The translations under genes were made by a program, and so were the position numbers. Under the pieces are notes generated by a model. It worked only from the letters and a program-made list of their open reading frames with translations, was not told the DNA's origin and did no database searches. Shown piece by piece: positions 1 through 64,000 of a stretch of DNA of 64,000 nt. This DNA is from Hoeflea sp. BAL378 (GTDB taxonomy: Bacteria > Pseudomonadota > Alphaproteobacteria > Rhizobiales > Rhizobiaceae): the NCBI RefSeq assembly GCF_000759435.1, contig NZ_JRJG01000080.1, positions 1 through 64,000 on the forward strand, in the 5' to 3' direction. The stretch's first letter is position 1, and each line of letters opens with the position of its first letter.

Positions 1-213
1 CTCGACGGGGTGTTCATCCGGCCCCGAGCCAGCGAGTGGGACCTTGCCGCCGCGGACACGATGCTGGCCGAAACCGGGCATATCCTTGTCGACAGGGCAG
101 GTGCGCCCATGGTCTACAACGATCCCGATCCCTCGCGCGGGCTTCTGCTGGCGGCTTCGCGCGAGCAGGCGCCGGGATTGCTGGCGCTGTTGCAGCCGGT
201 CGACGGGCATTGA
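1..213 (+). CDS. Inositol monophosphatase family protein (3' end only)
   Basis: This is the C-terminal ~70 residues of a gene that begins left of the window; the frame is open from base 1. The motif WDLAAAD followed by an ETGHILVD stretch and a YN...GLLLAAS tail is the conserved end of the inositol monophosphatase / CysQ-type bisphosphate nucleotidase superfamily, where the Asp of WDxAAAD binds a catalytic metal. The family hydrolyses phosphate monoesters such as inositol-1-phosphate or 3'(2'),5'-bisphosphates in the cytoplasm. With the metal- and substrate-specific N-terminal part missing, the substrate cannot be chosen. It lies 66 bases upstream of the DUF4170 gene on the same strand, at the head of a lipid A gene block. 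Confidence 0.8.
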   Translation, partial: LDGVFIRPRASEWDLAAADTMLAETGHILVDRAGAPMVYNDPDPSRGLLLAASREQAPGLLALLQPVDGH

Positions 214-279
214 CCTTTCATTGGAATTGCCGCAAACCGCGCTTGGATTGGCGGCACCGTTTATTCGTGGAGCGACACC

Positions 280-528
280 ATGGCCGATGGCGATAAGAAG
301 CAACTTTTACACCTCGTGTTTGGCGGCGAGCTCAAGAGCCTGACCGCGATGGATTTCCGCGATCTCGATGCGCTCGACATCGTCGGCATCTTCCCCGACT
401 ATGCATCGGCCCACCAGGCATGGAAGTCCAAGGCGCAGATGACCGTGGACAATGCCCATATGCGCTATTTCATCGTTCATCTGCACCGGATGCTTGATCC
501 GCACAACGACAGCAAAACCGCGTCTTAA
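280..528 (+). CDS. DUF4170 domain-containing protein
   Basis: An 82-residue protein with no signal peptide or membrane segment. Its pattern (LLHLVFGGEL...DFRDLDALDIVGIFPDYASAHQAWKSKAQ...VDNAHMRYFIVHLHRMLDP) fits DUF4170, a small soluble alphaproteobacterial family of unknown function usually found just upstream of lipid A and Kdo genes, as here. A GGAG lies 7 bases before the ATG. It is probably co-transcribed with the acyltransferase that begins 20 bases downstream. The family call comes from remembered sequence pattern and gene neighbourhood; the function is unknown. Confidence 0.8.
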   Translation: MADGDKKQLLHLVFGGELKSLTAMDFRDLDALDIVGIFPDYASAHQAWKSKAQMTVDNAHMRYFIVHLHRMLDPHNDSKTAS

Positions 529-547
529 GACCCGGACGAAAGACAAG

Positions 548-1315
548 ATGACCCAACCGGACGCCGAACACGCGCCAAGGCCCCAAAGGCTTAGCGACAA
601 GATGAGCCGGCGCCGTCTGGGCAAGAGACTGTTGCAGTCCGAATCGGTGCAGCGCGTGGGCTCGCTGCTGATCCACTGGATGCTGGGCGCGATCTGGCGC
701 ACCAACCGCGACAACGGCACATCCAGCGACTGGGAGACCCTGATCGATCAGGAATGGCCGGCGATCTTCACGCTGTGGCATGGCCAGCACCTGCTCATTC
801 CCTATGGCGGGCCGCGCAACCGCAAGTTCGTCACCTTGGTCTCGCGCAGCACCGATGCGGAGATCAACGCCCGCGTGATCGAACGGGCAGGCTATGAGGT
901 GATTCGCGGCTCGGGCGGGCGCGAGGCCGTGATGGTGGCGGGCAAGGGCGGCGTCAGGGCGCTGATTGCCATGCGCGATGCATTGAAGCGCGGCGTCAGC
1001 GTCGTCATGATCGCCGATATTTCGAAGGGCGAGGCCCGCCAGGCGGGCGAGGGCGTCGTCACCCTGGCGCGGATCTCCGGCCGCCCGGTCATTCCGGTGG
1101 CGCTGGCCACCAGCCGCCGCATCGTGCTCGAGAAGACCTGGGACAAGACCACCATCAACCTGCCCTTCGGCGTCCGCAGCGCCCGGCTTGCGCCGGCCAT
1201 CTATGTCTCGCCCAAGGCGGACAAGGAGGAGATGGCCGCGGCGCGAGCAAGGGTGACCGCCGAACTCAATCGCGTCACCGAAGAAGCGTTGCGCGCTGTC
1301 GAGACGCGCAAATGA
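548..1315 (+). CDS. Lysophospholipid acyltransferase family protein (DUF374)
   Basis: A 255-residue protein of the DUF374 / LPLAT group. The segment PAIFTLWHGQHLLIP near residues 70-85 holds the HGQ variant of the HX4D acyltransferase region, followed by VSRSTDAEINARVIERAGYEVIRGSGG and GVSVVMIADISKGEARQAGEGVVTLARISGRPVIPVA. Such proteins are thought to move acyl chains onto lipid A or phospholipid precursors at the inner membrane; the substrate here is not known. The ATG at 548 was chosen because an in-frame open stretch further upstream would overlap DUF4170. Its stop overlaps the waaA start by 4 bases (ATGA), implying translational coupling in a lipid A operon. Confidence 0.85.
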   Translation: MTQPDAEHAPRPQRLSDKMSRRRLGKRLLQSESVQRVGSLLIHWMLGAIWRTNRDNGTSSDWETLIDQEWPAIFTLWHGQHLLIPYGGPRNRKFVTLVSRSTDAEINARVIERAGYEVIRGSGGREAVMVAGKGGVRALIAMRDALKRGVSVVMIADISKGEARQAGEGVVTLARISGRPVIPVALATSRRIVLEKTWDKTTINLPFGVRSARLAPAIYVSPKADKEEMAAARARVTAELNRVTEEALRAVETRK

Positions 1316-2655
1316 GCCGCGGCTGGGCACGCTGGGCGCTTGTCGGGTACCGCTGGTTCGGCGCCGGGCTCTATCCCTTGCTCGGACCGTATCTCGCGAT
1401 CCGCGCAGCCAAGGGCAAGGAAGAGCGCTCCCGCCGCAACGAGCGCTACGGCCGCTCCAACATCGAGCGTCCCGATGGTCCCATGGTCTGGTTCCACGCC
1501 GCCAGCGTCGGCGAAACCACGGCGGTCGTTCCGCTGATCCGGGAAGTCCGGCGCCGCGGCATCTCGGTGGTGCTGACCACCGGCACGGTCACCTCGGCCG
1601 GCGTGGCGCGCGAACGGCTCGGCGACAATGTCATCCACCAATATGTGCCGCTGGATCTCAAGCCTGCGGTTTCTCGCTTTCTCGATCACTGGAAGCCCGA
1701 CCTGGCGATCATCGCCGAATCCGAAATCTGGCCGATGACCATCCTTGAGCTCGGCGCCCGGCGGACGCCGCAGGTGCTGGTCAACGGACGGCTGTCGGAC
1801 CGCTCCTTTGCCCGCTGGAGCAAGCGCCCGAGCCTCGCCGACGCATTGTTCGAAAATCTCTCGCACGTGATCGCCCAGTCCGATCTCGACGCGGAACGGT
1901 TCCTGGCGCTGGGCGCGCGGCCGGTCTCGGTGTCGGGCAACCTCAAGGTGGACACCTCCGCGCCGCCCTGGGACGAGGAGGAACTGGTCAAGCTGCAGAT
2001 CCAGGTCGGCAACCGCCCGACCTGGGCGGCGATTTCCACCTTCGAGGGCGAGGACGAGATCGCCGCGGCCGTCCATCGCGCGCTCAAGCCGCGCCACAAG
2101 CAACTGACCATTCTGGTGCCGAGGCACCCCGATCGCGCCGACGCCATCGAGGCGATGCTGACGGAGAGGGGTCTGACGGTGGCGCGGCGGTCGCGCGGCG
2201 ACCGGATCGAGCCGTCGACCGACATCTATCTCGGCGACACGATCGGCGAGATGGGGCTCTACCTCAACCTCACCCGGATCGCCTTCGTCGGCAAGTCGCT
2301 CAAGGGCGGCGGCGGGCAGAACCCGCTGGAGCCGGCCATGCTGGGCTGCGCGGTGCTGTCGGGCAGCAATGTCGAGAACTTCCGCGAAAGCTACGCCAAG
2401 CTGCTCAAGAACGGCGGCGCCCGCTTCGTCCGCGACGGCGAGATGCTGGCCAAGGGCGTGCATTACCTCCTGTCCAATCCGCAAGCGTGCCAGGCCATGG
2501 CGGAGGGCGGCGAGAAGACCCTGCGCGACATGCGCGGCGCGCTCAAATCCACCATTCGCGCGCTCGAGCCCTACATCAACCCATTGACCGTGAAGGCCCG
2601 GCTGCTGCCGCGCGAGAACGAGAATACGGAGAACCGGGCAGGCGGCCAATGGTGA
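1312..2655 (+). CDS. waaA: 3-deoxy-D-manno-octulosonic acid (Kdo) transferase
   Basis: A 447-residue GT-B glycosyltransferase that adds Kdo from CMP-Kdo to the lipid A precursor at the cytoplasmic face of the inner membrane. Hallmarks are the N-terminal segment ERYGR...GPMVWFHAASVGE with the conserved catalytic-base Glu in SVGE, the central RLSDRSFARW and the VSGNLKVD segment, and a C-terminal GGGGQNPLEPAMLGCAVLSG donor-site motif. Length is typical (about 425-450). It overlaps the acyltransferase by 4 bases and lpxK by 7, so these genes form one tight operon. Whether it adds one or two Kdo residues cannot be read from sequence. Confidence 0.96.
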   Translation: MSRGWARWALVGYRWFGAGLYPLLGPYLAIRAAKGKEERSRRNERYGRSNIERPDGPMVWFHAASVGETTAVVPLIREVRRRGISVVLTTGTVTSAGVARERLGDNVIHQYVPLDLKPAVSRFLDHWKPDLAIIAESEIWPMTILELGARRTPQVLVNGRLSDRSFARWSKRPSLADALFENLSHVIAQSDLDAERFLALGARPVSVSGNLKVDTSAPPWDEEELVKLQIQVGNRPTWAAISTFEGEDEIAAAVHRALKPRHKQLTILVPRHPDRADAIEAMLTERGLTVARRSRGDRIEPSTDIYLGDTIGEMGLYLNLTRIAFVGKSLKGGGGQNPLEPAMLGCAVLSGSNVENFRESYAKLLKNGGARFVRDGEMLAKGVHYLLSNPQACQAMAEGGEKTLRDMRGALKSTIRALEPYINPLTVKARLLPRENENTENRAGGQW

Positions 2656-3677
2656 GCGAAGCGCCGCCGTTCTGGTGGCAGTCCGCAGGCGTCCAGTCCG
2701 CATTGTTGTCTCCCTTCGCCTGGGTCTATGGCCGGGTGGCCCGGCGCATCCTCGACAAGCGCGTGCGCAAGGCGATGCCGGTGCCGGTGATCTGCGTCGG
2801 CAATTTCACCGTCGGCGGCTCCGGCAAGACCCCGACCGCGCTCGCGCTGGGCCAGGCCGCGATCGCGCTGGGGTTCAAGCCCGGATATCTCTCGCGCGGC
2901 TATGGCGGCGGCGTGCGCCATGCGACCGTCGTTGATCCCGTAAGGGACACCGCGCGCCTGGTGGGCGATGAGCCGATGCTCCTGGCGGCGCGGGCGTTGA
3001 CCGTGGTGTCGGCCAACCGCGTCGAAGGCGCGGAGCTATTGCTGCGCGAGGGCGCCGACCTCATCATCATGGATGACGGCTTCCAGAGCGCGCGGCTGGT
3101 GTTCGATCAGGCCCTGCTGGTGGTCGACGCGCGGCGCGGCATCGGCAATGGCTCCGTGTTTCCCGCCGGTCCCGTGCGGGCGCCGGTGATCGACCAGGTG
3201 CGGCACGCCGATGCCCTGATCGTCGTGGGCGACGGCGACGGCGCCGACCCGATGATAAGGCTGGCGGCGCGCGCCGCCAAGCCGATCCATCTGGCCCGCG
3301 TCCATCCCCGCAACGCCGCCCGGTTCAAGGACCGCAACTGCCTGGCCTTCGCCGCCATCGGTGATCCGGAGAAGTTCTTCGCGACGCTGGAAGACGCCGG
3401 CGTCCGGCTGGCGCAACGCCGCGGCTTTCCCGATCATCACCATTTCACCGATGACGAGATCGAGGACCTGCTGGCGCAGTCCGAACTCTACGGCCTCGAT
3501 CTGATCACCACGTCCAAGGACCATGTCCGCCTGCTCTCCGGCCACGGCCGGGCGCTGGAGCTGGCGGGGAAAGCCGCGGTGCTGGAGATCGATCTGGCCT
3601 TCGACAGCCCGCATGTTCCCGCCGCGATCATCGCCGCAGCGGTCGCCGCCTTCAAGCGGCGCCACACGGCGTCCTGA
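2649..3677 (+). CDS. lpxK: Tetraacyldisaccharide 4'-kinase
   Basis: A 342-residue inner-membrane kinase that phosphorylates the 4' position of tetraacyldisaccharide-1-phosphate, the step that makes lipid IVA. The Walker A variant VGNFTVGGSGKTPT lies near residues 52-65, followed by SRGYGGG, VGDEPMLLA and IIMDDGFQ motifs typical of LpxK; KDHVRL near the C-terminus is also conserved. The ATG at 2649 overlaps the waaA stop (ATGGTGA) and gives a normal N-terminus (APPFWW...), whereas an earlier in-frame start would lie well inside waaA. It is the last gene of this lipid A operon in the window. Confidence 0.96.
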   Translation: MVSEAPPFWWQSAGVQSALLSPFAWVYGRVARRILDKRVRKAMPVPVICVGNFTVGGSGKTPTALALGQAAIALGFKPGYLSRGYGGGVRHATVVDPVRDTARLVGDEPMLLAARALTVVSANRVEGAELLLREGADLIIMDDGFQSARLVFDQALLVVDARRGIGNGSVFPAGPVRAPVIDQVRHADALIVVGDGDGADPMIRLAARAAKPIHLARVHPRNAARFKDRNCLAFAAIGDPEKFFATLEDAGVRLAQRRGFPDHHHFTDDEIEDLLAQSELYGLDLITTSKDHVRLLSGHGRALELAGKAAVLEIDLAFDSPHVPAAIIAAAVAAFKRRHTAS

Positions 3678-3872
3678 ACCCGGGTCCTTCTGCAAAGGTC
3701 TGTGTGACGGCGCGCTTGAATGTTCGATGACGAACCATCGGCAAAATCCGCCTGAATGCTGTCCAATACGCTGTAATTAAAGGCATTGTCGGCCCCTGCC
3801 GGCTGAGATATCGTGATGAGCCAGAACCATATGGTGAAGGCAGGGGAGGCTTGCTCCCACGGGTTTCATCTC

Positions 3873-4244
3873 ATGAATTCGAAGGTTATTTTAGTGACGG
3901 CCGGCATTCTTGCCTCGCTGGTAGCATCGGCTGGTGCGCAGACGGTAGGAGACTGGGTGCTCGGCAAATACCAGGGCGGCGCCTACTGGTTTCCCGGCGT
4001 GATTGAAAGCATCGCAAAGGGAACCGTGACCATCCGTTACGACGACGGCGAACGCGAAACCCTCGGCAAGCGGGCCGTCCGCCCCTATGACTGGATGATC
4101 GGCATGACGGTGGAATGCGATTTCAAGGGAGCCGGCGACTGGTATTCCGCAAAGATCACCTCCCTGGCGGGCGAGAAGATCGGCGTTGTCTATGACGACG
4201 GGTCCAAGGAAAAGACCAAGACCGGCCGCTGCCGGTCGAGCTGA
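3873..4244 (+). CDS. Secreted protein with two Tudor/agenet-like repeats
   Basis: A predicted 123-residue exported protein. The start at 3873 puts a signal peptide at the N-terminus (MNSKVILVTAGILASLVASAGA, cleavage probably after AGA); earlier in-frame ATGs at 3813, 3816 and 3831 would bury it. The mature part holds two related ~45-residue units. Each contains an aromatic-rich strand (AYWFPGVIESI; DWYSAKITSL) and then IRYDDGERE or VVYDDGSKE. This W/Y...V/I...YDDG spacing resembles Tudor/agenet beta-barrels, which in eukaryotes bind methylated ligands. A strong terminator follows. It stands alone between lpxK and DUF2093; its function is unknown and the fold is inferred. Confidence 0.7.
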   Translation: MNSKVILVTAGILASLVASAGAQTVGDWVLGKYQGGAYWFPGVIESIAKGTVTIRYDDGERETLGKRAVRPYDWMIGMTVECDFKGAGDWYSAKITSLAGEKIGVVYDDGSKEKTKTGRCRSS

Positions 4245-4315
4245 CGGATCGGTCGTCCCATCGACCGACTGTCCGGATCCCGCAGGCGCGCGCCGCCTGC
4301 ATCAAATCAAGAGAG

Positions 4316-4337
4316 GCCCGCTTCGGCGGGCTTTTTT
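4316..4337 (+). terminator. Rho-independent terminator
   Basis: A perfect 6-bp stem GCCCGC/GCGGGC (4316-4321 with 4326-4331) closed by a TTCG tetraloop and followed by six T. It lies 72 bases after the stop of the Tudor-like gene and points along the plus strand; it also separates it from the convergent DUF2093 gene. Confidence 0.9.
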
Positions 4338-4391
4338 CATGGGCGATCCCGGGGACGTCGTCGCAGGGCGGATGGCGGGTCTTGCCGAGGA

Positions 4392-4616
4392 CTACTTGTC
4401 CGGCAGGGTGCCGGCGCGCTGCTCGGCGGTCACCGAAGCCTTGATGTCGACATAGGGTTCCTGCCGAGCCACGCTCCAGTATTTGAGCTCCTCGATCGGG
4501 ATGATCTCGCCGGTGACCGCGCAGACGACATGGTTTCCCGGCATCAGGATCTGGAAGTCCCCGTCGAGGTAGCGGATCTTGGCCGGTCGCGCGCCGGGGC
4601 CCTCAAAGCGATTCAT
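4392..4616 (-). CDS. DUF2093 domain-containing protein
   Basis: A 74-residue soluble protein starting MNRFEGPGARPAKIRYLDGD, with FQILMPGNHVVCAVTGEIIPIEELKYWSVARQEPY. This is the signature of DUF2093, a short alphaproteobacterial family of unknown function. The single Cys in the VVCAVTG segment and the YWSVARQE motif are the family's most conserved parts. The ATG at 4616 was preferred over a start 49 residues upstream because family members begin at MNRFE. It lies 100 bases downstream of mutL on the same strand, and a joint transcript is possible. No function can be stated. Confidence 0.85.
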   Translation of the reverse strand: MNRFEGPGARPAKIRYLDGDFQILMPGNHVVCAVTGEIIPIEELKYWSVARQEPYVDIKASVTAEQRAGTLPDK

Positions 4617-4716
4617 GTCGACCTGTTCCCGTTTGCAAGAGTGTTGTATGCCGCCTCGCCGCCCAAAATGCAAGATTCCGCGCGGGCCACGGCCGCACGC
4701 CATCGGCTGGTTCCTG

Positions 4717-6558
4717 TCACCGTCGCGAAAACAGCTTCTCGATGTCGGTGAGCTTGAGTTCAATATAGGTCGGACGGCCGTGATTGCATTGCCCCGACCC
4801 CGGCGTGCGCTCCATTTCGCGCAGCAACGCGTTCATTTCCTCGGGCACCATCCGCCGTCCCGACCGCACAGAGCCGTGGCAGGCCATGGTCGAGGCCACG
4901 GCCTCCAGCCGGTCGCTGAGGCGTGCGGCGCTGTCCCATTCGGCGATCTCGTCGGCGAGATCGCGCACCAGGCCGGTCACGTCGGTCTCGCCCAGCATGG
5001 ACGGCGTTTCCCTGACCGCGATCGCGCCGGGGCCGAACCGCTCGAGCACCAGGCCGAACTCGGCCAGGTCCGCCGCCCGTTCGGCCAGCCGTTCGCAATC
5101 TTCCTCCGGCAGGTCGATGATCTCCGGCAGCAGCAGGATCTGCGAGGGCACCCGCCCGGCGCGCAGCGCCGTCTTCAGCCTCTCGAACACCAGCCGTTCA
5201 TGGGCCGCGTGCTGGTCGACGATCACCAGCCCGTCCCGGGTCTGGGCGAGAATGTAGTTCTCGTGGATCTGCGTTCGCGCCGCCCCGAGCGGATGCGTTT
5301 CGTCGGAGGGATCGGCATCAATTGCCCCTATTCGTGCCGAGGGCATAACCGCGCCGGCGATCTCCGGCTGCACGGATTCGGAGAAGCCTGACCTCGAAAA
5401 GCTCAACGGGCGGGAGGGCGACTGCGCGGCCTGCCAGGCGCCGCGCTGACCGGGTCCCGGCACCGCGCCGAACGGCCCCCGCTGGGCAATGCCGGTGGGG
5501 ACGACCTCGTTGAACCCCCCGGGCGCCCTGAAGGCGCCGGCGAGGCCGATGCTGGCCGAGGGCGAGGCACGGTCGCCGCCCTCGGTCAGCGCCTGGCGGA
5601 TGGCGCCGACGATCAGGCCCCGGACCAGTCCCGGATCCCGGAACCGGACATCGGCTTTCGCCGGATGCACATTGACGTCGACCAGCGCCGGATCGAGCGT
5701 GATCCACAGGACCGCCACCGGATAGCGGCCGCGCGGCAGGGTGTCGGAATAGGCGGCGCGGATGGCCGACAGGATCTGCTTGTCCTGCACCGGCCGGCCA
5801 TTGACGAAGGCGTATTGCGCCAGCGAATTGGCCTTGTTCCAGGTGGGCAGCCCGACATGGCCGGCAAGGCCCACATCCTCCCGCATCGCGTCGAGGGCGA
5901 TCGTGTTGGCGGCGAACTCGTCGCCCAGCACCTGGGCGATCCGCGCCAGCCTGTCCTCGCCGGTCGCCGGCAGGTCGAGCGTCGAGCGGTCCGGCCCCGA
6001 CAGCGTGAACCGGACCGACGGGAAGGCGATGGCGATGCGCTTCACCACCTCGGTGATCGCCGCGGTTTCCGCGCGGTCGGATTTGAGGAACTTGAGCCGC
6101 GCCGGGGTGGCGAAGAACAGGTCGCGCACCTCGACCGTGGTCCCCTGGTTGGCGGCGGCCGGCCTGAGCGGCGTCGGCACGCCGCCGGCCAGCGCCACCT
6201 CGTTGGCGTGCGGCGCGTCCTTGGGGCGCGACCTGAGCGTCAGCCGCGCCACGGAGCCGATCGAGGGCAGGGCCTCGCCGCGAAACCCCAGCGTCCGGAT
6301 GTCGTCGAGCCGCTGGTCGAGCTTGGAGGTGCAGTGGCGGCGCACGGCGAGCGCCAGGTCCTCGGCGTCCATGCCGGCGCCGTCGTCGATCACCCGCACC
6401 AGCGCCTTGCCGCCCGCCGCGGTGGCGATCTCGATTCGCCGCGCGCCGGCGTCGATGGCGTTCTCGACCAGTTCCTTGACGACGCTCGCCGGCCGCTCGA
6501 TGACTTCACCGGCGGCAATCTGGTTGATCAGGGTCTCGGGCAGTTGGTGGATGCGCAT
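4717..6558 (-). CDS. mutL: DNA mismatch repair endonuclease MutL
   Basis: A 613-residue MutL. The N-terminal GHKL ATPase has NAIDAGA, DGAGMD and GFRGEAL motifs. A Pro/Gly-rich linker covers about residues 330-400, then comes the C-terminal dimerisation/endonuclease domain. The endonuclease motif DQHA(X)2E(X)4E is intact ([12 protein letters not shown], from about residue 448), with supporting [10 protein letters not shown] (about 559-568) and CNHGRP (about 591-596) motifs. It is therefore predicted to nick DNA itself, as in bacteria without MutH, after recruitment by MutS. It is divergent from the PAS/receiver gene. Length and all key motifs are normal. Confidence 0.97.
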
Positions 6559-6874
6559 GCCGCCATGTTGGCGGATTCGGACCCGAGCGCAATGATTTGC
6601 TGTTCTTTGACGTGGATAAATCGGCAGGACCGGGGCCTGCCGCCGGCAGCGCGGCCACGACGCCGCGTCCTGAGGCGACGGTCGGCGCGCGACGCCTCGT
6701 GGTTAATCGTGGCTTAATACTCCTGTGGGATAATCTGCCCATTGCCTTCCGACTGCGTATCCCGAGGCGCCTTTGTCCGGGCGCCGGCCGGGATTGGTGA
6801 TGACATTGCAAGACCGGCGCATGCGCGCCAACCGGAGGACCGGCCATCTGTTCCGGAATCGGATTTGAAATAAA
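6559..6874. other. 316-bp divergent intergenic region
   Basis: Lies between the divergent mutL and PAS/receiver genes. It contains a CtrA-type box and a candidate -10 element (listed separately). Otherwise it is GC-rich with short hairpins such as the stretch near 6765-6800, and I see no convincing open frame with a ribosome binding site. Confidence 0.6.
6703..6734 (+). promoter_or_regulatory. CtrA-type box (TTAA-N7-TTAA) and candidate -10
   Basis: TTAATCGTGGCTTAA at 6703-6717 matches the full CtrA recognition rule TTAA-N7-TTAA, and GATAAT at 6729-6734 is a good -10 hexamer. It lies about 140 bases upstream of the PAS/receiver gene. CtrA is the alphaproteobacterial cell-cycle and motility response regulator. 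Binding is inferred from the match only, and the long leader weakens the link. Confidence 0.5.
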
Positions 6875-8617
6875 ATGATTTTGAGCGACACCGAGACCCA
6901 CAGGAATTGCTGCGAAGCCAGGACCATCGAGGGACTGGCCTCGGCCCTCGACATCGCCATCATGATCTATGATCGCAACGACACCCTGATCGCCGTCAGC
7001 CCCCAGTTTCTGAGCTTTTTCAACATTTCCCCCGACATCCTCGTGCCCGGCGCCCGGCTGCGCGATCTCCTGAACGCCACCTATGACGCCGGCGCGCGGG
7101 TGCTGGGTTCCCTGAACGGGCAGGCGCGCTCCATCTCGCGCGAGGACTGGGTCGCCGAGCGCATCGCCATTCACTGGCGCGAACGCTACGAGAGCGTCGA
7201 GCAGCTCGCCGACGGCCGCTGGATCCGCCAGTGCAAGCGGAGACTGCCCGACGGTGTCCTGATCGCGACGATCCAGGATGTGTCCGAGCAGAAGCGCAGG
7301 GATGCGGAGCTGTCGAGGATCCGCCAGCAGGCCGAACTTGCGCAGCACATTCTCGACAATCTGGTCACGCCGGTCATCGTCAAGGATAGCGAGCTTCGCT
7401 ACGTCATCGTCAACGACGCGTTCTGCAGGATACCGGGCTTACAGCGCAAGCAGATGCTCGGGCGGACCGCCAGGGAGCTGGTCGAGCCGGATCTGGCCGC
7501 GCGGTTCGAACAAGTCGAACGGCGTGTGCTGGAAACCGGGGAGCCGTTCGACGCGATCGAGGATATCTTCCGGGCCGACGGTACCGTGATGCACGCCATC
7601 ACCCATGCGCGGAGGTCCGGCACGCCGGGAAACTACTACGTGACCGTCTCGTTCGACGATGTCAGCGCCCTAGCCGACATCGCCGACTACAATCCCGAAC
7701 TCACCTCCCGATATGGCGTGGATCCGACGGCGACGGGCAGCGCGGCTGCAACGGCGGAAACGGCCGCATCGCCCTCCGGACCGCCCGACCGCATCCTGAT
7801 CCTCGACCAGGACCAGGAGCGTTCGGCGATCCGGGTCGCCGAGCTGACAAAGCAGGGCGTGGACGCCGTCGCCATCGCCAGCGCCGACGAGGTCGTGGCC
7901 TTTCTCGAAGCGCTGAAGGCAATGGGGCTCACGATCGGCAGGATTGAAATCACCCCGGACATGGCCGGACGGCTGGCCAAAGTCGCGCCGGCCTTGCATC
8001 ACGCCGCGCTCCGACAGGCGATCGAGGGTTGCCTGGCGATGGAGGCCCCATCGAAGGCCCGGTCCGGTGCGGTTGCAGCGACGGTCCGCCAGGAGTTGCC
8101 AAGCGTCGATACGGCGAAAGCTGGGGCCGCAGCATTGCCCGCATCGCCAGCCATATTTCCGACAGCCGCCGACGCGCCGGATCAGGGCAACGGCGCCGGC
8201 TCCAGGCACGACCGGATCCGGGTGCTCGTCGCCGAGGACAACGACGTCAACCAGATCGTCTTCGAACAGATCCTCGAAGGGATCGGCGTGGATTTCCGCA
8301 TTGTCTCCAATGGTCAGGAAGCCGTTGCCGCCTGGCGCTCAGCGGTGCCCGACCTTATCCTGATGGACGTCTCCATGCCGGTGATGAACGGGCTGCAGGC
8401 CGCCCAGGCCATTCGCGACGCCGAGCTCGCCGGCGCCGGCGACCTCGCGCATGTCCCGATCATCGCGGTGACCGCCCATGCCATGAGCGGTGACAGGGAA
8501 CGCTGTTTCGCGGCCGGAATGGATGATTACCTGTCGAAACCGGTGAGCCCGGAGAAGCTCGAAACCATTATCAGGAAATGGATCGATCGCCCCGGCAGAC
8601 TGTTGGCGACCGGATAA
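6875..8617 (+). CDS. PAS-PAS-pseudoreceiver-receiver signalling protein without kinase domain
   Basis: A 580-residue cytoplasmic protein. An N-terminal PAS-like region (about 15-140; SALDIAIMIYDRNDTLIAVSPQF) is followed by a second PAS (about 150-270; ILDNLVTPVIVKDSELRYVIVNDAFC). A degenerate receiver-like segment comes next (about 300-390; ILILDQDQERS, no clear phospho-acceptor Asp). The C-terminal receiver (about 448-570) is complete, with the acidic pair in VAEDND, acceptor Asp in LILMDVSMP, Thr in VTAHA and Lys in YLSKPV. No H-box or HATPase motif is visible, so it cannot autophosphorylate and must take phosphate from another kinase. The next gene, a cyclic-di-GMP protein, starts 74 bases downstream. 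The ATG was chosen because PAS homology begins soon after it. Confidence 0.8.
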   Translation: MILSDTETHRNCCEARTIEGLASALDIAIMIYDRNDTLIAVSPQFLSFFNISPDILVPGARLRDLLNATYDAGARVLGSLNGQARSISREDWVAERIAIHWRERYESVEQLADGRWIRQCKRRLPDGVLIATIQDVSEQKRRDAELSRIRQQAELAQHILDNLVTPVIVKDSELRYVIVNDAFCRIPGLQRKQMLGRTARELVEPDLAARFEQVERRVLETGEPFDAIEDIFRADGTVMHAITHARRSGTPGNYYVTVSFDDVSALADIADYNPELTSRYGVDPTATGSAAATAETAASPSGPPDRILILDQDQERSAIRVAELTKQGVDAVAIASADEVVAFLEALKAMGLTIGRIEITPDMAGRLAKVAPALHHAALRQAIEGCLAMEAPSKARSGAVAATVRQELPSVDTAKAGAAALPASPAIFPTAADAPDQGNGAGSRHDRIRVLVAEDNDVNQIVFEQILEGIGVDFRIVSNGQEAVAAWRSAVPDLILMDVSMPVMNGLQAAQAIRDAELAGAGDLAHVPIIAVTAHAMSGDRERCFAAGMDDYLSKPVSPEKLETIIRKWIDRPGRLLATG

Positions 8618-8691
8618 TCCGGGGGTTGCTTGAAACGCACCGATGGTTTCTCACGGGTGCCATTATAGGACAATCTTAAGATATATCCCCC

Positions 8692-10113
8692 ATGTTTGGA
8701 CCTGTATTCCTGCGTCCGGACCCTTTGATTTTTATGACACCTGATGATGAAACCATGGACGCTTTGTCCCCCAATCCGAAAGCGGTGGCTTACACGGATC
8801 CCCTGACGGGTCTCGGCAACCGCAGACGGCTGATGGACAAGATCAGGAAGCTCGCCTCCGAGCGGGCCGATGATCCCGCGCCCTTTACCATCGGCATCGC
8901 CAATATCGACGGCTTCAAGCCGATCAACGACCTGTTCGGCCACGCGGCGGGAGACGAGATCCTCTGCCAGGTGGCGCACCGGCTGCGCGCCTGCCTGCCC
9001 GATGGCGGCTTCGTCGCCCGCATCGAGAGCGACGAGTTCGCCTTCATCCTGCCGCTGGTGTTCGAAAAGAAGGGCGCCGAGAAGATCGGCCGCATGTTCA
9101 AGGATGTCCTGTCCGCGCCCTATGACCTGGGCGACCGCAACGTGCGCCTGTCGGCCTCCTTCGGCTTCGCCGTCTATCCGTTTGCGGGCGAGCAGTTCGC
9201 CGAACTTTTGAAAAGCGCCGATACCGCGCTCTACCGCTCCAAGCGCCGCGGCCGGGGCCAGATCACCGTCTATTCCGAGGAAATCGCCGAGGAGATGCGG
9301 CGCGGAACCCAGATCGAGCAGGCGCTGCGCAGGGCCATCATCGCCGATGAGGTGGCCTGCCACTTCCAGCCGATCGTCAATCTCGCCGACGGCTCCATCC
9401 AGGGGTTCGAGGCGCTGGCGCGGTGGACCGACCGCGAGCTGGGCTTCATTTCTCCGAGCGTCTTCATTCCGCTCGCCGAAGAGCGCGGCTTCATCGACAG
9501 CCTGACCGAGACGCTTCTCAAGAAGGCCGCCGAGACCGCCAAACACTGGCCCGCGGACCTGTTCCTGTCGTTCAATCTCTCCTCCGCGCAATTGATCGAC
9601 CCCGCCACCGCGTTCAATGTCCTGGGCGTGATCAACCGCGTCGGCCTCGATCCGCGCCGGCTGGAACTCGAAATCACCGAGACCGCGATGATGAGCGATC
9701 CCGAGGTTGCGGCCAAGGTGGTCAACGAGCTGCACAGCGTGGGAATTCGGGTGTCGCTCGACGATTTCGGCACCGGCCAGTCCAGCCTGGGCCGGTTGCG
9801 CGACTTTGCCTTCAACAAGGTCAAGATCGACCGCAGCTTTGTCAGCGCGATCAATGTCGACAAATCCGCCGAGCACATCGTGCGCGCCATCCTGACCATG
9901 TGCGAGGGTCTCAACCTCAAGGTCATCGCCGAAGGCATCGAAACCGAGGAACAGGCTGAAAAGCTGAAAGCGCTTGGATGCAAGTCCGGACAGGGCTGGC
10001 TCTACGGCAAGGCGGTCGAAGCCGCCGCGACCTTCACCCTGATCGAGGCCCAGGAAATGGCCGGAACCCAGGCCGTCAAGGCCGGCGCAAGGGCCTTCGG
10101 CGTCATCCGCTGA
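8692..10113 (+). CDS. GGDEF-EAL protein, predicted cyclic-di-GMP phosphodiesterase
   Basis: A 473-residue soluble protein with an N-terminal GGDEF domain (AYTDPLTGLGNRRRL onward) and a C-terminal EAL domain. The GGDEF signature is degenerate (RIESDEFAF instead of RIGGDEFA), so cyclase activity is unlikely. The EAL domain keeps the catalytic set: EALARW, the Asn of FNLSSAQL, ELEITETAM, SLDDFGTG, KIDRSF, IAEGIETEEQ and the Gln near the C-terminus. It should therefore hydrolyse cyclic-di-GMP, perhaps with GTP binding by the inactive GGDEF as a control. No membrane or sensor segment is present. The start is uncertain: ATGs at 8692, 8734 and 8755 are in frame and none has a clear Shine-Dalgarno. 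Its end overlaps the convergent LysR gene by 11 bases. Confidence 0.9.
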   Translation: MFGPVFLRPDPLIFMTPDDETMDALSPNPKAVAYTDPLTGLGNRRRLMDKIRKLASERADDPAPFTIGIANIDGFKPINDLFGHAAGDEILCQVAHRLRACLPDGGFVARIESDEFAFILPLVFEKKGAEKIGRMFKDVLSAPYDLGDRNVRLSASFGFAVYPFAGEQFAELLKSADTALYRSKRRGRGQITVYSEEIAEEMRRGTQIEQALRRAIIADEVACHFQPIVNLADGSIQGFEALARWTDRELGFISPSVFIPLAEERGFIDSLTETLLKKAAETAKHWPADLFLSFNLSSAQLIDPATAFNVLGVINRVGLDPRRLELEITETAMMSDPEVAAKVVNELHSVGIRVSLDDFGTGQSSLGRLRDFAFNKVKIDRSFVSAINVDKSAEHIVRAILTMCEGLNLKVIAEGIETEEQAEKLKALGCKSGQGWLYGKAVEAAATFTLIEAQEMAGTQAVKAGARAFGVIR

Positions 10114-11020
10114 TTTCCCGTCCTTCCTTCGCGAGCCAGTTCAGCACCTCTTCGGTCTGAGGCGACAGCGGCCGCGCCTTGGGCCAGATCACATGAAACG
10201 CGGCCCCCGTTTCCAACCGGTGCCCGGTCACCTTGCGCAGCAGCCCCGTCTCGATCAGCCGCCCGGTCAGATGCCGCCAGCTCAGCGCGATGCCTTGCCC
10301 TTCCATCACCGCCTGGATCACCAGCACATAGTCGTTGATCGCCAGCCCGCGATTGGCCGTCGCCCCGTTGACGCCCGCGCTCAGGAACCATTGCTGCCAG
10401 TCGCAGGCGGTGCGGAACGGCTCCTCCAGATGGATGAGCCTGTGCTGGGTGAGGTGGGCGACGGTTTCCGGCATGCCGTGCTTGTCGAGATAGGCGGCGC
10501 TCGCCACCGCCTCGATCACCTCATGCGCAATCAATGCACTGTTGTAGTCGGGCCAGTCCTCCGCACGGCCGCCGCGGACGCTGAGTTCGATCGGCTCGTT
10601 GCGGATGTCGAGGTCCCGGTCCGACGTCTGGATCCTCAGGTCGATGTCGGGCAGGTCGTCGCGCAGCCGGTGCAGCCGCGGCAGCATCCACAGCGAGGCG
10701 AATGCCGTGGAGGCGGCCAGCGTCACGCTGTTGGCGCGGCCGCGGGCGCGGATGTCCTCCGCCGATTTGCGGATATGGCTCAATCCCAGCGTCACGTCGG
10801 CATGGAACCGCCGGCCGGCCTCGGTGAGCGACACCGCGCGGTGGGCGCGATGGAACAGCGCGGTGTCGAGCTGGCGCTCCAGCGCGCGGACGGCATAGCT
10901 GACCGCGGCCTGGGTCATCCCCAGCTCGTGGGCGGCGCGGGTGAAGCTCAGATGCCGGCCGGCGGCTTCAAAGACGATGAGATTGCCCGCGGACGGCAAC
11001 AGGTGGCGAAGGTTATCCAT
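10103..11020 (-). CDS. LysR family transcriptional regulator (GcvA-like), beside mttB
   Basis: A 305-residue LysR regulator. The N-terminal winged helix is LIVFEAAGRHLSFTRAAHELGMTQ / AAVSYAVRALERQLDTALFHR and is followed by a type 2 periplasmic-binding-protein-like effector domain. The LPSAGNLIVFEAAGRHLSFTRAA start and the ALFHRAHRAVSLTEAG segment resemble the GcvA subgroup. It is divergent from the MttB-family methyltransferase with 110 bases between, the classic arrangement of a LysR activator and its target. The effector is unknown; a methylated amine or its product would fit the neighbours, but this is inference. Confidence 0.9.
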   Translation of the reverse strand: MDNLRHLLPSAGNLIVFEAAGRHLSFTRAAHELGMTQAAVSYAVRALERQLDTALFHRAHRAVSLTEAGRRFHADVTLGLSHIRKSAEDIRARGRANSVTLAASTAFASLWMLPRLHRLRDDLPDIDLRIQTSDRDLDIRNEPIELSVRGGRAEDWPDYNSALIAHEVIEAVASAAYLDKHGMPETVAHLTQHRLIHLEEPFRTACDWQQWFLSAGVNGATANRGLAINDYVLVIQAVMEGQGIALSWRHLTGRLIETGLLRKVTGHRLETGAAFHVIWPKARPLSPQTEEVLNWLAKEGREISG

Positions 11021-11032
11021 AAGGCCACCTTA

Positions 11033-11046
11033 TTCAAAGCCCTGAA
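11033..11046. promoter_or_regulatory. Candidate LysR box in the LysR/mttB divergent region
   Basis: TTCA-N6-TGAA (11033-11046) is a short dyad that contains a T-N11-A core, the minimal LysR recognition rule. It sits 12 bases upstream of the LysR start and about 85 bases before the methyltransferase. Such short motifs occur by chance, so only position supports it. Confidence 0.3.
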
Positions 11047-11130
11047 ATTTTCCAGCGTTACATGGAGGTTTTCCGCTCCTAGACTGGCTTTCACGAACTG
11101 CCGGCCGGGAGCCGGTCCGGAGGATGTGCC

Positions 11131-12702
11131 ATGGACACTGCAGACATCATCGATCCCGCCGCCGCGGCGCCGCGCAGGCGCGAACGGGCAGGCGGCCGCG
11201 ACGGACGCAGGTCCGGCCAGGGCGCGACGCCGCCGCATCGCGCGGCGCCCTACATCATCCGCAACATCCCGACCTATGACATCCTGGGCGAGGAGAACCT
11301 GGTCAAGATCGAGGCGGCGGCCGACCGCATCCTGGCCGAGGTCGGCATCGAGTTCCGCGACGATCCGGTGGCGCTCGCGCTGTGGAAGGCCGCGGGCGCG
11401 ACGGTCGACAGTCTGCTGGTGAAATTCGAGCCGGGCATGCTGCGCGAGATCCTCAAATCGGCGCCGGCGAGCTTCACCCAGCATGCGCGCAATCCGGCCA
11501 ACAATGTCGAGATCGGCGGCAGGAGCGTGGTCTTCGCGCCGGCCTACGGCTCGCCCTTCGTCATGGATCTCGACAAGGGCCGCCGCTACGGCACCATCGA
11601 GGACTTCCGCAATTTCATCAAGCTCGCGCAATCGAGCCCCTGGCTGCACCATTCCGGCGGCACCATCTGCGAGCCGGTCGACGTGCCCGTCAACAAGCGC
11701 CATCTCGACATGGTCTACAGCCACCTCAAATATTCCGACCGCTGCTTCATGGGCTCGGTGACGGCGGAAAGCCGCGCCGAGGACAATATCGAAATGGCGC
11801 GCATCGTCTTCGGCCGCGACTTCGTCGACCAGAACTGCGTGATCCTGGGCAATGTCAACGTCAACTCGCCGCTGGTCTGGGACGGCACCATGACCAATGC
11901 GCTGCGCGCCTATGCCCGCGCCAACCAGGCCGCCGTCATCGTCCCCTTCATCCTCGGCGGCGCCATGGGCCCGGTCACCAATGCCGGCGCCATCGCCCAG
12001 TCGCTCGCCGAAACCATGGCCGGCTGCGCGCTCACCCAGCTCGAGCGCAAGGGCGCGCCGGTGATCTTCGGCAATTTCCTCTCATCGATGTCGCTGAGGT
12101 CCGGCTCGCCCACCTTCGGCACGCCGGAGCCCGCCATCGGCTCGATGGTGATCGGGCAACTGGCGCGAAGGCTCAATCTGCCTCTGCGTTGCGCCGGCAA
12201 TTTTTCCAATTCGAAACTACCCGATGCGCAGGCGATGAACGAGGGCACCATGTCGATGCTCTCGGCGGTGCATTGCGGGGCGAACTTCATCCTGCATTCG
12301 GCCGGCTTCCTCGACGGGCTTTTGTCGATGTCCTACGAGAAGTTCATGATGGACGCCGATTTCTGCGGCGCGCTGCATTCCTATCTCGCCGGCGTCGTGG
12401 TCGACGACAACACGCTCGCCCTCGACGCCTTCCGCGAAGTCGGCGTCGGCAAACATTTCCTGGGCTGCGCCCACACCATGGAGAACTACCAGACCGCGTT
12501 CTGGGATTCCGAGATCGCCGACAACGAGCCCTTCGAGAAATGGGACATCGCCGGGCGCACCGATGCCGCCACACGCGCCAACGCGCGCTGGAAGCGGACG
12601 CTCGCCGAGTACCAGGCCCCGCCGATGGATGTAGCGATCGACGAGGCGCTTGTGGATTTTGTCGAGCGGACAAAGGCGCAGATGGCCGACGCGTGGTATT
12701 GA
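11131..12702 (+). CDS. MttB-family (trimethylamine methyltransferase superfamily) protein, non-pyrrolysine
   Basis: A 523-residue corrinoid-dependent methyltransferase-like protein. After a basic, probably disordered ~40-residue N-terminus comes the TIM-barrel core with AADRILAEVGIEFRDDP, HSGGTICEPVDVP, PFILGGAMGPVTNAG and HSAGFLDGLLSMSYEKFMMDADFCGALH. The frame has no internal UAG, so this is a member without pyrrolysine. Characterised members of that type (MtgB, MtpB, MtcB) demethylate glycine betaine, proline betaine or carnitine and pass the methyl group to a corrinoid protein. No corrinoid partner (MtbC/MtqC) is visible in the window. The ATG has GGAGG 7 bases upstream. The StcD-like demethylase downstream suggests a betaine substrate; this is inference. 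Confidence 0.85.
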   Translation: MDTADIIDPAAAAPRRRERAGGRDGRRSGQGATPPHRAAPYIIRNIPTYDILGEENLVKIEAAADRILAEVGIEFRDDPVALALWKAAGATVDSLLVKFEPGMLREILKSAPASFTQHARNPANNVEIGGRSVVFAPAYGSPFVMDLDKGRRYGTIEDFRNFIKLAQSSPWLHHSGGTICEPVDVPVNKRHLDMVYSHLKYSDRCFMGSVTAESRAEDNIEMARIVFGRDFVDQNCVILGNVNVNSPLVWDGTMTNALRAYARANQAAVIVPFILGGAMGPVTNAGAIAQSLAETMAGCALTQLERKGAPVIFGNFLSSMSLRSGSPTFGTPEPAIGSMVIGQLARRLNLPLRCAGNFSNSKLPDAQAMNEGTMSMLSAVHCGANFILHSAGFLDGLLSMSYEKFMMDADFCGALHSYLAGVVVDDNTLALDAFREVGVGKHFLGCAHTMENYQTAFWDSEIADNEPFEKWDIAGRTDAATRANARWKRTLAEYQAPPMDVAIDEALVDFVERTKAQMADAWY

Positions 12703-12730
12703 GAGGGATTGTCCCATCCGGAGTCGCGCG

Positions 12731-13174
12731 ATGCTGAAATCCCTTGCCGTTTTGTCCCTGCTTCTGACCACCGCCGCAACGCCCGTCTTAGCCGGCGAAG
12801 CGGCCGATGCGGTGAAATATTTCTACGACAACCTTGGCGGCGAATTCGCCCCCGGCCACCGCCACCTCTACACCGGTCCGGCGCTGGACTACCTCACCGC
12901 CGCCGACGCCGCCTGGGAGCGCGATGAAACCAACTGCATCAGCTTCAGTTTTGCGGTGGACGGCCAGGATTTCGACGAGGTGGAACTCGCCTCGACCCTG
13001 AAGCTTGACGAGGCGGTCTCGGGCGACACCGCAACGGTGACGGCGAGTTTCGTCAATTTCGGCCAGCCCACGCAGGTCCAATGGACGCTGCAGAATTCCG
13101 GCAATGGCTGGCTCGTCTCCGATATTGCGTCGCTCGCCAATGACTGGCGCGTCTCTCAGATGAGTTGTGAATGA
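12731..13174 (+). CDS. Small secreted protein (possibly DUF3828/NTF2-like)
   Basis: A 147-residue protein starting MLKSLAVLSLLLTTAATPVLAG, a clear signal peptide. The mature part has a helical start (EAADAVKYFYDNL), a strand-rich middle (ATVTASFVNFGQPTQVQWTLQN) and NGWLVSDIASLANDWRVSQMSCE at the end. The order 'helix, charged strand, W-V-DI' recalls DUF3828 or NTF2-like periplasmic proteins, but this is a weak resemblance. The ATG at 12731 lies 28 bases after the methyltransferase stop and 63 bases before the demethylase, suggesting co-transcription. Two cysteines in the mature part could form a disulphide. Its role in the cluster is unknown. Confidence 0.7.
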   Translation: MLKSLAVLSLLLTTAATPVLAGEAADAVKYFYDNLGGEFAPGHRHLYTGPALDYLTAADAAWERDETNCISFSFAVDGQDFDEVELASTLKLDEAVSGDTATVTASFVNFGQPTQVQWTLQNSGNGWLVSDIASLANDWRVSQMSCE

Positions 13175-13237
13175 ACCGATGATCATCCGGAGACGGAAGC
13201 GCCCTCTCCGGACCCCAATTCCGAGGAGCCGTCACCG

Positions 13238-15298
13238 ATGGTGCAAGTCAACGATCCGCTGCTGCAGCCCTACCGCCTCAAGCACCTGACGCTGAAGAAC
13301 CGGATCATGACCACCAGTCATGAGCCGGCCTATCCCGAGGACGGCATGCCCAAGGACCGCTACCGGGCCTATCATGTCGAACGCGCCAGGGCAGGCGTCG
13401 CCATGACCATGACGGCGGGCTCGGCGGCGGTGTCCAGGGACAGCCCTCCGGTGTTCAACAATGTGCTCGCCTACAAGGACGAGGTCGTCGGCTGGATGAA
13501 GAAGCTCACCGACGAGTGCCACGGCCATGGCTGTGCGGTGATGATCCAGCTCACCCATCTCGGCCGCCGCACCCACTGGAACAAGGGCGACTGGCTGCCC
13601 GCATTGTCGACCAGCCACCAGCGCGAACCGGCGCACCGGGCCTTCCCCAAGAAGATGGAAGACTGGGACATCGCCCGGGTGATCGCCGACTATGCCGACG
13701 CCGCCGAGCGCATGGCCGAGGCCGGCCTCGATGGCGTCGAGCTCGAATGCTACGGCCATCTGATGGACCAGTTCATGTCGCCGCTGACCAACGAGCTCGA
13801 CGCGCCCTATGGCGGTAGTCTCGAGAACCGCGCCCGCTTCGCGCTCGAAGTCGTGGCCGCGATCAAGGCGCGGGTTGGTGAGAGGCTGCTGGTGGGCGTC
13901 CGCTACACCGCCGACGAGACCGCCAGGGGCGGGATCACCGAGGAGGAGGGCGTCGCCATCGGCCACATGTTCAAGGACAGTGGCAATGTCGATTTCCTCA
14001 ATGTCATCCGCGGCCAGATCCACACCGATCCGGCCATGACCGACGTGATCCCGGTGCAGGGCATGAAGTCGGCGCCGCATCTTGATTTCGCCGGCCGCAT
14101 CCGCGCCGAGGTCGGCCTGCCGACCTTCCATGCCGCCCGCATCCCGGACGTGGCCACCGCGCGGCATGCGATCGCCAGCGGCAAGCTCGACATGGTCGGC
14201 ATGACCCGCGCCCACATGGCCGATCCGCATCTGGTGAAAAAGATCGTCGAGGGCCGCGAGCACGACATCCGCCCCTGCGTCGGCGCCACCTATTGCCTCG
14301 ACCGGATCTACCAGGCAGGCGACGCGCTCTGCATCCACAATCCCGCCACCGGCCGCGAACTCACCATGCCGCACACGATCGCGCCCGCGCCGGTGAAAAA
14401 GCGCGTGGTGATCATCGGCGCGGGACCCGCAGGCCTCGAGGCCGCCCGCGTGGCGGCCGAGCGCGGCCACAAGGTCACCGTGTTCGAGGCCCAGCCCGAG
14501 GCGGGCGGCCAGATCCGGCTCACCGCGCAGAACCAGCGGCGCAAGGAGATGATCGGCATCATCGACTGGCGCATGGCCCAGTGCGCCGCCCGTGACGTCG
14601 AGTTCCGCTTCAACACCTGGGTGGAAGCCGCCGACGTCCTCGCCGAGAAACCCGACGTGGTGATCGTCGCCACCGGCGGCCTGCCGCACACCGAGGTGCT
14701 CGAGCACGGCAATGATCTGGTAGTCTCGAGCTGGGACCTGATCTCGGGCGACGTCAAGCCGGGCAAGTCGGTGCTCATCTATGACGACGCCGGCGACCAT
14801 GCCGGGCTGCAGGCAGCGGAAGTGGCCGCCGCCGCCGGCGCCAGCGTCGAGATCATGACCCCCGACCGCAGCTTCGCGCCCGACGTGATGGCGATGAACC
14901 TCGTGCCCTATATGCGTTCGCTGCAGGACAAGGATGTGACCTTCACCGTCACCTACCGGCTGACCGCCGTCGAACGCGAGGGAAACCGCCTGAAGGCCGT
15001 CATCGGCAGCGATTACATGGCGCTCGCCAAGACCCGCCATTTCGACCAGGTCGTCATCAACCACGGCACGCTGCCGCTGGACGAGCTCTATTTCGCCCTC
15101 AGGCCGCATTCGTCAAATCTCGGCCAGGTCGACTACGCGGCCTTCATCGCCGGCCAACCGCAGACGCTGAACGGCGGCCCGTCGGCCTCGCCGGAAGGCG
15201 CAAGCGGCTTCCAGCTCTTCCGCATCGGCGACGCAGTGGCGGCAAGGAACACGCACGCGGCGATCTATGATGCGCTGCGGCTGGTGAAGGATATGTGA
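13238..15298 (+). CDS. StcD-like FMN/FAD iron-sulphur demethylase (NADH:flavin oxidoreductase family)
   Basis: A 686-residue protein of the trimethylamine dehydrogenase / 2,4-dienoyl-CoA reductase architecture. An Old-Yellow-Enzyme TIM barrel (about 1-340; LTLKNRIMTTSHEP, MIQLTHLGRRTHW, YGGSLENRARF) is followed by an iron-sulphur motif and an FAD/NAD Rossmann half (VVIIGAGPAGLEAARVA, about 389 onward). The cluster motif shows Cys347, Cys353 and Cys365, but Ala350 stands where the usual C-x2-C-x2-C pattern has Cys. Relatives include StcD (N-methylproline demethylase of stachydrine breakdown) and DgcA. GAGGAG lies 9 bases before the ATG. Together with the MttB-family gene this suggests stepwise N-demethylation of a betaine. 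Confidence 0.8.
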   Translation: MVQVNDPLLQPYRLKHLTLKNRIMTTSHEPAYPEDGMPKDRYRAYHVERARAGVAMTMTAGSAAVSRDSPPVFNNVLAYKDEVVGWMKKLTDECHGHGCAVMIQLTHLGRRTHWNKGDWLPALSTSHQREPAHRAFPKKMEDWDIARVIADYADAAERMAEAGLDGVELECYGHLMDQFMSPLTNELDAPYGGSLENRARFALEVVAAIKARVGERLLVGVRYTADETARGGITEEEGVAIGHMFKDSGNVDFLNVIRGQIHTDPAMTDVIPVQGMKSAPHLDFAGRIRAEVGLPTFHAARIPDVATARHAIASGKLDMVGMTRAHMADPHLVKKIVEGREHDIRPCVGATYCLDRIYQAGDALCIHNPATGRELTMPHTIAPAPVKKRVVIIGAGPAGLEAARVAAERGHKVTVFEAQPEAGGQIRLTAQNQRRKEMIGIIDWRMAQCAARDVEFRFNTWVEAADVLAEKPDVVIVATGGLPHTEVLEHGNDLVVSSWDLISGDVKPGKSVLIYDDAGDHAGLQAAEVAAAAGASVEIMTPDRSFAPDVMAMNLVPYMRSLQDKDVTFTVTYRLTAVEREGNRLKAVIGSDYMALAKTRHFDQVVINHGTLPLDELYFALRPHSSNLGQVDYAAFIAGQPQTLNGGPSASPEGASGFQLFRIGDAVAARNTHAAIYDALRLVKDM

Positions 15299-15301
15299 TC
15301 T

Positions 15302-15333
15302 ATAACGCGTTGCGTTATGTAACGCAGGGCGTT
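15302..15333. promoter_or_regulatory. Tandem palindromes, candidate HigA operators
   Basis: Two inverted repeats with 3-base spacers: ATAACGC-GTT-GCGTTAT (15302-15318) and AACGC-AGG-GCGTT (15321-15333). They share the AACGC-N3-GCGTT core and their centres are 17 bases apart. They lie directly upstream of the higB start codon at 15344. Toxin-antitoxin operons of this type are repressed by the antitoxin at such sites, so HigA is the likely ligand. Confidence 0.7.
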
Positions 15334-15343
15334 GTAACCTCCC

Positions 15344-15627
15344 ATGATCCTTGGCTTTGATGATCCGGAAGCTGAATTGATTTGGGCGGGCCATCGCAGC
15401 CGCCGCCTTCCTACGATATCCAGGCCACTGCTTTGCGGAAGATGCGTTTGCTCAACCAGGCAGTGGTTCTGACGGATCTTCGAATTCCTCCGGGGAACCG
15501 CCTCGAAGCCTTGAAGGCAAACTGGTTGGGTTGGTACAGCATCCGGATCAACAGCCAATGGCGCATTTGCTTTAGATGGGACAAGAGAGGACCTGCGGAT
15601 GTCAAAATCGTCGACTACCACGACTGA
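15344..15627 (+). pseudogene. higB: higB toxin (RelE-like), frameshifted
   Basis: Read in the frame of the ATG at 15344 the sequence gives [20 protein letters not shown] and then RLP, the N-terminus expected of HigB toxins, but it runs to a stop at 15470. The rest of the toxin ([51 protein letters not shown]) is in the next frame and ends at 15627. Joining the two near 15407-15413 (CTTCCTACG) restores a ~94-residue protein of normal HigB length, so one base appears to be missing. HigB toxins cut mRNA on ribosomes. Either the toxin is dead, or a TTG at 15382 makes an 81-residue truncated form, or this is a sequencing error. Confidence 0.8.
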
Positions 15628-15913
15628 TCTGCTGCCCAACCCGCACCCTGGCGAAATCCTGATGGAGGATTTCCTCAAGCCGATGGGAATTAGCCAGAAT
15701 GCACTTGCGCGCGCGGTGTATGTTCCACCGCGGCGGATCAACGAGATCGTCCTGGGCAAGCGTGCCGTGTCTGCAGACACAGATTTGAGGCTTGCCCGGT
15801 TTTTCGGCCTGTCCGAGGGCTTCTTTCTCGGGCTGCAGGCCGATTTCGACATGATGGAGCGCCGCCGGGTGATCGGCGACGAGTTGAAGCAGATCGAGCC
15901 CTACGCGGCTTGA
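15599..15913 (+). CDS. higA: HigA-type antitoxin, XRE family
   Basis: A 104-residue DNA-binding antitoxin. [29 protein letters not shown] is the standard HigA opening, followed by the recognition helix region [45 protein letters not shown]. The gene is intact and overlaps the end of higB by 29 bases. It should neutralise HigB and repress the operon through the upstream palindromes. With higB frameshifted, HigA may persist as a free repressor. Confidence 0.93.
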
Positions 15914-15972
15914 ATCTGGTCTGCGGTTTCGGGCCAGACCCCGGCCCGCCATTTGCCGGTCGGGGCTATATC

Positions 15973-17958
15973 TTAGGTCCGGATCAGATACCCAGCCCCC
16001 GCAACCGCCATGACTGCGACTCCCGACGGCTCCAGCACAAGTACGCCCAGCACCGGCTCCCCTGTCCAGCCCAATTCCGCCAGATCAAATCTGGTCTCGC
16101 CGTAGTTGAACGCGAACACATGCCCGCCATGCCGCCTGAGCCGCACGCCGTCGGGAAGATCCTTGGTCGCCACGCCCGCCTCGGCAGCCAGGCGCTGCAT
16201 GAGCGTGCGCATCAGTTCCTGATCGGGCCAGCCGCCGAGATAATGGAGGCTGCCTTGTCTGACGAGCGCCGCCACGCCGTCCTCGGATGTGAGCAGGGTC
16301 TCGACCTCTGCGCCAGGCTCCAGAAACTCTCGCCAGAACTGGAACGTCCCGCCGCCCGCGATCCGCACCGGGGTATCCCCTCGAAGTGATTCAACCCGGC
16401 TCACGCGGAGATCGAGAAGCTCTTTCGGGAGGGCAGGGGGCAGCGTGTCCGGTATGGCGAAGTCTTTCGTCTTCGAGCCGGACCGCGGTCCGATCAGCAC
16501 CTTTCCGTCAAAGCCGCGGATGGCCGCGATCAACTCCGGCGTCCAGGCGAACAGGCCGGGGATCAGCGCGAGGTGGTAGCCATCGAGTTCCGGCGCGCTG
16601 GCGGGAACAATGTCCACCGACAGGCCCAGCTGCCTGAGCGAGCGGTAAAAGTCGAACACCAGCCGGAAATAGTCGAACTCGCGGCCCTGCGGCTGGATCT
16701 CCCAGGCCCAGGCGGAGGGGTAGTCGAAGACAATCGCCACGTCGGCGCGGCCGGGCTTGGCGTCGAGCGTTTCGCCGAGAGCACCAAGTTCGCGCGCCAC
16801 CTGCGCCGCCTCGGCGAAGCCTTCGGCCTCGGTTGAATCGGGCCTCAACAGGCCGGCATGCATCTGCTCCTGGGCGAACGGCGCCTGGCGCCAGCGGAAA
16901 TAGCTCACCGTCTCCGCGCCATGGGCGAAGGCCTCCCAGCTCCACAGCCGCACCATACCGTCGCGCGGTGCCGGGTTGTGCGGCGCCCAGTTCACCTGAC
17001 CCGGCTGCTGCTCCATCACCCACCAGCGGCCCTTCGAGGTGGCGCGGTAAAGATCGTGGTGGAACGCCTGGAAATCCGGGTCGCCGGCGCGCACGAACCG
17101 CCGCTTCCACTCGTCGCCCTGGTCCGAGCGGTCCTCGAGAAAGCCGAGCGGGTAGGAATCCCAGCTCGAGATGTCGAGATCGGCGCCCACGTCGAAATGA
17201 TCGAAGGCCAGCGTCCGGCCCATGAAATTGTGGATCACGTCGCGGCCGGGCGAATGCGCCCGGATGATCTCGGCCTGCGCCCGGTTGAAGCGCACCACCA
17301 TCTCGGACGCATAGCGGCGGAAATCCATCACCTGCGCCGGATTGGGTTCGGTCACGGTCAGGTTCGGCAGTTCGATCTTGCCGAAATCGGAGATCTCCAT
17401 CGACCAGAACACGGTGCCCCAGGCGCGGTTGAGGGCCTCGGGCGACTGGTATTTGCGCTGCAGCCAGGCCTGGAAGCCCGCGCGCGCGGCCGACGAATAG
17501 GACAGCGTCGTATTGTGGCAGTCATACTCGTTGTCGGTCTGCCAGGCGACAACGCCCGGATGCGCGCCAAAGGCGCGGCCCAGCGCGAGCGTGATGCGCC
17601 TGCTTTCCTCGAGATAGCCCTCGTGGGAAAAATCATAGTGCCGGCGCGAGCCGAAGCCGCGCACCGTCCCATCCGCGCCGACCGGCAGCATGTCCGGCAT
17701 CTCGTCCACCAGCCATTTCGGCGGCGTCGCCGTCGGCGTGCCGAGCACCACCTTGAGACCTTCGGCATGCAGCGTGTCGATGGCACGGGCCATCCAGTCG
17801 AACTCGTAATGCCCTCGGCGGGGCTCGAGCCGCGACCAGGCGAATTCGCCGATGCGGACATGGGTGAGCCCGAGCCCGGCCATGCGGCGTGCGTCCTCGG
17901 CCCAGCGGTCTTCAGGCCAATGTTCGGGATAGTAGCAAACACCGAGCGTCCGGTTCAT
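15973..17958 (-). CDS. Beta-galactosidase, glycoside hydrolase family 42
   Basis: A 661-residue cytoplasmic GH42 enzyme. It starts MNRTLGVCYYPEHWPEDRW, the family's typical opening. The acid/base Glu is E144 in TDNEY and the nucleophile is E316 in VMEQQPGQVNW. The remaining residues form the trimerisation and C-terminal beta domains. It hydrolyses terminal beta-galactosides, with lactose or plant galacto-oligosaccharides as likely substrates. It has no signal peptide, fitting use after import by the upstream ABC transporter. It is the last gene of the minus-strand galactoside operon, 22 bases after the lactonase, with GAG 7 bases before the ATG. A dyad in the short region between its stop and higA may terminate transcription. 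Confidence 0.93.
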   Translation of the reverse strand: MNRTLGVCYYPEHWPEDRWAEDARRMAGLGLTHVRIGEFAWSRLEPRRGHYEFDWMARAIDTLHAEGLKVVLGTPTATPPKWLVDEMPDMLPVGADGTVRGFGSRRHYDFSHEGYLEESRRITLALGRAFGAHPGVVAWQTDNEYDCHNTTLSYSSAARAGFQAWLQRKYQSPEALNRAWGTVFWSMEISDFGKIELPNLTVTEPNPAQVMDFRRYASEMVVRFNRAQAEIIRAHSPGRDVIHNFMGRTLAFDHFDVGADLDISSWDSYPLGFLEDRSDQGDEWKRRFVRAGDPDFQAFHHDLYRATSKGRWWVMEQQPGQVNWAPHNPAPRDGMVRLWSWEAFAHGAETVSYFRWRQAPFAQEQMHAGLLRPDSTEAEGFAEAAQVARELGALGETLDAKPGRADVAIVFDYPSAWAWEIQPQGREFDYFRLVFDFYRSLRQLGLSVDIVPASAPELDGYHLALIPGLFAWTPELIAAIRGFDGKVLIGPRSGSKTKDFAIPDTLPPALPKELLDLRVSRVESLRGDTPVRIAGGGTFQFWREFLEPGAEVETLLTSEDGVAALVRQGSLHYLGGWPDQELMRTLMQRLAAEAGVATKDLPDGVRLRRHGGHVFAFNYGETRFDLAELGWTGEPVLGVLVLEPSGVAVMAVAGAGYLIRT

Positions 17959-17980
17959 CGTCGCACTCTTTCATGAAGGA

Positions 17981-18868
17981 TCAGAGACTGTAATCGGGCT
18001 CGAACCGGCCCTTGACCTTGTGATCGAGCAGGAAGGTCGATCCGGCATGCGGGTCATCGGCCAGTTGCTCCGCCGTGAGGCCCTGCCGTGCCGATGTCAC
18101 CAGCAGGCGGCCTGCGTCCGCGCCGACGAAGGCCGGGCAGGTGGTCTGGCCGGCGGGAAGCGAGAGCGACATCAGCCGCTTGCCCTTGGGCGAATAGGCG
18201 TCGACCGAGCCGCCGCCCCATCGCGCGTTCCAGATGGTCCCCTCCGCATCGCAGACCGCGCCATCGAGCCCGCCTGCGCCGCGATAGTCGAGGAAGAGCT
18301 GCGGTTCGTCGATGGGAAGGGCGGTCGCCGGATCGATCTCCACCCGCATCATCCGGTTGGTGTCGGTGTCGGCGAAATAGGCGATGCTTCCGTCGGGCGA
18401 AAAGCAGATCGCATTGGGGATGGTGATATCGGGAAAGAGCTTCGTCACCACGCCGCGCGCCACGTGGTAGATCGCGCCGGCCTGCGCCTCGGCATTCTTG
18501 CCCATGGTGCCGAGCCAGAGGGCGCCGCAGGCATGCACCCGTCCGTCATTGGAACGGGTGACCGGGTTGTCCGCCTCGATCGGGGTGATCAGCTCGAGCC
18601 GGCCGGTGGCGCGATGGCGCAGATAGAGCCCGGTCTCGGTGGCGACTACCTGCCGCTCGGCATCGACCCGCGCCAGCACGCTGCCCATCGCCGGCAGGTC
18701 ATGGCTTGTGGCGGTGTTGTCGGCAAAAGCATATTCGATGAGCTTCCGGCCGACGATGTCGAACCACCAGGCCGTATCGGTGTGGCGGTCATAGGTCGGC
18801 CCTTCGCCCAGCATGCAGGCGGGCGCATTGAGGATCGTCCCGGAAAACGCGATCTGGTCGTGGCTCAC
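17981..18868 (-). CDS. SMP-30/gluconolactonase family lactonase (probable galactonolactonase)
   Basis: A 295-residue six-bladed beta-propeller lactonase. Family marks are MLGEGPTYDRHTDTAWWFDI with the metal-binding Glu (LGEGP), TRSNDGRVHACGALWLGTMG, the metal-binding Asn in IPNAICFSPDG and Asp in GGLDGAVCDAEG. These proteins hydrolyse sugar lactones in the cytoplasm. Its place in an operon with a galactose dehydrogenase, dgoK and dgoA makes D-galactono-lactone the likely substrate. Its start overlaps the dgoA stop by 4 bases. Substrate assignment is inferred from context only. Confidence 0.88.
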   Translation of the reverse strand: MSHDQIAFSGTILNAPACMLGEGPTYDRHTDTAWWFDIVGRKLIEYAFADNTATSHDLPAMGSVLARVDAERQVVATETGLYLRHRATGRLELITPIEADNPVTRSNDGRVHACGALWLGTMGKNAEAQAGAIYHVARGVVTKLFPDITIPNAICFSPDGSIAYFADTDTNRMMRVEIDPATALPIDEPQLFLDYRGAGGLDGAVCDAEGTIWNARWGGGSVDAYSPKGKRLMSLSLPAGQTTCPAFVGADAGRLLVTSARQGLTAEQLADDPHAGSTFLLDHKVKGRFEPDYSL

Positions 18869-19503
18869 GCTGCGTCCTCCCCAAGCGAATCATAGGCCGC
18901 GATCGCGGCCTCGCCGCGGCGCCTGACTTCGGCGGCCTCGATGCCGGCGGCGTACAAGCTTGATCCGAGCCCGAAGGTGCGGATGCCGACCTTGGCGTAG
19001 GCCGCGAAATCTCCGTTGGACACGCCGCCGACCGCGCCTACCGGAACGTCCTTGGGCAGCACCGCGTGGATGGCGCTGATGCCGGTGGGCCCCAGGACGC
19101 TTGCGGGGAAGAACTTGAGCGCGGAGGCGCCCGCAGCACAGGCCGCCAGCGCCTCGGTCGCCGTGAATACGCCGGGCATCGTCACCATGCCGTGCGAGGC
19201 GGCCCGGGCGATTACCTCGGCGTCGACATTGGGGCTGACCATCAGCCGCCCGCCGACATCGTTGAGCCGGTCGACATCATCGGGCGTGAGCACCGTGCCG
19301 GCCCCGATCAGCACGCCGTTCGGCGCGCGCCTGGCGGCGATGTCGATCGACTTGAACGGATCGGGCGAATTGAGCGGGATTTCGATCGCGGTGAACCCGG
19401 CCTCGATCAACCCGTCGATAATCGCCGCGGTCTCGTCGGGCCGGATGCCGCGCAGGATCGCCACCAGGCTGCGTTTCAGGGAAGGAAATCTGATCCGTAT
19501 CAT
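18865..19503 (-). CDS. dgoA: 2-dehydro-3-deoxy-6-phosphogalactonate aldolase
   Basis: A 212-residue class I KDPG/KDPGal aldolase that splits 2-dehydro-3-deoxy-6-phosphogalactonate into pyruvate and glyceraldehyde-3-phosphate. The catalytic Glu lies in VAILRGIRPDE/AIEIPLNSPDP and the Schiff-base Lys in ALKFFPAS; AGTVLTPDDVD and AVGGVSNGDFAAYAKVGI are also typical. DgoA rather than Eda is favoured by the adjacent dgoK and the LRGIRPDE and LNSPDP segments. It overlaps dgoK upstream and the lactonase downstream by 4 bases each. Confidence 0.93.
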   Translation of the reverse strand: MIRIRFPSLKRSLVAILRGIRPDETAAIIDGLIEAGFTAIEIPLNSPDPFKSIDIAARRAPNGVLIGAGTVLTPDDVDRLNDVGGRLMVSPNVDAEVIARAASHGMVTMPGVFTATEALAACAAGASALKFFPASVLGPTGISAIHAVLPKDVPVGAVGGVSNGDFAAYAKVGIRTFGLGSSLYAAGIEAAEVRRRGEAAIAAYDSLGEDAA

Positions 19504-20432
19504 GCGCGCTTTCGATCCCCGTTCCTGTTTTCATAGCCCTGCCAGGCTTCCACAAGGCCGCGCCGGACCGCCGCATCGGCGTCGATGTCGCGCACCCGCA
19601 CACCGCATTCCGACAGCGCCGCATGGTACAGCCGCTGCAGGGCGCCGCTCGCCACCAGCCCGATCTGCTCGCCTCCCTGGATGCCGGCGCCGGCGAATTC
19701 GGCGCCGATCAGCAGGCCGGAAAGCCGCGCCCGGTTCTCGTCGGCCCCGCGATCGTGCAGCAGGTGCCCGGCGCGGATCGAGAACAGGTGATGCGTGGTC
19801 TTCTCGGGCCGGGTCCAGCCGTCGCGGACGCCGGTCAGGAAGGCGGGGTCCTGGGCGTCGACCGGGCCTTCGCCGCCGGTCGAATGCTTGAGGATGGTCC
19901 CGGCGTTGATCGTGGCGAACAGCTCGCCTGTCATGAAGGTTTCGAAGCCGGTGACGACGGCGCCGTCCATGCGCACCCATTTCGAGTGGGTTCCGGGCAT
20001 GCAGTAAAGCTCGCCGCCCGGCATTTCCAGATGCGCGCCGAGCAGTTGCGTCTCCTCGCCGCGCATCACGTCGGGCTCGCTGATCGAGCGCACTGCCAGG
20101 CCCGGAATGATGATGATCGGGCGCGCGGCGCCGGAGACGACCGTGGCGTTCGCGCCGATGGTGGTGACATCGGCGGGTGTCTCGAGATAGCCGGCCTCCA
20201 CCCATCCCTGCCGCGAGCCCGCCATGCCGCAGATCACCACCGGCAGGCTGTCGGGGATCGACAGCGCGGCCAGATGGCTTTCCAGAACCGTGCCGAAACC
20301 GCGGCGGGCGACTTCGCTCATGCCCTCGTGGCTGCGGTGTTCGGCAATCACCGTGCCGTCGCTCGACATCAGCCACAGCCGGAAACTCGACGTTCCCCAG
20401 TCGACCGCGATGAGGGCGGGGGAGGTGCTCAC
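19500..20432 (-). CDS. dgoK: 2-dehydro-3-deoxygalactonokinase
   Basis: A 310-residue kinase that phosphorylates 2-dehydro-3-deoxygalactonate at O-6. It begins with the ASKHA-type phosphate-binding strand IAVDWGTSSFRLWLM and has VVICGMAGSRQGWVEAGY, GEETQLLGA, YCMPGTHSKWVRMDG and FMTGELFA, the DgoK pattern. The GTG at 20432 is chosen: it overlaps the dehydrogenase stop by 4 bases and places IAVDWGTS at residue 8; an upstream ATG at 20546 would overlap the preceding gene by over 100 bases. The length is near the usual ~300. Confidence 0.93.
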   Translation of the reverse strand: MSTSPALIAVDWGTSSFRLWLMSSDGTVIAEHRSHEGMSEVARRGFGTVLESHLAALSIPDSLPVVICGMAGSRQGWVEAGYLETPADVTTIGANATVVSGAARPIIIIPGLAVRSISEPDVMRGEETQLLGAHLEMPGGELYCMPGTHSKWVRMDGAVVTGFETFMTGELFATINAGTILKHSTGGEGPVDAQDPAFLTGVRDGWTRPEKTTHHLFSIRAGHLLHDRGADENRARLSGLLIGAEFAGAGIQGGEQIGLVASGALQRLYHAALSECGVRVRDIDADAAVRRGLVEAWQGYENRNGDRKRA

Positions 20433-21199
20433 ATCATGCCTCCATCGGCGATCAGCACCTGGGCGGAAATCATCGCCGATGCCGTCGAGGCCAGGAATAG
20501 GCAGGGTCCGACCATGTCCTCGGGCTCGATCGGCCGCTTGATGCACTGCCGGTCGATCATCGCGGCCAGGCTTTCTTCCGTGACCCAGAGCCGCTTCTGC
20601 CGCTCGGTCATCACCCAGCCCGGAGCGATTGCGTTGACGCGGATTCCGTGCGGGCCGAGCCGGCCGGCAAGCCCCTTGGTCAGCCCCACGATGCCGGCCT
20701 TGGCGGCGGTGTAGGCGGGCATCGACCCGATGTTGAGCATGTAGGAGGTCGAGGTGAAATTGACGATCGCGCCACTGCCCGCCGCGATCATACCCGGGGC
20801 CACCGCCTGGGCGGTGAACGCCACCGGCCTCACATTGACGGCCTGGTTCTCGTCCCAGTAGTCGCCGCTCATCTCCAGAAACTCATGCCGGTCGTCGAGC
20901 GCCGCATTGTTGACGAGCACGGTCACCGCGCCATGCGCCTCGTCGGCGCGCGCGCAGGCGTTGCGCACCTGGTGGAGATCGCTGAGGTCGGCCTCGATGA
21001 ACAGCGGCGGATGGTCGACCTCGCCCGTCAGCCGGTCCACCAGTGCCACGCTGGCCTCGACCGCGATGTCGATGAAGGCGACGCGAGACCCTTGGCGAGC
21101 GAAGCCCTCGGTCAGTGCCGCGCCGATGCCGGAGCCGCCGCCGGTGATCAGCACCGAGGCATTCTTGAGATCTGGAAAAATCGTCGTCTGTTCAGGCAT
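20429..21199 (-). CDS. SDR-family dehydrogenase, probable D-galactose 1-dehydrogenase
   Basis: A 256-residue short-chain dehydrogenase with the cofactor motif ITGGGSGIG, LVNNAA, active-site Ser in VNFTSTSY, catalytic YTAAK and a C-terminal AQVLIADGG. In Sinorhizobium meliloti an SDR enzyme oxidises galactose to galactonolactone with the same partners (lactonase, dgoK, dgoA), so the first step of the De Ley-Doudoroff route is the likely job. AGGAG lies 6 bases before the ATG at 21199, which decides this start over one 15 bases upstream. It overlaps the alpha-galactosidase stop by 8 bases. L-fucose or arabinose dehydrogenase activity is possible. Confidence 0.82.
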   Translation of the reverse strand: MPEQTTIFPDLKNASVLITGGGSGIGAALTEGFARQGSRVAFIDIAVEASVALVDRLTGEVDHPPLFIEADLSDLHQVRNACARADEAHGAVTVLVNNAALDDRHEFLEMSGDYWDENQAVNVRPVAFTAQAVAPGMIAAGSGAIVNFTSTSYMLNIGSMPAYTAAKAGIVGLTKGLAGRLGPHGIRVNAIAPGWVMTERQKRLWVTEESLAAMIDRQCIKRPIEPEDMVGPCLFLASTASAMISAQVLIADGGMM

Positions 21200-23345
21200 G
21201 GCTGGCTCCTGCACCTATCCTGGTTCCTTCGACCACCGTCATGGACGCCGGCGCGGCATTCGGCAAGCGCATGCCCGTGCCCATCAGCAATGCGCCCGAC
21301 AGGCGCATGGTTCCGCCGTCGGCCAGGGCATTGACGATCCTCCGGTTGGCGCGGCGGCTGACATCCTCGGGATTGACGAGCCGGATCTCGTAGATCGCGT
21401 CGGGATCGAGACCCGCCGCCCGCAGCGGCCGCGGGAAAATCTGCGCTGACGCGCCGGCCTGGCCGGCAAACAGGATGAACCGGTTTCTGTCCATGTCCAC
21501 CGTCATCTCGGCAAACACCTCGCTGTCGTCCGGCTCAAGCCGGTAGAGGGAACCCGAAAACAGGAATCCCCGGTTCTGTTTCCACCAGGCGGTGACCCGG
21601 GTCAGCGTCGCGGCCTCCTCGGCGTCAAGTTCGCGCGGATCCATCTCGAACCCCATGTGCCGCTGCGCCGCCACCCAGGCGCGGAACGCCATCGACAGCA
21701 CCCGCCCCGACGTGTGGCAGTGGCGCGGGCCGACATGGGAGCCCTGGACTTCGGGCGCGATCCAGCGGCTCGCCTCGTGCTGCATCCTCAGCCGCTCCAG
21801 CGCGTCGTTGGAATCCGACAGCCACACCCGGCTCGCAAGCTCCAGCACGGCAAAATCGATGCGGCCGCCGCCCGAGGAGCAGCTTTCGAAATCGACATCC
21901 GGATGGGCGCGCACCAGATCGCCCAGCAGCGCGAGAAAGCCGCGCGCCTGGTCGGGACTGCCGCCGGTGAGCGGCCGGTTGTGGTCCCATTTGACATAGT
22001 CGATGGCATGCGCCGACAGGATCGCGCTGATCTGGGCAAACAGATGGTCGCGCACGTCCTTGCGCGCCATGTCGAGCACATGCTGGTTGCGGCCGCTCGG
22101 CTGGTCCTCCGGACCCAGCAGATAGTCCGGATGGGCGCGGTATAGCTCGCTGTCGCGATTGACCATCTCCGGCTCGAACCACAGCCCGAAGCGCATGCCT
22201 TGCGCATGCACATGCTCGATCAGCGGCGTGAGCCCGTCGGGGAACTTGGCGGCGTCGATCACCCAGTCGCCGAGGCTTGACGTGTCGTCGTTGCGGCCGC
22301 GGAACCAACCGTCGTCGAGCACGAAGCGCTCGGCGCCGAGACCGGCCGCTCTTGTGGCGATGGTCTTGAGCTCGTCGAAGTCATGGCGGAAATAGACCGC
22401 TTCCCAGCAATTGTAGTGCACCGGATGCGGCTCGCGTCCGCGCCTTGCGTTGACCGGCGCCTGCAACGCGCGGAGATGGCCGTGGAAGGCCTGGCTCACA
22501 CCGTTCAACCCGGCATCAGACCAGGCCAGCATCAGCGTCGGCGAGGCGATCTCGCCCCGCGCCACTCCGTCATCCAAAACTCCGAATTGCAATTGCCGCC
22601 GCCCGTCGGGCAGCTCCTCGGCCAGCATTCGGTGCCCGCCGCTCCAGGCGAGCGTGGCGGCGAGACATGTGCCCGCATGCTCCCCGGTCGATGCGGAGGC
22701 GAGCGTCACGCCCGGGAAATGCGCGTGCCCGGTGCGCCCCTCGCGGCTTTCGCGCATATGCGCGCCGGTGCGGAATTCCGTCTCCTGGCGGCGGAACTCG
22801 CCGCACCAGCGGCCGGAATGGTCGATGATGCGGCTCATTCCGGTGGGAGCGGGAACGGCCGGCGCCGCAAGCCAACTGCTGCTCATGCCCCGGGGCAGCG
22901 TCAGGCTCTGCGTGAGATGCAGGATTCCGGTGGCAGGATCGAGCCGGGCGGAGATGATCAGCCGGACGCCCTCGGCATCGCCGCGGTCGTGGAGCGTGAA
23001 GCGGACTCCGTCCGGGCCGTTGGCCTCGACGCCGGCGAGTTTCGGGTTGGCCAGATAGTCGCGCCCATCGGCGTCCTGGAGGATCATGCCGGGATGGCCC
23101 TGCCACCCGGTGATCGCCAGCGGGCAGAGCGTCAGCGGCTGGAACGGGTCGATCTGCCCGGCGCCGACATTGGGGATGGTGGCAATCGCCAGGTCGGAGA
23201 GAGCCTCCTCCATCGGCAGGCTCGCGCCGAAATGCACCAGGCCCGGCACGCCCCGGTCGAAACTGGCGAAGGCGGCCGTGCGGCCTCCTCCATCCAGCCG
23301 GAACACATGAGTGACGGCGAAGTCCGGCGAGTCCTGAAGTGTCAT
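21192..23345 (-). CDS. Alpha-galactosidase, glycoside hydrolase family 36
   Basis: A 717-residue cytoplasmic GH36 enzyme. The N-terminal beta-supersandwich (about 1-300) is followed by the TIM barrel, with NCWEAVYF (about 312-319), FVLDDGWFRGRNDD (341-354), GLWFEPEMV (387-395), nucleophile Asp454 in DYVKWDHNR, FESCSSGGGRID (486-497) and the acid/base Asp region WLSDSND (508-514). It releases alpha-1,6-galactose from melibiose, raffinose-type sugars or galactomannan fragments. It starts one base after the permease stop, which ties it to import. With the GH42 enzyme at the operon end, both alpha- and beta-galactosides can feed the pathway. Confidence 0.95.
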   Translation of the reverse strand: MTLQDSPDFAVTHVFRLDGGGRTAAFASFDRGVPGLVHFGASLPMEEALSDLAIATIPNVGAGQIDPFQPLTLCPLAITGWQGHPGMILQDADGRDYLANPKLAGVEANGPDGVRFTLHDRGDAEGVRLIISARLDPATGILHLTQSLTLPRGMSSSWLAAPAVPAPTGMSRIIDHSGRWCGEFRRQETEFRTGAHMRESREGRTGHAHFPGVTLASASTGEHAGTCLAATLAWSGGHRMLAEELPDGRRQLQFGVLDDGVARGEIASPTLMLAWSDAGLNGVSQAFHGHLRALQAPVNARRGREPHPVHYNCWEAVYFRHDFDELKTIATRAAGLGAERFVLDDGWFRGRNDDTSSLGDWVIDAAKFPDGLTPLIEHVHAQGMRFGLWFEPEMVNRDSELYRAHPDYLLGPEDQPSGRNQHVLDMARKDVRDHLFAQISAILSAHAIDYVKWDHNRPLTGGSPDQARGFLALLGDLVRAHPDVDFESCSSGGGRIDFAVLELASRVWLSDSNDALERLRMQHEASRWIAPEVQGSHVGPRHCHTSGRVLSMAFRAWVAAQRHMGFEMDPRELDAEEAATLTRVTAWWKQNRGFLFSGSLYRLEPDDSEVFAEMTVDMDRNRFILFAGQAGASAQIFPRPLRAAGLDPDAIYEIRLVNPEDVSRRANRRIVNALADGGTMRLSGALLMGTGMRLPNAAPASMTVVEGTRIGAGASHA

Positions 23346-23346
23346 G

Positions 23347-24195
23347 TCAGCCCTTTGTTGCCCCGAGCGTCAGCCCGGCGATGAAATGTCTCTGCATCAG
23401 GAAGAACATCAGCACCGGCGGCATCGCGGCGATGATGGAGCCCGCGGAGACCAGTTGCCACTGGGCGATCCATTGTCCGTTGAGCGAATAGAGTCCGGCG
23501 GTCACCGGCTGGGTCTCGGCGCTGGTGGTCAGCACCGTGGCCCAGAAATAGTCGTTCCAGATGAAGGTGAAGACCAGCACCGACAATGCGGCGATCGCCG
23601 GCCGCATCAGCGGCAGCACGATGAACCAGAAGATGCGGAATTCCGAGACGCCCTCGACGCGGGCCGATTCAATGAGCTCGAACGGCAGACCCTTGATGAA
23701 GTTGCGCATGAACAGCGTGCAGAAGCCCGACTGGAAGGCGATGTGGAACAGCGCCAGCCCGGTGATGGTGTTGTAGAGCCCGGTCGAGACCGTGAGGTCG
23801 CGCACCGGCACCATCAGGATCTGGAACGGCACGAAATTGCCCGCCACGAACAGGAAGAAGATCAGGAGGTTGAAGCGGAAGCGGTAGACCGCGAGCGCAA
23901 ACCCCGACAGGCAGGCGATGGCGACGGCGCCGATCACGGTCGGGATCGTCACCTTGAAGGAATTAAGGATATAGCCGGCGATCGGCGAATTGCGGAACAC
24001 GTCGGCATAGTTCGAGAAGGCGAGATAGCTCGGCAGCCCGAAGATGTTGCCCGCCGCGAGATCGCTCGAGGGTTTGAGCGAGGTCATGGCGACGCCCAAG
24101 AGCGGCAGCAGCCAGAGGACGAGCGCCACCGGCAGCGCGATCCTGTAGAGGATCTGGGTGGTGGCGGAGGTCTTCTGAATGGCTAAGGGAAACAT
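23347..24195 (-). CDS. Sugar ABC transporter permease (MalG/LacG-type)
   Basis: A 282-residue inner-membrane permease of the CUT1 family with six predicted membrane segments, the first at about residues 20-38 (IALPVALVLWLLPLLGVAM). The cytoplasmic EAA-loop equivalent reads ELIESARVEGVSEFRIFWFIVLPLMRPAI. The ATG at 24195 shares one base with the stop of the partner permease (TGATG), so translation is coupled. It works with the upstream permease, the binding protein and probably the ATPase at 27635 to import a galactoside. Confidence 0.93.
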   Translation of the reverse strand: MFPLAIQKTSATTQILYRIALPVALVLWLLPLLGVAMTSLKPSSDLAAGNIFGLPSYLAFSNYADVFRNSPIAGYILNSFKVTIPTVIGAVAIACLSGFALAVYRFRFNLLIFFLFVAGNFVPFQILMVPVRDLTVSTGLYNTITGLALFHIAFQSGFCTLFMRNFIKGLPFELIESARVEGVSEFRIFWFIVLPLMRPAIAALSVLVFTFIWNDYFWATVLTTSAETQPVTAGLYSLNGQWIAQWQLVSAGSIIAAMPPVLMFFLMQRHFIAGLTLGATKG

Positions 24196-25127
24196 CACAT
24201 GCCCCTTTCGTCGCGGATCATCTTCCAGATGAAGCCGGAGATGAACACCATCATGATGGCAAACAGGATCACCGCGATCGCCGCGCCATAGCCCATGCGG
24301 AAGCCGTATTCCGACAGTGCCTGCTCGAACATGTAGAACGAGAGCACGCGGCTCGAGCCATAGGGTCCGCCATCGGTCATGATCGAGACCAGGTCGAAGG
24401 AGCGGAGCGCGCCGATGACGGTGACGACCACGGCGATGAAGGTGGCGGGCCGGAGCTGGGGCAGGATCACGTGCCAGAGCATCCGCCATCCGCGCGCGCC
24501 GTCGAGCCGCGCCGCCTCGATCTGGTCGGGCGAGACATTGTTGAGGCCGGTGAGATAGAGGATCATGCAATAGGCGATCTGCGGCCACAGGCCGGCGGCG
24601 ATGATGCCGTAGGTGACGTAGCGGTCGTCAGCCAGCACGGCCACGCCGGTGCCGGTGATCCACTCGATCAGATTGTAGAACAGCCCGAAATTGGGCGCGT
24701 AGAACCAGGAGAAGATCAGCCCCACGACCACCTGGCTGATGACGAAGGGAAAGAAGAACAGCGACTTGTAGATGCGGATGCCGGTCACCGTCTGGTTCAA
24801 AAACAGCGCGATGAACAGCCCGGCGGGAACCGCCAGCATGTAGAGCGCGAGCCAGATGATGTTGTTCTTGAGCGAGGTGTAGAACGCCTCGTCGTCGAAC
24901 AGCTCGATATAGTTCTGGGTGCCGAGCCAGACCTTCTCGCCGAGCCCGTCCCAGTCGTAGAAACTGAGCCACATCGAGGCGATGATCGGGTAGATGACAT
25001 AGAGCGAGAACATCGCCACGCCGGGCGCCAGGAAGATCCACGGCGCAAGCGCGCGCTGGTTCTTCTTCCAGAATGTGGTCCTGCCGCGCCCGGTTCCGGC
25101 GATGGCCGTCGTCGCTGATCCCGTCAT
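24195..25127 (-). CDS. Sugar ABC transporter permease (MalF/LacF-type)
   Basis: A 310-residue CUT1 permease. A basic N-terminus (TTFWKKNQRALAPW) leads to the first membrane segment (IFLAPGVAMFSLYVIYPI), and WLSFYDWDG follows, as in LacF-like proteins. The EAA loop is EAARLDGARGWRMLWHVILPQLRPA. It is separated from the binding-protein gene by 107 bases that contain a strong hairpin. It should form the heterodimeric channel with the next permease. Confidence 0.93.
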   Translation of the reverse strand: MTGSATTAIAGTGRGRTTFWKKNQRALAPWIFLAPGVAMFSLYVIYPIIASMWLSFYDWDGLGEKVWLGTQNYIELFDDEAFYTSLKNNIIWLALYMLAVPAGLFIALFLNQTVTGIRIYKSLFFFPFVISQVVVGLIFSWFYAPNFGLFYNLIEWITGTGVAVLADDRYVTYGIIAAGLWPQIAYCMILYLTGLNNVSPDQIEAARLDGARGWRMLWHVILPQLRPATFIAVVVTVIGALRSFDLVSIMTDGGPYGSSRVLSFYMFEQALSEYGFRMGYGAAIAVILFAIMMVFISGFIWKMIRDERGM

Positions 25128-25200
25128 GGCTGCCTCCCACTGTGCCCCGGCCTTGCGTCCGCTGTCCGTCCGCCGCCGGTCCTGTCAGGTCATGAAAGTG

Positions 25201-25228
25201 CGGCCGGGCGGATTTCGCCGCCCGGCCG
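25201..25228 (-). other. Intercistronic hairpin after the galactoside binding-protein gene
   Basis: An 11-bp GC-rich perfect stem (25201-25211 with 25218-25228, CGGCCGGGCGG/CCGCCCGGCCG) with a 6-base loop, just downstream of the binding-protein stop on the minus strand. There is no long T-run after it, so it is more likely an mRNA 3'-end stabiliser or attenuator than a full terminator. Confidence 0.75.
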
Positions 25229-25234
25229 TCTCGT

Positions 25235-26473
25235 TTATTTGTAGATGCGCTGGCGCGCCTTTTCCAGCCGGTCGAGGATCTGGTCGACATTGCCGGGCTT
25301 GACCATGAATTCCTGGAAGCCCTCCATGCCGATCTTGGCCATTTCGGCCGGCGCGTCCCGGTCGAAGAACTGGGCGATGCCGCCGTCGGCGGTCGAGAGC
25401 ATCTCGAAGCCTGCCTGCAGGAACGGGTCGTCGCCGACCTTGGACTGGTTGTTGACGGGCAACTGGCCGAGCGCCTCGTTGAGCTTGGTCTGCACGTCGG
25501 CCGTGGCGATATAGGCGAGGAACGTCTTGGCGTCCTCGACATTCTTGGCGCCGGCCGGGATGTGGATCGTGTCGGTGGGCGCTTCCTCGCCGCGCGGGAT
25601 CCCGGCGGTGATTTCCGGGAACACCATGAAGCCCAGCGTGTCGTTGGTCATGCCGCCATCCTTGAACACGGCGACGGCGAAGTTGCCCATGACATAATTG
25701 GCGGCCTTGCCCTGCACCAGAAGGGCCGCGGCATCCTGCCAGTCGAGCGCCGCGTGGTTGGCGGTGAGATAGCCGGGTTCGACCAGCTTCGCCCATTCGG
25801 CGAACGTGTTCTTCACCCGCTCGTCGGTCCAGGCCACCTTGCCGGCGGTGAGCTCCATGTGGAAGTCGTAGCCGTTGGTGCGCAGGTTCATGTAGTCGAA
25901 GATGCCGGCCCCGGGCCACAGCGCCTTGGTGCCGGTGGTCACGCAGTCGATGCCGGCTTCCTTGAACTTGGCGCAATTGTCGATGAACTCGGCCCAGGTC
26001 GTGGGCACCTCGACGCCGACCTGCTTGTAGGCGTCCTTGTTGTAGTAAATGCCCCACTGGTAATAGGTGTAGGGCACGCCCCACTGCTTGCCGTCGATGG
26101 TCATCGAGCCCTTGGCGGACGCCAGCGTCTCGCCGAGATTGTTGTCGGTCCAGACGTCGGAGACGTCCTGGAACTGGCCCGCATTGACGAAGGGCGCCAT
26201 GCGGTTGCCGGCGTACCAGTTGGCGAGGTCGGGCGAATCCGCCGACAGGAAGTTGCGGATCGAGGTCTTGTAGCCTTCGTGGTCGAAGTTCTGCAGCACG
26301 ATGTCGATGTCGGGGTTGGCGGCTTCGAAATCGGCGATCACCGCTTCGAAGGCCGCCAGCGGCGCCGGATCGAAGTCGGCGTAATATTTCACCTCGCGCG
26401 CCTGGGCCAGGGCGGTGCTGGCCATGATGGCAGCCGCCGCTGATCCGAGCAGCGCCGTTTTCAAGAGTTTCAT
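25235..26473 (-). CDS. Galactoside ABC transporter substrate-binding protein (CUT1)
   Basis: A 412-residue periplasmic sugar-binding protein. The signal peptide MKLLKTALLGSAAAAIMASTALAQA is followed by a family 1 solute-binding fold: FEAANPDIDIVLQNFDHEGYKTSIRNFL, WGVPYTYYQWGIYYNKDAY, MGNFAVAVFKDGGM. The ATG at 26473 was chosen because GGAGG lies 9 bases upstream; an ATG at 26482 touches that Shine-Dalgarno and is implausible. It heads the galactoside operon, and its promoter overlaps that of the divergent iclR. The operon context indicates alpha- and/or beta-galactosides as ligands; the sequence itself does not say which. Confidence 0.93.
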   Translation of the reverse strand: MKLLKTALLGSAAAAIMASTALAQAREVKYYADFDPAPLAAFEAVIADFEAANPDIDIVLQNFDHEGYKTSIRNFLSADSPDLANWYAGNRMAPFVNAGQFQDVSDVWTDNNLGETLASAKGSMTIDGKQWGVPYTYYQWGIYYNKDAYKQVGVEVPTTWAEFIDNCAKFKEAGIDCVTTGTKALWPGAGIFDYMNLRTNGYDFHMELTAGKVAWTDERVKNTFAEWAKLVEPGYLTANHAALDWQDAAALLVQGKAANYVMGNFAVAVFKDGGMTNDTLGFMVFPEITAGIPRGEEAPTDTIHIPAGAKNVEDAKTFLAYIATADVQTKLNEALGQLPVNNQSKVGDDPFLQAGFEMLSTADGGIAQFFDRDAPAEMAKIGMEGFQEFMVKPGNVDQILDRLEKARQRIYK

Positions 26474-26608
26474 TCGGGTCATCCTCCCAATGGTTGACTT
26501 CCGAGAATCCCGTCCAGAGGCAAATTGTCCGGCCGCGCCGGCATTCCGGTCTGGACTGGAGGACGCCCTCCCAGGATCCTCGCGTTAAGCCAGATGGCAT
26601 TCCAAAAA

Positions 26609-26623
26609 TTCCACTATTTGGAA
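26609..26623. promoter_or_regulatory. Palindromic operator candidate, TTCCA-N5-TGGAA
   Basis: A perfect 5+5 bp dyad lying between the divergent galactoside operon and iclR. It falls just downstream of the predicted minus-strand start point (about 26636) and just upstream of the -35 of the iclR promoter, so a bound repressor could block both. IclR autoregulation from here is the simplest reading. Confidence 0.55.
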
Positions 26624-26629
26624 CACAAT

Positions 26630-26658
26630 TTGACTATTCAGAATTATCGAACTATGGT
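26630..26658 (+). promoter_or_regulatory. Candidate iclR promoter
   Basis: TTGACT (26630-26635), 17-base spacer, TATGGT (26653-26658). It lies in a locally AT-rich stretch and overlaps the opposing promoter of the galactoside operon. Confidence 0.5.
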
Positions 26659-26672
26659 GTAGTGAATGTCAA
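26643..26672 (-). promoter_or_regulatory. Candidate promoter of the galactoside operon
   Basis: On the minus strand, TTGACA (26667-26672), 18-base spacer, GATAAT (26643-26648); both hexamers are near consensus. The leader to the binding-protein start is about 160 bases. Confidence 0.6.
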
Positions 26673-26714
26673 GCGGCAAAACAGGATCGCATTTGTGGCG
26701 CCGGGGGAGGGAAT

Positions 26715-27566
26715 GTGGACGACAGACGCAGCAACGACACCGGCGCGCCCGTGCCCGCCGCGCCGGAAACAGCCGGCCCGACGGCGCGATCCCGGCCGCC
26801 GACTGACACCGGAACGCTCGGCAAGGCGATCGCCGTGCTCGACATCGTCGCCTCCGCCGAGGCGCCGATGCGCTTCACCGAAATCCTCGACCGCTGCGAC
26901 CAGCCGCGCGGCACGCTGCACCGGCAATTGAGCAATCTGGTCGAGGAGGGACTGTTGAGCCTCAACCGCGACCATTCCTATTCGCTGGGTCTGAGGCTGC
27001 TCAAGTTCGCCGCCAAGGCCTGGGCCGGAAACCAGTTCCGCACCATCGCCGAGCCGCATCTGAGGACCCTGCATGACCGGACCGGCGAGACCGTGCATCT
27101 GGGCGTGCTGCGCGGCACCGAGGTGATCTATCTCGACAAGGTCGAAAGCCGCCAGGCGGTGCGGATGTATTCCCAGATCGGCAATGCCTCGCCGGTGTTC
27201 TGCACCGGCGTCGGCAAGGCGGCGCTGTCGGCGTTGCCGGACGCCGTTCTCGACACGGTCATCGCGCAGATCGCCTTCCGCCGCTTCACCGAACACACCA
27301 TCGTCACCGCCGCGGATCTCAGGGCCGAGATCGCCGAAATCCGCGCCACCGGCAATGCCTATGACCGGGAGGAGCACGAGATCGGCATTCGCTGCGTGGC
27401 AGCGCCGGTCCATTCGGCCGACCGCAGCTTCGTCGCCGGGATTTCGGTCACCGGGCCCGCCTACCGGGTCTCGATGGAGGCGCTGCAGTCCTGGGCAGGG
27501 CTGGTCCGGGAAGCGGCGAACGCCATCATGGACGACATGGCGCCCCGGCTCGGGCCGCGCACCTGA
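26715..27566 (+). CDS. IclR family transcriptional regulator
   Basis: A 283-residue IclR-type regulator. A ~30-residue Ala/Pro-rich start leads to the winged helix (LGKAIAVLDIVASAEAPMRFTEILDRCDQPRGTLHRQLSNLVEEGLLSLN). The effector domain follows (GETVHLGVLRGTEVIYLDKVESRQAVRMYSQIGNASPVFCTGVGKAALS, then DREEHEIGIRCVAAPV). The GTG at 26715 has GGGAGG about 4 bases upstream. It is divergent from the galactoside operon and followed by the transporter ATPase gene, so it probably controls both. IclR proteins usually bind a small organic acid or sugar derivative; a galactonate-type intermediate is a reasonable guess. Confidence 0.92.
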   Translation: MDDRRSNDTGAPVPAAPETAGPTARSRPPTDTGTLGKAIAVLDIVASAEAPMRFTEILDRCDQPRGTLHRQLSNLVEEGLLSLNRDHSYSLGLRLLKFAAKAWAGNQFRTIAEPHLRTLHDRTGETVHLGVLRGTEVIYLDKVESRQAVRMYSQIGNASPVFCTGVGKAALSALPDAVLDTVIAQIAFRRFTEHTIVTAADLRAEIAEIRATGNAYDREEHEIGIRCVAAPVHSADRSFVAGISVTGPAYRVSMEALQSWAGLVREAANAIMDDMAPRLGPRT

Positions 27567-27634
27567 CGCCGCGCCGGCCAGCCGGCGCGACCAATTGACC
27601 CCGAAGGATGCGGGGTGGAGGAAAGGGAGAGAAC

Positions 27635-28720
27635 ATGGCAGGGCTTGAACTCCGCAAGGTCAAGAAATCCTTTGGGTCGGTGGATGTCATCCACGGCGTC
27701 GACCTCAGCGTCGAGGACGGCGAATTCACCGTGTTTGTCGGCCCCTCGGGCTGCGGCAAATCCACGCTCCTGCGGCTCGTCGCGGGGCTGGAGGACGCCA
27801 CCGGCGGCACGCTCGAGATCGGCGGAACCGACGTCACCCATGTCGAGCCGGCCGATCGCGGCGTCGCCATGGTGTTCCAGTCCTATGCGCTCTATCCGCA
27901 CATGACGGTGGAGGAGAACATGGGTTTTGGCCTGCGGATGACCGGCCATCCCAGGGACGACATCAAGGCGCGCGTCGCCCGCGCCGCGGCCATCCTGCAT
28001 CTCGAACCGCTGCTCGACCGCAAGCCCAAGCAGCTCTCCGGCGGCCAGCGCCAGCGGGTCGCCATCGGCCGGGCGATCGTCCGCCAGCCCAAGGTGTTCC
28101 TGTTCGACGAGCCGTTGTCCAACCTCGACGCCGAACTGCGCGTGCAGATGCGGTTGGAAATCGCCAAGCTGCACAAGGAGCTTGGCGCCACCATGATCTA
28201 TGTGACGCATGACCAGGTCGAGGCCATGACGCTGGCCGACAAGATCGTGGTGCTGCGCGGGGGCAGGGTGGAGCAGGTGGGCTCGCCGCTGCACCTGTAT
28301 GATGATCCCGACAACAGCTTCGTCGCCGGCTTCATCGGCTCCCCGCGGATGAACTTCCTGAGGGCGGTCGTCGACGCTTCCGACGGCGAGATCCTGACGG
28401 TGCGGCTCCCCGACATGGGCGCCGTCACCGTCCCGGTCGCCATCAGGTCCGGCCATCCGCCGAAGGGCGCGGAGCTGTCGCTCGGCATTCGCCCGGAGCA
28501 TTTCGATCCGGCGGGGTCGGTCAGGATCGAGACGCCGGTGGACGTCATCGAGAACCTCGGCGGCTCGTCCTTCGCCTATTCGCGCTCCGAGGACGAACTG
28601 CCGCTCACCATCGAGTTGCGCGGCAACCGCGAGGCGCGCGAAGGCGACGTGCTCAAGACCGGCTTCGATCCGGCACGGGCGTTCCTGTTCGACGCCAAGA
28701 CAGGTCTGCGTCTGCGCTGA
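27635..28720 (+). CDS. ABC transporter ATP-binding protein (MsmK/UgpC/LacK-type)
   Basis: A 361-residue CUT1 ATPase. Walker A is [10 protein letters not shown]-loop [13 protein letters not shown], signature [15 protein letters not shown], Walker [14 protein letters not shown] and switch His in [10 protein letters not shown]. The C-terminal TOBE/regulatory domain holds FIGSPRMNF and [10 protein letters not shown]. It is 68 bases downstream of iclR on the same strand, whereas the matching permeases and binding protein are divergent, and no other ATPase is present for them. The ATG at 27635 follows an AGGGAGAG ribosome-binding stretch. Confidence 0.94.
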
Positions 28721-28733
28721 AACCAAGACGAAC

Positions 28734-28759
28734 CCGCCGCACATACCCATGCGCGGCGG
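28734..28759. terminator. Weak dyad between convergent genes
   Basis: CCGCCGC (28734-28740) pairs with GCGGCGG (28753-28759) around a 12-base loop in the 69 bases between the ATPase gene and the convergent acyl-CoA ligase. No T-run follows on either strand, so the terminator role is tentative. Confidence 0.35.
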
Positions 28760-28789
28760 ATCCCGGACGTGCCTGCATCCGGTCGGGTG

Positions 28790-30418
28790 TCAGGCCGTCG
28801 GCAGGTGATAATCCTTCATCCGGTCGCGCAACACGGTCTTCTGGATCTTGCCGGTGGCGGTGTGCGGGATCTCGTCGATGAACACCACGTCGTCGGGCAT
28901 CCACCATTTGGCGATCTTGCCTTCGAGAAAGTCGAACAGCGATTGCTTGCTGGGCGACCGGCCTTCCTTGACCACCACCACCAGCAGCGGACGCTCGTCC
29001 CATTTGGGATGCGCGACGCCGATCACCGCGGCCTCGGCGACGTCGGGATGGCCGACGGCCAGGTTCTCGATCTCGATCGTGGAAATCCATTCTCCGCCGG
29101 ACTTGATCACGTCCTTGGCCCGGTCGGTGATCTGCATGTAGCCATGAGGGTCGACATGGGCGACGTCGCCGGTGTCGAACCAGCCTTCCGCATCGAACTG
29201 CTCGGCGCCGCGGCCCTTGTAATAGGAGGACGAGACCGCCGGGCCGCGGACCTTGAGCCGGCCGAAGGTCTTGCCGTCCCACGGAAGCTCCTCGTTCTCG
29301 TCGTTGGTCACCTTCATCTCGACCGTGAACGGCGGATGGCCCTGTTTGGCCTGGATGTCGAGCCTGGCCTCGCCCTCGAGATGGCTGTATTCCGGCTTGA
29401 GCGAGCAGAGCGTGCCGAGCGGGCTCATCTCCGTCATTCCCCAGGCATGGATCACCTCGACGCCGTAATCGTCCTGGAACGCCTTGGTGATCGCGCGCGG
29501 GCAGGCCGAGCCGCCGATCACGACGCGGCTGAGGTTCGGCAACTCGCCGCCGTGCTTTTCCATGTGCTGGAGCAGCATCAGCCAGACGGTCGGCACCGCC
29601 GCGGTGATGGTGACTTTTTCCCTTGTGAGGATTTCATAGATCGACGCGCCGTCCATGCCCGGGCCGGGCATCACCATCGCGCAGCCCGACATCGGCCCGG
29701 AGAAGGCCGTCGACCAGCCATTGGCGTGGAACAGCGGCACCACCGGCATCAGCCGGTCGCGCGAGGAGAGATTGAGCATGTCCGGCTGGATCGCCGCCAT
29801 GGCGTGCAGCACGTTGGAGCGGTGCGAATAGACCACGCCCTTGGGGTCGCCCGTGGTGCCCGAGGTGTAGCACATACCGGCGGCCGTTCTCTCGTCGAAT
29901 TCGCGCCAGGTGAAATCGCCGTCGCCCTCGGCGATGTAGCTCTCGTAGGACACCGCGTTCCTGAGCGAGGTCTCGGGCATGTGCGCGTCGTCGGTCAGGA
30001 TGACGATCCGCTCGAGGCTCGGCACCTTCGGCGTGATCATCTCGGCCAGCTTGACGAAGGTGAGATCGACGAACAGCATCCTGTCTTCGGCGTCGTTCAT
30101 GATCCAGGCGATCTGGTCGGGAAACAGCCGCGGATTGAGCGTGTGATACACCGCGCCGATGCCCAGGATCCCGTACCAGCTCTCCAGGTGCCGCCAGGTG
30201 TTCCAGGCCATCGTCGCAATCCGGTCGCCGATCCCGCAGCCATCGCGGTCGAGCCGCTGGGCGAGCTTGAGCGCGCGGGCGCGAATGTCGCCGTAAGTCG
30301 TGGTGTGAAATGGTCCCTCGACGGACCGCGAAACCACCTCCCGCCGTCCGTGATAGATGGCCGCGTGGTCAATCACCTTGTGGCAAAGCAGCGGCCATTC
30401 TTGCATCATCCCAAGCAT
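28790..30418 (-). CDS. AMP-binding acyl-CoA synthetase (long-chain fatty acid--CoA ligase type)
   Basis: A 542-residue ANL-superfamily ligase that activates a carboxylic acid to its acyl-AMP and then its CoA thioester. Core motifs are [19 protein letters not shown] (A3), [14 protein letters not shown] (A5), [12 protein letters not shown] (A7), [17 protein letters not shown] (A8) and the catalytic Lys in TATGKIQKT (A10). The opening [20 protein letters not shown] and [20 protein letters not shown] match the group that holds medium/long-chain acyl-CoA synthetases and DmdB (3-methylmercaptopropionate-CoA ligase), which cannot be told apart by eye. It stands alone, convergent with the ATPase gene and divergent from a LuxR-type gene. 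Confidence 0.9.
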
Positions 30419-30590
30419 ATTGTTCCCTTTTGCATTTTCCTCATCCTAAGCCCGACAGTATGACCGATGCGCCGTGGGGGACAATACGAAAGTATCTGGG
30501 GAGTATGGTTTTGCATCTCTTTAAATTTAGACGATTCTTAATTAGGGTTGTCCATAAGATTCGCGTGATGTTCAGTTCTGTCGGTGTGGC

Positions 30591-30602
30591 GTAAGCGCTT
30601 AC
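30591..30602. promoter_or_regulatory. Perfect palindrome GTAAGCGCTTAC upstream of the LuxR-type gene
   Basis: A 12-base perfect palindrome about 90 bases before the LuxR-type start, in a 273-base AT-richer divergent region (30419-30691). The AAGCGCTT core is typical of LacI-type operators, but no LacI gene is in the window; autoregulation by the LuxR-type protein is an alternative. Confidence 0.35.
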
Positions 30603-30691
30603 AAGTATAAGCGGGAAAACGCAGTTCGGGGGGTGGGAGCGACTCTTGCCTAGGGGAATACAATCGGGTCTGTTTGGGTCAAAGCTCAGTT

Positions 30692-31471
30692 ATGCCAAAA
30701 CATGAAGCAGAGAGAGCGCTTGAGGCTGCAGCGGCACTGAGCGGGCAGATCTCCCGGGAGCAGGAAATGCAGTTGGTGCGCCAGCGATTGGAGCAATGCG
30801 TTTCCCAGTTCGATATTTTCCGGTTTCTCCGGGAAGTCACGTCACTGTTCGGGTTCAAGTTCTTCCTGGTGGCGAACAAGCCGGGCTCCGCGAGCGGGCC
30901 GTTTTCCGAGGCGATCGTCATCACCTCCGCGCCCTCCGACCTGATCCAGAAATGCGAGGACATCGCCACCACGGCGGTCAATCCGCTCGCCGTGATCATC
31001 CGCGAGACCATATTGCCATTCGAGTACCGGCTTCAGGAATGCGGTATGCATCACCCGGCCCGGTATCAGGCGCTCGCTGCCGCGGTGAGAAACGAACCCG
31101 ATCTCGGTTGCTGGTTCGTCGTTCCGGTCTACGACCCCGACCATGGCGCTGCGGCGGTCTGCTTCCTGGGCGACCGCCCGCCGATGAGCTTCGGCGAAAC
31201 CGCGGAAATGACCCTCTACGGGCATCTGCTGCACAATAAGTTGCGGGAGGTGTCCGCCAAGCCGGCCAAGTCCGCGTCTCCCTTGAGCGATCGCGAACGG
31301 GAATGCCTGCTCTGGACCGCCGCCGGCAAGACATCGGTTGAAATCGGCCAGATACTCGAACTGTCGGAGCACACCGTCAACCACTACCTGAACAATGTTG
31401 CCCGCAAGGTGGGCGCGGTCAACCGCACCCAGGCCGTGGCCTACGCCATGCGCAACGGCTACATCGACTGA
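30692..31471 (+). CDS. Orphan LuxR-family regulator with degenerate autoinducer-binding domain
   Basis: A 259-residue regulator. Residues about 30-185 look like an autoinducer-binding domain and about 195-255 form a LuxR-type HTH (LSDRERECLLWTAAGKTSVEIGQILELSEHTVNHYLNN / VARKVGAVNRTQAVAYA). Residues that hold acyl-homoserine lactone in TraR are not evident: there is no YPxxWxxxY stretch, and the usual DP after it reads NP (VNPLAVIIRE). No luxI is nearby. It may therefore bind another ligand or none. The ATG at 30692 is preferred to an upstream TTG. It is divergent from the acyl-CoA ligase. Confidence 0.85.
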   Translation: MPKHEAERALEAAAALSGQISREQEMQLVRQRLEQCVSQFDIFRFLREVTSLFGFKFFLVANKPGSASGPFSEAIVITSAPSDLIQKCEDIATTAVNPLAVIIRETILPFEYRLQECGMHHPARYQALAAAVRNEPDLGCWFVVPVYDPDHGAAAVCFLGDRPPMSFGETAEMTLYGHLLHNKLREVSAKPAKSASPLSDRERECLLWTAAGKTSVEIGQILELSEHTVNHYLNNVARKVGAVNRTQAVAYAMRNGYID

Positions 31472-31517
31472 GGGCAGCGGCCGCGTTTGCGGCTCGGCTC
31501 ACGCGGCCGGTGCCGGC

Positions 31518-33179
31518 TCACGGCGTCGCCGGGTACCAGTAGCGCGCATTGGCTTCACCGCGGATGATCCGCACATGCTGGTTGGCGAACACCCGGTAGG
31601 GGTGGCTCCATTCTCCGTCGGGCCACTGCACGCGGATGGTGGCGCGCTCGGACACGCCCAGGCCGACATGGACGAAGCCCGCCCGGCCCGAGGCATGGCC
31701 GCCGCCGATCTGGATCCTGCGGGTCTGGGTGCGGGTGCCGGTGCGCACCGAGATCAGCGATCCGACCGCGTCCGGATTGATCTTGCCGTTGTCGAGCTCG
31801 ATCTTCACCCAGTTGCCCATCGGCCGGTGTCCCCAGTCCGTTTCCGCGCCGAGATTGCGGAACAGGCTCGCCGGGTGCTCGCGGTTGACCACCAGCAGGT
31901 CGAGCATGCCGTCCATGTTGAAATCCTCGACCACCGCGCCGCGGCCGCGCGTGCGCAGCGCGATCCCGGCTTCCCCGCCCTTTTCGTGGAAGGCCTGGTC
32001 GAAGCCGCCCAGCAGCAGGTTGTCGGGGTCGAAGCTTGCGAAATCGGGCATGGCCTGGACATTGCCCTTGGCGATGAACAGGTCGGTGAGCGTGTCGTTG
32101 TTGATGTCGGCGAACTGGCTGTGCCAGCCTGTCGAGGGCTTGTGGTCGCCGCCGGTATAGGGCCGCTGCGCCGTGGCGCCGCGTTCGAAGGCGATGTCGC
32201 GGTAGGTCGGCCGGTCTTCGCCCGCCTCCTCGTCGAGCTTCTGGATCTTGGTGTCGCCCATCGAGGTCAGCGCGTATTCGGGCAGACCGTCGGCGTCGAA
32301 ATCGGTTTCGGCGATTCCCATGCCCCAGATGGTAAGCCGCTGCCACCCTTGCGATTTCGAATAGAGCCGCGGCGGGCGGCCCTCCGCCATCTGCCAGAGC
32401 TGTTCCTCTCCGTCGCGGTAGTACTGCCGGTCATTGGTGATCCGGAGATCCGGCCGGCCCGACCGGTTCCAGTCGGTAAACAGCACCGACAGCGCACAGT
32501 AGCCGGGCTCCAGCGTCAGCGGCTCGGAATAATCGGGCGCGTCGCCCGGGCGCGGCCTCAGCAACTGGTTGGGCTCGCAGGTCCCGAACGGCGTTCCGGG
32601 CGCCGAGCGGTCGACATAATTGCCGATCGCCATGGTCGGGAACCGGTTGCCCTTCTCCCAGATCGCCGAGAGCCCGGTCGACCAGGCCCGGCCGCCATCA
32701 ATGGCGAATTCCCTGTTGGCCTTCTGGAACCGGCAATCGGCGCCGCCCTTGAGCACCAGGTTGCGGCCGAGTCTGAGCAGCACCAGGTCCATGTGCCGGT
32801 CATTGTCGATGTCGAGCGGATAGGCGCCGAGCACGCCGGTGAGGTCCTCCGGGTCAAGCCCGGTCTCGAGCGGCTTGAAGGCGAGCGCTCCGCCGGTCTG
32901 GCTTTCATTGACGAAGAATTCGGCCGGCGAGGCGCCCCCGGCAAGCACCAGGTCGGGACGGCGGTCGCCATTGCAGTCGAAGCTCGCCACGCCTCCGCCG
33001 ACGAAGAACTCCCAGCCGCCGGTGTAGCTGTGGTCGATGCCGGCTTCGAGCGCTTCCTCGTGCAGGATCGGCACGTCGGAGCTGAAATCAGCCCCCGCCG
33101 CGGCAGGTGTGCTGAGCGGGGCGAGAAGGAGACCGCCGAGAGCCGGCAGGGCGAAAAACAGGGAACGCATGGGCTTCAT
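31518..33179 (-). CDS. Secreted CRTAC1-family protein (FG-GAP/VCBS repeats, ASPIC/UnbV domain)
   Basis: A 553-residue exported protein. The signal peptide MKPMRSLFFALPALGGLLLAPL is followed by Ala/Pro up to a likely AAAG cleavage region. The body is a beta-propeller with repeated calcium-loop motifs: FDCNGDRRPDLVLAGG, LDIDNDRHMDLVLL, TDWNRSGRPDLRI, TDFDADGLPEYAL, ADINNDTLTDLFIA and EDFNMDGMLDLLVVN. The C-terminus is an ASPIC/UnbV domain (GSLISVRTGTRTQTRRIQIG ... VGLGVSERATIRVQWPDGE). The function is unknown; such proteins are thought to bind ligands or partners outside the cytoplasm. Its start overlaps the DUF1111 stop by 4 bases, so the two are translated together and probably interact. Confidence 0.88.
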   Translation of the reverse strand: MKPMRSLFFALPALGGLLLAPLSTPAAAGADFSSDVPILHEEALEAGIDHSYTGGWEFFVGGGVASFDCNGDRRPDLVLAGGASPAEFFVNESQTGGALAFKPLETGLDPEDLTGVLGAYPLDIDNDRHMDLVLLRLGRNLVLKGGADCRFQKANREFAIDGGRAWSTGLSAIWEKGNRFPTMAIGNYVDRSAPGTPFGTCEPNQLLRPRPGDAPDYSEPLTLEPGYCALSVLFTDWNRSGRPDLRITNDRQYYRDGEEQLWQMAEGRPPRLYSKSQGWQRLTIWGMGIAETDFDADGLPEYALTSMGDTKIQKLDEEAGEDRPTYRDIAFERGATAQRPYTGGDHKPSTGWHSQFADINNDTLTDLFIAKGNVQAMPDFASFDPDNLLLGGFDQAFHEKGGEAGIALRTRGRGAVVEDFNMDGMLDLLVVNREHPASLFRNLGAETDWGHRPMGNWVKIELDNGKINPDAVGSLISVRTGTRTQTRRIQIGGGHASGRAGFVHVGLGVSERATIRVQWPDGEWSHPYRVFANQHVRIIRGEANARYWYPATP

Positions 33180-34612
33180 GGCAGGATCACCAGGGTCTTG
33201 AGAAATGCGATCAATGCCGACTTGTCCGCGTCCGGGGCCGCGGCATAGGCGTCGCGGGCCTGGCGTCCGTCGCCGCCATGGGCGAGGATGATTTCGTCGA
33301 GCGTGGTGAAGTCGTTGCGGTGGCCATAGGGTCCGGTCGAGCCGATACCCCACAATTCCGCCGTCTGGAAAATGTTGCGTTCGACAAAGCGCTGCGACAG
33401 CAGTTCGTTGCCGAGCGCATTGATCTGGTTGTCGGTCATCACATGCCGCTTGAGGTCGCCGAACAGCGGCACCAATACCCGGCCCCGATCGTCGCGGGGC
33501 AGCGCCGCCGCCCAGTCCAGCACCGTGAAATCGTAGATCGCCGTTTGCGCGACCTGCCGGTCATTGAGCGTGCCGGCCTGGTCGAACGGGCCGGGATCGG
33601 CAAAGGACAGGCTGTCGAGCGGCAGGGCAGGGCGATGACAGGTGGTGCAGCCCAAAGCCGAGAAACCGGCTTCGCCGCGCGCCGCCGCTTCGGCCCAGCC
33701 GTCGACCTCCGGAACCTGCCTCACCGGCGCCGGAAGCGTCGCCTGCCAGGCCACCAGCGCCGAGACGTCGGCCGCGGACATCTCGTTCAAGGCGCCGTCA
33801 CCGTCATGATCATCCGACCCGGTCCAGCGCGCGCCGAATCGCTCGTCGGGCTGCATGCCGTGGTGCTGGTTCATGGCGTTGACGGTGAACTGCCTCAGCG
33901 ACGTCATCACGCCCTTCTGGCTGAAGGGGCGGATGACCAGATCGGTGTCGACGCCATCGAGCTCGTCGAGATTGACCGAGCCGTCGGGTTCGGCGGCAAT
34001 GAAGCCGAATTCCACGCCCTTGGTCTCGAGCTTGCGCCGCACGGGCGCGCCCTCGGTGCGCGCCTGGCGCAGCGTCTCGGTGCGGATCGATTGCAATTCG
34101 TGGCTCATTTCGCGCGCCAGCAGTTCGACCAGGCCCGCGCCGAACAGGTGGTTGGTGCCCCGTTCGCTGGAGAATTGCGGATCGAGCGAATCGAAATCCG
34201 CGCTTTCGAACCCTTCCGAGGCAAACACATTGGCGACAAAGTCGCCGGCGCCGCCGGTGGCGGGCTGGTTGTGGCAGGCAGCGCACGATCCCGCATCGGG
34301 GCCGGCGGTGCGGAAGAACACCTGCGCGCGCGGGTGCTTGCGCCGGGTCGGATCGATCGCCTGCGTCGCCTGCGGCCGGCCGACCCCGTCCAGGGTGGTG
34401 AAGTTGGCTTCAAACAGCGCCTGTCCGGTCGCGGTCAGGCGCGCGAGATCCGCTTTCGACAAGACCCCGGTGGGCATCTCCGTCACGGCGCCCAGGGCCC
34501 GCGTGCGCTCCGCCCAGGGCTCGTCGGCCAAGGCTGCCGGCGTCCATCCCGTCTGCAGTGCGACGACTAGGGCGAGGCCGGCTGCCCGGGACATCGTGGT
34601 GATCGAGACCAT
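33176..34612 (-). CDS. Secreted di-haem c-type protein (DUF1111, peroxidase-like)
   Basis: A 478-residue exported protein with a signal peptide (MSRAAGLALVVALQTGWTPAALA within the first ~30 residues) and two c-type haem sites: CAACHNQPATGG about a third of the way in, and CTTCHRPALPL near residue 325. This matches the DUF1111 di-haem oxidoreductase family, distantly related to MauG and bacterial cytochrome c peroxidases. The substrate is unknown. The ATG at 34612 has AAGGAG 10 bases upstream. It overlaps the CRTAC1-family gene by 4 bases, and both products are periplasmic. It lies 68 bases below the ROK gene on the same strand, so ROK control is possible. Confidence 0.9.
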   Translation of the reverse strand: MVSITTMSRAAGLALVVALQTGWTPAALADEPWAERTRALGAVTEMPTGVLSKADLARLTATGQALFEANFTTLDGVGRPQATQAIDPTRRKHPRAQVFFRTAGPDAGSCAACHNQPATGGAGDFVANVFASEGFESADFDSLDPQFSSERGTNHLFGAGLVELLAREMSHELQSIRTETLRQARTEGAPVRRKLETKGVEFGFIAAEPDGSVNLDELDGVDTDLVIRPFSQKGVMTSLRQFTVNAMNQHHGMQPDERFGARWTGSDDHDGDGALNEMSAADVSALVAWQATLPAPVRQVPEVDGWAEAAARGEAGFSALGCTTCHRPALPLDSLSFADPGPFDQAGTLNDRQVAQTAIYDFTVLDWAAALPRDDRGRVLVPLFGDLKRHVMTDNQINALGNELLSQRFVERNIFQTAELWGIGSTGPYGHRNDFTTLDEIILAHGGDGRQARDAYAAAPDADKSALIAFLKTLVILP

Positions 34613-34680
34613 GCTTCTGCTTCTCCTTGAGTCGGGGACAGTCGGGATCCGGCCTGTCCGGTTCCTGGTCCGCCCGGCCA

Positions 34681-35907
34681 TCATCCGTTCCTCATCGCGT
34701 CCCACACCCGGTCGGCATGGGTGGCGTCGATGTCCGAGAGCGCGCCGATGCCGCAGCCGTCCAGCACCAGCGGCATTTCGTCGACATAGAGATCGACCGG
34801 GATATCGCTCGCCGCCGAGGCGTTCGAGTTCCTGAGAACTTCCCGCAGCGCCGGCTCCATCAGGTCGAAAGCCGCCGCGCCATGGCCGACAAAGGCCACC
34901 CGGAACGGATCGACCAGCGCGAAGATGCCCGCCAGGCCCGATCCCAGCGCACGCCCGGCCGAAGCGAAAGCCGCGGCCGCCAGCGCGTCGCCCTTGCGGG
35001 CGGCTTCGGCGATGCGGAAGATCTCCGCCGGTTCGACATGGCTGTCCGGCTTCACGTCGGGCCGCTTGCCGCGGTAGCGGCGCAGGATCGCATAGTCGCC
35101 GGCGTCGGCCTCGATGCAGCCGCGCGACCCGCACCGGCACAGCGCGCCGTCGGTCTGGTGCAGCATGTGGCCGAATTCCGTGCCCGACGACTGTGTGCCG
35201 TTGATGATCCGGCCGCGCAGGAACAGCCCCATGCCGACGCCGTGGGCGAGCAGTATGGCCGCGAAATTGTCGCTGTAGCGCTCCGGATAGCGCCAGTTGA
35301 GGGCGCGGGCGATCAGGTCGCAGTCGTTTGCGAGCCGCGTCGGCGCGCCGAATTCCTGTTCCAGCCAGAAGGCCATCGGAATGTCGGTGAGCGGCGTCAT
35401 CGGCGAGCGCAGCAGCTTGAGCCCGGCGATGTCGGTCGTGCCCTGCACGCCGATCGAGATGCCGCCGAGCTGGCTGGCTGGGAGCCCTGAGGCGTCCCAG
35501 GTCTGGCGGATCTCGGTGATCAGGGTCCGGCGGAAATCCTCCATGGAGACATTGGCCATGTCGAGATGGAAATGCTCCCGCGCGATCACCTTGCCCGAAT
35601 AGTCGACGATGGCGACATTCACCGCGCCGATCTTGAGAATGATCAGCACCGCGTGGCGGAACTGCGGGTTGACCGACAGGCCGACGCTCGGGCGGCCTCG
35701 GCCCACGCTGGCACCGGTTTCGGCGCTGCGACCAATGAGCACGCCCTCGGCGATCAGTTCGCTCGAGATCGTCGACACCGTCGCCGGACTGAGCGAGGCG
35801 GCCTGGGCGATTTCGCCACGGCTCACCGTGCCCCCGCGCCGCACGATCTCGATGATGCGCAGGCGATTGCGTCGCCGCATGTCGTCGGAACGAAGAACCA
35901 TCGTCAT
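34681..35907 (-). CDS. ROK family transcriptional repressor (XylR-like)
   Basis: A 408-residue ROK regulator. The N-terminal winged helix (MRRRNRLRIIEIVRRGGTVSRGEIAQAASLSPATVSTISSELIAEGVL) precedes a sugar-kinase-like domain with GGISIGVQGTTD, a DCDLIARAL segment in the active-site region and the ROK zinc motif CRCGSRGCIE (CxCGxxGCxE). The long helix and divergence from a xylF-type operon point to a sugar-responsive repressor. The ATG at 35907 is tentative; GAGGAGG lies 12-13 bases upstream. A 28-base inverted repeat directly upstream is the likely operator. The ligand could be xylose or another pentose. Confidence 0.9.
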   Translation of the reverse strand: MTMVLRSDDMRRRNRLRIIEIVRRGGTVSRGEIAQAASLSPATVSTISSELIAEGVLIGRSAETGASVGRGRPSVGLSVNPQFRHAVLIILKIGAVNVAIVDYSGKVIAREHFHLDMANVSMEDFRRTLITEIRQTWDASGLPASQLGGISIGVQGTTDIAGLKLLRSPMTPLTDIPMAFWLEQEFGAPTRLANDCDLIARALNWRYPERYSDNFAAILLAHGVGMGLFLRGRIINGTQSSGTEFGHMLHQTDGALCRCGSRGCIEADAGDYAILRRYRGKRPDVKPDSHVEPAEIFRIAEAARKGDALAAAAFASAGRALGSGLAGIFALVDPFRVAFVGHGAAAFDLMEPALREVLRNSNASAASDIPVDLYVDEMPLVLDGCGIGALSDIDATHADRVWDAMRNG

Positions 35908-35936
35908 TGTCCCGGTATGCCTCCTCACAATCCGGG

Positions 35937-35966
35937 TGCAATGCAATATTTACGTTGCATTGCAAC
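35937..35966. promoter_or_regulatory. Inverted-repeat operator candidate for the ROK regulator
   Basis: TGCAATGCAA (35937-35946) and its exact complement TTGCATTGCA (35955-35964) are separated by 8 bases; nested within it is the 13-base palindrome GTTGCATTGCAAC (35954-35966). A second perfect palindrome, CACAATTGTG, lies at 35974-35983. All are in the ROK/xylF divergent region. A TTGACA at 35991-35996 could be a -35 for xylF, though its -10 is poor. Confidence 0.6.
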
Positions 35967-36119
35967 AACTTGTCACAATTGTGTTTCATGTTGACATGCA
36001 AGCGCTTTTGAGTCACGATTTTTTTCGAGGCTCGAATTAAAAAGCTTCAGAGGCGTACCTGGCGCCTGATTGCCGGGCATGTTTGTAATTGTGCATCCTG
36101 ATGCACCCGGGAGGTTTAG

Positions 36120-37154
36120 ATGAGAAAGTTAGTGAGCACTCTTGTTGCTGGCGTCGTCATGACAGCCGCAATGGCCGGCGTCGCCCTGGCGGACGGCAAG
36201 AAGATCGGCGTGTCCTGGTCGAATTTCCAGGAAGAACGCTGGAAGACCGACGAAGCCGCGATGAAGGCCGCCATCGAGGCCGCCGGGGACACCTATGTGT
36301 CGACCGACGCGCAGTCGTCCGCAGCCAAGCAGCTCTCCGATGTGGAAAGCCTGATGTCGCAGGGCGTCAACGCGCTGATCATCCTGGCGCAGGACACCCA
36401 GGCGATCATTCCGGCCGTGACCGCCGCTGCCGACGAAGGCATTCCGGTCATCGCCTATGACCGCCTGATCGAAGACAGCCGCGCCTTCTACCTGACCTTC
36501 GACAACGTCGAAGTCGGCCGCATGCAGGCCCGCGCCGTTCTCGCCGCAGCGCCCAAGGGCAACTATGTGATGATCAAGGGTTCGCCCACCGATCCGAACG
36601 CCGACTTCCTTCGCGGCGGCCAGCAGGAAGTCCTGCAGGCGGCCATCGACGCCGGCGACATCAAGATTGTCGACGAGGCCTATACCGACGGCTGGCTTCC
36701 CGCCAACGCCCAGCGCAACATGGAGCAGATCCTGACCGCCAACGACAACAAGGTCGATGCCGTGGTCGCTTCCAACGACGGCACCGCCGGCGGCGCTGTC
36801 GCTGCGCTCACCGCGCAGGGCATGCAGGGCATTCCGGTCTCCGGTCAGGACGGCGACCATGCCGCCCTCAACCGCGTCGCCAATGGCACCCAGACCGTCA
36901 GCGTCTGGAAGGACGCCCGTGAACTCGGCAAGAATGCCGGCGAAATCGCCGCCAAGCTCGCTGGCGGCACGGCGATGTCCGACATCGAGGGCACGATCGA
37001 GTGGACCTCGCCCGGCGGCACCAAGATGACCGCCCTGTTCCTTGCTCCGGTTCCGATCACCAAGGACAATCTGGCCACGGTCGTCGATGCCGGCTGGATC
37101 AGCAAGGAAGACCTCTGCCAGGGCGTCTCCGGCGGCCCGGCTCCCTGTAACTAA
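36120..37154 (+). CDS. xylF: Sugar ABC transporter substrate-binding protein (XylF-type)
   Basis: A 344-residue periplasmic-binding-protein-like protein of the CUT2 family. The signal peptide [24 protein letters not shown] is followed by [49 protein letters not shown] and [31 protein letters not shown], a pattern close to D-xylose-binding proteins. GGGAGG sits 5 bases before the ATG. It is divergent from the ROK repressor and followed by a hairpin and then the permease gene. Xylose is the likeliest ligand, but related pentoses or hexoses are possible. Confidence 0.9.
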
Positions 37155-37185
37155 GCTTCAGGCTCAGTTATAAATCGCGTCAACT

Positions 37186-37213
37186 GCGTCCTCATCCTTC
37201 GGGGTGGGGACGC
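37186..37213 (+). other. Intercistronic hairpin after xylF
   Basis: A 12-bp stem with two G-T wobbles (37186-37197 with 37202-37213) closed by a TTCG tetraloop, between xylF and xylH. No T-run follows, so read-through to the permease is expected, with the xylF message stabilised. Differential expression of binding protein over permease is the likely purpose. Confidence 0.8.
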
Positions 37214-37241
37214 TTGACGCCCATTATCCGGATTACGGCCC

Positions 37242-38543
37242 ATGACCGAGACCTCCCCAGCCACGAGTCCGCAGGCGAAGCCACGCAGCTTCTTCGCCGC
37301 GCTCGAGTTCGACACACGACTTATCGGAATGATCGGCGCATTCGTCGTCATCTGCCTGATCTTCAATCTTCTCACCGACGGCCGTTTCATGACGCCGCGC
37401 AACATCTTCAACCTGACGATCCAGACCGCGTCGGTGGCGATCATGGCGACGGGGATGGTGTTCGTCATCGTCACCCGCCATATCGACCTGTCGGTCGGAT
37501 CGCTTCTGGCGACCTGTTCGGCGATCATGGCGATGATGCAGACCGTGGTCACGCCGGAATGGCTGGGCCTGGGGCTCAATCATCCGCTGACGATGCCGAT
37601 CGCCATCCTGGTCGGCATGCTGGCGGGCCTTGTGATCGGCGCCTTCCACGGCTGGCTGATCGGCTATCTGTCCATTCCGGCCTTCATCGTCACGCTCGGC
37701 GGGTTCCTGGTCTGGCGCAACGTCGCCTGGCACCTGACCGACGGCCAGACCATCGGCCCGCTCGACGAGAATTTCCAGCTTTTTGGCGGCATCAACGGCA
37801 CGCTCGGCGAGACCTGGAGCTGGGTCGTGGCCGCGCTCGCGGTGCTCGGCGCCTTCTATGCGATCTTCCAGTCGCGCCGGAACCGGGTCCTGCACGAGTT
37901 CCCGGTCAAGCCGCTTTGGGCGGAGTTCTTCATGGGCGCCATCGCCACCGCCGCGATCGTCGGCCTGGTGGCGGTGCTCAACGCCTATGAGATCCCGACC
38001 GCCCGGCTCGTGCGCATCTTCGAGGCGCGCGGCGAGACCATGCCCGAAGGCCTGGTCCTGGGCTACGGCCTGCCGATCTCGGTGCTGCTGCTGATCCTGA
38101 TCGCCTTCATCATGACCATCGTCGCCAGGCGCACCCGGCTCGGCCGCTACATCTTCGCCACCGGCGGCAATCCGGAGGCCGCTGAACTGGCGGGCATCAA
38201 CACGCGGCTGCTCACCGTCAAGATCTTCGCCATCATGGGCGTGCTATGCGCCATCTCGGCGGTTGTCGCCTCGTCGCGGCAGACCTTCCATTCCAACGAC
38301 ATCGGCACGCTCGACGAGTTGCGCGTGATTGCCGCGGCGGTGATCGGCGGCACGGCGCTGTCGGGCGGCATGGGCACCATCTACGGCGCCATCCTCGGCG
38401 CGCTGATCATGCAGAGCCTGCAGTCGGGCATGGCCATGGTCGGCGTCGACGCGCCCTACCAGAACATGGTGGTGGGCACCGTGCTGGTTCTCGCCGTCTT
38501 CATCGACATTCTCTATCGCCGCAGGACGGGAGACAAAACATGA
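37242..38543 (+). CDS. xylH: Sugar ABC transporter permease (XylH-type)
   Basis: A 433-residue CUT2 permease with about ten membrane segments. Motifs include VIVTRHIDLSVGSLLATCSAIMA, FHGWLIGYLSIPAFIVTLGGFLVWRN and RYIFATGGNPEAAELAGINTRL, and a long cytoplasmic/periplasmic insertion near residues 200-270, all as in XylH. It overlaps the ATPase gene by 4 bases. It forms the channel for the sugar delivered by XylF. Confidence 0.92.
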   Translation: MTETSPATSPQAKPRSFFAALEFDTRLIGMIGAFVVICLIFNLLTDGRFMTPRNIFNLTIQTASVAIMATGMVFVIVTRHIDLSVGSLLATCSAIMAMMQTVVTPEWLGLGLNHPLTMPIAILVGMLAGLVIGAFHGWLIGYLSIPAFIVTLGGFLVWRNVAWHLTDGQTIGPLDENFQLFGGINGTLGETWSWVVAALAVLGAFYAIFQSRRNRVLHEFPVKPLWAEFFMGAIATAAIVGLVAVLNAYEIPTARLVRIFEARGETMPEGLVLGYGLPISVLLLILIAFIMTIVARRTRLGRYIFATGGNPEAAELAGINTRLLTVKIFAIMGVLCAISAVVASSRQTFHSNDIGTLDELRVIAAAVIGGTALSGGMGTIYGAILGALIMQSLQSGMAMVGVDAPYQNMVVGTVLVLAVFIDILYRRRTGDKT

Positions 38544-39316
38544 CCACGCCTCTCGTTGAAATGCGCGACATGCAGAAGTCGTTCGGCGGCATCAAGGCCG
38601 TCGATCACGTCACCATCGATCTCTACCCCGGCGAGGTCGTCGGCGTCCTGGGTCACAACGGCGCCGGCAAGTCCGTGCTGATGAAGATGCTCTCGGGCGC
38701 CCTGCCGCGCGACGGCGGCGAGATCTTCATCAACGGCCAGAAGGCCACGATCAACAATCCGCGCGACGCCCGCAATCTCCAGATCGAGACGATCTACCAG
38801 TATCTCGCACTTGCCGACAATCTGGACGCGGCGTCGAACCTGTTTCTCGGACGCGAGCTGACAACGCCCCTGGGCTTTGTCGACGACGCCTTGATGGAGG
38901 CGGAGACGCGCAAGATCATGAAGCGTCTCAACCCGAACTTCCGGCGCTTCCACACGCCGGTGTCGGGGCTCTCGGGCGGCCAGCGGCAGTCGGTCGCCAT
39001 CGCCCGCGCGGTCTATTTCAACGCCAAGATCCTGATCATGGACGAGCCCACCGCGGCGCTCGGCGTGCAGGAAACCCGCATGGTGGCGGAGCTGATCGAC
39101 CAGCTCAAGTCAGAGGGAATTGGCATCCTGCTGATCGACCACGACATTCACCAGGTGAAGATGCTGTGCGACCGGGCCAATGTCATGAAGAACGGCCAGC
39201 TCGTCGGCACCGTGAAGGTCGATGAGGTCTCCGAGGACGATCTGCTGGGCATGATTATCGCCGGCAAATGCCCGCCAAACGCCACGCCTGGACCGGGCGC
39301 CGTCCAGACCGCCTGA
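38540..39316 (+). CDS. xylG: Sugar ABC transporter ATP-binding protein, single ABC domain (XylG-type)
   Basis: A 258-residue ATPase: Walker A GHNGAGKS, Q-loop IYQYLALADN, signature LSGGQRQSVAIARA, Walker B ILIMDEPTAALG, switch His in LLIDHDIHQV. Escherichia coli XylG has two fused ABC domains (~510 residues); here there is one, as in the FrcA fructose transporter of rhizobia, so it should work as a homodimer. It ends the operon, followed by a strong terminator. The sugar is inferred from xylF. Confidence 0.9.
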   Translation: MTTPLVEMRDMQKSFGGIKAVDHVTIDLYPGEVVGVLGHNGAGKSVLMKMLSGALPRDGGEIFINGQKATINNPRDARNLQIETIYQYLALADNLDAASNLFLGRELTTPLGFVDDALMEAETRKIMKRLNPNFRRFHTPVSGLSGGQRQSVAIARAVYFNAKILIMDEPTAALGVQETRMVAELIDQLKSEGIGILLIDHDIHQVKMLCDRANVMKNGQLVGTVKVDEVSEDDLLGMIIAGKCPPNATPGPGAVQTA

Positions 39317-39349
39317 TCACAGCGCCTCCCATTACCGATCCCATTGAAG

Positions 39350-39376
39350 CCGGGGCTGCAAAGCCCCGGTTTTTTT
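39350..39376 (+). terminator. Rho-independent terminator of the xyl operon
   Basis: A perfect 8-bp stem CCGGGGCT/AGCCCCGG (39350-39357 with 39362-39369), GCAA loop and seven T directly after. Confidence 0.95.
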
Positions 39377-39499
39377 GTTGCGTTGCCGCAAATGCGCCCG
39401 AAGCGGACGATCTCCCCGAGTTGCTTTCTGCCCAAAACACGTAAGGTAACAGAGGCTTGCGCAAGTTTACCAAAAGATAAAGAATCTTGAAAAACCCTA

Positions 39500-39529
39500 T
39501 TGCAATGCAGCATGAACTGTACCATATCT
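39500..39529 (+). promoter_or_regulatory. Candidate promoter of the cuckoo-type small RNA
   Basis: TTGCAA (39500-39505) and ATATCT (39524-39529) with an 18-base spacer; this would start RNA near 39536. A second TTGAAA at 39487-39492 is an alternative -35. The stretch 39377-39535 is AT-richer than its surroundings and carries no gene. Confidence 0.45.
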
Positions 39530-39534
39530 GTGTC

Positions 39535-39682
39535 AACGCCACGTCGAACACCTCCTCCTCCCAGTTCGGCATGGCAGTAGTCGCAACGGTCAGCGCCGGG
39601 ATCCTCCTCCCAAGCACCGGTCTGGACGTCGCGACGAAGTACAAGCGCCTGTCGGGTCTGACCCGGCAGGCGTTTTGTTTTT
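39535..39682 (+). ncRNA. Cuckoo/alpha-r14-type small RNA with two anti-Shine-Dalgarno hairpins
   Basis: Two hairpins expose the same pyrimidine motif. Hairpin 1 has the stem GTCGAAC/GTTCGGC (39543-39549 with 39564-39570, one wobble) and its loop contains CCTCCTCCTCCC (39551-39562). Hairpin 2 has the stem GCCGG/CCGGT (39595-39599 with 39617-39621) and its loop contains CCTCCTCCC (39603-39611). A 12-bp terminator hairpin then ends in a T-rich tail. Duplicated CCUCCUCCC loops followed by a Rho-independent terminator are the defining layout of the rhizobial cuckoo (alpha-r14) RNAs, which are proposed to pair with ribosome binding sites. The ~148-nt length fits. The 5' end is a guess from the promoter; the target set is unknown. 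Confidence 0.78.
39646..39682 (+). terminator. Terminator of the small RNA
   Basis: A 12-bp stem (39646-39657 with 39661-39672, one G-T wobble) with a 3-base loop, then TTTTGTTTTT. It has no protein gene upstream to serve. Confidence 0.92.
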
Positions 39683-39742
39683 CATCGCGACCGTCGCGCC
39701 GGCGGGATGGCGACGTCTCCCGAAGGCCGTGGGGGAGAGGGC

Positions 39743-40636
39743 CTATCTGTCGACCGGAAAGAAATGCGCCTTGTGCGCCTGCGCCACCGTCGAGATGTGG
39801 TCGGCCACGGTGCGCACCCGCGCGAGATCGCGCGCCGATTCATGATAGACCATGTAGTAGGCGCGCTCGATGCGGTGCTCGGGCAGCAGCCGGACCAGGT
39901 CCGGATCGAGCCCCGCGATGTAATCATGCAGGACCGCAATGCCCGCGCCCGAGCGCACCGCTTCCGTCTGTCCGGTGGCGCTCGAGATCTCGAACTGCGC
40001 CGTCCAGTTGCGCAGGATCTCGCGGGTGAAATGCAGCGACGGCGAGAAGATCAGGTCTTCCACATAGCTGATCAGCCGGTGGTCCTTGAGCTCGTCCGTG
40101 CGCGTCGGCGTCCCGTGCTGCGCCAGATAGGCCCGCGAGGCGTAGAGCGACAGCGAATAGTCCACCAGCTTGCGCGCTACCAGCCGTCCTTCCGCCGGCC
40201 GTTCCACCGTGATGGCGATGTCGGCCTCGCGCTGCGGCAGCGAGAAGCTGCGCGGCACCGGCACCAGTTGCAGCCGGAGATCGGGATGCCGGGCGATGAG
40301 CGCGCCGAGCCGCGGCGCCAGGAACGAGACCCCGAACCCGTCCGGTGCGCCGATCCGGACGGTGCCCGAAATGGCGCTGTCGGTGCGTCCCAGGACCGCC
40401 TGCGCCGCCAGCATCTCGGCCTCCATGCGCTCGGCGTGGGCGAGGAAGGCCTCGCCTTCGCCGGTCAGCCCGCAGCCATTGGTGCGGCGGACCACGAGCT
40501 GCGCGCCGAGCGCGGTCTCGAGCGAGGTGATGCGGCGGGCGGCTGTGGCGTGGTTGATTCCCAGCCGCTTGGCAGCCGCCAGGATCTGCCCGGCGCGGGC
40601 GACAGCCAGAAAGACCCTGATGTCGTCCCAGTTCAC
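39743..40636 (-). CDS. LysR family transcriptional regulator next to purU
   Basis: A 297-residue LysR regulator with an N-terminal HTH (MNWDDIRVFLAVARAGQILAAAKRLGINHATAARRITSLETALGAQLV) and a substrate-binding-like effector domain. The N-terminus WDDIRVFLAVARAG is common in a subgroup of rhizobial LysR proteins of mixed function. It begins 6 bases after the purU stop on the same strand and is probably co-transcribed with it. Target and effector are unknown. Confidence 0.9.
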   Translation of the reverse strand: MNWDDIRVFLAVARAGQILAAAKRLGINHATAARRITSLETALGAQLVVRRTNGCGLTGEGEAFLAHAERMEAEMLAAQAVLGRTDSAISGTVRIGAPDGFGVSFLAPRLGALIARHPDLRLQLVPVPRSFSLPQREADIAITVERPAEGRLVARKLVDYSLSLYASRAYLAQHGTPTRTDELKDHRLISYVEDLIFSPSLHFTREILRNWTAQFEISSATGQTEAVRSGAGIAVLHDYIAGLDPDLVRLLPEHRIERAYYMVYHESARDLARVRTVADHISTVAQAHKAHFFPVDR

Positions 40637-40642
40637 GAAACC

Positions 40643-41497
40643 CTATCCAAACACCACCGTCTTGTGGCCGTTGAGCATGACGCGCGATTCCAGATGCATC
40701 TTCACCGCCCGCGCCAGCACCCGCGCCTCGATGTCGCGGCCGGCGGCGACGAAATCGTCGGCGGTCATGGCATGGGTCACGCGCTCGGTCTCCTGCTCGA
40801 TGATCGGGCCTTCGTCGAGATCGGCGGTGACGTAATGCGCGGTGGCGCCGATCAGCTTGACGCCGCGCTCATGCGCCTGGTGATAGGGCTTGGCGCCCTT
40901 GAAGCTCGGCAGGAACGAGTGGTGGATGTTGATCACCTTGCCGAACAGGCGGCGCGACAGGCTGTCGGACAGGACCTGCATGTAGCGCGCCAGGATGACC
41001 AGGTCCGCGCCGCTCTTGGTGGCGAGCTCGAGCACCTTCTCTTCCTGCTCGACCTTGGTGTCCTTGGTGACCGGCCAGTAGTGGAAGGGAATGCCCTCGT
41101 TCTCCGCGCTCCTGCGGCTGTCCTCGTGGTTGGAGACGATGCCCACCACTTCGGCGTCGAGCCAGCCGACCCGGATCTGGTAGATCAGGTGCAACAGCGC
41201 ATGGTCGAATTTCGACACCATGATGATGATCTTCGGCCGCTTGGCGAGATCGTTGATGTCGATGCGCATATCGAACCGCGCCACCGGCGCCTTGAGCGCC
41301 CGCTTGACCGCCTCGGCGTCCACGCCGTCGGGCGTCTCGATGGCGATGCGCATGAAGAACCGGTTGGTCTGGCGGTCCCAGAACTGGCTGGATTCGGCGA
41401 TATTGGCGCCGATCGAGGCAAGCTCGGTGGTGATTGCCGCAACGATGCCGGGCTGGTCTGCGCAGGCGATGGTAATGACGAAATGCGGACGCGCCAT
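40643..41497 (-). CDS. purU: Formyltetrahydrofolate deformylase
   Basis: A 284-residue enzyme that hydrolyses 10-formyl-tetrahydrofolate to formate and tetrahydrofolate. The N-terminal ACT domain is FVITIACADQPGIVAAITTEL / ASIGANIAESSQFWD. The formyltransferase-like domain holds KIIIMVSKFDHALLHLIYQ, ILARYMQVLS, INIHHSFLPSFKGAKPYHQAHERGVKLIGATAHYV and DLDEGPIIEQ, with the catalytic Asn-His-Asp set (N of VINIHH, H, D of DLDEGP). It balances one-carbon and methionine/glycine pools and is often found with genes for methylated amines. It is 104 bases below the aldehyde dehydrogenase gene; a 6-bp hairpin with a TTGC loop (41517-41532) lies between. Confidence 0.96.
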   Translation of the reverse strand: MARPHFVITIACADQPGIVAAITTELASIGANIAESSQFWDRQTNRFFMRIAIETPDGVDAEAVKRALKAPVARFDMRIDINDLAKRPKIIIMVSKFDHALLHLIYQIRVGWLDAEVVGIVSNHEDSRRSAENEGIPFHYWPVTKDTKVEQEEKVLELATKSGADLVILARYMQVLSDSLSRRLFGKVINIHHSFLPSFKGAKPYHQAHERGVKLIGATAHYVTADLDEGPIIEQETERVTHAMTADDFVAAGRDIEARVLARAVKMHLESRVMLNGHKTVVFG

Positions 41498-41601
41498 GAA
41501 AGTCTCCGGTTGTTGATGGCCCTTGCGGGCCACTCCCGAGCGGCTTTGCAGCATCCGCCCGGGACGGTCAAGCCCGCCCCGGGGATGGGGTCAATGGCGT
41601 C

Positions 41602-43029
41602 TCAGCCGTGGGCGATCATTACATGCCGCACTGCGGTATAATCCTCAAGGGCGTAAAGCGACATGTCCTTGCCATAGCCCGACTGCTTGATGCCGCCATG
41701 CGGCATCTCGTTGACCAGCATGAAATGCGTGTTGATCCAGGTGCAGCCATATTGAAGCCGCGCCGCGCATTGCATCGCCTTGGAGACATCCTTGGTCCAG
41801 ACCGAGGAGGCGAGGCCATATTCGGAATCATTGGCCCAGCGCACCGCTTCCTCCGCCTCCGTGAAGCGGGTGACCGACACGACGGGACCGAACACCTCGC
41901 GCTGGACGATCTCGTCGCTCTGCAGCGCGCCGGCGATCAGCGTCGGCTGGTAGTAGAAGCCGCTTCCGGCGCCCGGCTTGCCGCCGGTGGTGATCTCCAT
42001 GTGCTTCATCTCGGAGGCGCGCTCGACGAAGCTCGCCACCCGGTCGCGCTGCCGCTTGGAGATCAGCGGGCCGATCTCGTTCTGGCCGTCGTCAGCCTGG
42101 TCGTAGCGGATGCTGGAGACCGCGCCCGTCAGTTCGGCCACGAGCTTGTCGTAGATCTTCGGACCGGCATAGATGCGGCAGGCGGCGGTGCAGTCCTGGC
42201 CGGCATTGTAGTAGCCGAAGGCGCGCAGCCCGTTCACCACCGCGTCGAGGTCGGCGTCGTCGAAGACGATCACCGGCGCCTTGCCGCCGAGTTCGAGATG
42301 GGTGCGCTTGACCGACTTGGCCGCCGCCTGCAGCACCTTCTTGCCGGTGGCGACGTCGCCGGTGATCGAGATCATGTTGATCTTGGGGTGGTTGATCAGC
42401 GCGTTGCCGACGCTTTCGCCGCGGCCGAGAATGACGTTGACCACGCCCTCGGGCAGGATCTCCGCCATGATCTTTGCGAGCTTCAGCGCGGTCAGCGGCG
42501 TCTGCTCGGAGGGTTTGAACACCACCGTGTTGCCGCCGCCGATCGCCGGCGCCAGCTTCCAGGCCATCATCATCAGCGGATAGTTCCACGGCGCGATCGA
42601 GGCGATGATGCCGACGGGATCGCGGCGGATCATCGAGGTGTGGCCTTCCATGTATTCGCCCGCGGCATTGCCGGGCATGCAGCGCACGGCGCCGGCGAAG
42701 AAGCGGTAGCAGTCAACGATCGCCGGGATCTCGTCGTTCTTGACCGAATTGATCGGCTTGCCGCAGTTGAGCGCCTCGAGTGCGGCGAAGCCGTCGGCCT
42801 CGGCCTCGATCCGGTCGGCGATCTTCAACAGATAGGCCGAGCGCTGAGCCGGGGTGGTGCGCGACCAGGTGGCGAACGCCTTCTCCGCAGCATTGACCGC
42901 CGCCTCGATCTGGGCCGAGGACGCCTCGGGCAGGTTGAGGATGGTCTCGCCGGTGCGCGGGTTGAAGATCTTCTCCTCCGCTTCCGTCCCGGCCTCGAAG
43001 CTTTTGCCGATCAGCATTTCAGTGTCCAT
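41602..43029 (-). CDS. patD: Gamma-aminobutyraldehyde dehydrogenase
   Basis: A 475-residue NAD-dependent aldehyde dehydrogenase. Motifs include [46 protein letters not shown], catalytic Glu in [17 protein letters not shown] and catalytic Cys in [13 protein letters not shown], plus [11 protein letters not shown]. The GQDCTAACR form and length match YdcW/PatD, which oxidises 4-aminobutanal from putrescine to GABA. The ATG at 43029 has GGGAG 7 bases upstream. It sits at the end of a ydcSTUV-like transporter operon, the same order as in Escherichia coli, which supports putrescine use. Confidence 0.9.
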
Positions 43030-43046
43030 GGTGGGTCTCCCGTTGT

Positions 43047-43862
43047 TCATTTGCCCTGTCCGGAGATCTGGTCTCCGTCCCGGGTGAGGTAATAGGCGGC
43101 AAGGATGGGCAGGAAGGTGACCAGCACCACCACCATCGCCACCACATTGGTGACCGGGCGCTGGCGCGGCCGCACCAGTTCCTCGAGCATCCAGATCGGC
43201 AGCGTCGCCTGCTGGCCGGCGGTGAATGTGGTGACGATCACCTCGTCGAAGGAAAGCGCGAAGGCGAGCATGCCGCCTGCCAGAAGCGCGGTGCCGATAT
43301 TGGGCAGGATCACGTGGCGGAAGGTCTGGAACCCGTCGGCGCCGAGATCCATCGAGGCCTCGATCAGCGAGCCCGACACCCGCCGGAACCGCGCCACGGC
43401 GTTGTTGTAGACCACCACCACGCAGAAGGTGGCGTGGCCGAGCACGATGGTCCAGAACGAAAACGGGATCTCGGCCAGGTTGAAGGCGGAGCGGAGCGAG
43501 ATGCCGGTGATGATGCCGGGCAGAGCGATCGGCAGGATCACCAGGAGCGAGATCGTCTCGCGGCCGAAGAACCGTGTCTGCGACACCGCGGCCGCGCAGA
43601 GCGTGCCGAGCACCAGCGCCACCACGGTCGAGATCGAGGCGACGCGGACGGAGAGCCCCAGCGCCTCCCAGACATCCGGCCGGTTCCAGGTCACCGCGAA
43701 CCATTTGAGCGTGAGCCCGGGAGGCGGGAACTGGTAGCTCTTGTCCTCGGTGGTAAACGCGTAGAGGAAGATCAGCAGCAGCGGCAGGTGCAGGAAGGCG
43801 AGGCCCAGGCCCGCGGCGATCTTCAGCCCCATCGGCGTGCGACTTTGCTTGTCAGAGCGCAT
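43047..43862 (-). CDS. ydcV: Polyamine-type ABC permease (YdcV/PotC-like)
   Basis: A 271-residue permease with six membrane segments. [21 protein letters not shown] opens the first, [11 protein letters not shown] follows as in PotC-like proteins, and the EAA loop is [22 protein letters not shown]. It overlaps the ydcU-like gene by 11 bases. It pairs with that permease to import polyamines, probably putrescine. Confidence 0.88.
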
Positions 43863-44805
43863 TGAAGGCCCCCGCGCGTTTGGCGAGCCACAGATAGATG
43901 CCCATGATCACCACCGGAACCACGGTGAAGGCGGCGGCGAGCGGAATGTTGCCCGCCGTGCCCTGGTGCGCATAGACCGCCATGCCGATGAAGAGGTGCG
44001 AGGTGCCGATGATCTGCGGGATGATGTAGTCGCCGAGCGTCAGCGAGAAGGTGAAGATCGAGCCGGCGATGACGCCGGGCAGCGCGAGCGGCAGCAGCAC
44101 GTGGCTGAAGGTCTGCCGCGGTGAGGCGCCGAGATCGGCGGAGGCTTCGAGCAGGTTTGTCGGCACCCGCTCGAGCGCCGCCTGCACCGGCAGGATCATG
44201 AAGGGTAGCCAGACATAGACGAACACCAGGAAAGTGCCGGTGGGGCTCACCGACAGCGAATTGCCGCCCACCACCGGCAGCGCCAACCAGCCGTCGATGA
44301 GGGGCGTGAGATGCAGCTTGGCGAAGATCCAGGAGAGGATGCCTTCCTTGGCGAGGATCAGCTTCCAGGCATAGACCTTGACCAGATAGCTCGACCACAG
44401 CGGCAGCATCACACCGAGATAGAAGATAGCCTTCCAGCGTCCCTTCGCATAGCGCGCCGCGTAATAGGCGATCGGAAAGGCGATGATCGCCGAGGCGATG
44501 GTCACCAGCCCCGCCATGGTGACGGTGCGCACGATGATGTCGAGATTGGAGGGACGCAGCAGCTCGCCATAGGTCTTGAGCGTGAACTCGCGCACCACGA
44601 GGCCCGAGAATTCGTCGATCGAGAAGAAGCTCTGGATCAGGAGCGCGAACAGGCTGCCCAGATAGATGATGCCGAGCCACAGCAGCGGCGGCGTCAGCAT
44701 CACGAACAGCAACAGCTTCGGATTGCGCCAGAACGCATCCGACAGCGCGCCGCCCAGCCCGCCGCGTCCGGGCAGGATCGCGCCGGGTGCGGCGGCCGCG
44801 GTCAT
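43852..44805 (-). CDS. ydcU: Polyamine-type ABC permease (YdcU/PotB-like)
   Basis: A 317-residue permease. A Gly-rich N-terminus leads to [31 protein letters not shown] and then TLKTYGELL, as in the PotB group. The EAA loop is [25 protein letters not shown] and [11 protein letters not shown] is conserved. The ATG at 44805 overlaps the ATPase stop (ATGA). An upstream start in the same open stretch would read deep into the ATPase gene and is rejected. Confidence 0.88.
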
Positions 44806-45791
44806 GTCTCCGTTCCCATCAGGTGCAGCGCCGAGGGCTCCCAGGAGAAGCGGACGCTCGCTCCCGGGGCGGGCACCGCGGAGCCCGCGGGCAGCAGCAC
44901 GGTCAGTTTCTCGCCTGCCATGTCGAGCGTCAGCCGCGTGGCGTTGCCGAGAAAGCTCGAGCCCGTCACCCGGGCCTCGTGGCCACCTTCGGCGCCGATC
45001 CGGATGTCCTCGGGCCTCAGGCTCGCCCATTCGGCCGGGCCGCCCAGGCGCCGGGTGAAGGCGGGCGAGAGCACATTGGAGGAGCCGACGAAATCGGCCA
45101 CGAAGCGCGTCTTCGGGCGGCGGTAGATCTCCTCGGGCGTGCCGGTCTGCATGATCTTGCCGTGATTGAACACCGCGATCCGGTCGGCCATCGACAGGGC
45201 CTCGCCCTGGTCATGGGTGACGAAGACAAAGGTGATGCCGAGCGCCTTCTGCAACGTTTTCAGTTCTTCCTGCATCTGTTCGCGCAGCTTGAGATCGAGC
45301 GCGCCGAGCGGCTCGTCGAGCAGCAGCACCTTGGGCTTGTTGACCAGCGCGCGCGCCAGCGCGACGCGCTGCCGCTGTCCGCCCGAGAGTTCGCCCGGCT
45401 TGCGCGCGCCGTAGCCCGGCAGCTTGACCATTTCGAGCGCGGCCTCGGCGTCGCGCAGGCGCTCGGCCTTGCCCACGCCGCGGATCATCTGCCCGTAGGC
45501 CACGTTGTCGGCGACATTCAAATGCGGAAACAGCGCGTAGTCCTGGAACACGGTGTTGACGTTGCGGCGGTAGGGCGGCACGCCTTCCGCGGTCTCGCCG
45601 AAAATCTCGATATGTCCGGAGGTCGGCTGCTCGAAGCCGGCGATCAGCCGCAGGCAGGTGGTCTTGCCCGAGCCCGACGGGCCGAGCATGGCGAAGAACT
45701 CGCCCGCCTCGACCTCAAGATCGACCGCGTCGACGGCGCGAACGCTGCCGAAATGGCGGGAAACCTTCTGGAATGTGACAGCGTGCGGCAT
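44802..45791 (-). CDS. ydcT: Polyamine-type ABC ATPase (YdcT/PotA-like)
   Basis: A 329-residue ATPase: Walker A GPSGSGKTT, Q-loop VFQDYALFPHLNV, signature [15 protein letters not shown], Walker B VLLLDEPLGALD, switch His in VFVTHDQGEA. A C-terminal TOBE domain (VGSSNVLSPAF, LRPEDIRIG) follows. The VFQDYALFPH and LGALDLKLREQMQ pattern is typical of polyamine/iron-type (PotA) ATPases. It lies second in the operon, after the binding protein, as ydcT does. Confidence 0.92.
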   Translation of the reverse strand: MPHAVTFQKVSRHFGSVRAVDAVDLEVEAGEFFAMLGPSGSGKTTCLRLIAGFEQPTSGHIEIFGETAEGVPPYRRNVNTVFQDYALFPHLNVADNVAYGQMIRGVGKAERLRDAEAALEMVKLPGYGARKPGELSGGQRQRVALARALVNKPKVLLLDEPLGALDLKLREQMQEELKTLQKALGITFVFVTHDQGEALSMADRIAVFNHGKIMQTGTPEEIYRRPKTRFVADFVGSSNVLSPAFTRRLGGPAEWASLRPEDIRIGAEGGHEARVTGSSFLGNATRLTLDMAGEKLTVLLPAGSAVPAPGASVRFSWEPSALHLMGTET

Positions 45792-45881
45792 GGGAAATCC
45801 AGATCAGTCCTGAGGGTCCCGCAAAGGGAACCGGTCCGCGGGAGCGCAGAGCATGGGGCAATCGTCGTGCGGAGCGCCTGT

Positions 45882-45906
45882 CTCCCTCCCCGGGCAGGGG
45901 AGGGAG
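45882..45906 (-). other. Intercistronic hairpin after the polyamine binding-protein gene
   Basis: A perfect 10-bp stem CTCCCTCCCC/GGGGAGGGAG (45882-45891 with 45897-45906) with a 5-base loop, between the binding-protein and ATPase genes (137-base gap). No T-run follows on the minus strand. Its sequence resembles short palindromic units dispersed in rhizobial genomes. Confidence 0.75.
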
Positions 45907-45928
45907 GTGATGGCGGGTACCAGCGGAA

Positions 45929-47092
45929 TCAGCGGCCGCCGATGACGCCGATATAGTCCGAGACCCAGCGGTAGTAGGGCACGCACTCGCCCTGGCTTTC
46001 GCACTGGGTGACCGGCGTGGTCCAGAACCGGATCTTGTCGAAATCATCAAGGCCGTTTGCGGTGCAGCCCTCGGCGGTCTGCATGCCGCGGCCATCGGTG
46101 CAGGCGGCGGGGACGGACGGGTTGGCGCCGAACCAGACCGAGAGGTCGGACTGCAGGTTCGAGGCCAGCGAATGCTCCATCCACAGATAGGCGCAGTTCG
46201 GATTGGCGGCGTCGACATGCATCATGGTGGTGTCGGCCCAGCCGGTGGCGCCTTCCTGCGGGATGGTCGACGCGATGGGCTGCTTGTCGGCTTTCAACAG
46301 GTTGACCTGGAACGGCCAGGAACCGGAGGCCACCACGCCTTCGTTCTTGAAGTCGTCGATCTGGATGAAGGCGTCGTGCCAGTAGCGGCCCACCAGTGTG
46401 CGCTGGACGCGCAGCAGGTCGAGCGCTTCCTTGTACTGCGCCTCGTTGAGCTCGTAGGGGCTCTTGATGCCGAGTTCGGGCTTGTGGAACATCAGGTACT
46501 GGGCGGCGTCGGCGATGTGGATCGGGCCGTCATAGGCCTGGACGCGGCCCTTGTTGGTCTTGCCGTCGGGCAGGTCCATTTCCTCGAACACCACGTTCCA
46601 GGAGGTGGGCGCTTCCTTGAACACTTCCGTGTTGTACATCAGCACGTTCGGGCCCCACATGTAGGGCGTGCCGTAATGCACGCCGTCGACCGTGTGCCAG
46701 GGGGCGTCCTTGAGCCGGTCGTCGACCGTCGACCAGGAGGGGATGAGATCGATGTTGATCGGCTGCACGCGCTTGCCGGCGATCAGCCGGAGCGAGGCGT
46801 CACCCGATGCGGTGACCAGGTCGAAGCCGCCTTCGTTCATCAGCGCCACCATCTCGTCCGACGTGTTGGCGGTCTTGACGTTGACCTTGCAGCCCGAGGC
46901 TTCCTCGAACTTGGTGACCCAGTCGAAGGTCTTGTCGGTTTCGCCGCGCTCGATATAGCCGGCCCAGGCAACGATGTTGACTTGGCCCTCGCCGGGCCCG
47001 ACTTCCGTCATCATCTCCGCCGATGCCAGTCCAGGCGCCATCACCGAAAGCGCCAATGCCATCGCCGTGCATGTGTTCAATATTTTTTTCAT
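45929..47092 (-). CDS. ydcS: Polyamine ABC transporter substrate-binding protein (YdcS/PotD-like)
   Basis: A 387-residue periplasmic protein. The signal peptide MKKILNTCTAMALALSVMAPG LASA is followed by GQVNIVAWAGYIERG, a PotD-type opening. WVTKFEEASGCKVNVKTANTSDEMVALM, HYGTPYMWGPNVLMYNTEVF and the C-terminal WFGANPSVPAACTDGRGMQTAEGC complete the YdcS pattern (381 residues in E. coli). Four or more cysteines suggest disulphides. The ATG at 47092 has GGGGAG about 9 bases upstream. It heads the ydcSTUV-patD operon. Putrescine is the likely ligand; spermidine is possible. Confidence 0.88.
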   Translation of the reverse strand: MKKILNTCTAMALALSVMAPGLASAEMMTEVGPGEGQVNIVAWAGYIERGETDKTFDWVTKFEEASGCKVNVKTANTSDEMVALMNEGGFDLVTASGDASLRLIAGKRVQPINIDLIPSWSTVDDRLKDAPWHTVDGVHYGTPYMWGPNVLMYNTEVFKEAPTSWNVVFEEMDLPDGKTNKGRVQAYDGPIHIADAAQYLMFHKPELGIKSPYELNEAQYKEALDLLRVQRTLVGRYWHDAFIQIDDFKNEGVVASGSWPFQVNLLKADKQPIASTIPQEGATGWADTTMMHVDAANPNCAYLWMEHSLASNLQSDLSVWFGANPSVPAACTDGRGMQTAEGCTANGLDDFDKIRFWTTPVTQCESQGECVPYYRWVSDYIGVIGGR

Positions 47093-47197
47093 GTGATTGA
47101 GCTCCCCTGTAGGCGGCCGCCGAAATAGCGGACAGCGTCGGAAGCCAAGAGTGATACGGACCCTTTGAGGACACAAATACTTTTATCAGATTGGCAT

Positions 47198-47214
47198 TAT
47201 CGGAATATCCGATA
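47198..47214. promoter_or_regulatory. Operator candidate upstream of the polyamine operon
   Basis: A perfect dyad TATCGGA-ATA-TCCGATA, about 106 bases upstream of the ydcS-like start within the 202-base gap after arsC. It is the only strong palindrome there. The regulator is unknown; none of the typical polyamine regulators is adjacent. Confidence 0.5.
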
Positions 47215-47294
47215 GCAAATCCCCGGTCGCGACCGCACCGATGCAGGAGCCGCCGCCCGACGGGGAGGCGGGCTCAGGCGCGCGCTGCCTGCGC

Positions 47295-47810
47295 TTAGGC
47301 AGCGCCGTCCATGTCGGAGGTCCGGCCGATGGCGTCGAGCCGCTTTTGCAGCGCCAGCCGGTCGATGCTCGAAAGCGGCAGGCTGGTGAAGATCGAGATC
47401 CGCGAATTGAGCATCCGGTAGGCGTCCGAAAACGCAAGCCGCCGTTCCGCCTCTGTGCCTTCTGCGGCGGCCGGGTCGGGCACGCCCCAATGGGCGGTCA
47501 TCGGCTGGCCCGGCCACACCGGGCAGCTTTCGTTGGCGGCGTTGTCGCAGACGGTGAAGACGAAATCGAGCTCGGGCGCGCCGGGCTGGGCGAACTCGTC
47601 CCAATCCTTCGAGCGGGCGAAGCCGGTGTCGAAATTCAACTGCCGCAGCAGGTCGAGCGTGTAGGGATGGACCTCGCCCTTCGGCTGGGATCCGGCCGAA
47701 TAGGCCTTGAACCGGCCCTGGCCGACCCGGTTCATGATGGCTTCCGCCAGGATCGATCGGGCCGAATTGCCCGTGCACAGGAACAGCACGTTGTAGATCT
47801 TGTCGGTCAT
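47295..47810 (-). CDS. arsC: Arsenate reductase, low-molecular-weight phosphatase type
   Basis: A 171-residue protein of the LMW-PTP-like, thioredoxin-coupled arsenate reductase family. The P-loop CTGNSARS starts at Cys12, and the redox pair region VCDNAANESCPVWPG holds two further cysteines, as in ArsC of this type. It reduces arsenate to arsenite in the cytoplasm. The C-terminus carries a ~40-residue extension (LSSIDRLALQKRLDAIGRTSD) common in proteobacterial members. No arsenite pump or arsR is in the window, so it is either orphan or regulated in trans. The gene lies below a LysR gene. Confidence 0.93.
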   Translation of the reverse strand: MTDKIYNVLFLCTGNSARSILAEAIMNRVGQGRFKAYSAGSQPKGEVHPYTLDLLRQLNFDTGFARSKDWDEFAQPGAPELDFVFTVCDNAANESCPVWPGQPMTAHWGVPDPAAAEGTEAERRLAFSDAYRMLNSRISIFTSLPLSSIDRLALQKRLDAIGRTSDMDGAA

Positions 47811-47876
47811 GAGTGTCTCGCTTGTCCTCGATATCGCGCCATGGCGTCGCCGTTCGGCCTGCGCCCGCTTTTGCAT

Positions 47877-47902
47877 CAATATATCAAGAATATTCGAATT
47901 AT
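47877..47902. promoter_or_regulatory. AT-rich dyads upstream of arsC, possible ArsR-type site
   Basis: In the 126 bases between the LysR gene and arsC is an AT-rich stretch with overlapping palindromes GAATATTC (47888-47895) and ATTCGAAT (47892-47899), preceded by ATATCAA. ArsR-family repressors bind AT-rich interrupted dyads of this sort. No arsR is present, so this is suggestive only. Confidence 0.35.
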
Positions 47903-47936
47903 GTGACAGCGCAAGACGCGCGCTCGCGAAGGGACT

Positions 47937-48845
47937 TCAGCGCTGCCGGATCGCCCGCTGCGCCTGCGACAGGCCGATGAAGTCGCGTGCGGCCTGCGTG
48001 AGTTCGCTGCCCCGCCGCCAGGCGACGCCGACCTGGACCATCGGCAGGCTGCCCGACACGTCCCGGCTTTCGATCCGGTCGCCTTCGAGCGACCAGGGCC
48101 GGTAGACGAGATCGGGCAGCAGCGCCACGCCGGCGCCGGTGGCGACCAGGCTGCGCACCGCCTCGACCGAGCGGGTCCGGAAGGCGATCTTCGGCCGCGA
48201 GCCGATGGCGCTCAGGAGCTTGGCGGTGCTTTCCTCGATTTCGTCGATGGTGAGCATGATCACCGGCTCCTCCGCCACGTCGGCGACGGTGATGATTTCC
48301 GCCGACGCCAGCCGGTGGCCGAGCGGCAGCCACAGCCGGTAGGGCGAGACTTCGAGAATCTCGGTCTGCAGCGCCATGCGGTTGCGCAGGTTCGAGATCA
48401 CGATGACGGCGACGTCGAGTTCGCCGCCGATCAGCAGATGTTCGAGATAGTCGCCATTGTCCTCGATGGCCGACACGGTGACGCCGGGAAAGGCGCGGCG
48501 GTAGCGCGCGAGCAGGTCCGACAGCACATAGCCCGCCACCAGCGAGGTCACGCCGAGATTGAGGGTTCCGGTGAGGTTTTCCTTGTCGCCCGAAAAGGTG
48601 CGGCGGGCGTCGGAGACATCGGACAGGATCTTGGTGGCGTGGCGCAGGAACTGGTGGCCCTTGTGGGTGATCGCCAGGCCGCGGGAATGGCGCTCGAACA
48701 GTTCGACGCCGAGATCGCCCTCGAGCTCCTTGATCGCCTCGGTCACCGCCGATTGCGAGATCGACAGGTTCTGCGCCGCCCCCGAGACGGTGCCCTGGGC
48801 GGCGACAGCCACGAAATACTGCAATTGGCGGAGCGTGAAAGCCAT
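47937..48845 (-). CDS. LysR family transcriptional regulator upstream of arsC
   Basis: A 302-residue LysR regulator: MAFTLRQLQYFVAVAAQGTVSGAAQNLSISQSAVTEAIKELEGDLGVELFERHSRGL is the winged helix, and the effector domain follows. The TLRQLQYFVAVA...VTEAIKELE pattern is seen in rhizobial regulators of nitrogen or aromatic metabolism. The ATG at 48845 fits the family N-terminus better than one six codons upstream. Target genes are not evident; arsC is downstream but has its own AT-rich site. Confidence 0.88.
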   Translation of the reverse strand: MAFTLRQLQYFVAVAAQGTVSGAAQNLSISQSAVTEAIKELEGDLGVELFERHSRGLAITHKGHQFLRHATKILSDVSDARRTFSGDKENLTGTLNLGVTSLVAGYVLSDLLARYRRAFPGVTVSAIEDNGDYLEHLLIGGELDVAVIVISNLRNRMALQTEILEVSPYRLWLPLGHRLASAEIITVADVAEEPVIMLTIDEIEESTAKLLSAIGSRPKIAFRTRSVEAVRSLVATGAGVALLPDLVYRPWSLEGDRIESRDVSGSLPMVQVGVAWRRGSELTQAARDFIGLSQAQRAIRQR

Positions 48846-48917
48846 GCCGCAACCAAGCAGCATTCCCCGCGGTTGACAATCGGGCGCGCCGGTTTTCCCG
48901 CCCGCCGCACGAGGGCG

Positions 48918-49211
48918 CTAGAGTTCGGCGGTTTCCGCCGTCTCGAGACATTCCTGCGGGTAATAGGGCCAGTTGGCCGCCCGGCATGTGTCCGCGATCA
49001 CCACGGTGGGCGAGATGATCCGGATCCGGCTCATCCCTGCGGTCTGGCTGCGAAGGCGGTCGCCCTTGGAGACGACCACGGAGGAAGCCGCCGGCGTCGA
49101 GACGAACTCGTTCAGCGACGCGAAGCGGAGGCTTACGTCCTCGTCGGCGGCGATGGCGGCCGCACCCAAAGCGAGGACAGAAGCGAAGGATATGAGAGCG
49201 ATCTTTTTCAT
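48918..49211 (-). CDS. Small secreted protein with two C-terminal cysteines
   Basis: A 97-residue protein. The signal peptide MKKIALISFASVLALGAAAIAA precedes a ~75-residue mature chain ending TCRAANWPYYPQECLETAETAEL. The C-x8-10-C pair around a WPYYP core is a recurring feature of small exported proteins in rhizobia and probably forms a disulphide loop. No enzymatic motif is seen. It is divergent from the DHA2 exporter and unlinked in function to its neighbours as far as can be told. Confidence 0.75.
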   Translation of the reverse strand: MKKIALISFASVLALGAAAIAADEDVSLRFASLNEFVSTPAASSVVVSKGDRLRSQTAGMSRIRIISPTVVIADTCRAANWPYYPQECLETAETAEL

Positions 49212-49443
49212 GCCTCCTCAACGCCGCACTTTCGCCTTGGTTCCCATCTTCGTGCGCTTTATTAGCTGAACTTAAAGAAAGGCGTTTCCGGCACCCCGCC
49301 GACACTCTTTGCTCCGGCGCGGCACCCTGAAGGAAGCGGCCGCGCGCGGCCGAAGGGGCGATCAAAGATTGTTCGTCCCGGCCTTGCCGCCGCGATGCGG
49401 AGAGACTAGGTCTCGATCCAGCCACACCGGAGCCGGACCCCGC

Positions 49444-50904
49444 ATGAAAGCCACGATCACGAGGGCCGATGGCCACCACCAGCAGCACGAACGGCGCTGG
49501 ATCGCCATGGCGGTGCTGTTGATCGCGGGCTTCATGAACCTGATCGACGTCACCATCGTCAATGTGGCGCTGCCGAGCCTGCAGTCGGGCCTGGGCGCCA
49601 CCAGTTCACAGATCGAATGGGTGGTTGCGGCCTATATCCTGGCCTTCGCCATCGGCCTGCTGCCGCTCGGTCGCCTGGGCGACATGATGGGCCGCCGCCG
49701 GATCTTCCTGCTGGGCGTCGGCGCCTTCACGCTCGCCTCCACCCTGTGCGGTCTGGCGCCCGACATCAACACGCTGATCGCCGCAAGGTTGCTGCAGGGC
49801 ATCGGCGGGGCGATGATGACGCCGCAGACGCTGGCCATCGCCCAGGTGATCTTTCCGCCAAAGGAACGCGCCGCGGCCTTCGCCCTGTTCGGCGTCACGG
49901 CTGGCCTGGCCGCCGTCACCGGACCGCTGATTGGCGGGCTGCTGATCAATGCCGATCTGATGGGGCTCACCTGGCGGCCGATCTTCCTGGTCAATATTCC
50001 CGTCGGCCTGTTCGCCATCCTGGCCGGCCTCAAATTCATTCCCGTCATGGACGGCAACCGCGATGTCGGCATCGATCTCGGCGGCATCGTGCTGGCGGCG
50101 CTGGCCCTGCTGCTGGTGGTCTTTCCGCTGATCGAGGGCCGCGAGCTGGGCTGGCCGGCCTGGAGCTTCGCGATGATGGTCGCTTCCGTGCCGGCCGCCC
50201 TGCTGTTCGCCCGCTGGCAGTTTCGCCAGGCCTCTTCGGGCGCGCCGCAACTGCTGCCGGTCTCGCTGATGACCAATGTCGGCTTCATGGGCGGCACGCT
50301 GGTCACCAGCCTGTTCTTTTCCGCCGTTCCCGGCTTCTTCCTGGTGCTGGCGGTGTTTCTCCAGACCGGCTACGGGCTGACGCCGCTGCAATCGGGCCTG
50401 ACCACGGTGCCGTTCTCGCTCGGCGTGTTCATCTCGTCGATGGTGTCGGGCAAGCTCGGCCAGCGCTGGCAGCGCCAGCGGATCTTCATCGGCTCGGTGA
50501 TGCTCTCGGGCGCCATGCTCTGGCTGCAGATGCTGGTCGCCGGGCTTGGCGACGCGCTGGACACGATGCTGTTCCTGCCGCCGTTGCTGATTGCCGGGCT
50601 CGGGCTCGGCGCCGCGGTCTCGCCGCTGTTTCAACTGGCGCTCGCCAAGGTGCCCGACCGCGACGCCGGATCGGCGTCGGGCGGGGTGCAATCGTTCCAG
50701 CAGGTGGGCGGCGCCCTGGGCGTGGCCATCACCGGTCATTTGTTTTTCACAAGCCTGATGGGCGCAAGCGGCGCGGCGCTCGGCAAAACCGGTTACATCG
50801 CGGCGCTCGACACTGCGCTGTACTACGGCATTTTTGCCTATGGATTGACGGCCTTGGCGGTTTTCTTTCTGCAGCCGCCTGGCGTTGCTGAGAAGGCCCG
50901 CTAG
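49444..50904 (+). CDS. DHA2-family (14-TMS) major facilitator exporter
   Basis: A 486-residue inner-membrane transporter. A basic cytoplasmic N-terminus (HHQQHERRW) leads to the first segment with NLIDVTIVNVALPSL (motif D1-like), then LGRLGDMMGRRRIFLLG (motif A) and GIGGAMMTPQTLAIAQVIFPPKERAAAFALFG (motifs B/C). The length and 14 predicted segments fit DHA2/EmrB-type drug efflux. The substrate is unknown. The ATG at 49444 is chosen because the in-frame stretch before it is not membrane- or family-like. A terminator-like hairpin follows. Confidence 0.92.
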   Translation: MKATITRADGHHQQHERRWIAMAVLLIAGFMNLIDVTIVNVALPSLQSGLGATSSQIEWVVAAYILAFAIGLLPLGRLGDMMGRRRIFLLGVGAFTLASTLCGLAPDINTLIAARLLQGIGGAMMTPQTLAIAQVIFPPKERAAAFALFGVTAGLAAVTGPLIGGLLINADLMGLTWRPIFLVNIPVGLFAILAGLKFIPVMDGNRDVGIDLGGIVLAALALLLVVFPLIEGRELGWPAWSFAMMVASVPAALLFARWQFRQASSGAPQLLPVSLMTNVGFMGGTLVTSLFFSAVPGFFLVLAVFLQTGYGLTPLQSGLTTVPFSLGVFISSMVSGKLGQRWQRQRIFIGSVMLSGAMLWLQMLVAGLGDALDTMLFLPPLLIAGLGLGAAVSPLFQLALAKVPDRDAGSASGGVQSFQQVGGALGVAITGHLFFTSLMGASGAALGKTGYIAALDTALYYGIFAYGLTALAVFFLQPPGVAEKAR

Positions 50905-50932
50905 CAACCGTGCGGATTTGGCACGATGTGCT

Positions 50933-50963
50933 GCCAAGCAACTTTCTTGCTTGGCCCCGTTTC
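50933..50963 (+). terminator. Terminator after the DHA2 exporter
   Basis: A perfect 9-bp stem GCCAAGCAA/TTGCTTGGC (50933-50941 with 50947-50955) with a CTTTC loop, followed after three C and a G by TTTCTTCTT. Strong stem, imperfect T-run. Confidence 0.65.
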
Positions 50964-51068
50964 TTCTTGCTCCAATCTGCTTTATGAAGCGGCAAAAGCC
51001 GTGGCCGGACATTCGCCGCGCACGGCGCCCGAATGAGCGGGCCAAACACGAAGTCCGAAAGATCCGAC

Positions 51069-53303
51069 ATGACAGACCTTGCGACCATCCAGCCGGCGAT
51101 AGCCCGGGCGCTGGCAAAACGCGGCTATGAAAACCTCACCCCGGTTCAGGAGGCCGTGCTGGCGCCCGCGCTTCGTGACGCCGACCTGCTGGTGTCGGCG
51201 CAGACCGGCTCGGGCAAGACGGTGGCCTTCGGCATATCGCTGGCGCCGACCCTGATGGGCGAGGAAGAGACCTTGCCGCGCGCCGCCGCGCCGCTCGCCA
51301 TCTGCATCGCGCCCACACGCGAACTCGCCATGCAGGTCGAGCGCGAACTGGCCTGGCTCTATGACGAGGCGGGCGCCCGCATCGCCACCTGCGTGGGCGG
51401 CATGAACATGATGACCGAGCGCCGCACGCTCGAGCGCGGCGCGCATATCGTCGTGGGCACCCCCGGCCGCCTGCGCGACCATATCGAGCGCGGTTCGCTC
51501 GATCTCTCGGCCATCCGCGCCGTGGTCCTCGACGAGGCCGACGAGATGCTCGATCTGGGCTTCCGCGACGATCTGCAGTTCATCCTCGATGCCGCCCCCG
51601 ACGGACGCCGCACGCTGATGTTCTCGGCGACCGTGCCCGCGGGCATCGCCAATCTGGCCAAGCGCTACCAGAACAAGGCGGTCCGCGTCACCACCGCCGG
51701 CGATCAGAAGCAGCATCTCGACATCGAATACCGCGCGCTCTCGGTCGCGCCCAACGACCGCGAGAACGCCGTCATCAACGTGCTGCGCTACTACGACGCC
51801 AAGAACGCCATCGTCTTCTGCGGCACCCGCGCCACCGTCAACCATCTGACCGCACGGTTCTCCAACCGCGGCTTCTCGGTCGTGGCGCTGTCGGGCGAGT
51901 TGAGCCAGACCGAGCGGACGCATGCGCTGCAGGCGCTGCGCGACGGCCGGGCCAAGGTCTGCGTCGCCACCGACGTGGCCGCCCGCGGCCTCGATCTGCC
52001 CGATCTCGAACTGGTCATCCACGCCGATCTGCCGAAGAATCCCGAAAGCCTCTTGCACCGCTCGGGCCGCACCGGCCGCGCCGGGCGCAAGGGCGTCTCG
52101 GCGCTGATCGTTCCCTACAATGCCCGCCGCCGCACCGAGCGGCTGCTGGCCGACGCCCGCATCGCCGCCACCTGGGCGCGGCCGCCGTCCTCCAGCGAAA
52201 TCCTCGCCCGTGACGACGAACGCCTGATGGCGGACGCCTCCTTCGTGGCCGACGTGGCCGAGGACGAAGCTGCCATGGTCGCGGCGCTGCTGGAGCAGCA
52301 CGGGCCGGAGAAGGTCGCGGCCGCCCTCATCAGGCTGCATCGCGCCGGCCGCTCCTCGCCCGAGGAACTGATCGACGACGGTCCGGTCTCGGCTCCCGGC
52401 GGCGGCAGGGAAGGGGCCTTCGCAGGCGCCCCCTCGGGCGCTTATGTCGAGCGCGCCCCGCGCGACCATGTGCCGATCAAGGACGCTGTCTGGTTCTCCA
52501 TGTCGCTGGGCCGCAAGCAATCGACCGAGCCGCGCTGGCTGCTGCCGATGATCTGCCGCGCCGGACACATCACCAAGACCGAAATCGGCTCGATCCGCAT
52601 CCATGATCTCGAAACCCATGTCGAGATCGCAGGAGCTGCGGCCGACAAGTTCGAGGCCGCCATCGGTCCGACGCGCAAGATCGAGAAGAATGTCACCGTG
52701 ACCCGTCTTGCCGGCGTGCCGGAGGCCCCGGCGCGCACGCAGCGGCCGCTGCGGTCCGCGGATGCGGATGACGCCCCGGCGCCGCGCGAAGAGCGCTCCG
52801 ACGACTATCGCCCGCGGGAAAAGGCCAAGCCCGACTACGCCAAGAAGCGGCCCTTCACCGGCGGCAAGCGACGCGACGACCGTCCGCCGCGGCCCGATGC
52901 CTATGCCGACCGCAAGCCGTCGGCGCGGGACGACGCGCCCGCGAAGGCGGGCGGCTGGCCCTATGATGATACTCCGCCGGCCGCCAAGCCTGCCAGGGCC
53001 GCTCCGGCCGCCGCATCGGCCCCCGCTTCGGCAATGCCCGTCCGCCAGGACAAGGCCGCCGCTCCGGCCGACGCCGGCAAGCCCTATGCCAAGGACAAGA
53101 AGCCGTACGACAAGGACAAGAAGCCCTTCTCCAAGGACAAGCCCAAGCGCGACAAGCCGGCCTTCAAGGCGGATTTCAAGCCTGACGCGAAACCCGCCAA
53201 GCCGCACCGCAAGGGGGCGAAGAATCCGCTCGCCGACGTGACCAAGCGCGTCACCGGCCCCGATGGCGGCAAGGGCGGACTGAAGCGCAAGCCGAAGGCG
53301 TAG
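51069..53303 (+). CDS. DEAD-box RNA helicase with long Lys/Pro/Ala-rich tail
   Basis: A 744-residue cytoplasmic RNA helicase. RecA domain 1 has the Q motif GYENLTPVQ, motif I AQTGSGKT, PTRELA, motif II DEAD and SAT. RecA domain 2 has IVFCGTRATVNHL, ATDVAARGLD and HRSGRTGRAG. A DbpA/CsdA-like RNA-binding domain follows at about 475-560 (WFSMSLGRKQSTEPRWLLPMICRAGHITKTEIGSI). The last ~180 residues are disordered, rich in Lys, Pro, Asp and Ala, with repeats such as KDKKPYDKDKKPFSKDK. It probably remodels rRNA or mRNA, perhaps in the cold. A cold-shock leader was not recognised upstream. Confidence 0.93.
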   Translation: MTDLATIQPAIARALAKRGYENLTPVQEAVLAPALRDADLLVSAQTGSGKTVAFGISLAPTLMGEEETLPRAAAPLAICIAPTRELAMQVERELAWLYDEAGARIATCVGGMNMMTERRTLERGAHIVVGTPGRLRDHIERGSLDLSAIRAVVLDEADEMLDLGFRDDLQFILDAAPDGRRTLMFSATVPAGIANLAKRYQNKAVRVTTAGDQKQHLDIEYRALSVAPNDRENAVINVLRYYDAKNAIVFCGTRATVNHLTARFSNRGFSVVALSGELSQTERTHALQALRDGRAKVCVATDVAARGLDLPDLELVIHADLPKNPESLLHRSGRTGRAGRKGVSALIVPYNARRRTERLLADARIAATWARPPSSSEILARDDERLMADASFVADVAEDEAAMVAALLEQHGPEKVAAALIRLHRAGRSSPEELIDDGPVSAPGGGREGAFAGAPSGAYVERAPRDHVPIKDAVWFSMSLGRKQSTEPRWLLPMICRAGHITKTEIGSIRIHDLETHVEIAGAAADKFEAAIGPTRKIEKNVTVTRLAGVPEAPARTQRPLRSADADDAPAPREERSDDYRPREKAKPDYAKKRPFTGGKRRDDRPPRPDAYADRKPSARDDAPAKAGGWPYDDTPPAAKPARAAPAAASAPASAMPVRQDKAAAPADAGKPYAKDKKPYDKDKKPFSKDKPKRDKPAFKADFKPDAKPAKPHRKGAKNPLADVTKRVTGPDGGKGGLKRKPKA

Positions 53304-53337
53304 ACCCGCCAAGCCACGGCTTTCGACCCCGATCCTG

Positions 53338-53371
53338 TCGCGCCCGAGTGCAACCCGCTCGGGCGCGATTT
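53338..53371 (+). terminator. Terminator-like hairpin after the helicase gene
   Basis: A perfect 11-bp stem TCGCGCCCGAG/CTCGGGCGCGA (53338-53348 with 53358-53368) with a 9-base loop, followed by only three T. Confidence 0.6.
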
Positions 53372-53720
53372 GCATTGGGGCGTCGTTCAATATGGAGGGC
53401 GGGGATCCGCGCCGGCAAAGGCCCCGGATCCTGCCGTCCGCCCTGCAGGGATTTGACAAGGGCGGGCTTGGCCGCGATGAGTGATGGATTCCTGTTGTCG
53501 CCCGTTTTCGCATTCTTAACGAACCCATGGTTAGATCGAAGCATGGGAAGTGGCGCTTGCTTGAGGCATGGGGCTCTTTCCATGCGCGGACCGGGTCCGG
53601 GCCTTGGCACATGAACGCGTTTGGGCGTGCCACCTCTTTCCAGATTTATCACCGGACGAGCCGGACCGGATGCCGAAATTGTTTCGGCGCGGGGTACGGT
53701 CAAATTGAAGCGAGGACACG
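53372..53720. other. Gene-free region between the helicase gene and cheW
   Basis: About 350 bases without a convincing gene. It contains a GGATCCG/CGGATCC dyad (53403-53409 with 53425-53431), a CCCTGCAGGG palindrome near 53441, and TTGACA at 53453-53458 without a clear -10. A TAAC-N9-GTTA dyad lies at 53517-53533. The cheW promoter presumably lies here. Confidence 0.5.
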
Positions 53721-54188
53721 ATGAGCGACACGCAGACCGGCAATAAGACCTCAGGTCTTGAAATCATTTCGTTTTTCCTCGGCGAACAGGTGTTCAGCGT
53801 GAACATCATGGCGGTCCGTGAAATTCGCGGCTGGGCGCCGGCCACGCCGCTCGCCCACGCACCGCGCCACGTGCTCGGCGTCATCAACCTGCGCGGCACC
53901 GTCATCCCGGTGATCGACATGGCGCTACGGCTCGGCCTCGAAGCCATCAGCCCGACGGAACGGTCCGCCATCATCGTCGCCAGCATCCGCGGACAGCTTG
54001 TCGGCCTCCTGGTCGACAATGTCTCCGACATGGTCACCGTGACTGAAGACGAGATCCAGAACGTGCCGGAAGTCGGCGCCACCGAAGTTCAGAGACTGAC
54101 CACGGCGATCATCGCCAAGGACAAGTCGATGATCTCCCACCTCGACCTGGAATCCCTGCTCGACGAGGAAGGCGAACTCGCCGCCTGA
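53721..54188 (+). CDS. cheW: CheW-type chemotaxis coupling protein (stand-alone)
   Basis: A 155-residue CheW. LEIISFFLGEQVFSVNIMAVREIRGWAPATPLAHAP is the typical opening, followed by VLGVINLRGTVIPVIDMALRLGL, IIVASIRGQLVGLLVDNVSDMVTV and a short acidic end. It bridges chemoreceptors and CheA at the inner membrane. It stands alone, with no cheA, receptor or flagellar gene nearby, so it may serve a distant cluster. AGCGAGGA lies just before the ATG. A strong hairpin follows. Confidence 0.93.
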   Translation: MSDTQTGNKTSGLEIISFFLGEQVFSVNIMAVREIRGWAPATPLAHAPRHVLGVINLRGTVIPVIDMALRLGLEAISPTERSAIIVASIRGQLVGLLVDNVSDMVTVTEDEIQNVPEVGATEVQRLTTAIIAKDKSMISHLDLESLLDEEGELAA

Positions 54189-54215
54189 TCGTCTCTCCGC
54201 AGGCCGTCCTGAGGG

Positions 54216-54259
54216 AAGGGGCGGGCGCGCCGGGTCATCCGGCTGCGCCCGCCCTTTCC
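54216..54259 (+). terminator. Terminator after cheW
   Basis: A long stem: GGGCGGGCGC (54219-54228) with GCGCCCGCCC (54245-54254), extended inward by GCCGG/CCGGC with one bulge, and outward by A/T pairs that run into TTTCC. It lies 30 bases after the cheW stop. Confidence 0.65.
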
Positions 54260-54428
54260 GCATTCAGGGCCATGGCCCAGCCGGCCGCTCATCATCGCGC
54301 GGGGCAAACGCAAGCGCGCCGCTGCCGGGACGATTGCCTGCGCGGCGCACCAACGGCTGTGGACATGTCCGGGCGGGCAATGCATGGTGTGCGCTGCCGC
54401 AAGGCAGCCCGATCAACGGATGCACCTC

Positions 54429-57400
54429 ATGTCGATTCTGGCAAACATTCACCACCTGACCCATTACAAGTATGATCGCCCGGTCACGCTCGGCCCGCAG
54501 ATCATACGTCTCCGGCCGGCGCCGCACAGCCGGACACGGGTGGTGTCGCACTCGCTCAAGATCTCTCCCAAGCAGCATTTCGTCAATTACCAGCAGGATC
54601 CCTACGGGAACTGGATGGCGCGTTATGTCTTCCCCGATCCGGTGATGGAGCTGAAGATCGAGGTCGATCTGGTCGCCGACATGACGGTCTACAATCCGTT
54701 CGACTTCTTCGTCGAGGAATCGGCGGAGAAATGGCCGTTCACCTATCCCGAGGACATCGAGCCGGACCTGGTGATCTACCGCACGCCCGAGCCCGCCGGG
54801 CCGCGGCTGGCGGCGTTTCTCGACAGCGTGCCGCGGGAGACGACCGGAACGGTGGATTTCGTCGTCGGGCTCAATGCCCGGCTCGCCAACGAGATCGGTT
54901 ACGTCATCCGCATGGAGCCGGGCGTGCAGACGCCGGAAGAAACGTTTCATACCGGCAAGGGCTCGTGCCGCGATACAAGCTGGCTGCTGGTCCAGGCGCT
55001 CAGGCACCTGGGTTTTGCCGCGCGCTTCGTCTCGGGCTACCTGATCCAGCTCAAGCCGGATCTGGTCGCCCTCGACGGGCCGGCCGGCACCGATCATGAT
55101 TTCACCGACCTGCATGCCTGGGCCGAGGTCTATCTGCCGGGCGCCGGATGGATCGGGCTCGACCCGACCTCGGGGCTTCTCACAGGTGAGAGCCACATCC
55201 CGCTGGCCGCCACGCCGCATTATCGCAACGCCGCGCCGATCTCGGGCCTGGCGAGCTATGCCGAAGTCGATTTCGCCTTCGACATGCGCGTCGATCGCAT
55301 GGCCGAGCACCCGCGCATCACCAAGCCGTTCAACGAGGAGTCCTGGGCGGCGCTCGATGCGCTGGGCCGGGATATCGACGCCAAGCTTAAGGCCGGCGAT
55401 GTCCGCCTGACCATGGGCGGCGAACCCACCTTCGTGTCGATCGACGATTTCGAAAGCCCGCAATGGAACACCGAGGCCGTCGGCCCGCAGAAGCGCGAGG
55501 CCGCCGACAGGCTGATCCGCCGCCTGCGCACCCGCTTCGCGCCCGGAGGCTTCCTGCATTACGGCCAGGGCAAGTGGTATCCCGGCGAGACCCTGCCGCG
55601 CTGGACCTTTTCGCTCTACTGGCGGCGCGACGGCAAGCCGATCTGGCACGATCCCGAGCTCATCGCCGACGAGGGCAGGGACACCGGCCAGGCCACCGCC
55701 GAGACCGCCAGGCAACTGCTCGCCACCATCGCCGACAATCTCGGCATCAGCGACGATCATGTCGCCGCGGCCTATGAGGATCCGGCCGAATGGATCATCA
55801 AGGAAGGCAACCTGCCCGACAATGTGACGCCGGAAAACTCCAAGCTCGAGGATCCCGAGGAACGCCACCGCATCGCCACCGTGTTCTCGCGCGGACTGGC
55901 CAAGCCCTCGGGCTTCGTGCTGCCGGTGCAGCGCTGGCAGTCGAAGGCCGCCGACCATGGCTGGCGCTCGGAAAAATGGAAGACCCGGCGCGGCCATATC
56001 TTCCTGGTGCCCGGCGACAGCCCGGTCGGCTACCGTCTGCCGCTGGGATCACTGCCGCATGTGCCGGCCGCGGCCTATCCCTATGTCAATCCGGCTGACC
56101 CCACCCATATTTCCGGCGACCTGCCGGATGTCGCGCGGCGTGCCTTTGACGAGGCCTTGGCCGATTCGCGCGCCGCAGAAGCCGCGTCCCAGCCCGTGGC
56201 GCAGTTCACCGCCGCCGAGCCGACCCAGAACCGCGTCGAACAGACGGTCGGAGATCTCGACGGCGCCGTGCGCACCGCGATCTCGGTCGAGCCGCGCGAC
56301 GGCAGGCTCTGCGTGTTCATGCCGCCGGTCGAGAAGGTCGAGGATTACCTCGAACTCGTCTCCGCCGCCGAAACCGCGGCGGGCAGGCTCGGCCTGAAAG
56401 TGCATATCGAGGGCTACGGCCCGCCGCATGACCCGCGCCTCAATGTCATCCGCGTGGCGCCCGATCCGGGCGTGATCGAGGTCAACGTCCATCCGGCGAC
56501 CGATTGGGAAGACTGCAAGGCGATCACCGAAGGCGTCTACGAGGAGGCCCGCCAGACACGGCTCGGCGCCGACAAGTTCATGATCGACGGCCGCCACACC
56601 GGCACCGGCGGCGGCAACCATGTGGTGGTCGGCGGCGCCACGCCGCTCGACAGCCCGTTCCTCAGGCGCCCGGACCTGCTGGCGAGCCTGATCCTGCACT
56701 GGCAGCGGCACCCGAGCCTCTCCTACCTGTTCTCGGGCCTGTTCATCGGCCCGACCAGCCAGGCGCCGCGCATCGACGAGGCCCGCCACGACAGCCTCTA
56801 TGAGCTCGAGATGGCGCTCGAACAGATCCCGCATCCCAATGCGGGCACGCCGCCCCTGCCGTGGCTGGTCGACCGGCTGCTGCGCAACCTCTTGACCGAC
56901 GTGACCGGCAACACCCACCGCGCCGAAATCTGCATCGACAAGCTCTATTCGCCCGACGGCCCGACCGGCCGCCTCGGCCTGGTCGAGTTCCGCGGCTTCG
57001 AGATGCCGCCCGAGCCGCGCATGAGCCTCGCCCAGCAGGTGCTGATCCGCGCGCTCATCGCCCGCTTCTGGCAAAGCCCCGCCACCGGGCGCTTCACCCG
57101 CTGGGGAACGACGCTCAACGACCGCTTCATGCTGCCGCATTTCATCTGGCAGGACTTTCTCGACGTGCTGCGCGACCTGCGCGACCACGGCTTCGACCTG
57201 CGCTCGGAATGGTACGAGGCCCAGGCCGAGTTCCGCTTTCCGTTCTGCGGCGAGGTCACCTATGAGGGCGTCCGGCTCGAACTCAGGCAGGCGCTCGAGC
57301 CCTGGCATGTGCTGGGCGAGACCGGCGCCATCGGCGGCACCGTCCGCTACACCGACAGTTCCGTCGAGCGCCTGCAGGTCAAGCTCGAGAGCGCAGACCC

Positions 57401-57785
57401 GACGCGCTACATGGTGGCCTGCAACGGCCGCCCGGTACCGATGGCGGCCGCGGGACAGGCCGGCGCGTCCGTGGGTGCCGTGCGTTACAAGGCCTGGCAG
57501 CCCGCCTTGGCCCTGCATCCGGTGCTGCCGGTCAATGCGCCGCTGACCTTCGACATCTTCGACACCTGGTCTGGCAAGCCGCTGGGCGGCTGCGTCTACC
57601 ATGTCGCCCATCCCGGCGGCCGCAGCTACGACACCTTCCCGGTCAACGGCAACGAGGCCGAGGCGCGCAGGCTTGCCCGCTTCGAGCATCGGGGCCACAC
57701 ACCCGGCGCCTCGATGCCGGTGCCGGAGACGCCGCATCCGGAGTTTCCGTTCACGCTCGATCTGCGCCGCAAACCGGGGATCTGA
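54429..57785 (+). CDS. Transglutaminase-like protein with DUF2126 domain
   Basis: A 1118-residue cytoplasmic protein. Residues 1-300 are a bacterial transglutaminase N-terminal region plus transglutaminase core ([25 protein letters not shown]). The papain-like triad is Cys180 in GSCRDTSW, His229 in [11 protein letters not shown] and Asp245 in LDPTSG. The remaining ~800 residues are DUF2126, with [25 protein letters not shown] and [12 protein letters not shown]. These proteins accompany circularly permuted ATP-grasp/alpha-E proteins and are predicted to process or make a peptide-like product; no reaction has been proved to my knowledge. The ATG at 54429 fits the family start. It is followed after 3 bases by the ATP-grasp gene. 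Confidence 0.92.
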
Positions 57786-57788
57786 ACC

Positions 57789-60188
57789 GTGTCGGGCTCC
57801 GCCAAGGCTCCCAAGGCAGACCGGCCGTCGATCCTGGCGGATTATGCGACCTTGCCCGGCGTTCCCGATGAACTGCTCACCGGCGCGGGCGAGATCCGGC
57901 CGGTCTGGGCCAGGCTGATCGACCATCTGGACGGTTTGAGCGTCGAGGAGCGCGAGCGCAGCTTCGCCCGCGGCGCGCAATATCTGCGCGACGCCGGCGT
58001 CTTCGTGCGCCAGTACGGCGAAGGCAAGAGCCCGCGCGACTGGCCGCTGAGCCCGGTGCCGGTGCTCCAGCCGGCGGCGGAATGGCAGGCCCTGGCCGAA
58101 GGCCTGGCCGAACGGGCGGATCTGCTCGAGGCCGTGGTCGCAGACCTTTATGGCGAGAACCGGCTGGTCGCCGACGGACACCTGCCGGCGAGCCTCATTG
58201 CCTCCAATCCGGAATGGCTGCGGCCGCTGGTGGGCGTGAAGCCGGCATCAGGGCACTTCCTGCATTTCCTTGCCTTCGAGATCGGTCGCGGCCCCGATGG
58301 CGGCTGGTGGGTGCTGGGCGACCGGACCCAGGCGCCGTCCGGCGCCGGCTACGCGCTCGAGAACCGCGTGGCCTCGGTGCGGTCGTTTCCGGCCTTTCAC
58401 ACGGCCTCGCATGTCGAGCGTCTGGCGGGCTTCTTCCGGGCCTTCCGCGATGGGCTCAATGCGCTCCGCCAGGAGGAGGGCAGCCGCGTCGGCATCCTGA
58501 CGCCGGGGCCGATGAACGAGACCTATTTCGAACATGCCTACATCGCCCGCTATCTCGGCATGATGCTGCTCGAGGGCGACGATCTGGTGGTCGACAATGG
58601 CAGGCTCATGGTGCGCACCGTCTCCGGGCCCAAGCCCATCAGCGTGCTGTGGCGCCGGCTCGACGCCGCCTGGGCCGACCCGCTGGAACTCAACGCCAGT
58701 TCGCATCTGGGAACCCCCGGTCTGCTGGGCGCCGTCCGCGCGCAGGGCGTCACCATGATCAATGCCCTGGGCGCCGGCGTGCTGGAAAGTCGCGCCTTTC
58801 TTGCCTTCCTGCCGCGGCTGTCGCGGGTGCTGCACGGCAAGCCGCTCGCCATCCCCAACATCGCCACCTGGTGGTGCGGCGGCGAGGCCGAGCGCGCCCA
58901 TGTGCGTGCGCACGCCCACGCCATGCTGATCGGCTTGGCGCATTCCACCCGGCTGCCGCTCGAGCCCGACGAGGGCGCGGTGCTCAAGGGCGACATGTCG
59001 CGGAGCGGGCGCGATCTCGACGCCTGGCTCGACGCCGAGGGGCGCGATCTGGTCGGCCAGGAACTCGTGTCGCTGTCGACCACGCCGACCTGGGACAAGG
59101 GCCGGCTCACGCCCAGGCCGATGCGCATCCGCGTCTTCATGGCCCGCACCCGCGACGGCTGGCAGTTGATGCCCGGCGGCTTCGCCCGGCTGGCCGCCAG
59201 CGGGCAGGACCCCTCGGCGGTGTCGATCAGCAGCGGCGGCTCGGTCGCCGATGTCTGGGTCGTCTCCGACACGCCGGTGCCCGAGGATTCCATGCTGATG
59301 CAGAAGGGCGAAGTGTTCGTCCGCGCCTCGCCGGGACTGCTGCCGAGCCGCGCCGCCGACAATCTCTTCTGGCTCGGCCGCTATGTCGAGCGGGCGGAAG
59401 GCCAGATGCGCCTGACCCGCGCCTATATGAGCAGGCTTCCGGAAACGCCGGCGGGCGGCACGCCGCTGATGACCGCGCTCGCGGCCTATCTCGATGACCG
59501 CGGCCTCGACATGTCCGAGGGGGTCTCCGCCGCGGTCGCCCGCACCATCGCCCATGCCGTCAATGCGGCGAGCCAGATTCGCGACCGGTTTTCCGTCGAT
59601 GCCTGGGCGTCGCTGGCCGACCTCGAGCGCACGGTCGCCAAACTGCGCGCCACCGTCGTTCCCGGTGAGGACGCGGCCTCCGCGATGGGCGTGCTCCTGC
59701 GCAAGATCACGGGCTTCTCCGGCCTGGTGCACGAGAACATGTACCGCTTCAGCGGCTGGCGGTTCCTGACCATCGGTCGCTCGCTCGAACGCGCCCTCGC
59801 CATGGCCGATCTGCTGGCGACCTTCGGCGAATGGACCGGACCCCATGGCGGTTTCGAACTCTGCGTCGAGGTGGGCGACAGCGTCATGACCCACCGCCGG
59901 CGCTACTCGGTCACCGCCAGCCGCGACACGGTGGTCGACCTGCTGGCTCTGGATCCGCTCAACCCGCGGTCGATCGCCTTCCAGATCGCCGAGATCCGCG
60001 ATCAGGTGAGCCTGCTGCCGGGCGCCAATGTCAACGGGCAATTGTCGGACCTGTCCCGCGCGGTGCTGCGGATCCACGCCGACCTGGCCGTCCACACGCC
60101 GCAAAGTCTCGACCATGCGAGCCTGATCGAGCTGGAACAGGCGATCGGGCGCCTGACCCACGATATCCACGCGCAATATCTCGAATGA
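57789..60188 (+). CDS. Circularly permuted type 2 ATP-grasp fused to alpha-E domain
   Basis: A 799-residue protein starting at GTG. The first ~480 residues are the circularly permuted ATP-grasp (formerly DUF404/407): FVRQYGEGKSPRDWPLSPVPVL, GHFLHFLAFEIGRGPDGGWWVLGDRTQAPSGAGYALENR, LTPGPMNETYFEHAYIARYLG. The last ~300 are the alpha-E domain (formerly DUF403): AADNLFWLGRYVERAEGQMRL, VHENMYRFSGWRFLTIGRSLERA. In many bacteria these are separate genes; here they are fused. ATP-grasp enzymes make C-N bonds through acyl phosphates, so a peptide or amide ligase is expected. It lies between two transglutaminase genes, 3 bases after the first and overlapping the second by 4. Confidence 0.93.
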   Translation: MSGSAKAPKADRPSILADYATLPGVPDELLTGAGEIRPVWARLIDHLDGLSVEERERSFARGAQYLRDAGVFVRQYGEGKSPRDWPLSPVPVLQPAAEWQALAEGLAERADLLEAVVADLYGENRLVADGHLPASLIASNPEWLRPLVGVKPASGHFLHFLAFEIGRGPDGGWWVLGDRTQAPSGAGYALENRVASVRSFPAFHTASHVERLAGFFRAFRDGLNALRQEEGSRVGILTPGPMNETYFEHAYIARYLGMMLLEGDDLVVDNGRLMVRTVSGPKPISVLWRRLDAAWADPLELNASSHLGTPGLLGAVRAQGVTMINALGAGVLESRAFLAFLPRLSRVLHGKPLAIPNIATWWCGGEAERAHVRAHAHAMLIGLAHSTRLPLEPDEGAVLKGDMSRSGRDLDAWLDAEGRDLVGQELVSLSTTPTWDKGRLTPRPMRIRVFMARTRDGWQLMPGGFARLAASGQDPSAVSISSGGSVADVWVVSDTPVPEDSMLMQKGEVFVRASPGLLPSRAADNLFWLGRYVERAEGQMRLTRAYMSRLPETPAGGTPLMTALAAYLDDRGLDMSEGVSAAVARTIAHAVNAASQIRDRFSVDAWASLADLERTVAKLRATVVPGEDAASAMGVLLRKITGFSGLVHENMYRFSGWRFLTIGRSLERALAMADLLATFGEWTGPHGGFELCVEVGDSVMTHRRRYSVTASRDTVVDLLALDPLNPRSIAFQIAEIRDQVSLLPGANVNGQLSDLSRAVLRIHADLAVHTPQSLDHASLIELEQAIGRLTHDIHAQYLE

Positions 60189-61084
60189 TGGCGATGCGGT
60201 ACGACATCAGGCTCACCATTGACTATATCTACGAGAGCCCGGCTGCCGGCGCGCGCCAGATCCTGCATGTTATGCCGCTTGCCATCGAAGGCCGGCAGCG
60301 GCTGATTGCCGGCAGCCTGCAGATCGAGCCGAAGCCCGCCATGCGACAGGATCGCCTGGATTTCTTCGGCAACGCCCTGACCGAACTCGCCTTCACCGAG
60401 CCGCACAGCGACATTACGATCGTGCTCAAGGCGAGGGTCGAGGTCTCCGGCAGCGCGGCGCCTCGCGCGCCTTCGCCGGATCTGCCGGGGCTCGCGAGGG
60501 CGCTCGACGCCCACACCGACCTCGGCCCGCGCTCGCCCTTGCACTTTCTCGCGCCCTCTCCCTATGCCGAACCCGTCAGGGACATTGCCCATTGGGCGCG
60601 GACGCATCTGCAGCCGGGTGCGCAAGTGGCCGACATCGTCGAGCGGCTCGGGCTGGCGCTCCACCGGGAGATGCGGTTCGACGCCGAGGCCACGACCGTG
60701 AGCACGCCGCCGGCGGAAGCTTTCGCTTCGCGGCACGGGGTCTGCCAGGATTTCACCCACATCATGATCATCGCGCTCAGGAGCCTGGGCATCCCCGCGG
60801 GCTATGTCAGCGGTTATCTGCGCACCCTGCCGCCGCCGGGCAGGGAGCGGCTTGAGGGCGCGGATGCGATGCATGCCTGGGTCTCGGCCTGGTGCGGCCC
60901 GGAAACCGGATGGGTCGAGTACGATCCGACCAATGCGCTCTTCCCCCGCGACGGCCATATCGTGGCGGCCTATGGCCGAGATTACGCCGACCTCGCGCCG
61001 GTGCGCGGCGCCATGCGGATAGCGGGCGGCCAGACCACCGATCAGTTCGTGGACGTAATCCCGGTCGAAGAACCGGTCGCCTGA
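60185..61084 (+). CDS. Transglutaminase family protein
   Basis: A 299-residue cytoplasmic protein with an N-terminal beta region (MRYDIRLTIDYIYESPAAGARQILHVMPL) and a transglutaminase core. The triad is Cys187 in HGVCQDFTHI, His230 in DAMHAWVSAWCG and Asp247 in EYDPTNA. It is smaller than the DUF2126 protein upstream and completes the three-gene cluster. An Anbu-type proteasome-like peptidase commonly follows in this cluster; here the next gene is a convergent ABC permease, 2 bases away. Reaction and substrate are unknown. Confidence 0.93.
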   Translation: MMAMRYDIRLTIDYIYESPAAGARQILHVMPLAIEGRQRLIAGSLQIEPKPAMRQDRLDFFGNALTELAFTEPHSDITIVLKARVEVSGSAAPRAPSPDLPGLARALDAHTDLGPRSPLHFLAPSPYAEPVRDIAHWARTHLQPGAQVADIVERLGLALHREMRFDAEATTVSTPPAEAFASRHGVCQDFTHIMIIALRSLGIPAGYVSGYLRTLPPPGRERLEGADAMHAWVSAWCGPETGWVEYDPTNALFPRDGHIVAAYGRDYADLAPVRGAMRIAGGQTTDQFVDVIPVEEPVA

Positions 61085-61086
61085 TT

Positions 61087-62010
61087 TCAGCGGCCGCGGA
61101 TGCGCGGGTCGAGCGCGTCGCGCAGGCCGTCGCCGATGTAGTTGACGCTCAGCACCGTGAGCGAGATCGCCAGGCCCGGCCAGAACACCCGCTCCGGATA
61201 TTGCTGCAGATAGTCGATCGCATCGAACAGCAGCCGGCCCCAGGTGGGGAAGTCCGGCGGAAAGCCGAGGCCCAGGAACGACAGCGCGGATTCGGTGATG
61301 ATCGCCGTGGCGATCCCCAGCGTCGCCGACACCATGATCGGCGAGAGCACGTTGGGCAGGATGTGGCGCAGGATCATGCGCCGCGAGGGCGTGCCGATCG
61401 AGCGCGCCGCCAGCACGAATTCCCGTTCCTTCAGCGCCAGCACCTCGCCGCGCACGATGCGCGCCGTCTGCATCCAACTGGTGATGCCGATCGCCGACAC
61501 GATCAGGATGAAGGTGCCCATCTCGGGCCCGAAGCTGCGCGCCAGCGTCTCGCGGAACAGCATCACCATGACGAGGAGCAGCGGCAGCAGCGGCAGCGCG
61601 AGAAACAGGTTGGTGAGCCCCATCAGGAACGTGTCGAGCCGCCGGAAGAAGCCCGCGACCACGCCGATGAAGGCGCCCAGCACGACGCTGATCAGCATCG
61701 CCGTCAATCCCACCGCGATCGACACCTGGCCGCCCGCCATCATCCGGGCGAGGATGTCGCGGCCGAGCTGGTCGGTTCCGAACGGATGGGCCATCGATGC
61801 GCCGGCATTGCGGGCGCGGATGTCGATGAAGGTCGGCTCAAGCGTCCAGATCAGCGGTCCGAGGGTCACCGACAGCACGATGAACCCGAACACCGCCGCG
61901 CCGAACAGCGCGCCCTTGTGCGACTTGAACTGGTCCCAGACGTCCCACCACTGCGAACGGCCGGACGTATCGGGCTTTGCCGGGACTGCGGCGATGGGGG
62001 CATCAGTCAT
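61087..62010 (-). CDS. Peptide-type ABC transporter permease (DppC/OppC-like)
   Basis: A 307-residue permease with a hydrophilic start (QWWDVWDQFKSHKGALFGAAVFGF), HPFGTDQLGRDILARMMAGGQVSIAVG and the loop ARSIGTPSRRMILRHILPNVLSPIMV, ESALSFLGLGFPPDFPTWGRLL, all typical of DppC. The ATG at 62010 overlaps the DppB-like stop by 8 bases (ATGACTGA). It is the last operon gene in the window; the ATPases are not seen. Substrate is a peptide or other small molecule of the same transporter class. Confidence 0.93.
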   Translation of the reverse strand: MTDAPIAAVPAKPDTSGRSQWWDVWDQFKSHKGALFGAAVFGFIVLSVTLGPLIWTLEPTFIDIRARNAGASMAHPFGTDQLGRDILARMMAGGQVSIAVGLTAMLISVVLGAFIGVVAGFFRRLDTFLMGLTNLFLALPLLPLLLVMVMLFRETLARSFGPEMGTFILIVSAIGITSWMQTARIVRGEVLALKEREFVLAARSIGTPSRRMILRHILPNVLSPIMVSATLGIATAIITESALSFLGLGFPPDFPTWGRLLFDAIDYLQQYPERVFWPGLAISLTVLSVNYIGDGLRDALDPRIRGR

Positions 62011-63010
62011 AGCGGATCCTCGGATCAAGCAGGCCGTAGAGCATGTCGGCGATCAGGTTGCACGCCACGATCAGCACGGCGAAGATGAAGGCGAGCGTCT
62101 GCACCATCGGCAGGTCGTTGGCGTAGATCGCCGTGATCAGCAATTGCCCGAGCCCGTTCACCTTGAAGATCTGTTCGGTGATGATGGCGCCGCCGAAGAT
62201 CGAGGGAATGCCGAGCGCGATCACGGTGACGACGGGAATGAGCGAGTTGCGCAGCACATGCACCAGCACGACCACTTTCTCGGTCATGCCCTTGGCGCGG
62301 GCGGTGCGGACATAGTCATGGTTGAGGTTGTCGAGCATCGAGGCGCGCATGAAGCGCGACAGTTGCGCCGTCGTCTGCAGCGCCAGCACCATCACCGGCA
62401 GCGTCATCTGGCGGATCTGCTGGCCGAGGCTCTGGAAGTCGTCGACCACCAGCGTGGTGTCGTAGATCGACGGGAACCACGGAAGCATGATGGCGAAGAA
62501 CACGATCATCAGCACGCCCGAGAAGAACGGCGGAACCGAAAATCCGATCATCGAGACGAAGGTGCCGACCTGGTCGAACCAGGAATATTGCTTGTAGGCG
62601 GAAATGATGCCGATCGGCAGCGCGATGATCACGCCGACCAGATAGGCAAGCCCCACCACCCAGAGCGTCTGCGGGATCCGCTGGACGATGATGTCGAACA
62701 CGGGCGCGCGGAACTGCCAGGAGACGATGCGCTGCATGCCGTCGGAAAAATTGGTCCCCGCGACCCAGTCCAGGAAATACAAGGGCTCGACCCAGAAGAA
62801 CTGCTTGGCCCACAGCAGGTAGCGCACATAGGCGGGCGAATCGAGCCCGAGCGCGTCGCGCATCCTCTGGCGCACTTCCGGCGGGATGCTGAGCGGCTGG
62901 TCGGCGAGCGGGTCGCCGGGCGCCAGATCAAGCAGCAGGAAAATGATCAGACTGATGAGTACAAGCGTCGGGATCGCCGTCAGTAGCCGTCGGATGAAAA
63001 AGGTCAGCAT
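62003..63010 (-). CDS. Peptide-type ABC transporter permease (DppB/OppB-like)
   Basis: A 335-residue permease beginning FFIRRLLTAIPTLVLISLIIFLLLDLAPGDPL, the standard DppB opening. LGLDSPAYVRYLLW, FMRASMLDNLNHDYVRTARAKGMTEKVVVLVHVLRNSLIPVVTV and ALGIPSIFGGAIITEQIF also fit. It has five to six membrane segments. It follows the binding-protein gene after 90 bases containing a strong hairpin, and pairs with the DppC-like permease. Confidence 0.94.
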   Translation of the reverse strand: MLTFFIRRLLTAIPTLVLISLIIFLLLDLAPGDPLADQPLSIPPEVRQRMRDALGLDSPAYVRYLLWAKQFFWVEPLYFLDWVAGTNFSDGMQRIVSWQFRAPVFDIIVQRIPQTLWVVGLAYLVGVIIALPIGIISAYKQYSWFDQVGTFVSMIGFSVPPFFSGVLMIVFFAIMLPWFPSIYDTTLVVDDFQSLGQQIRQMTLPVMVLALQTTAQLSRFMRASMLDNLNHDYVRTARAKGMTEKVVVLVHVLRNSLIPVVTVIALGIPSIFGGAIITEQIFKVNGLGQLLITAIYANDLPMVQTLAFIFAVLIVACNLIADMLYGLLDPRIRYD

Positions 63011-63063
63011 GGGCGACGCCTCGGTTCAGCAGGTGGGCGCGGATAAAAACGCGGCAAGCGGGA

Positions 63064-63088
63064 AGGGGCCCCGCCGAGCGGGGCCCCT
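63064..63088 (-). other. Intercistronic hairpin after the peptide binding-protein gene
   Basis: An 11-bp perfect stem (63064-63074 with 63078-63088, core GGGGCCCCGC/GCGGGGCCCC) with a 3-base loop, between the binding-protein stop and the permease start. No T-run follows on the minus strand. Confidence 0.8.
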
Positions 63089-63100
63089 CGCTTGGCTGCG

Positions 63101-64000
63101 TTACTTGACGCGGTACCAGTCAGCGGCATTCCAGAGTTCGGAATCCCACGTGTTGAGCACAACGCCGCCGAGGCTGTTGGAGTGTGCCGACACACGGCCA
63201 CGATCGACCAGCGGAACGATGGTCATCGATTCCTTGGTGATCATGTCGTTGAGCTTCTTGGCGATCTCGGCGCGCTTGGAGATTTCGCCGGTCTTGCCGA
63301 GTTCCGCCACCAGTTCGTCATAGGCGGGATCGCAATAGCGGTTGATGTTCTCGCCCTGCCACTGCGTCTCGGGCCGCGGGGCCTTCTCGCAGGTGTACTG
63401 GCCCAGATACTGCTCCGGATCGGTTCCGTCGAAGTTGTTGGCGTACATTTCCACGTCCGCGTAGAACTTCTGGAACGTGTCCGGGGATGCCGGGTCGCCG
63501 CCGAAGAACACGGAAGAATCGATGTTCTTGAGTTCGGTTTCGACGCCGATGTCGGTCCACCACTGCTTGACGAGCGCCTGGAAGTCCTGGCGCACGGCAT
63601 TGGTCGAGCTCTGGTAGAGAAGCTTGAGCTTCTTGCCGTCCTTTTCGCGCACGCCGTCGGCGCCCACGGTCCAGCCGGCTTCTTCGAGCAGCGCCTTGGC
63701 GCCTTCGACATCCTGCTTCAGGCAGTCGGTGTTGTCGGACGCAAACTGCTCCGGTGCGGGCACCAGGTTGCAGGTCGGACGACCGGCCTGACCGTAGCCG
63801 ATCTCGACCAGCAGGTCGCGGTCGATCGCCATGGACAGAGCCCGGCGGACCTTCTCGTCGGAGAGGATCGGATGCGGATGCTTGGCGGTCGAGCGCTCGC
63901 CTTCCGGCAGGTCCGGCGAGGGATCGGTCATGTTCATCTCGATGCGCTCGACGAGCGTGCCGAAGCCGGAGACCGGCTTGCCCTTGCCGCCTTCGGCCAT
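63101..64000 (-). CDS. Peptide-type ABC transporter substrate-binding protein (C-terminal part)
   Basis: The last ~300 residues of a family 5 solute-binding protein; the open frame reaches the right edge, so the N-terminus and signal peptide lie outside the window. The Met at the very edge is not a start: the family is ~530 residues, and this piece begins in its middle. HPHPILSDEKVRRALSMAIDRDLLVEIGYG, AKALLEEAGWTVGADGVREKDGKKLKLLY and YCDPAYDELVAELG are the usual C-terminal family features. It supplies the DppB/DppC-like permeases downstream. The ligand is unknown; peptides are the default for the class. Confidence 0.92.
   Translation of the reverse strand: MAEGGKGKPVSGFGTLVERIEMNMTDPSPDLPEGERSTAKHPHPILSDEKVRRALSMAIDRDLLVEIGYGQAGRPTCNLVPAPEQFASDNTDCLKQDVEGAKALLEEAGWTVGADGVREKDGKKLKLLYQSSTNAVRQDFQALVKQWWTDIGVETELKNIDSSVFFGGDPASPDTFQKFYADVEMYANNFDGTDPEQYLGQYTCEKAPRPETQWQGENINRYCDPAYDELVAELGKTGEISKRAEIAKKLNDMITKESMTIVPLVDRGRVSAHSNSLGGVVLNTWDSELWNAADWYRVK

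Follow-up and report, generated by a model that had tools for sequence, protein, structure and literature searches.

The closest described relatives of the RNA reported here are the alpha-r14 RNAs, which according to the available text of PMC10746234 form three hairpins with the anti-Shine-Dalgarno motif CCUCCUCCC in each. That text also describes activation of the alpha-r14 RNA NfeR1 by LsrB through a TGCA-N6-GCAT box (PMC10746234). In the portions of the literature available, NfeR1 is described as silencing through its anti-Shine-Dalgarno motifs, with the ntrB translation initiation region as one target. A wider cuckoo grouping is outlined in section 2.7 of PMC3927594: the number of hairpins varies, the loops carry CCUCCUCCC and the stems are variable. 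PhaR (AniA), a regulator that enters the argument below, has an operator consensus, TGCRNYGCASMA, that was obtained in Bradyrhizobium from footprints and promoter comparison, as given in the accessible part of PMC6201568.

The window (the whole 64-kb stretch of DNA that was analysed) very probably contains a small RNA gene of approximately 150 nt at 39533..39682 on the plus strand, both ends being predicted. It is of the cuckoo type and a divergent relative of ar14. The probability that this locus is a real small RNA is high.

A probable two-loop RNA beside the xyl operon

The xylFHG operon occupies 36120-39316 of the window. Between the xylG stop (39316) and the small RNA lies an intrinsic terminator with a 12-pair stem, a loop of four and a T-run (39346..39373, plus strand). 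A gene for a ROK regulator (ORF 34681-35946; Pfam ROK) lies on the strand opposite xylF, and a lysR-type gene is found downstream of the small RNA. XylF scored above its NCBIfam cut-off; XylH, XylG and LysR matched transporter and LysR models below the cut-offs. The earlier note on this DNA had taken the small RNA for an independent gene past the xyl terminator, a reading supported by the intervening terminator and by a conserved promoter region of the RNA's own.

The predicted fold contains two motif-bearing hairpins and a terminator, all on the plus strand. Hairpin 1 (39538..39575; helix 1 of the covariation analysis) has the loop ACCUCCUCCUCCCA at 39550-39563, the full reading of which is CCTCCTCCTCCC. 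Hairpin 2 (39580..39635) is a long composite stem made up of helices 2 and 3, with the loop GAUCCUCCUCCCAAGCA at 39600-39616. Motif search and orthologue alignment placed CCUCCUCCC at 39554..39562 in loop 1 and at 39603..39611 in loop 2. Both copies of the corresponding DNA 9-mer, CCTCCTCCC, are where the earlier note had put them, and both are unpaired in the fold. The Rho-independent terminator (39643..39682; terminator scan and helix 4) has a motif-free loop and a U-rich tail. Its stem-loop (39643-39675) contains 15 pairs and not the 12 first assigned to it; the 12-pair stem is that of the xyl terminator.

The 148 nt from 39535 to 39682 folded at -67.6 kcal/mol, against a shuffle mean of -48.1 kcal/mol (sd 3.9), giving a z of -5.0 with none of 200 shuffles as stable. 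The 5.48-Mb genome has 54 copies of the 9-mer CCTCCTCCC. Same-strand pairs of it no more than 60 nt apart were found at only two sites in the genome, namely the window locus and the canonical ar14 locus.

Family membership and conservation

No Rfam family reached its curated threshold in the 64-kb window. In a permissive search the top match was RF02344 (ar14) at 39533-39678, covering model positions 1-123 with 38.1 bits (E = 1.2e-5 for all families over 471 bases; 3.4e-5 genome-wide). A covariance-model scan, the check proposed in the earlier note, returned ar14 with this E value and with a score under the curated gathering threshold of 58.8 bits, so that strict RF02344 membership by score does not hold. 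The 17 Hoeflea orthologues of the window RNA scored 26.9-45.6 bits with the same model. Strict alpha-r14 membership also fails because the motif occupies only two of the three hairpins, the terminator loop being without it. At the promoter, TTGCA and CATAT are conserved, the TGCA-N6-GCAT box is absent and a strict scan for sigma-70 promoters before the small RNA was negative. The criteria of the wider cuckoo grouping gave a different outcome: two hairpins with conserved loops and covarying stems were seen across the 17 orthologues, and homology was provided by the ar14 covariance-model match. A linked DUF1127 gene of the CIN1 type was absent from the window locus; such linkage is not universal among cuckoo RNAs. 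Cuckoo RNAs with two to four hairpins were reportedly described by Reinkensmeier and Giegerich in 2015. Of the cuckoo/alpha-r14 assignment made earlier, the cuckoo part therefore stands, on the full-length ar14 match, the conserved anti-Shine-Dalgarno hairpins and the covariation, and the strict alpha-r14 part falls on score and terminator loop. Two anti-Shine-Dalgarno loops plus a terminator had been offered as the definition of alpha-r14; since the RNAs of that name are described with three motif hairpins in the available text of PMC10746234, the arrangement instead fits the wider grouping of variable hairpin number outlined in the accessible part of PMC3927594.

The canonical ar14 RNA of the same genome scored 104.9 bits and lies on contig C19 among DUF1127 genes, with the same motif in three loops. 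Given this three-loop copy elsewhere in the genome, together with the orthologue and structure evidence, the two-loop RNA is a second, divergent cuckoo-type RNA of the genome and is genus-specific. Around the canonical copy (L001 1250-2400, G000:C19) two small DUF1127 genes were recognised by Pfam and a third by eye. The same region holds three TTGCRCTGCACAA stretches followed by CTATAT, each of which fits the PhaR consensus. In two other Hoeflea genomes (L180 in G008 and L189 in G017) an extra CCTCCTCCC in the upstream flank of the ar14 copy suggests four-loop RNAs.

A motif-like stretch, loosely defined, was present within the last 45 nt of 72 of 77 other ar14 matches (window orthologues excluded). 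The remaining five show that Hoeflea is not alone in having a bare terminator. Two of these (L222 and L219) have two full motifs and a plain terminator, two (L225 and L211) are alike with degenerate motifs, and the fifth (L220) looks mis-framed.

Orthologues were recovered by DNA search in 17 of 101 genomes (source genome included), all from a single genus and amounting to 17 of its 18 genomes. The 12 named records carrying the invariant 25-mer were all Hoeflea. The ar14 model likewise recovered the variant in 17 of the 18 genus genomes, the exception (G007) being a 75% complete assembly. An above-threshold ar14 copy was also present in all of the 18 but G006, whose assembly is 77% complete. 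A model built from the 17 orthologues matched 69 of 297 genomes of the order (source included) at E 0.01, in a search with strict filters and ten candidates scored per genome; the best match outside Hoeflea reached 43.7 bits versus 172.1. Of 24 order-wide loci listed, 14 were without CCTCCTCC and the ten with it look like ordinary ar14-type RNAs.

Within the 17 orthologues the 25-nt core around loop 2, CCGGGATCCTCCTCCCAAGCACCGG, is identical throughout, and the loop-2 motif is invariant. In loop 1 motif bases 1-8 are invariant and the last is nearly so; the stems vary. In the consensus structure 98.3% of cells pair, and 13 of 37 pairs show two-sided change, including five of ten pairs in helix 1. 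The inner stem of hairpin 2 (helix 3) is so nearly constant that it has no two-sided change. None of 500 shuffles was as good in pairing, two-sided changes or covariation score, and three of 500 matched the number of pair types; the consensus structure was derived from the tested alignment itself, which gives it an advantage over the slid controls.

In the loci of approximately 3.2 kb, both xylG and lysR lie within 1.5 kb of the RNA at 15 of 17 orthologues; L042 is without lysR and L054 without either gene. In the 8-kb records matched to these two contigs by length (L058 and L065) lysR lies several kb off, and L065 includes the end of xylG. XylG identity to the window protein is approximately 70% in six of the 16 other orthologues and at least 90% in nine, with no XylG seen in L054. 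LysR identity is at least 89% in the 14 of these 15 orthologues where it was seen. The XylG split indicates that two transporter versions share the site beside the small RNA. The 70% version occurs at L043, L046, L047, L049, L050 and L052; the versions belong to different Hoeflea species, as if one xylFHG cassette had replaced the other.

These data bear on two other explanations of the stretch. A 3' fragment of the xyl mRNA, left by processing or made by read-through, would agree with a start 216 nt past xylG, on the same strand and in conserved synteny, but it would have to cross the strong terminator in between, all 17 orthologues keep TTGCA and CATAT 18 bases apart before the RNA, and the RNA persists while the xyl version changes; we regard such a fragment as improbable. 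Still less credible is a short coding sequence or a chance purine/pyrimidine repeat. Forward frame 2 is open over approximately 150 nt in 15 of 17 orthologues, but their lengths (149-155; n = 17) do not change in threes, compensatory changes occur in three of the four helices and the covariance model gives homology to an RNA family. A coding role of the stretch is unlikely.

The promoter region and PhaR-like sites

A putative -35 element, TTGCAA (39500..39505), and a putative -10 element, CCATAT (39522..39527), were picked by eye on the plus strand with a 16-bp spacer. Approximately 55-70 bp before the predicted start lies the dyad TTTAYC-N4-GATAAA (39466..39481), present in full in ten of the 17 Hoeflea orthologues and in the relaxed form TTTAY-N5-GRT in 16. 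When a xyl regulator was considered as its reader, no second good copy of the dyad was found in the 64-kb window. One exact copy exists elsewhere in the genome (G000:C29:36734-36749; L067).

Overlapping the putative -35 is TGCAATGCAGCA (39501..39512, plus strand), an exact match to the PhaR consensus TGCRNYGCASMA. All orthologues but L051 (16 of 17) match the consensus in the 60 bp before the RNA, against a chance expectation of 0.009 per 60 bp per locus as judged from the remainder of these loci. L043 and L049 have variant matching sequences that differ only at positions the consensus permits. The consensus matches the genome 90 times versus 22 for the reversed pattern, so a single match says little and the weight rests on conservation and position. 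A PF07879 (PhaR family) gene is present in 17 of 18 Hoeflea genomes, the source included. A weight matrix was also built from 11 sites in promoters given as efficiently bound in the accessible part of PMC12542648, which are some of the sites of that kind. Among the 63,980 positions scored with this matrix, the window site comes third at 17.1 bits. That is less than the weakest training site (18.3) and far less than the sites at phasin (27.4) and phaZ (26.9) in this genome. Ranks 1 (35950) and 4 (35931) are a pair of PhaR-like palindromes, TGC-N3-GCA, that precede xylF (35931..35970). Neither fits the strict 12-base consensus, and the opposite-strand ROK regulator is just as plausible a reader of them. 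Rank 2 is a PhaR-like palindrome at 39373-39393, right after the xyl terminator.

The 10-mer TTGCAATGCA occurs eight times in the genome: at the small RNA promoter, before xylF, before a phasin gene, before a PHB depolymerase gene and at four other places. The phasin copy lies approximately 80-90 bp before the gene (start taken at MATKK) and fits the strict PhaR consensus; the depolymerase copy lies approximately 125 bp before its gene and is one base off. The latter gene, on C97, was also considered as a PHA synthase, which was ruled out by its NCBIfam identity as PHB depolymerase PhaZ. The S. meliloti phasin and depolymerase genes are PhaR-repressed according to the available text of PMC12542648.

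RNAs of the ar14 type were compared at 30 loci, the best-scoring ones, one per genome, from a search of 151 genomes of the family. The family is presumably Rhizobiaceae, from the Hoeflea records and taxonomy. The pattern YGCRNYGCASMA was found within 250 bp upstream of 25 of the 30, against approximately three expected, and the reversed pattern upstream of none. In eight of the 30 it is a minus-strand match at -52 or -53. The five loci without a site have DUF1127-like frames upstream, so their promoters may be further off; one ar14 locus with such a frame does carry a PhaR-consensus site. No good PhaR-like site was found at S. meliloti SmelA099.

Co-loss with phaR was followed in 12 genomes chosen because they are small, plus six others, and PF07879 was present in 11 of these 18. 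In the 12 small genomes the strict consensus lay within 250 bp of four of 12 loci with PhaR and one of 15 without. For the loose palindrome, at loci crudely classed as having no upstream DUF1127 frame, the counts were 11 of 12 with PhaR versus two of nine without (p 0.002). Removing the six PhaR-positive loci of the added genomes, whose promoters had been seen previously, left five of six versus two of nine (p 0.04), and removing also the misclassified L214 (PhaR-negative, with a DUF1127-like frame) left five of six versus two of eight (p 0.10). These p values treat the loci as unrelated, and the matches at L109 (PhaR-positive) and L211 (PhaR-negative) look accidental. One PhaR-negative genome (G101) retains an exact consensus site. 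Overall, co-loss leans weakly toward the PhaR link and is not significant once the biased and misclassified loci are out.

The same small RNA may instead have its -35 TGC-N3-GCA read by a LysR regulator of the LsrB kind, by the xyl ROK regulator or by RNA polymerase only, to which together we give nearly an even chance. The window has TGCA-N5-GCAT, a near form of the LsrB box with its spacing one base off. Common to the small RNA promoter and the xylF promoter beside the ROK gene is TTGCAATGCA; against this, the 400 bp before xylF in the named Hoeflea loci L055, L061 and L063 are without TGC-N3-GCA, bar one TGCCGCGCA in L061, and the contigs concerned, as matched by length, still keep the small RNA site (L052, L048 and L044). 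Any factor other than PhaR would also have to account for the consensus upstream of the 25 foreign ar14 loci and for the like sites before the phasin and PHB-depolymerase genes. A PhaR operator at the small RNA promoter is a new lead, predicted from motif evidence only.

In a literature search judged mostly from the listing of papers, none was recognised as linking PhaR to alpha-r14. A pull-down published for the S. meliloti NfeR1 promoter reports LsrB and NtrC; in the available text of that paper PhaR is absent and AniA appears once. Neither NfeR1 nor SmelA075 occurs in the main text of PMC12542648 as available. In S. meliloti, SMc02051, given as PhaR-repressed in the accessible part of the published record, has a TGCGATGCAGCA site at 1667000-1666980, approximately 0.5 kb from NfeR1 (1667613-1667492).

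Proposed function and known relatives

We consider it very likely that the locus encodes an independent, terminator-ended, trans-acting cuckoo RNA of approximately 150 nt that blocks Shine-Dalgarno sites; the PhaR part of the proposal is less certain. By analogy with characterised relatives (NfeR1), the two hairpins would keep CCUCCUCCC single-stranded and the loops would pair with purine-rich, GGGAGGAGG-like Shine-Dalgarno sequences of several mRNAs, blocking ribosome entry and probably lowering mRNA stability. PhaR bound at the -35 region might repress transcription of the RNA, as the motif suggests, and PHB granules might titrate PhaR and so relieve the repression. In a carbon-replete cell, genes for nutrient uptake, the neighbouring xylF perhaps among them, would then be translated less. 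The xylF Shine-Dalgarno sequence GGGAGG (36109..36114, plus strand) is complementary to CCUCCC of both loops. It is found in the xylF leaders of the window and five other loci; a sixth leader, in L064, is incomplete and has it too. Since GGGAGG is an ordinary ribosome site, xylF is a candidate and no more. A duplex prediction for the RNA with the xylF leaders gave long, implausible duplexes and was set aside.

With the window RNA a known RNA family gains a genus-specific member with two loops, which escapes the curated Rfam threshold. Control of cuckoo/alpha-r14 RNAs by stored carbon through PhaR is put forward as a proposal. If the PhaR link is true, part of the conserved alpha-r14 promoter sequence would gain a reader, and carbon storage would be tied to post-transcriptional control of nutrient uptake. 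More tentatively, and with the odds in our judgement against it, cuckoo/alpha-r14 RNAs may form a PHB-responsive layer in which PhaR sits on their promoters, PHB titrates PhaR and the RNAs silence uptake systems; the Hoeflea RNA lies beside a xylose-transport operon, with PhaR-like sites at the xyl promoter in some species. Such a layer would amount to a general switch from carbon storage to translation in Rhizobiaceae.

Among known systems, alpha-r14/NfeR1 (RF02344; S. meliloti and other Rhizobiaceae) shares with the window RNA the CCUCCUCCC loops, the variable stems, the Rho-independent terminator and a putative sigma-70-like promoter. The window RNA differs in having two motif loops and not three, a bare terminator, a length of 146-150 nt and not 123, and its TGC-N3-GCA at -35, whereas theirs lies around -50. 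SmelA075 of S. meliloti pSymA is likewise ar14-related (89.9 bits) and has an exact PhaR-consensus site, TGCATCGCAGCA, on the minus strand at approximately -56 to -45 of its annotated start. Unlike the window RNA, it contains three full CCTCCTCCC motifs. The Rhodobacter RNAs listed as RS0680a are, we assume, the CcsR1-4 RNAs. RS0680a likewise forms two stem loops with an anti-Shine-Dalgarno motif in each, as given in section 2.7 of PMC3927594. In the available text of PMC10253847, CcsR RNAs are described as processed from a transcript that includes the DUF1127 gene ccaF1 and has an RpoHI/RpoHII promoter; no DUF1127 gene adjoins the window copy. MmgR of S. meliloti, which belongs to a different RNA family (Rfam RF00519), is a described small-RNA target of repression by AniA/PhaR; according to the accessible part of PMC12542648, the efficiently bound promoter holds a TGCACCGCAGCA site.
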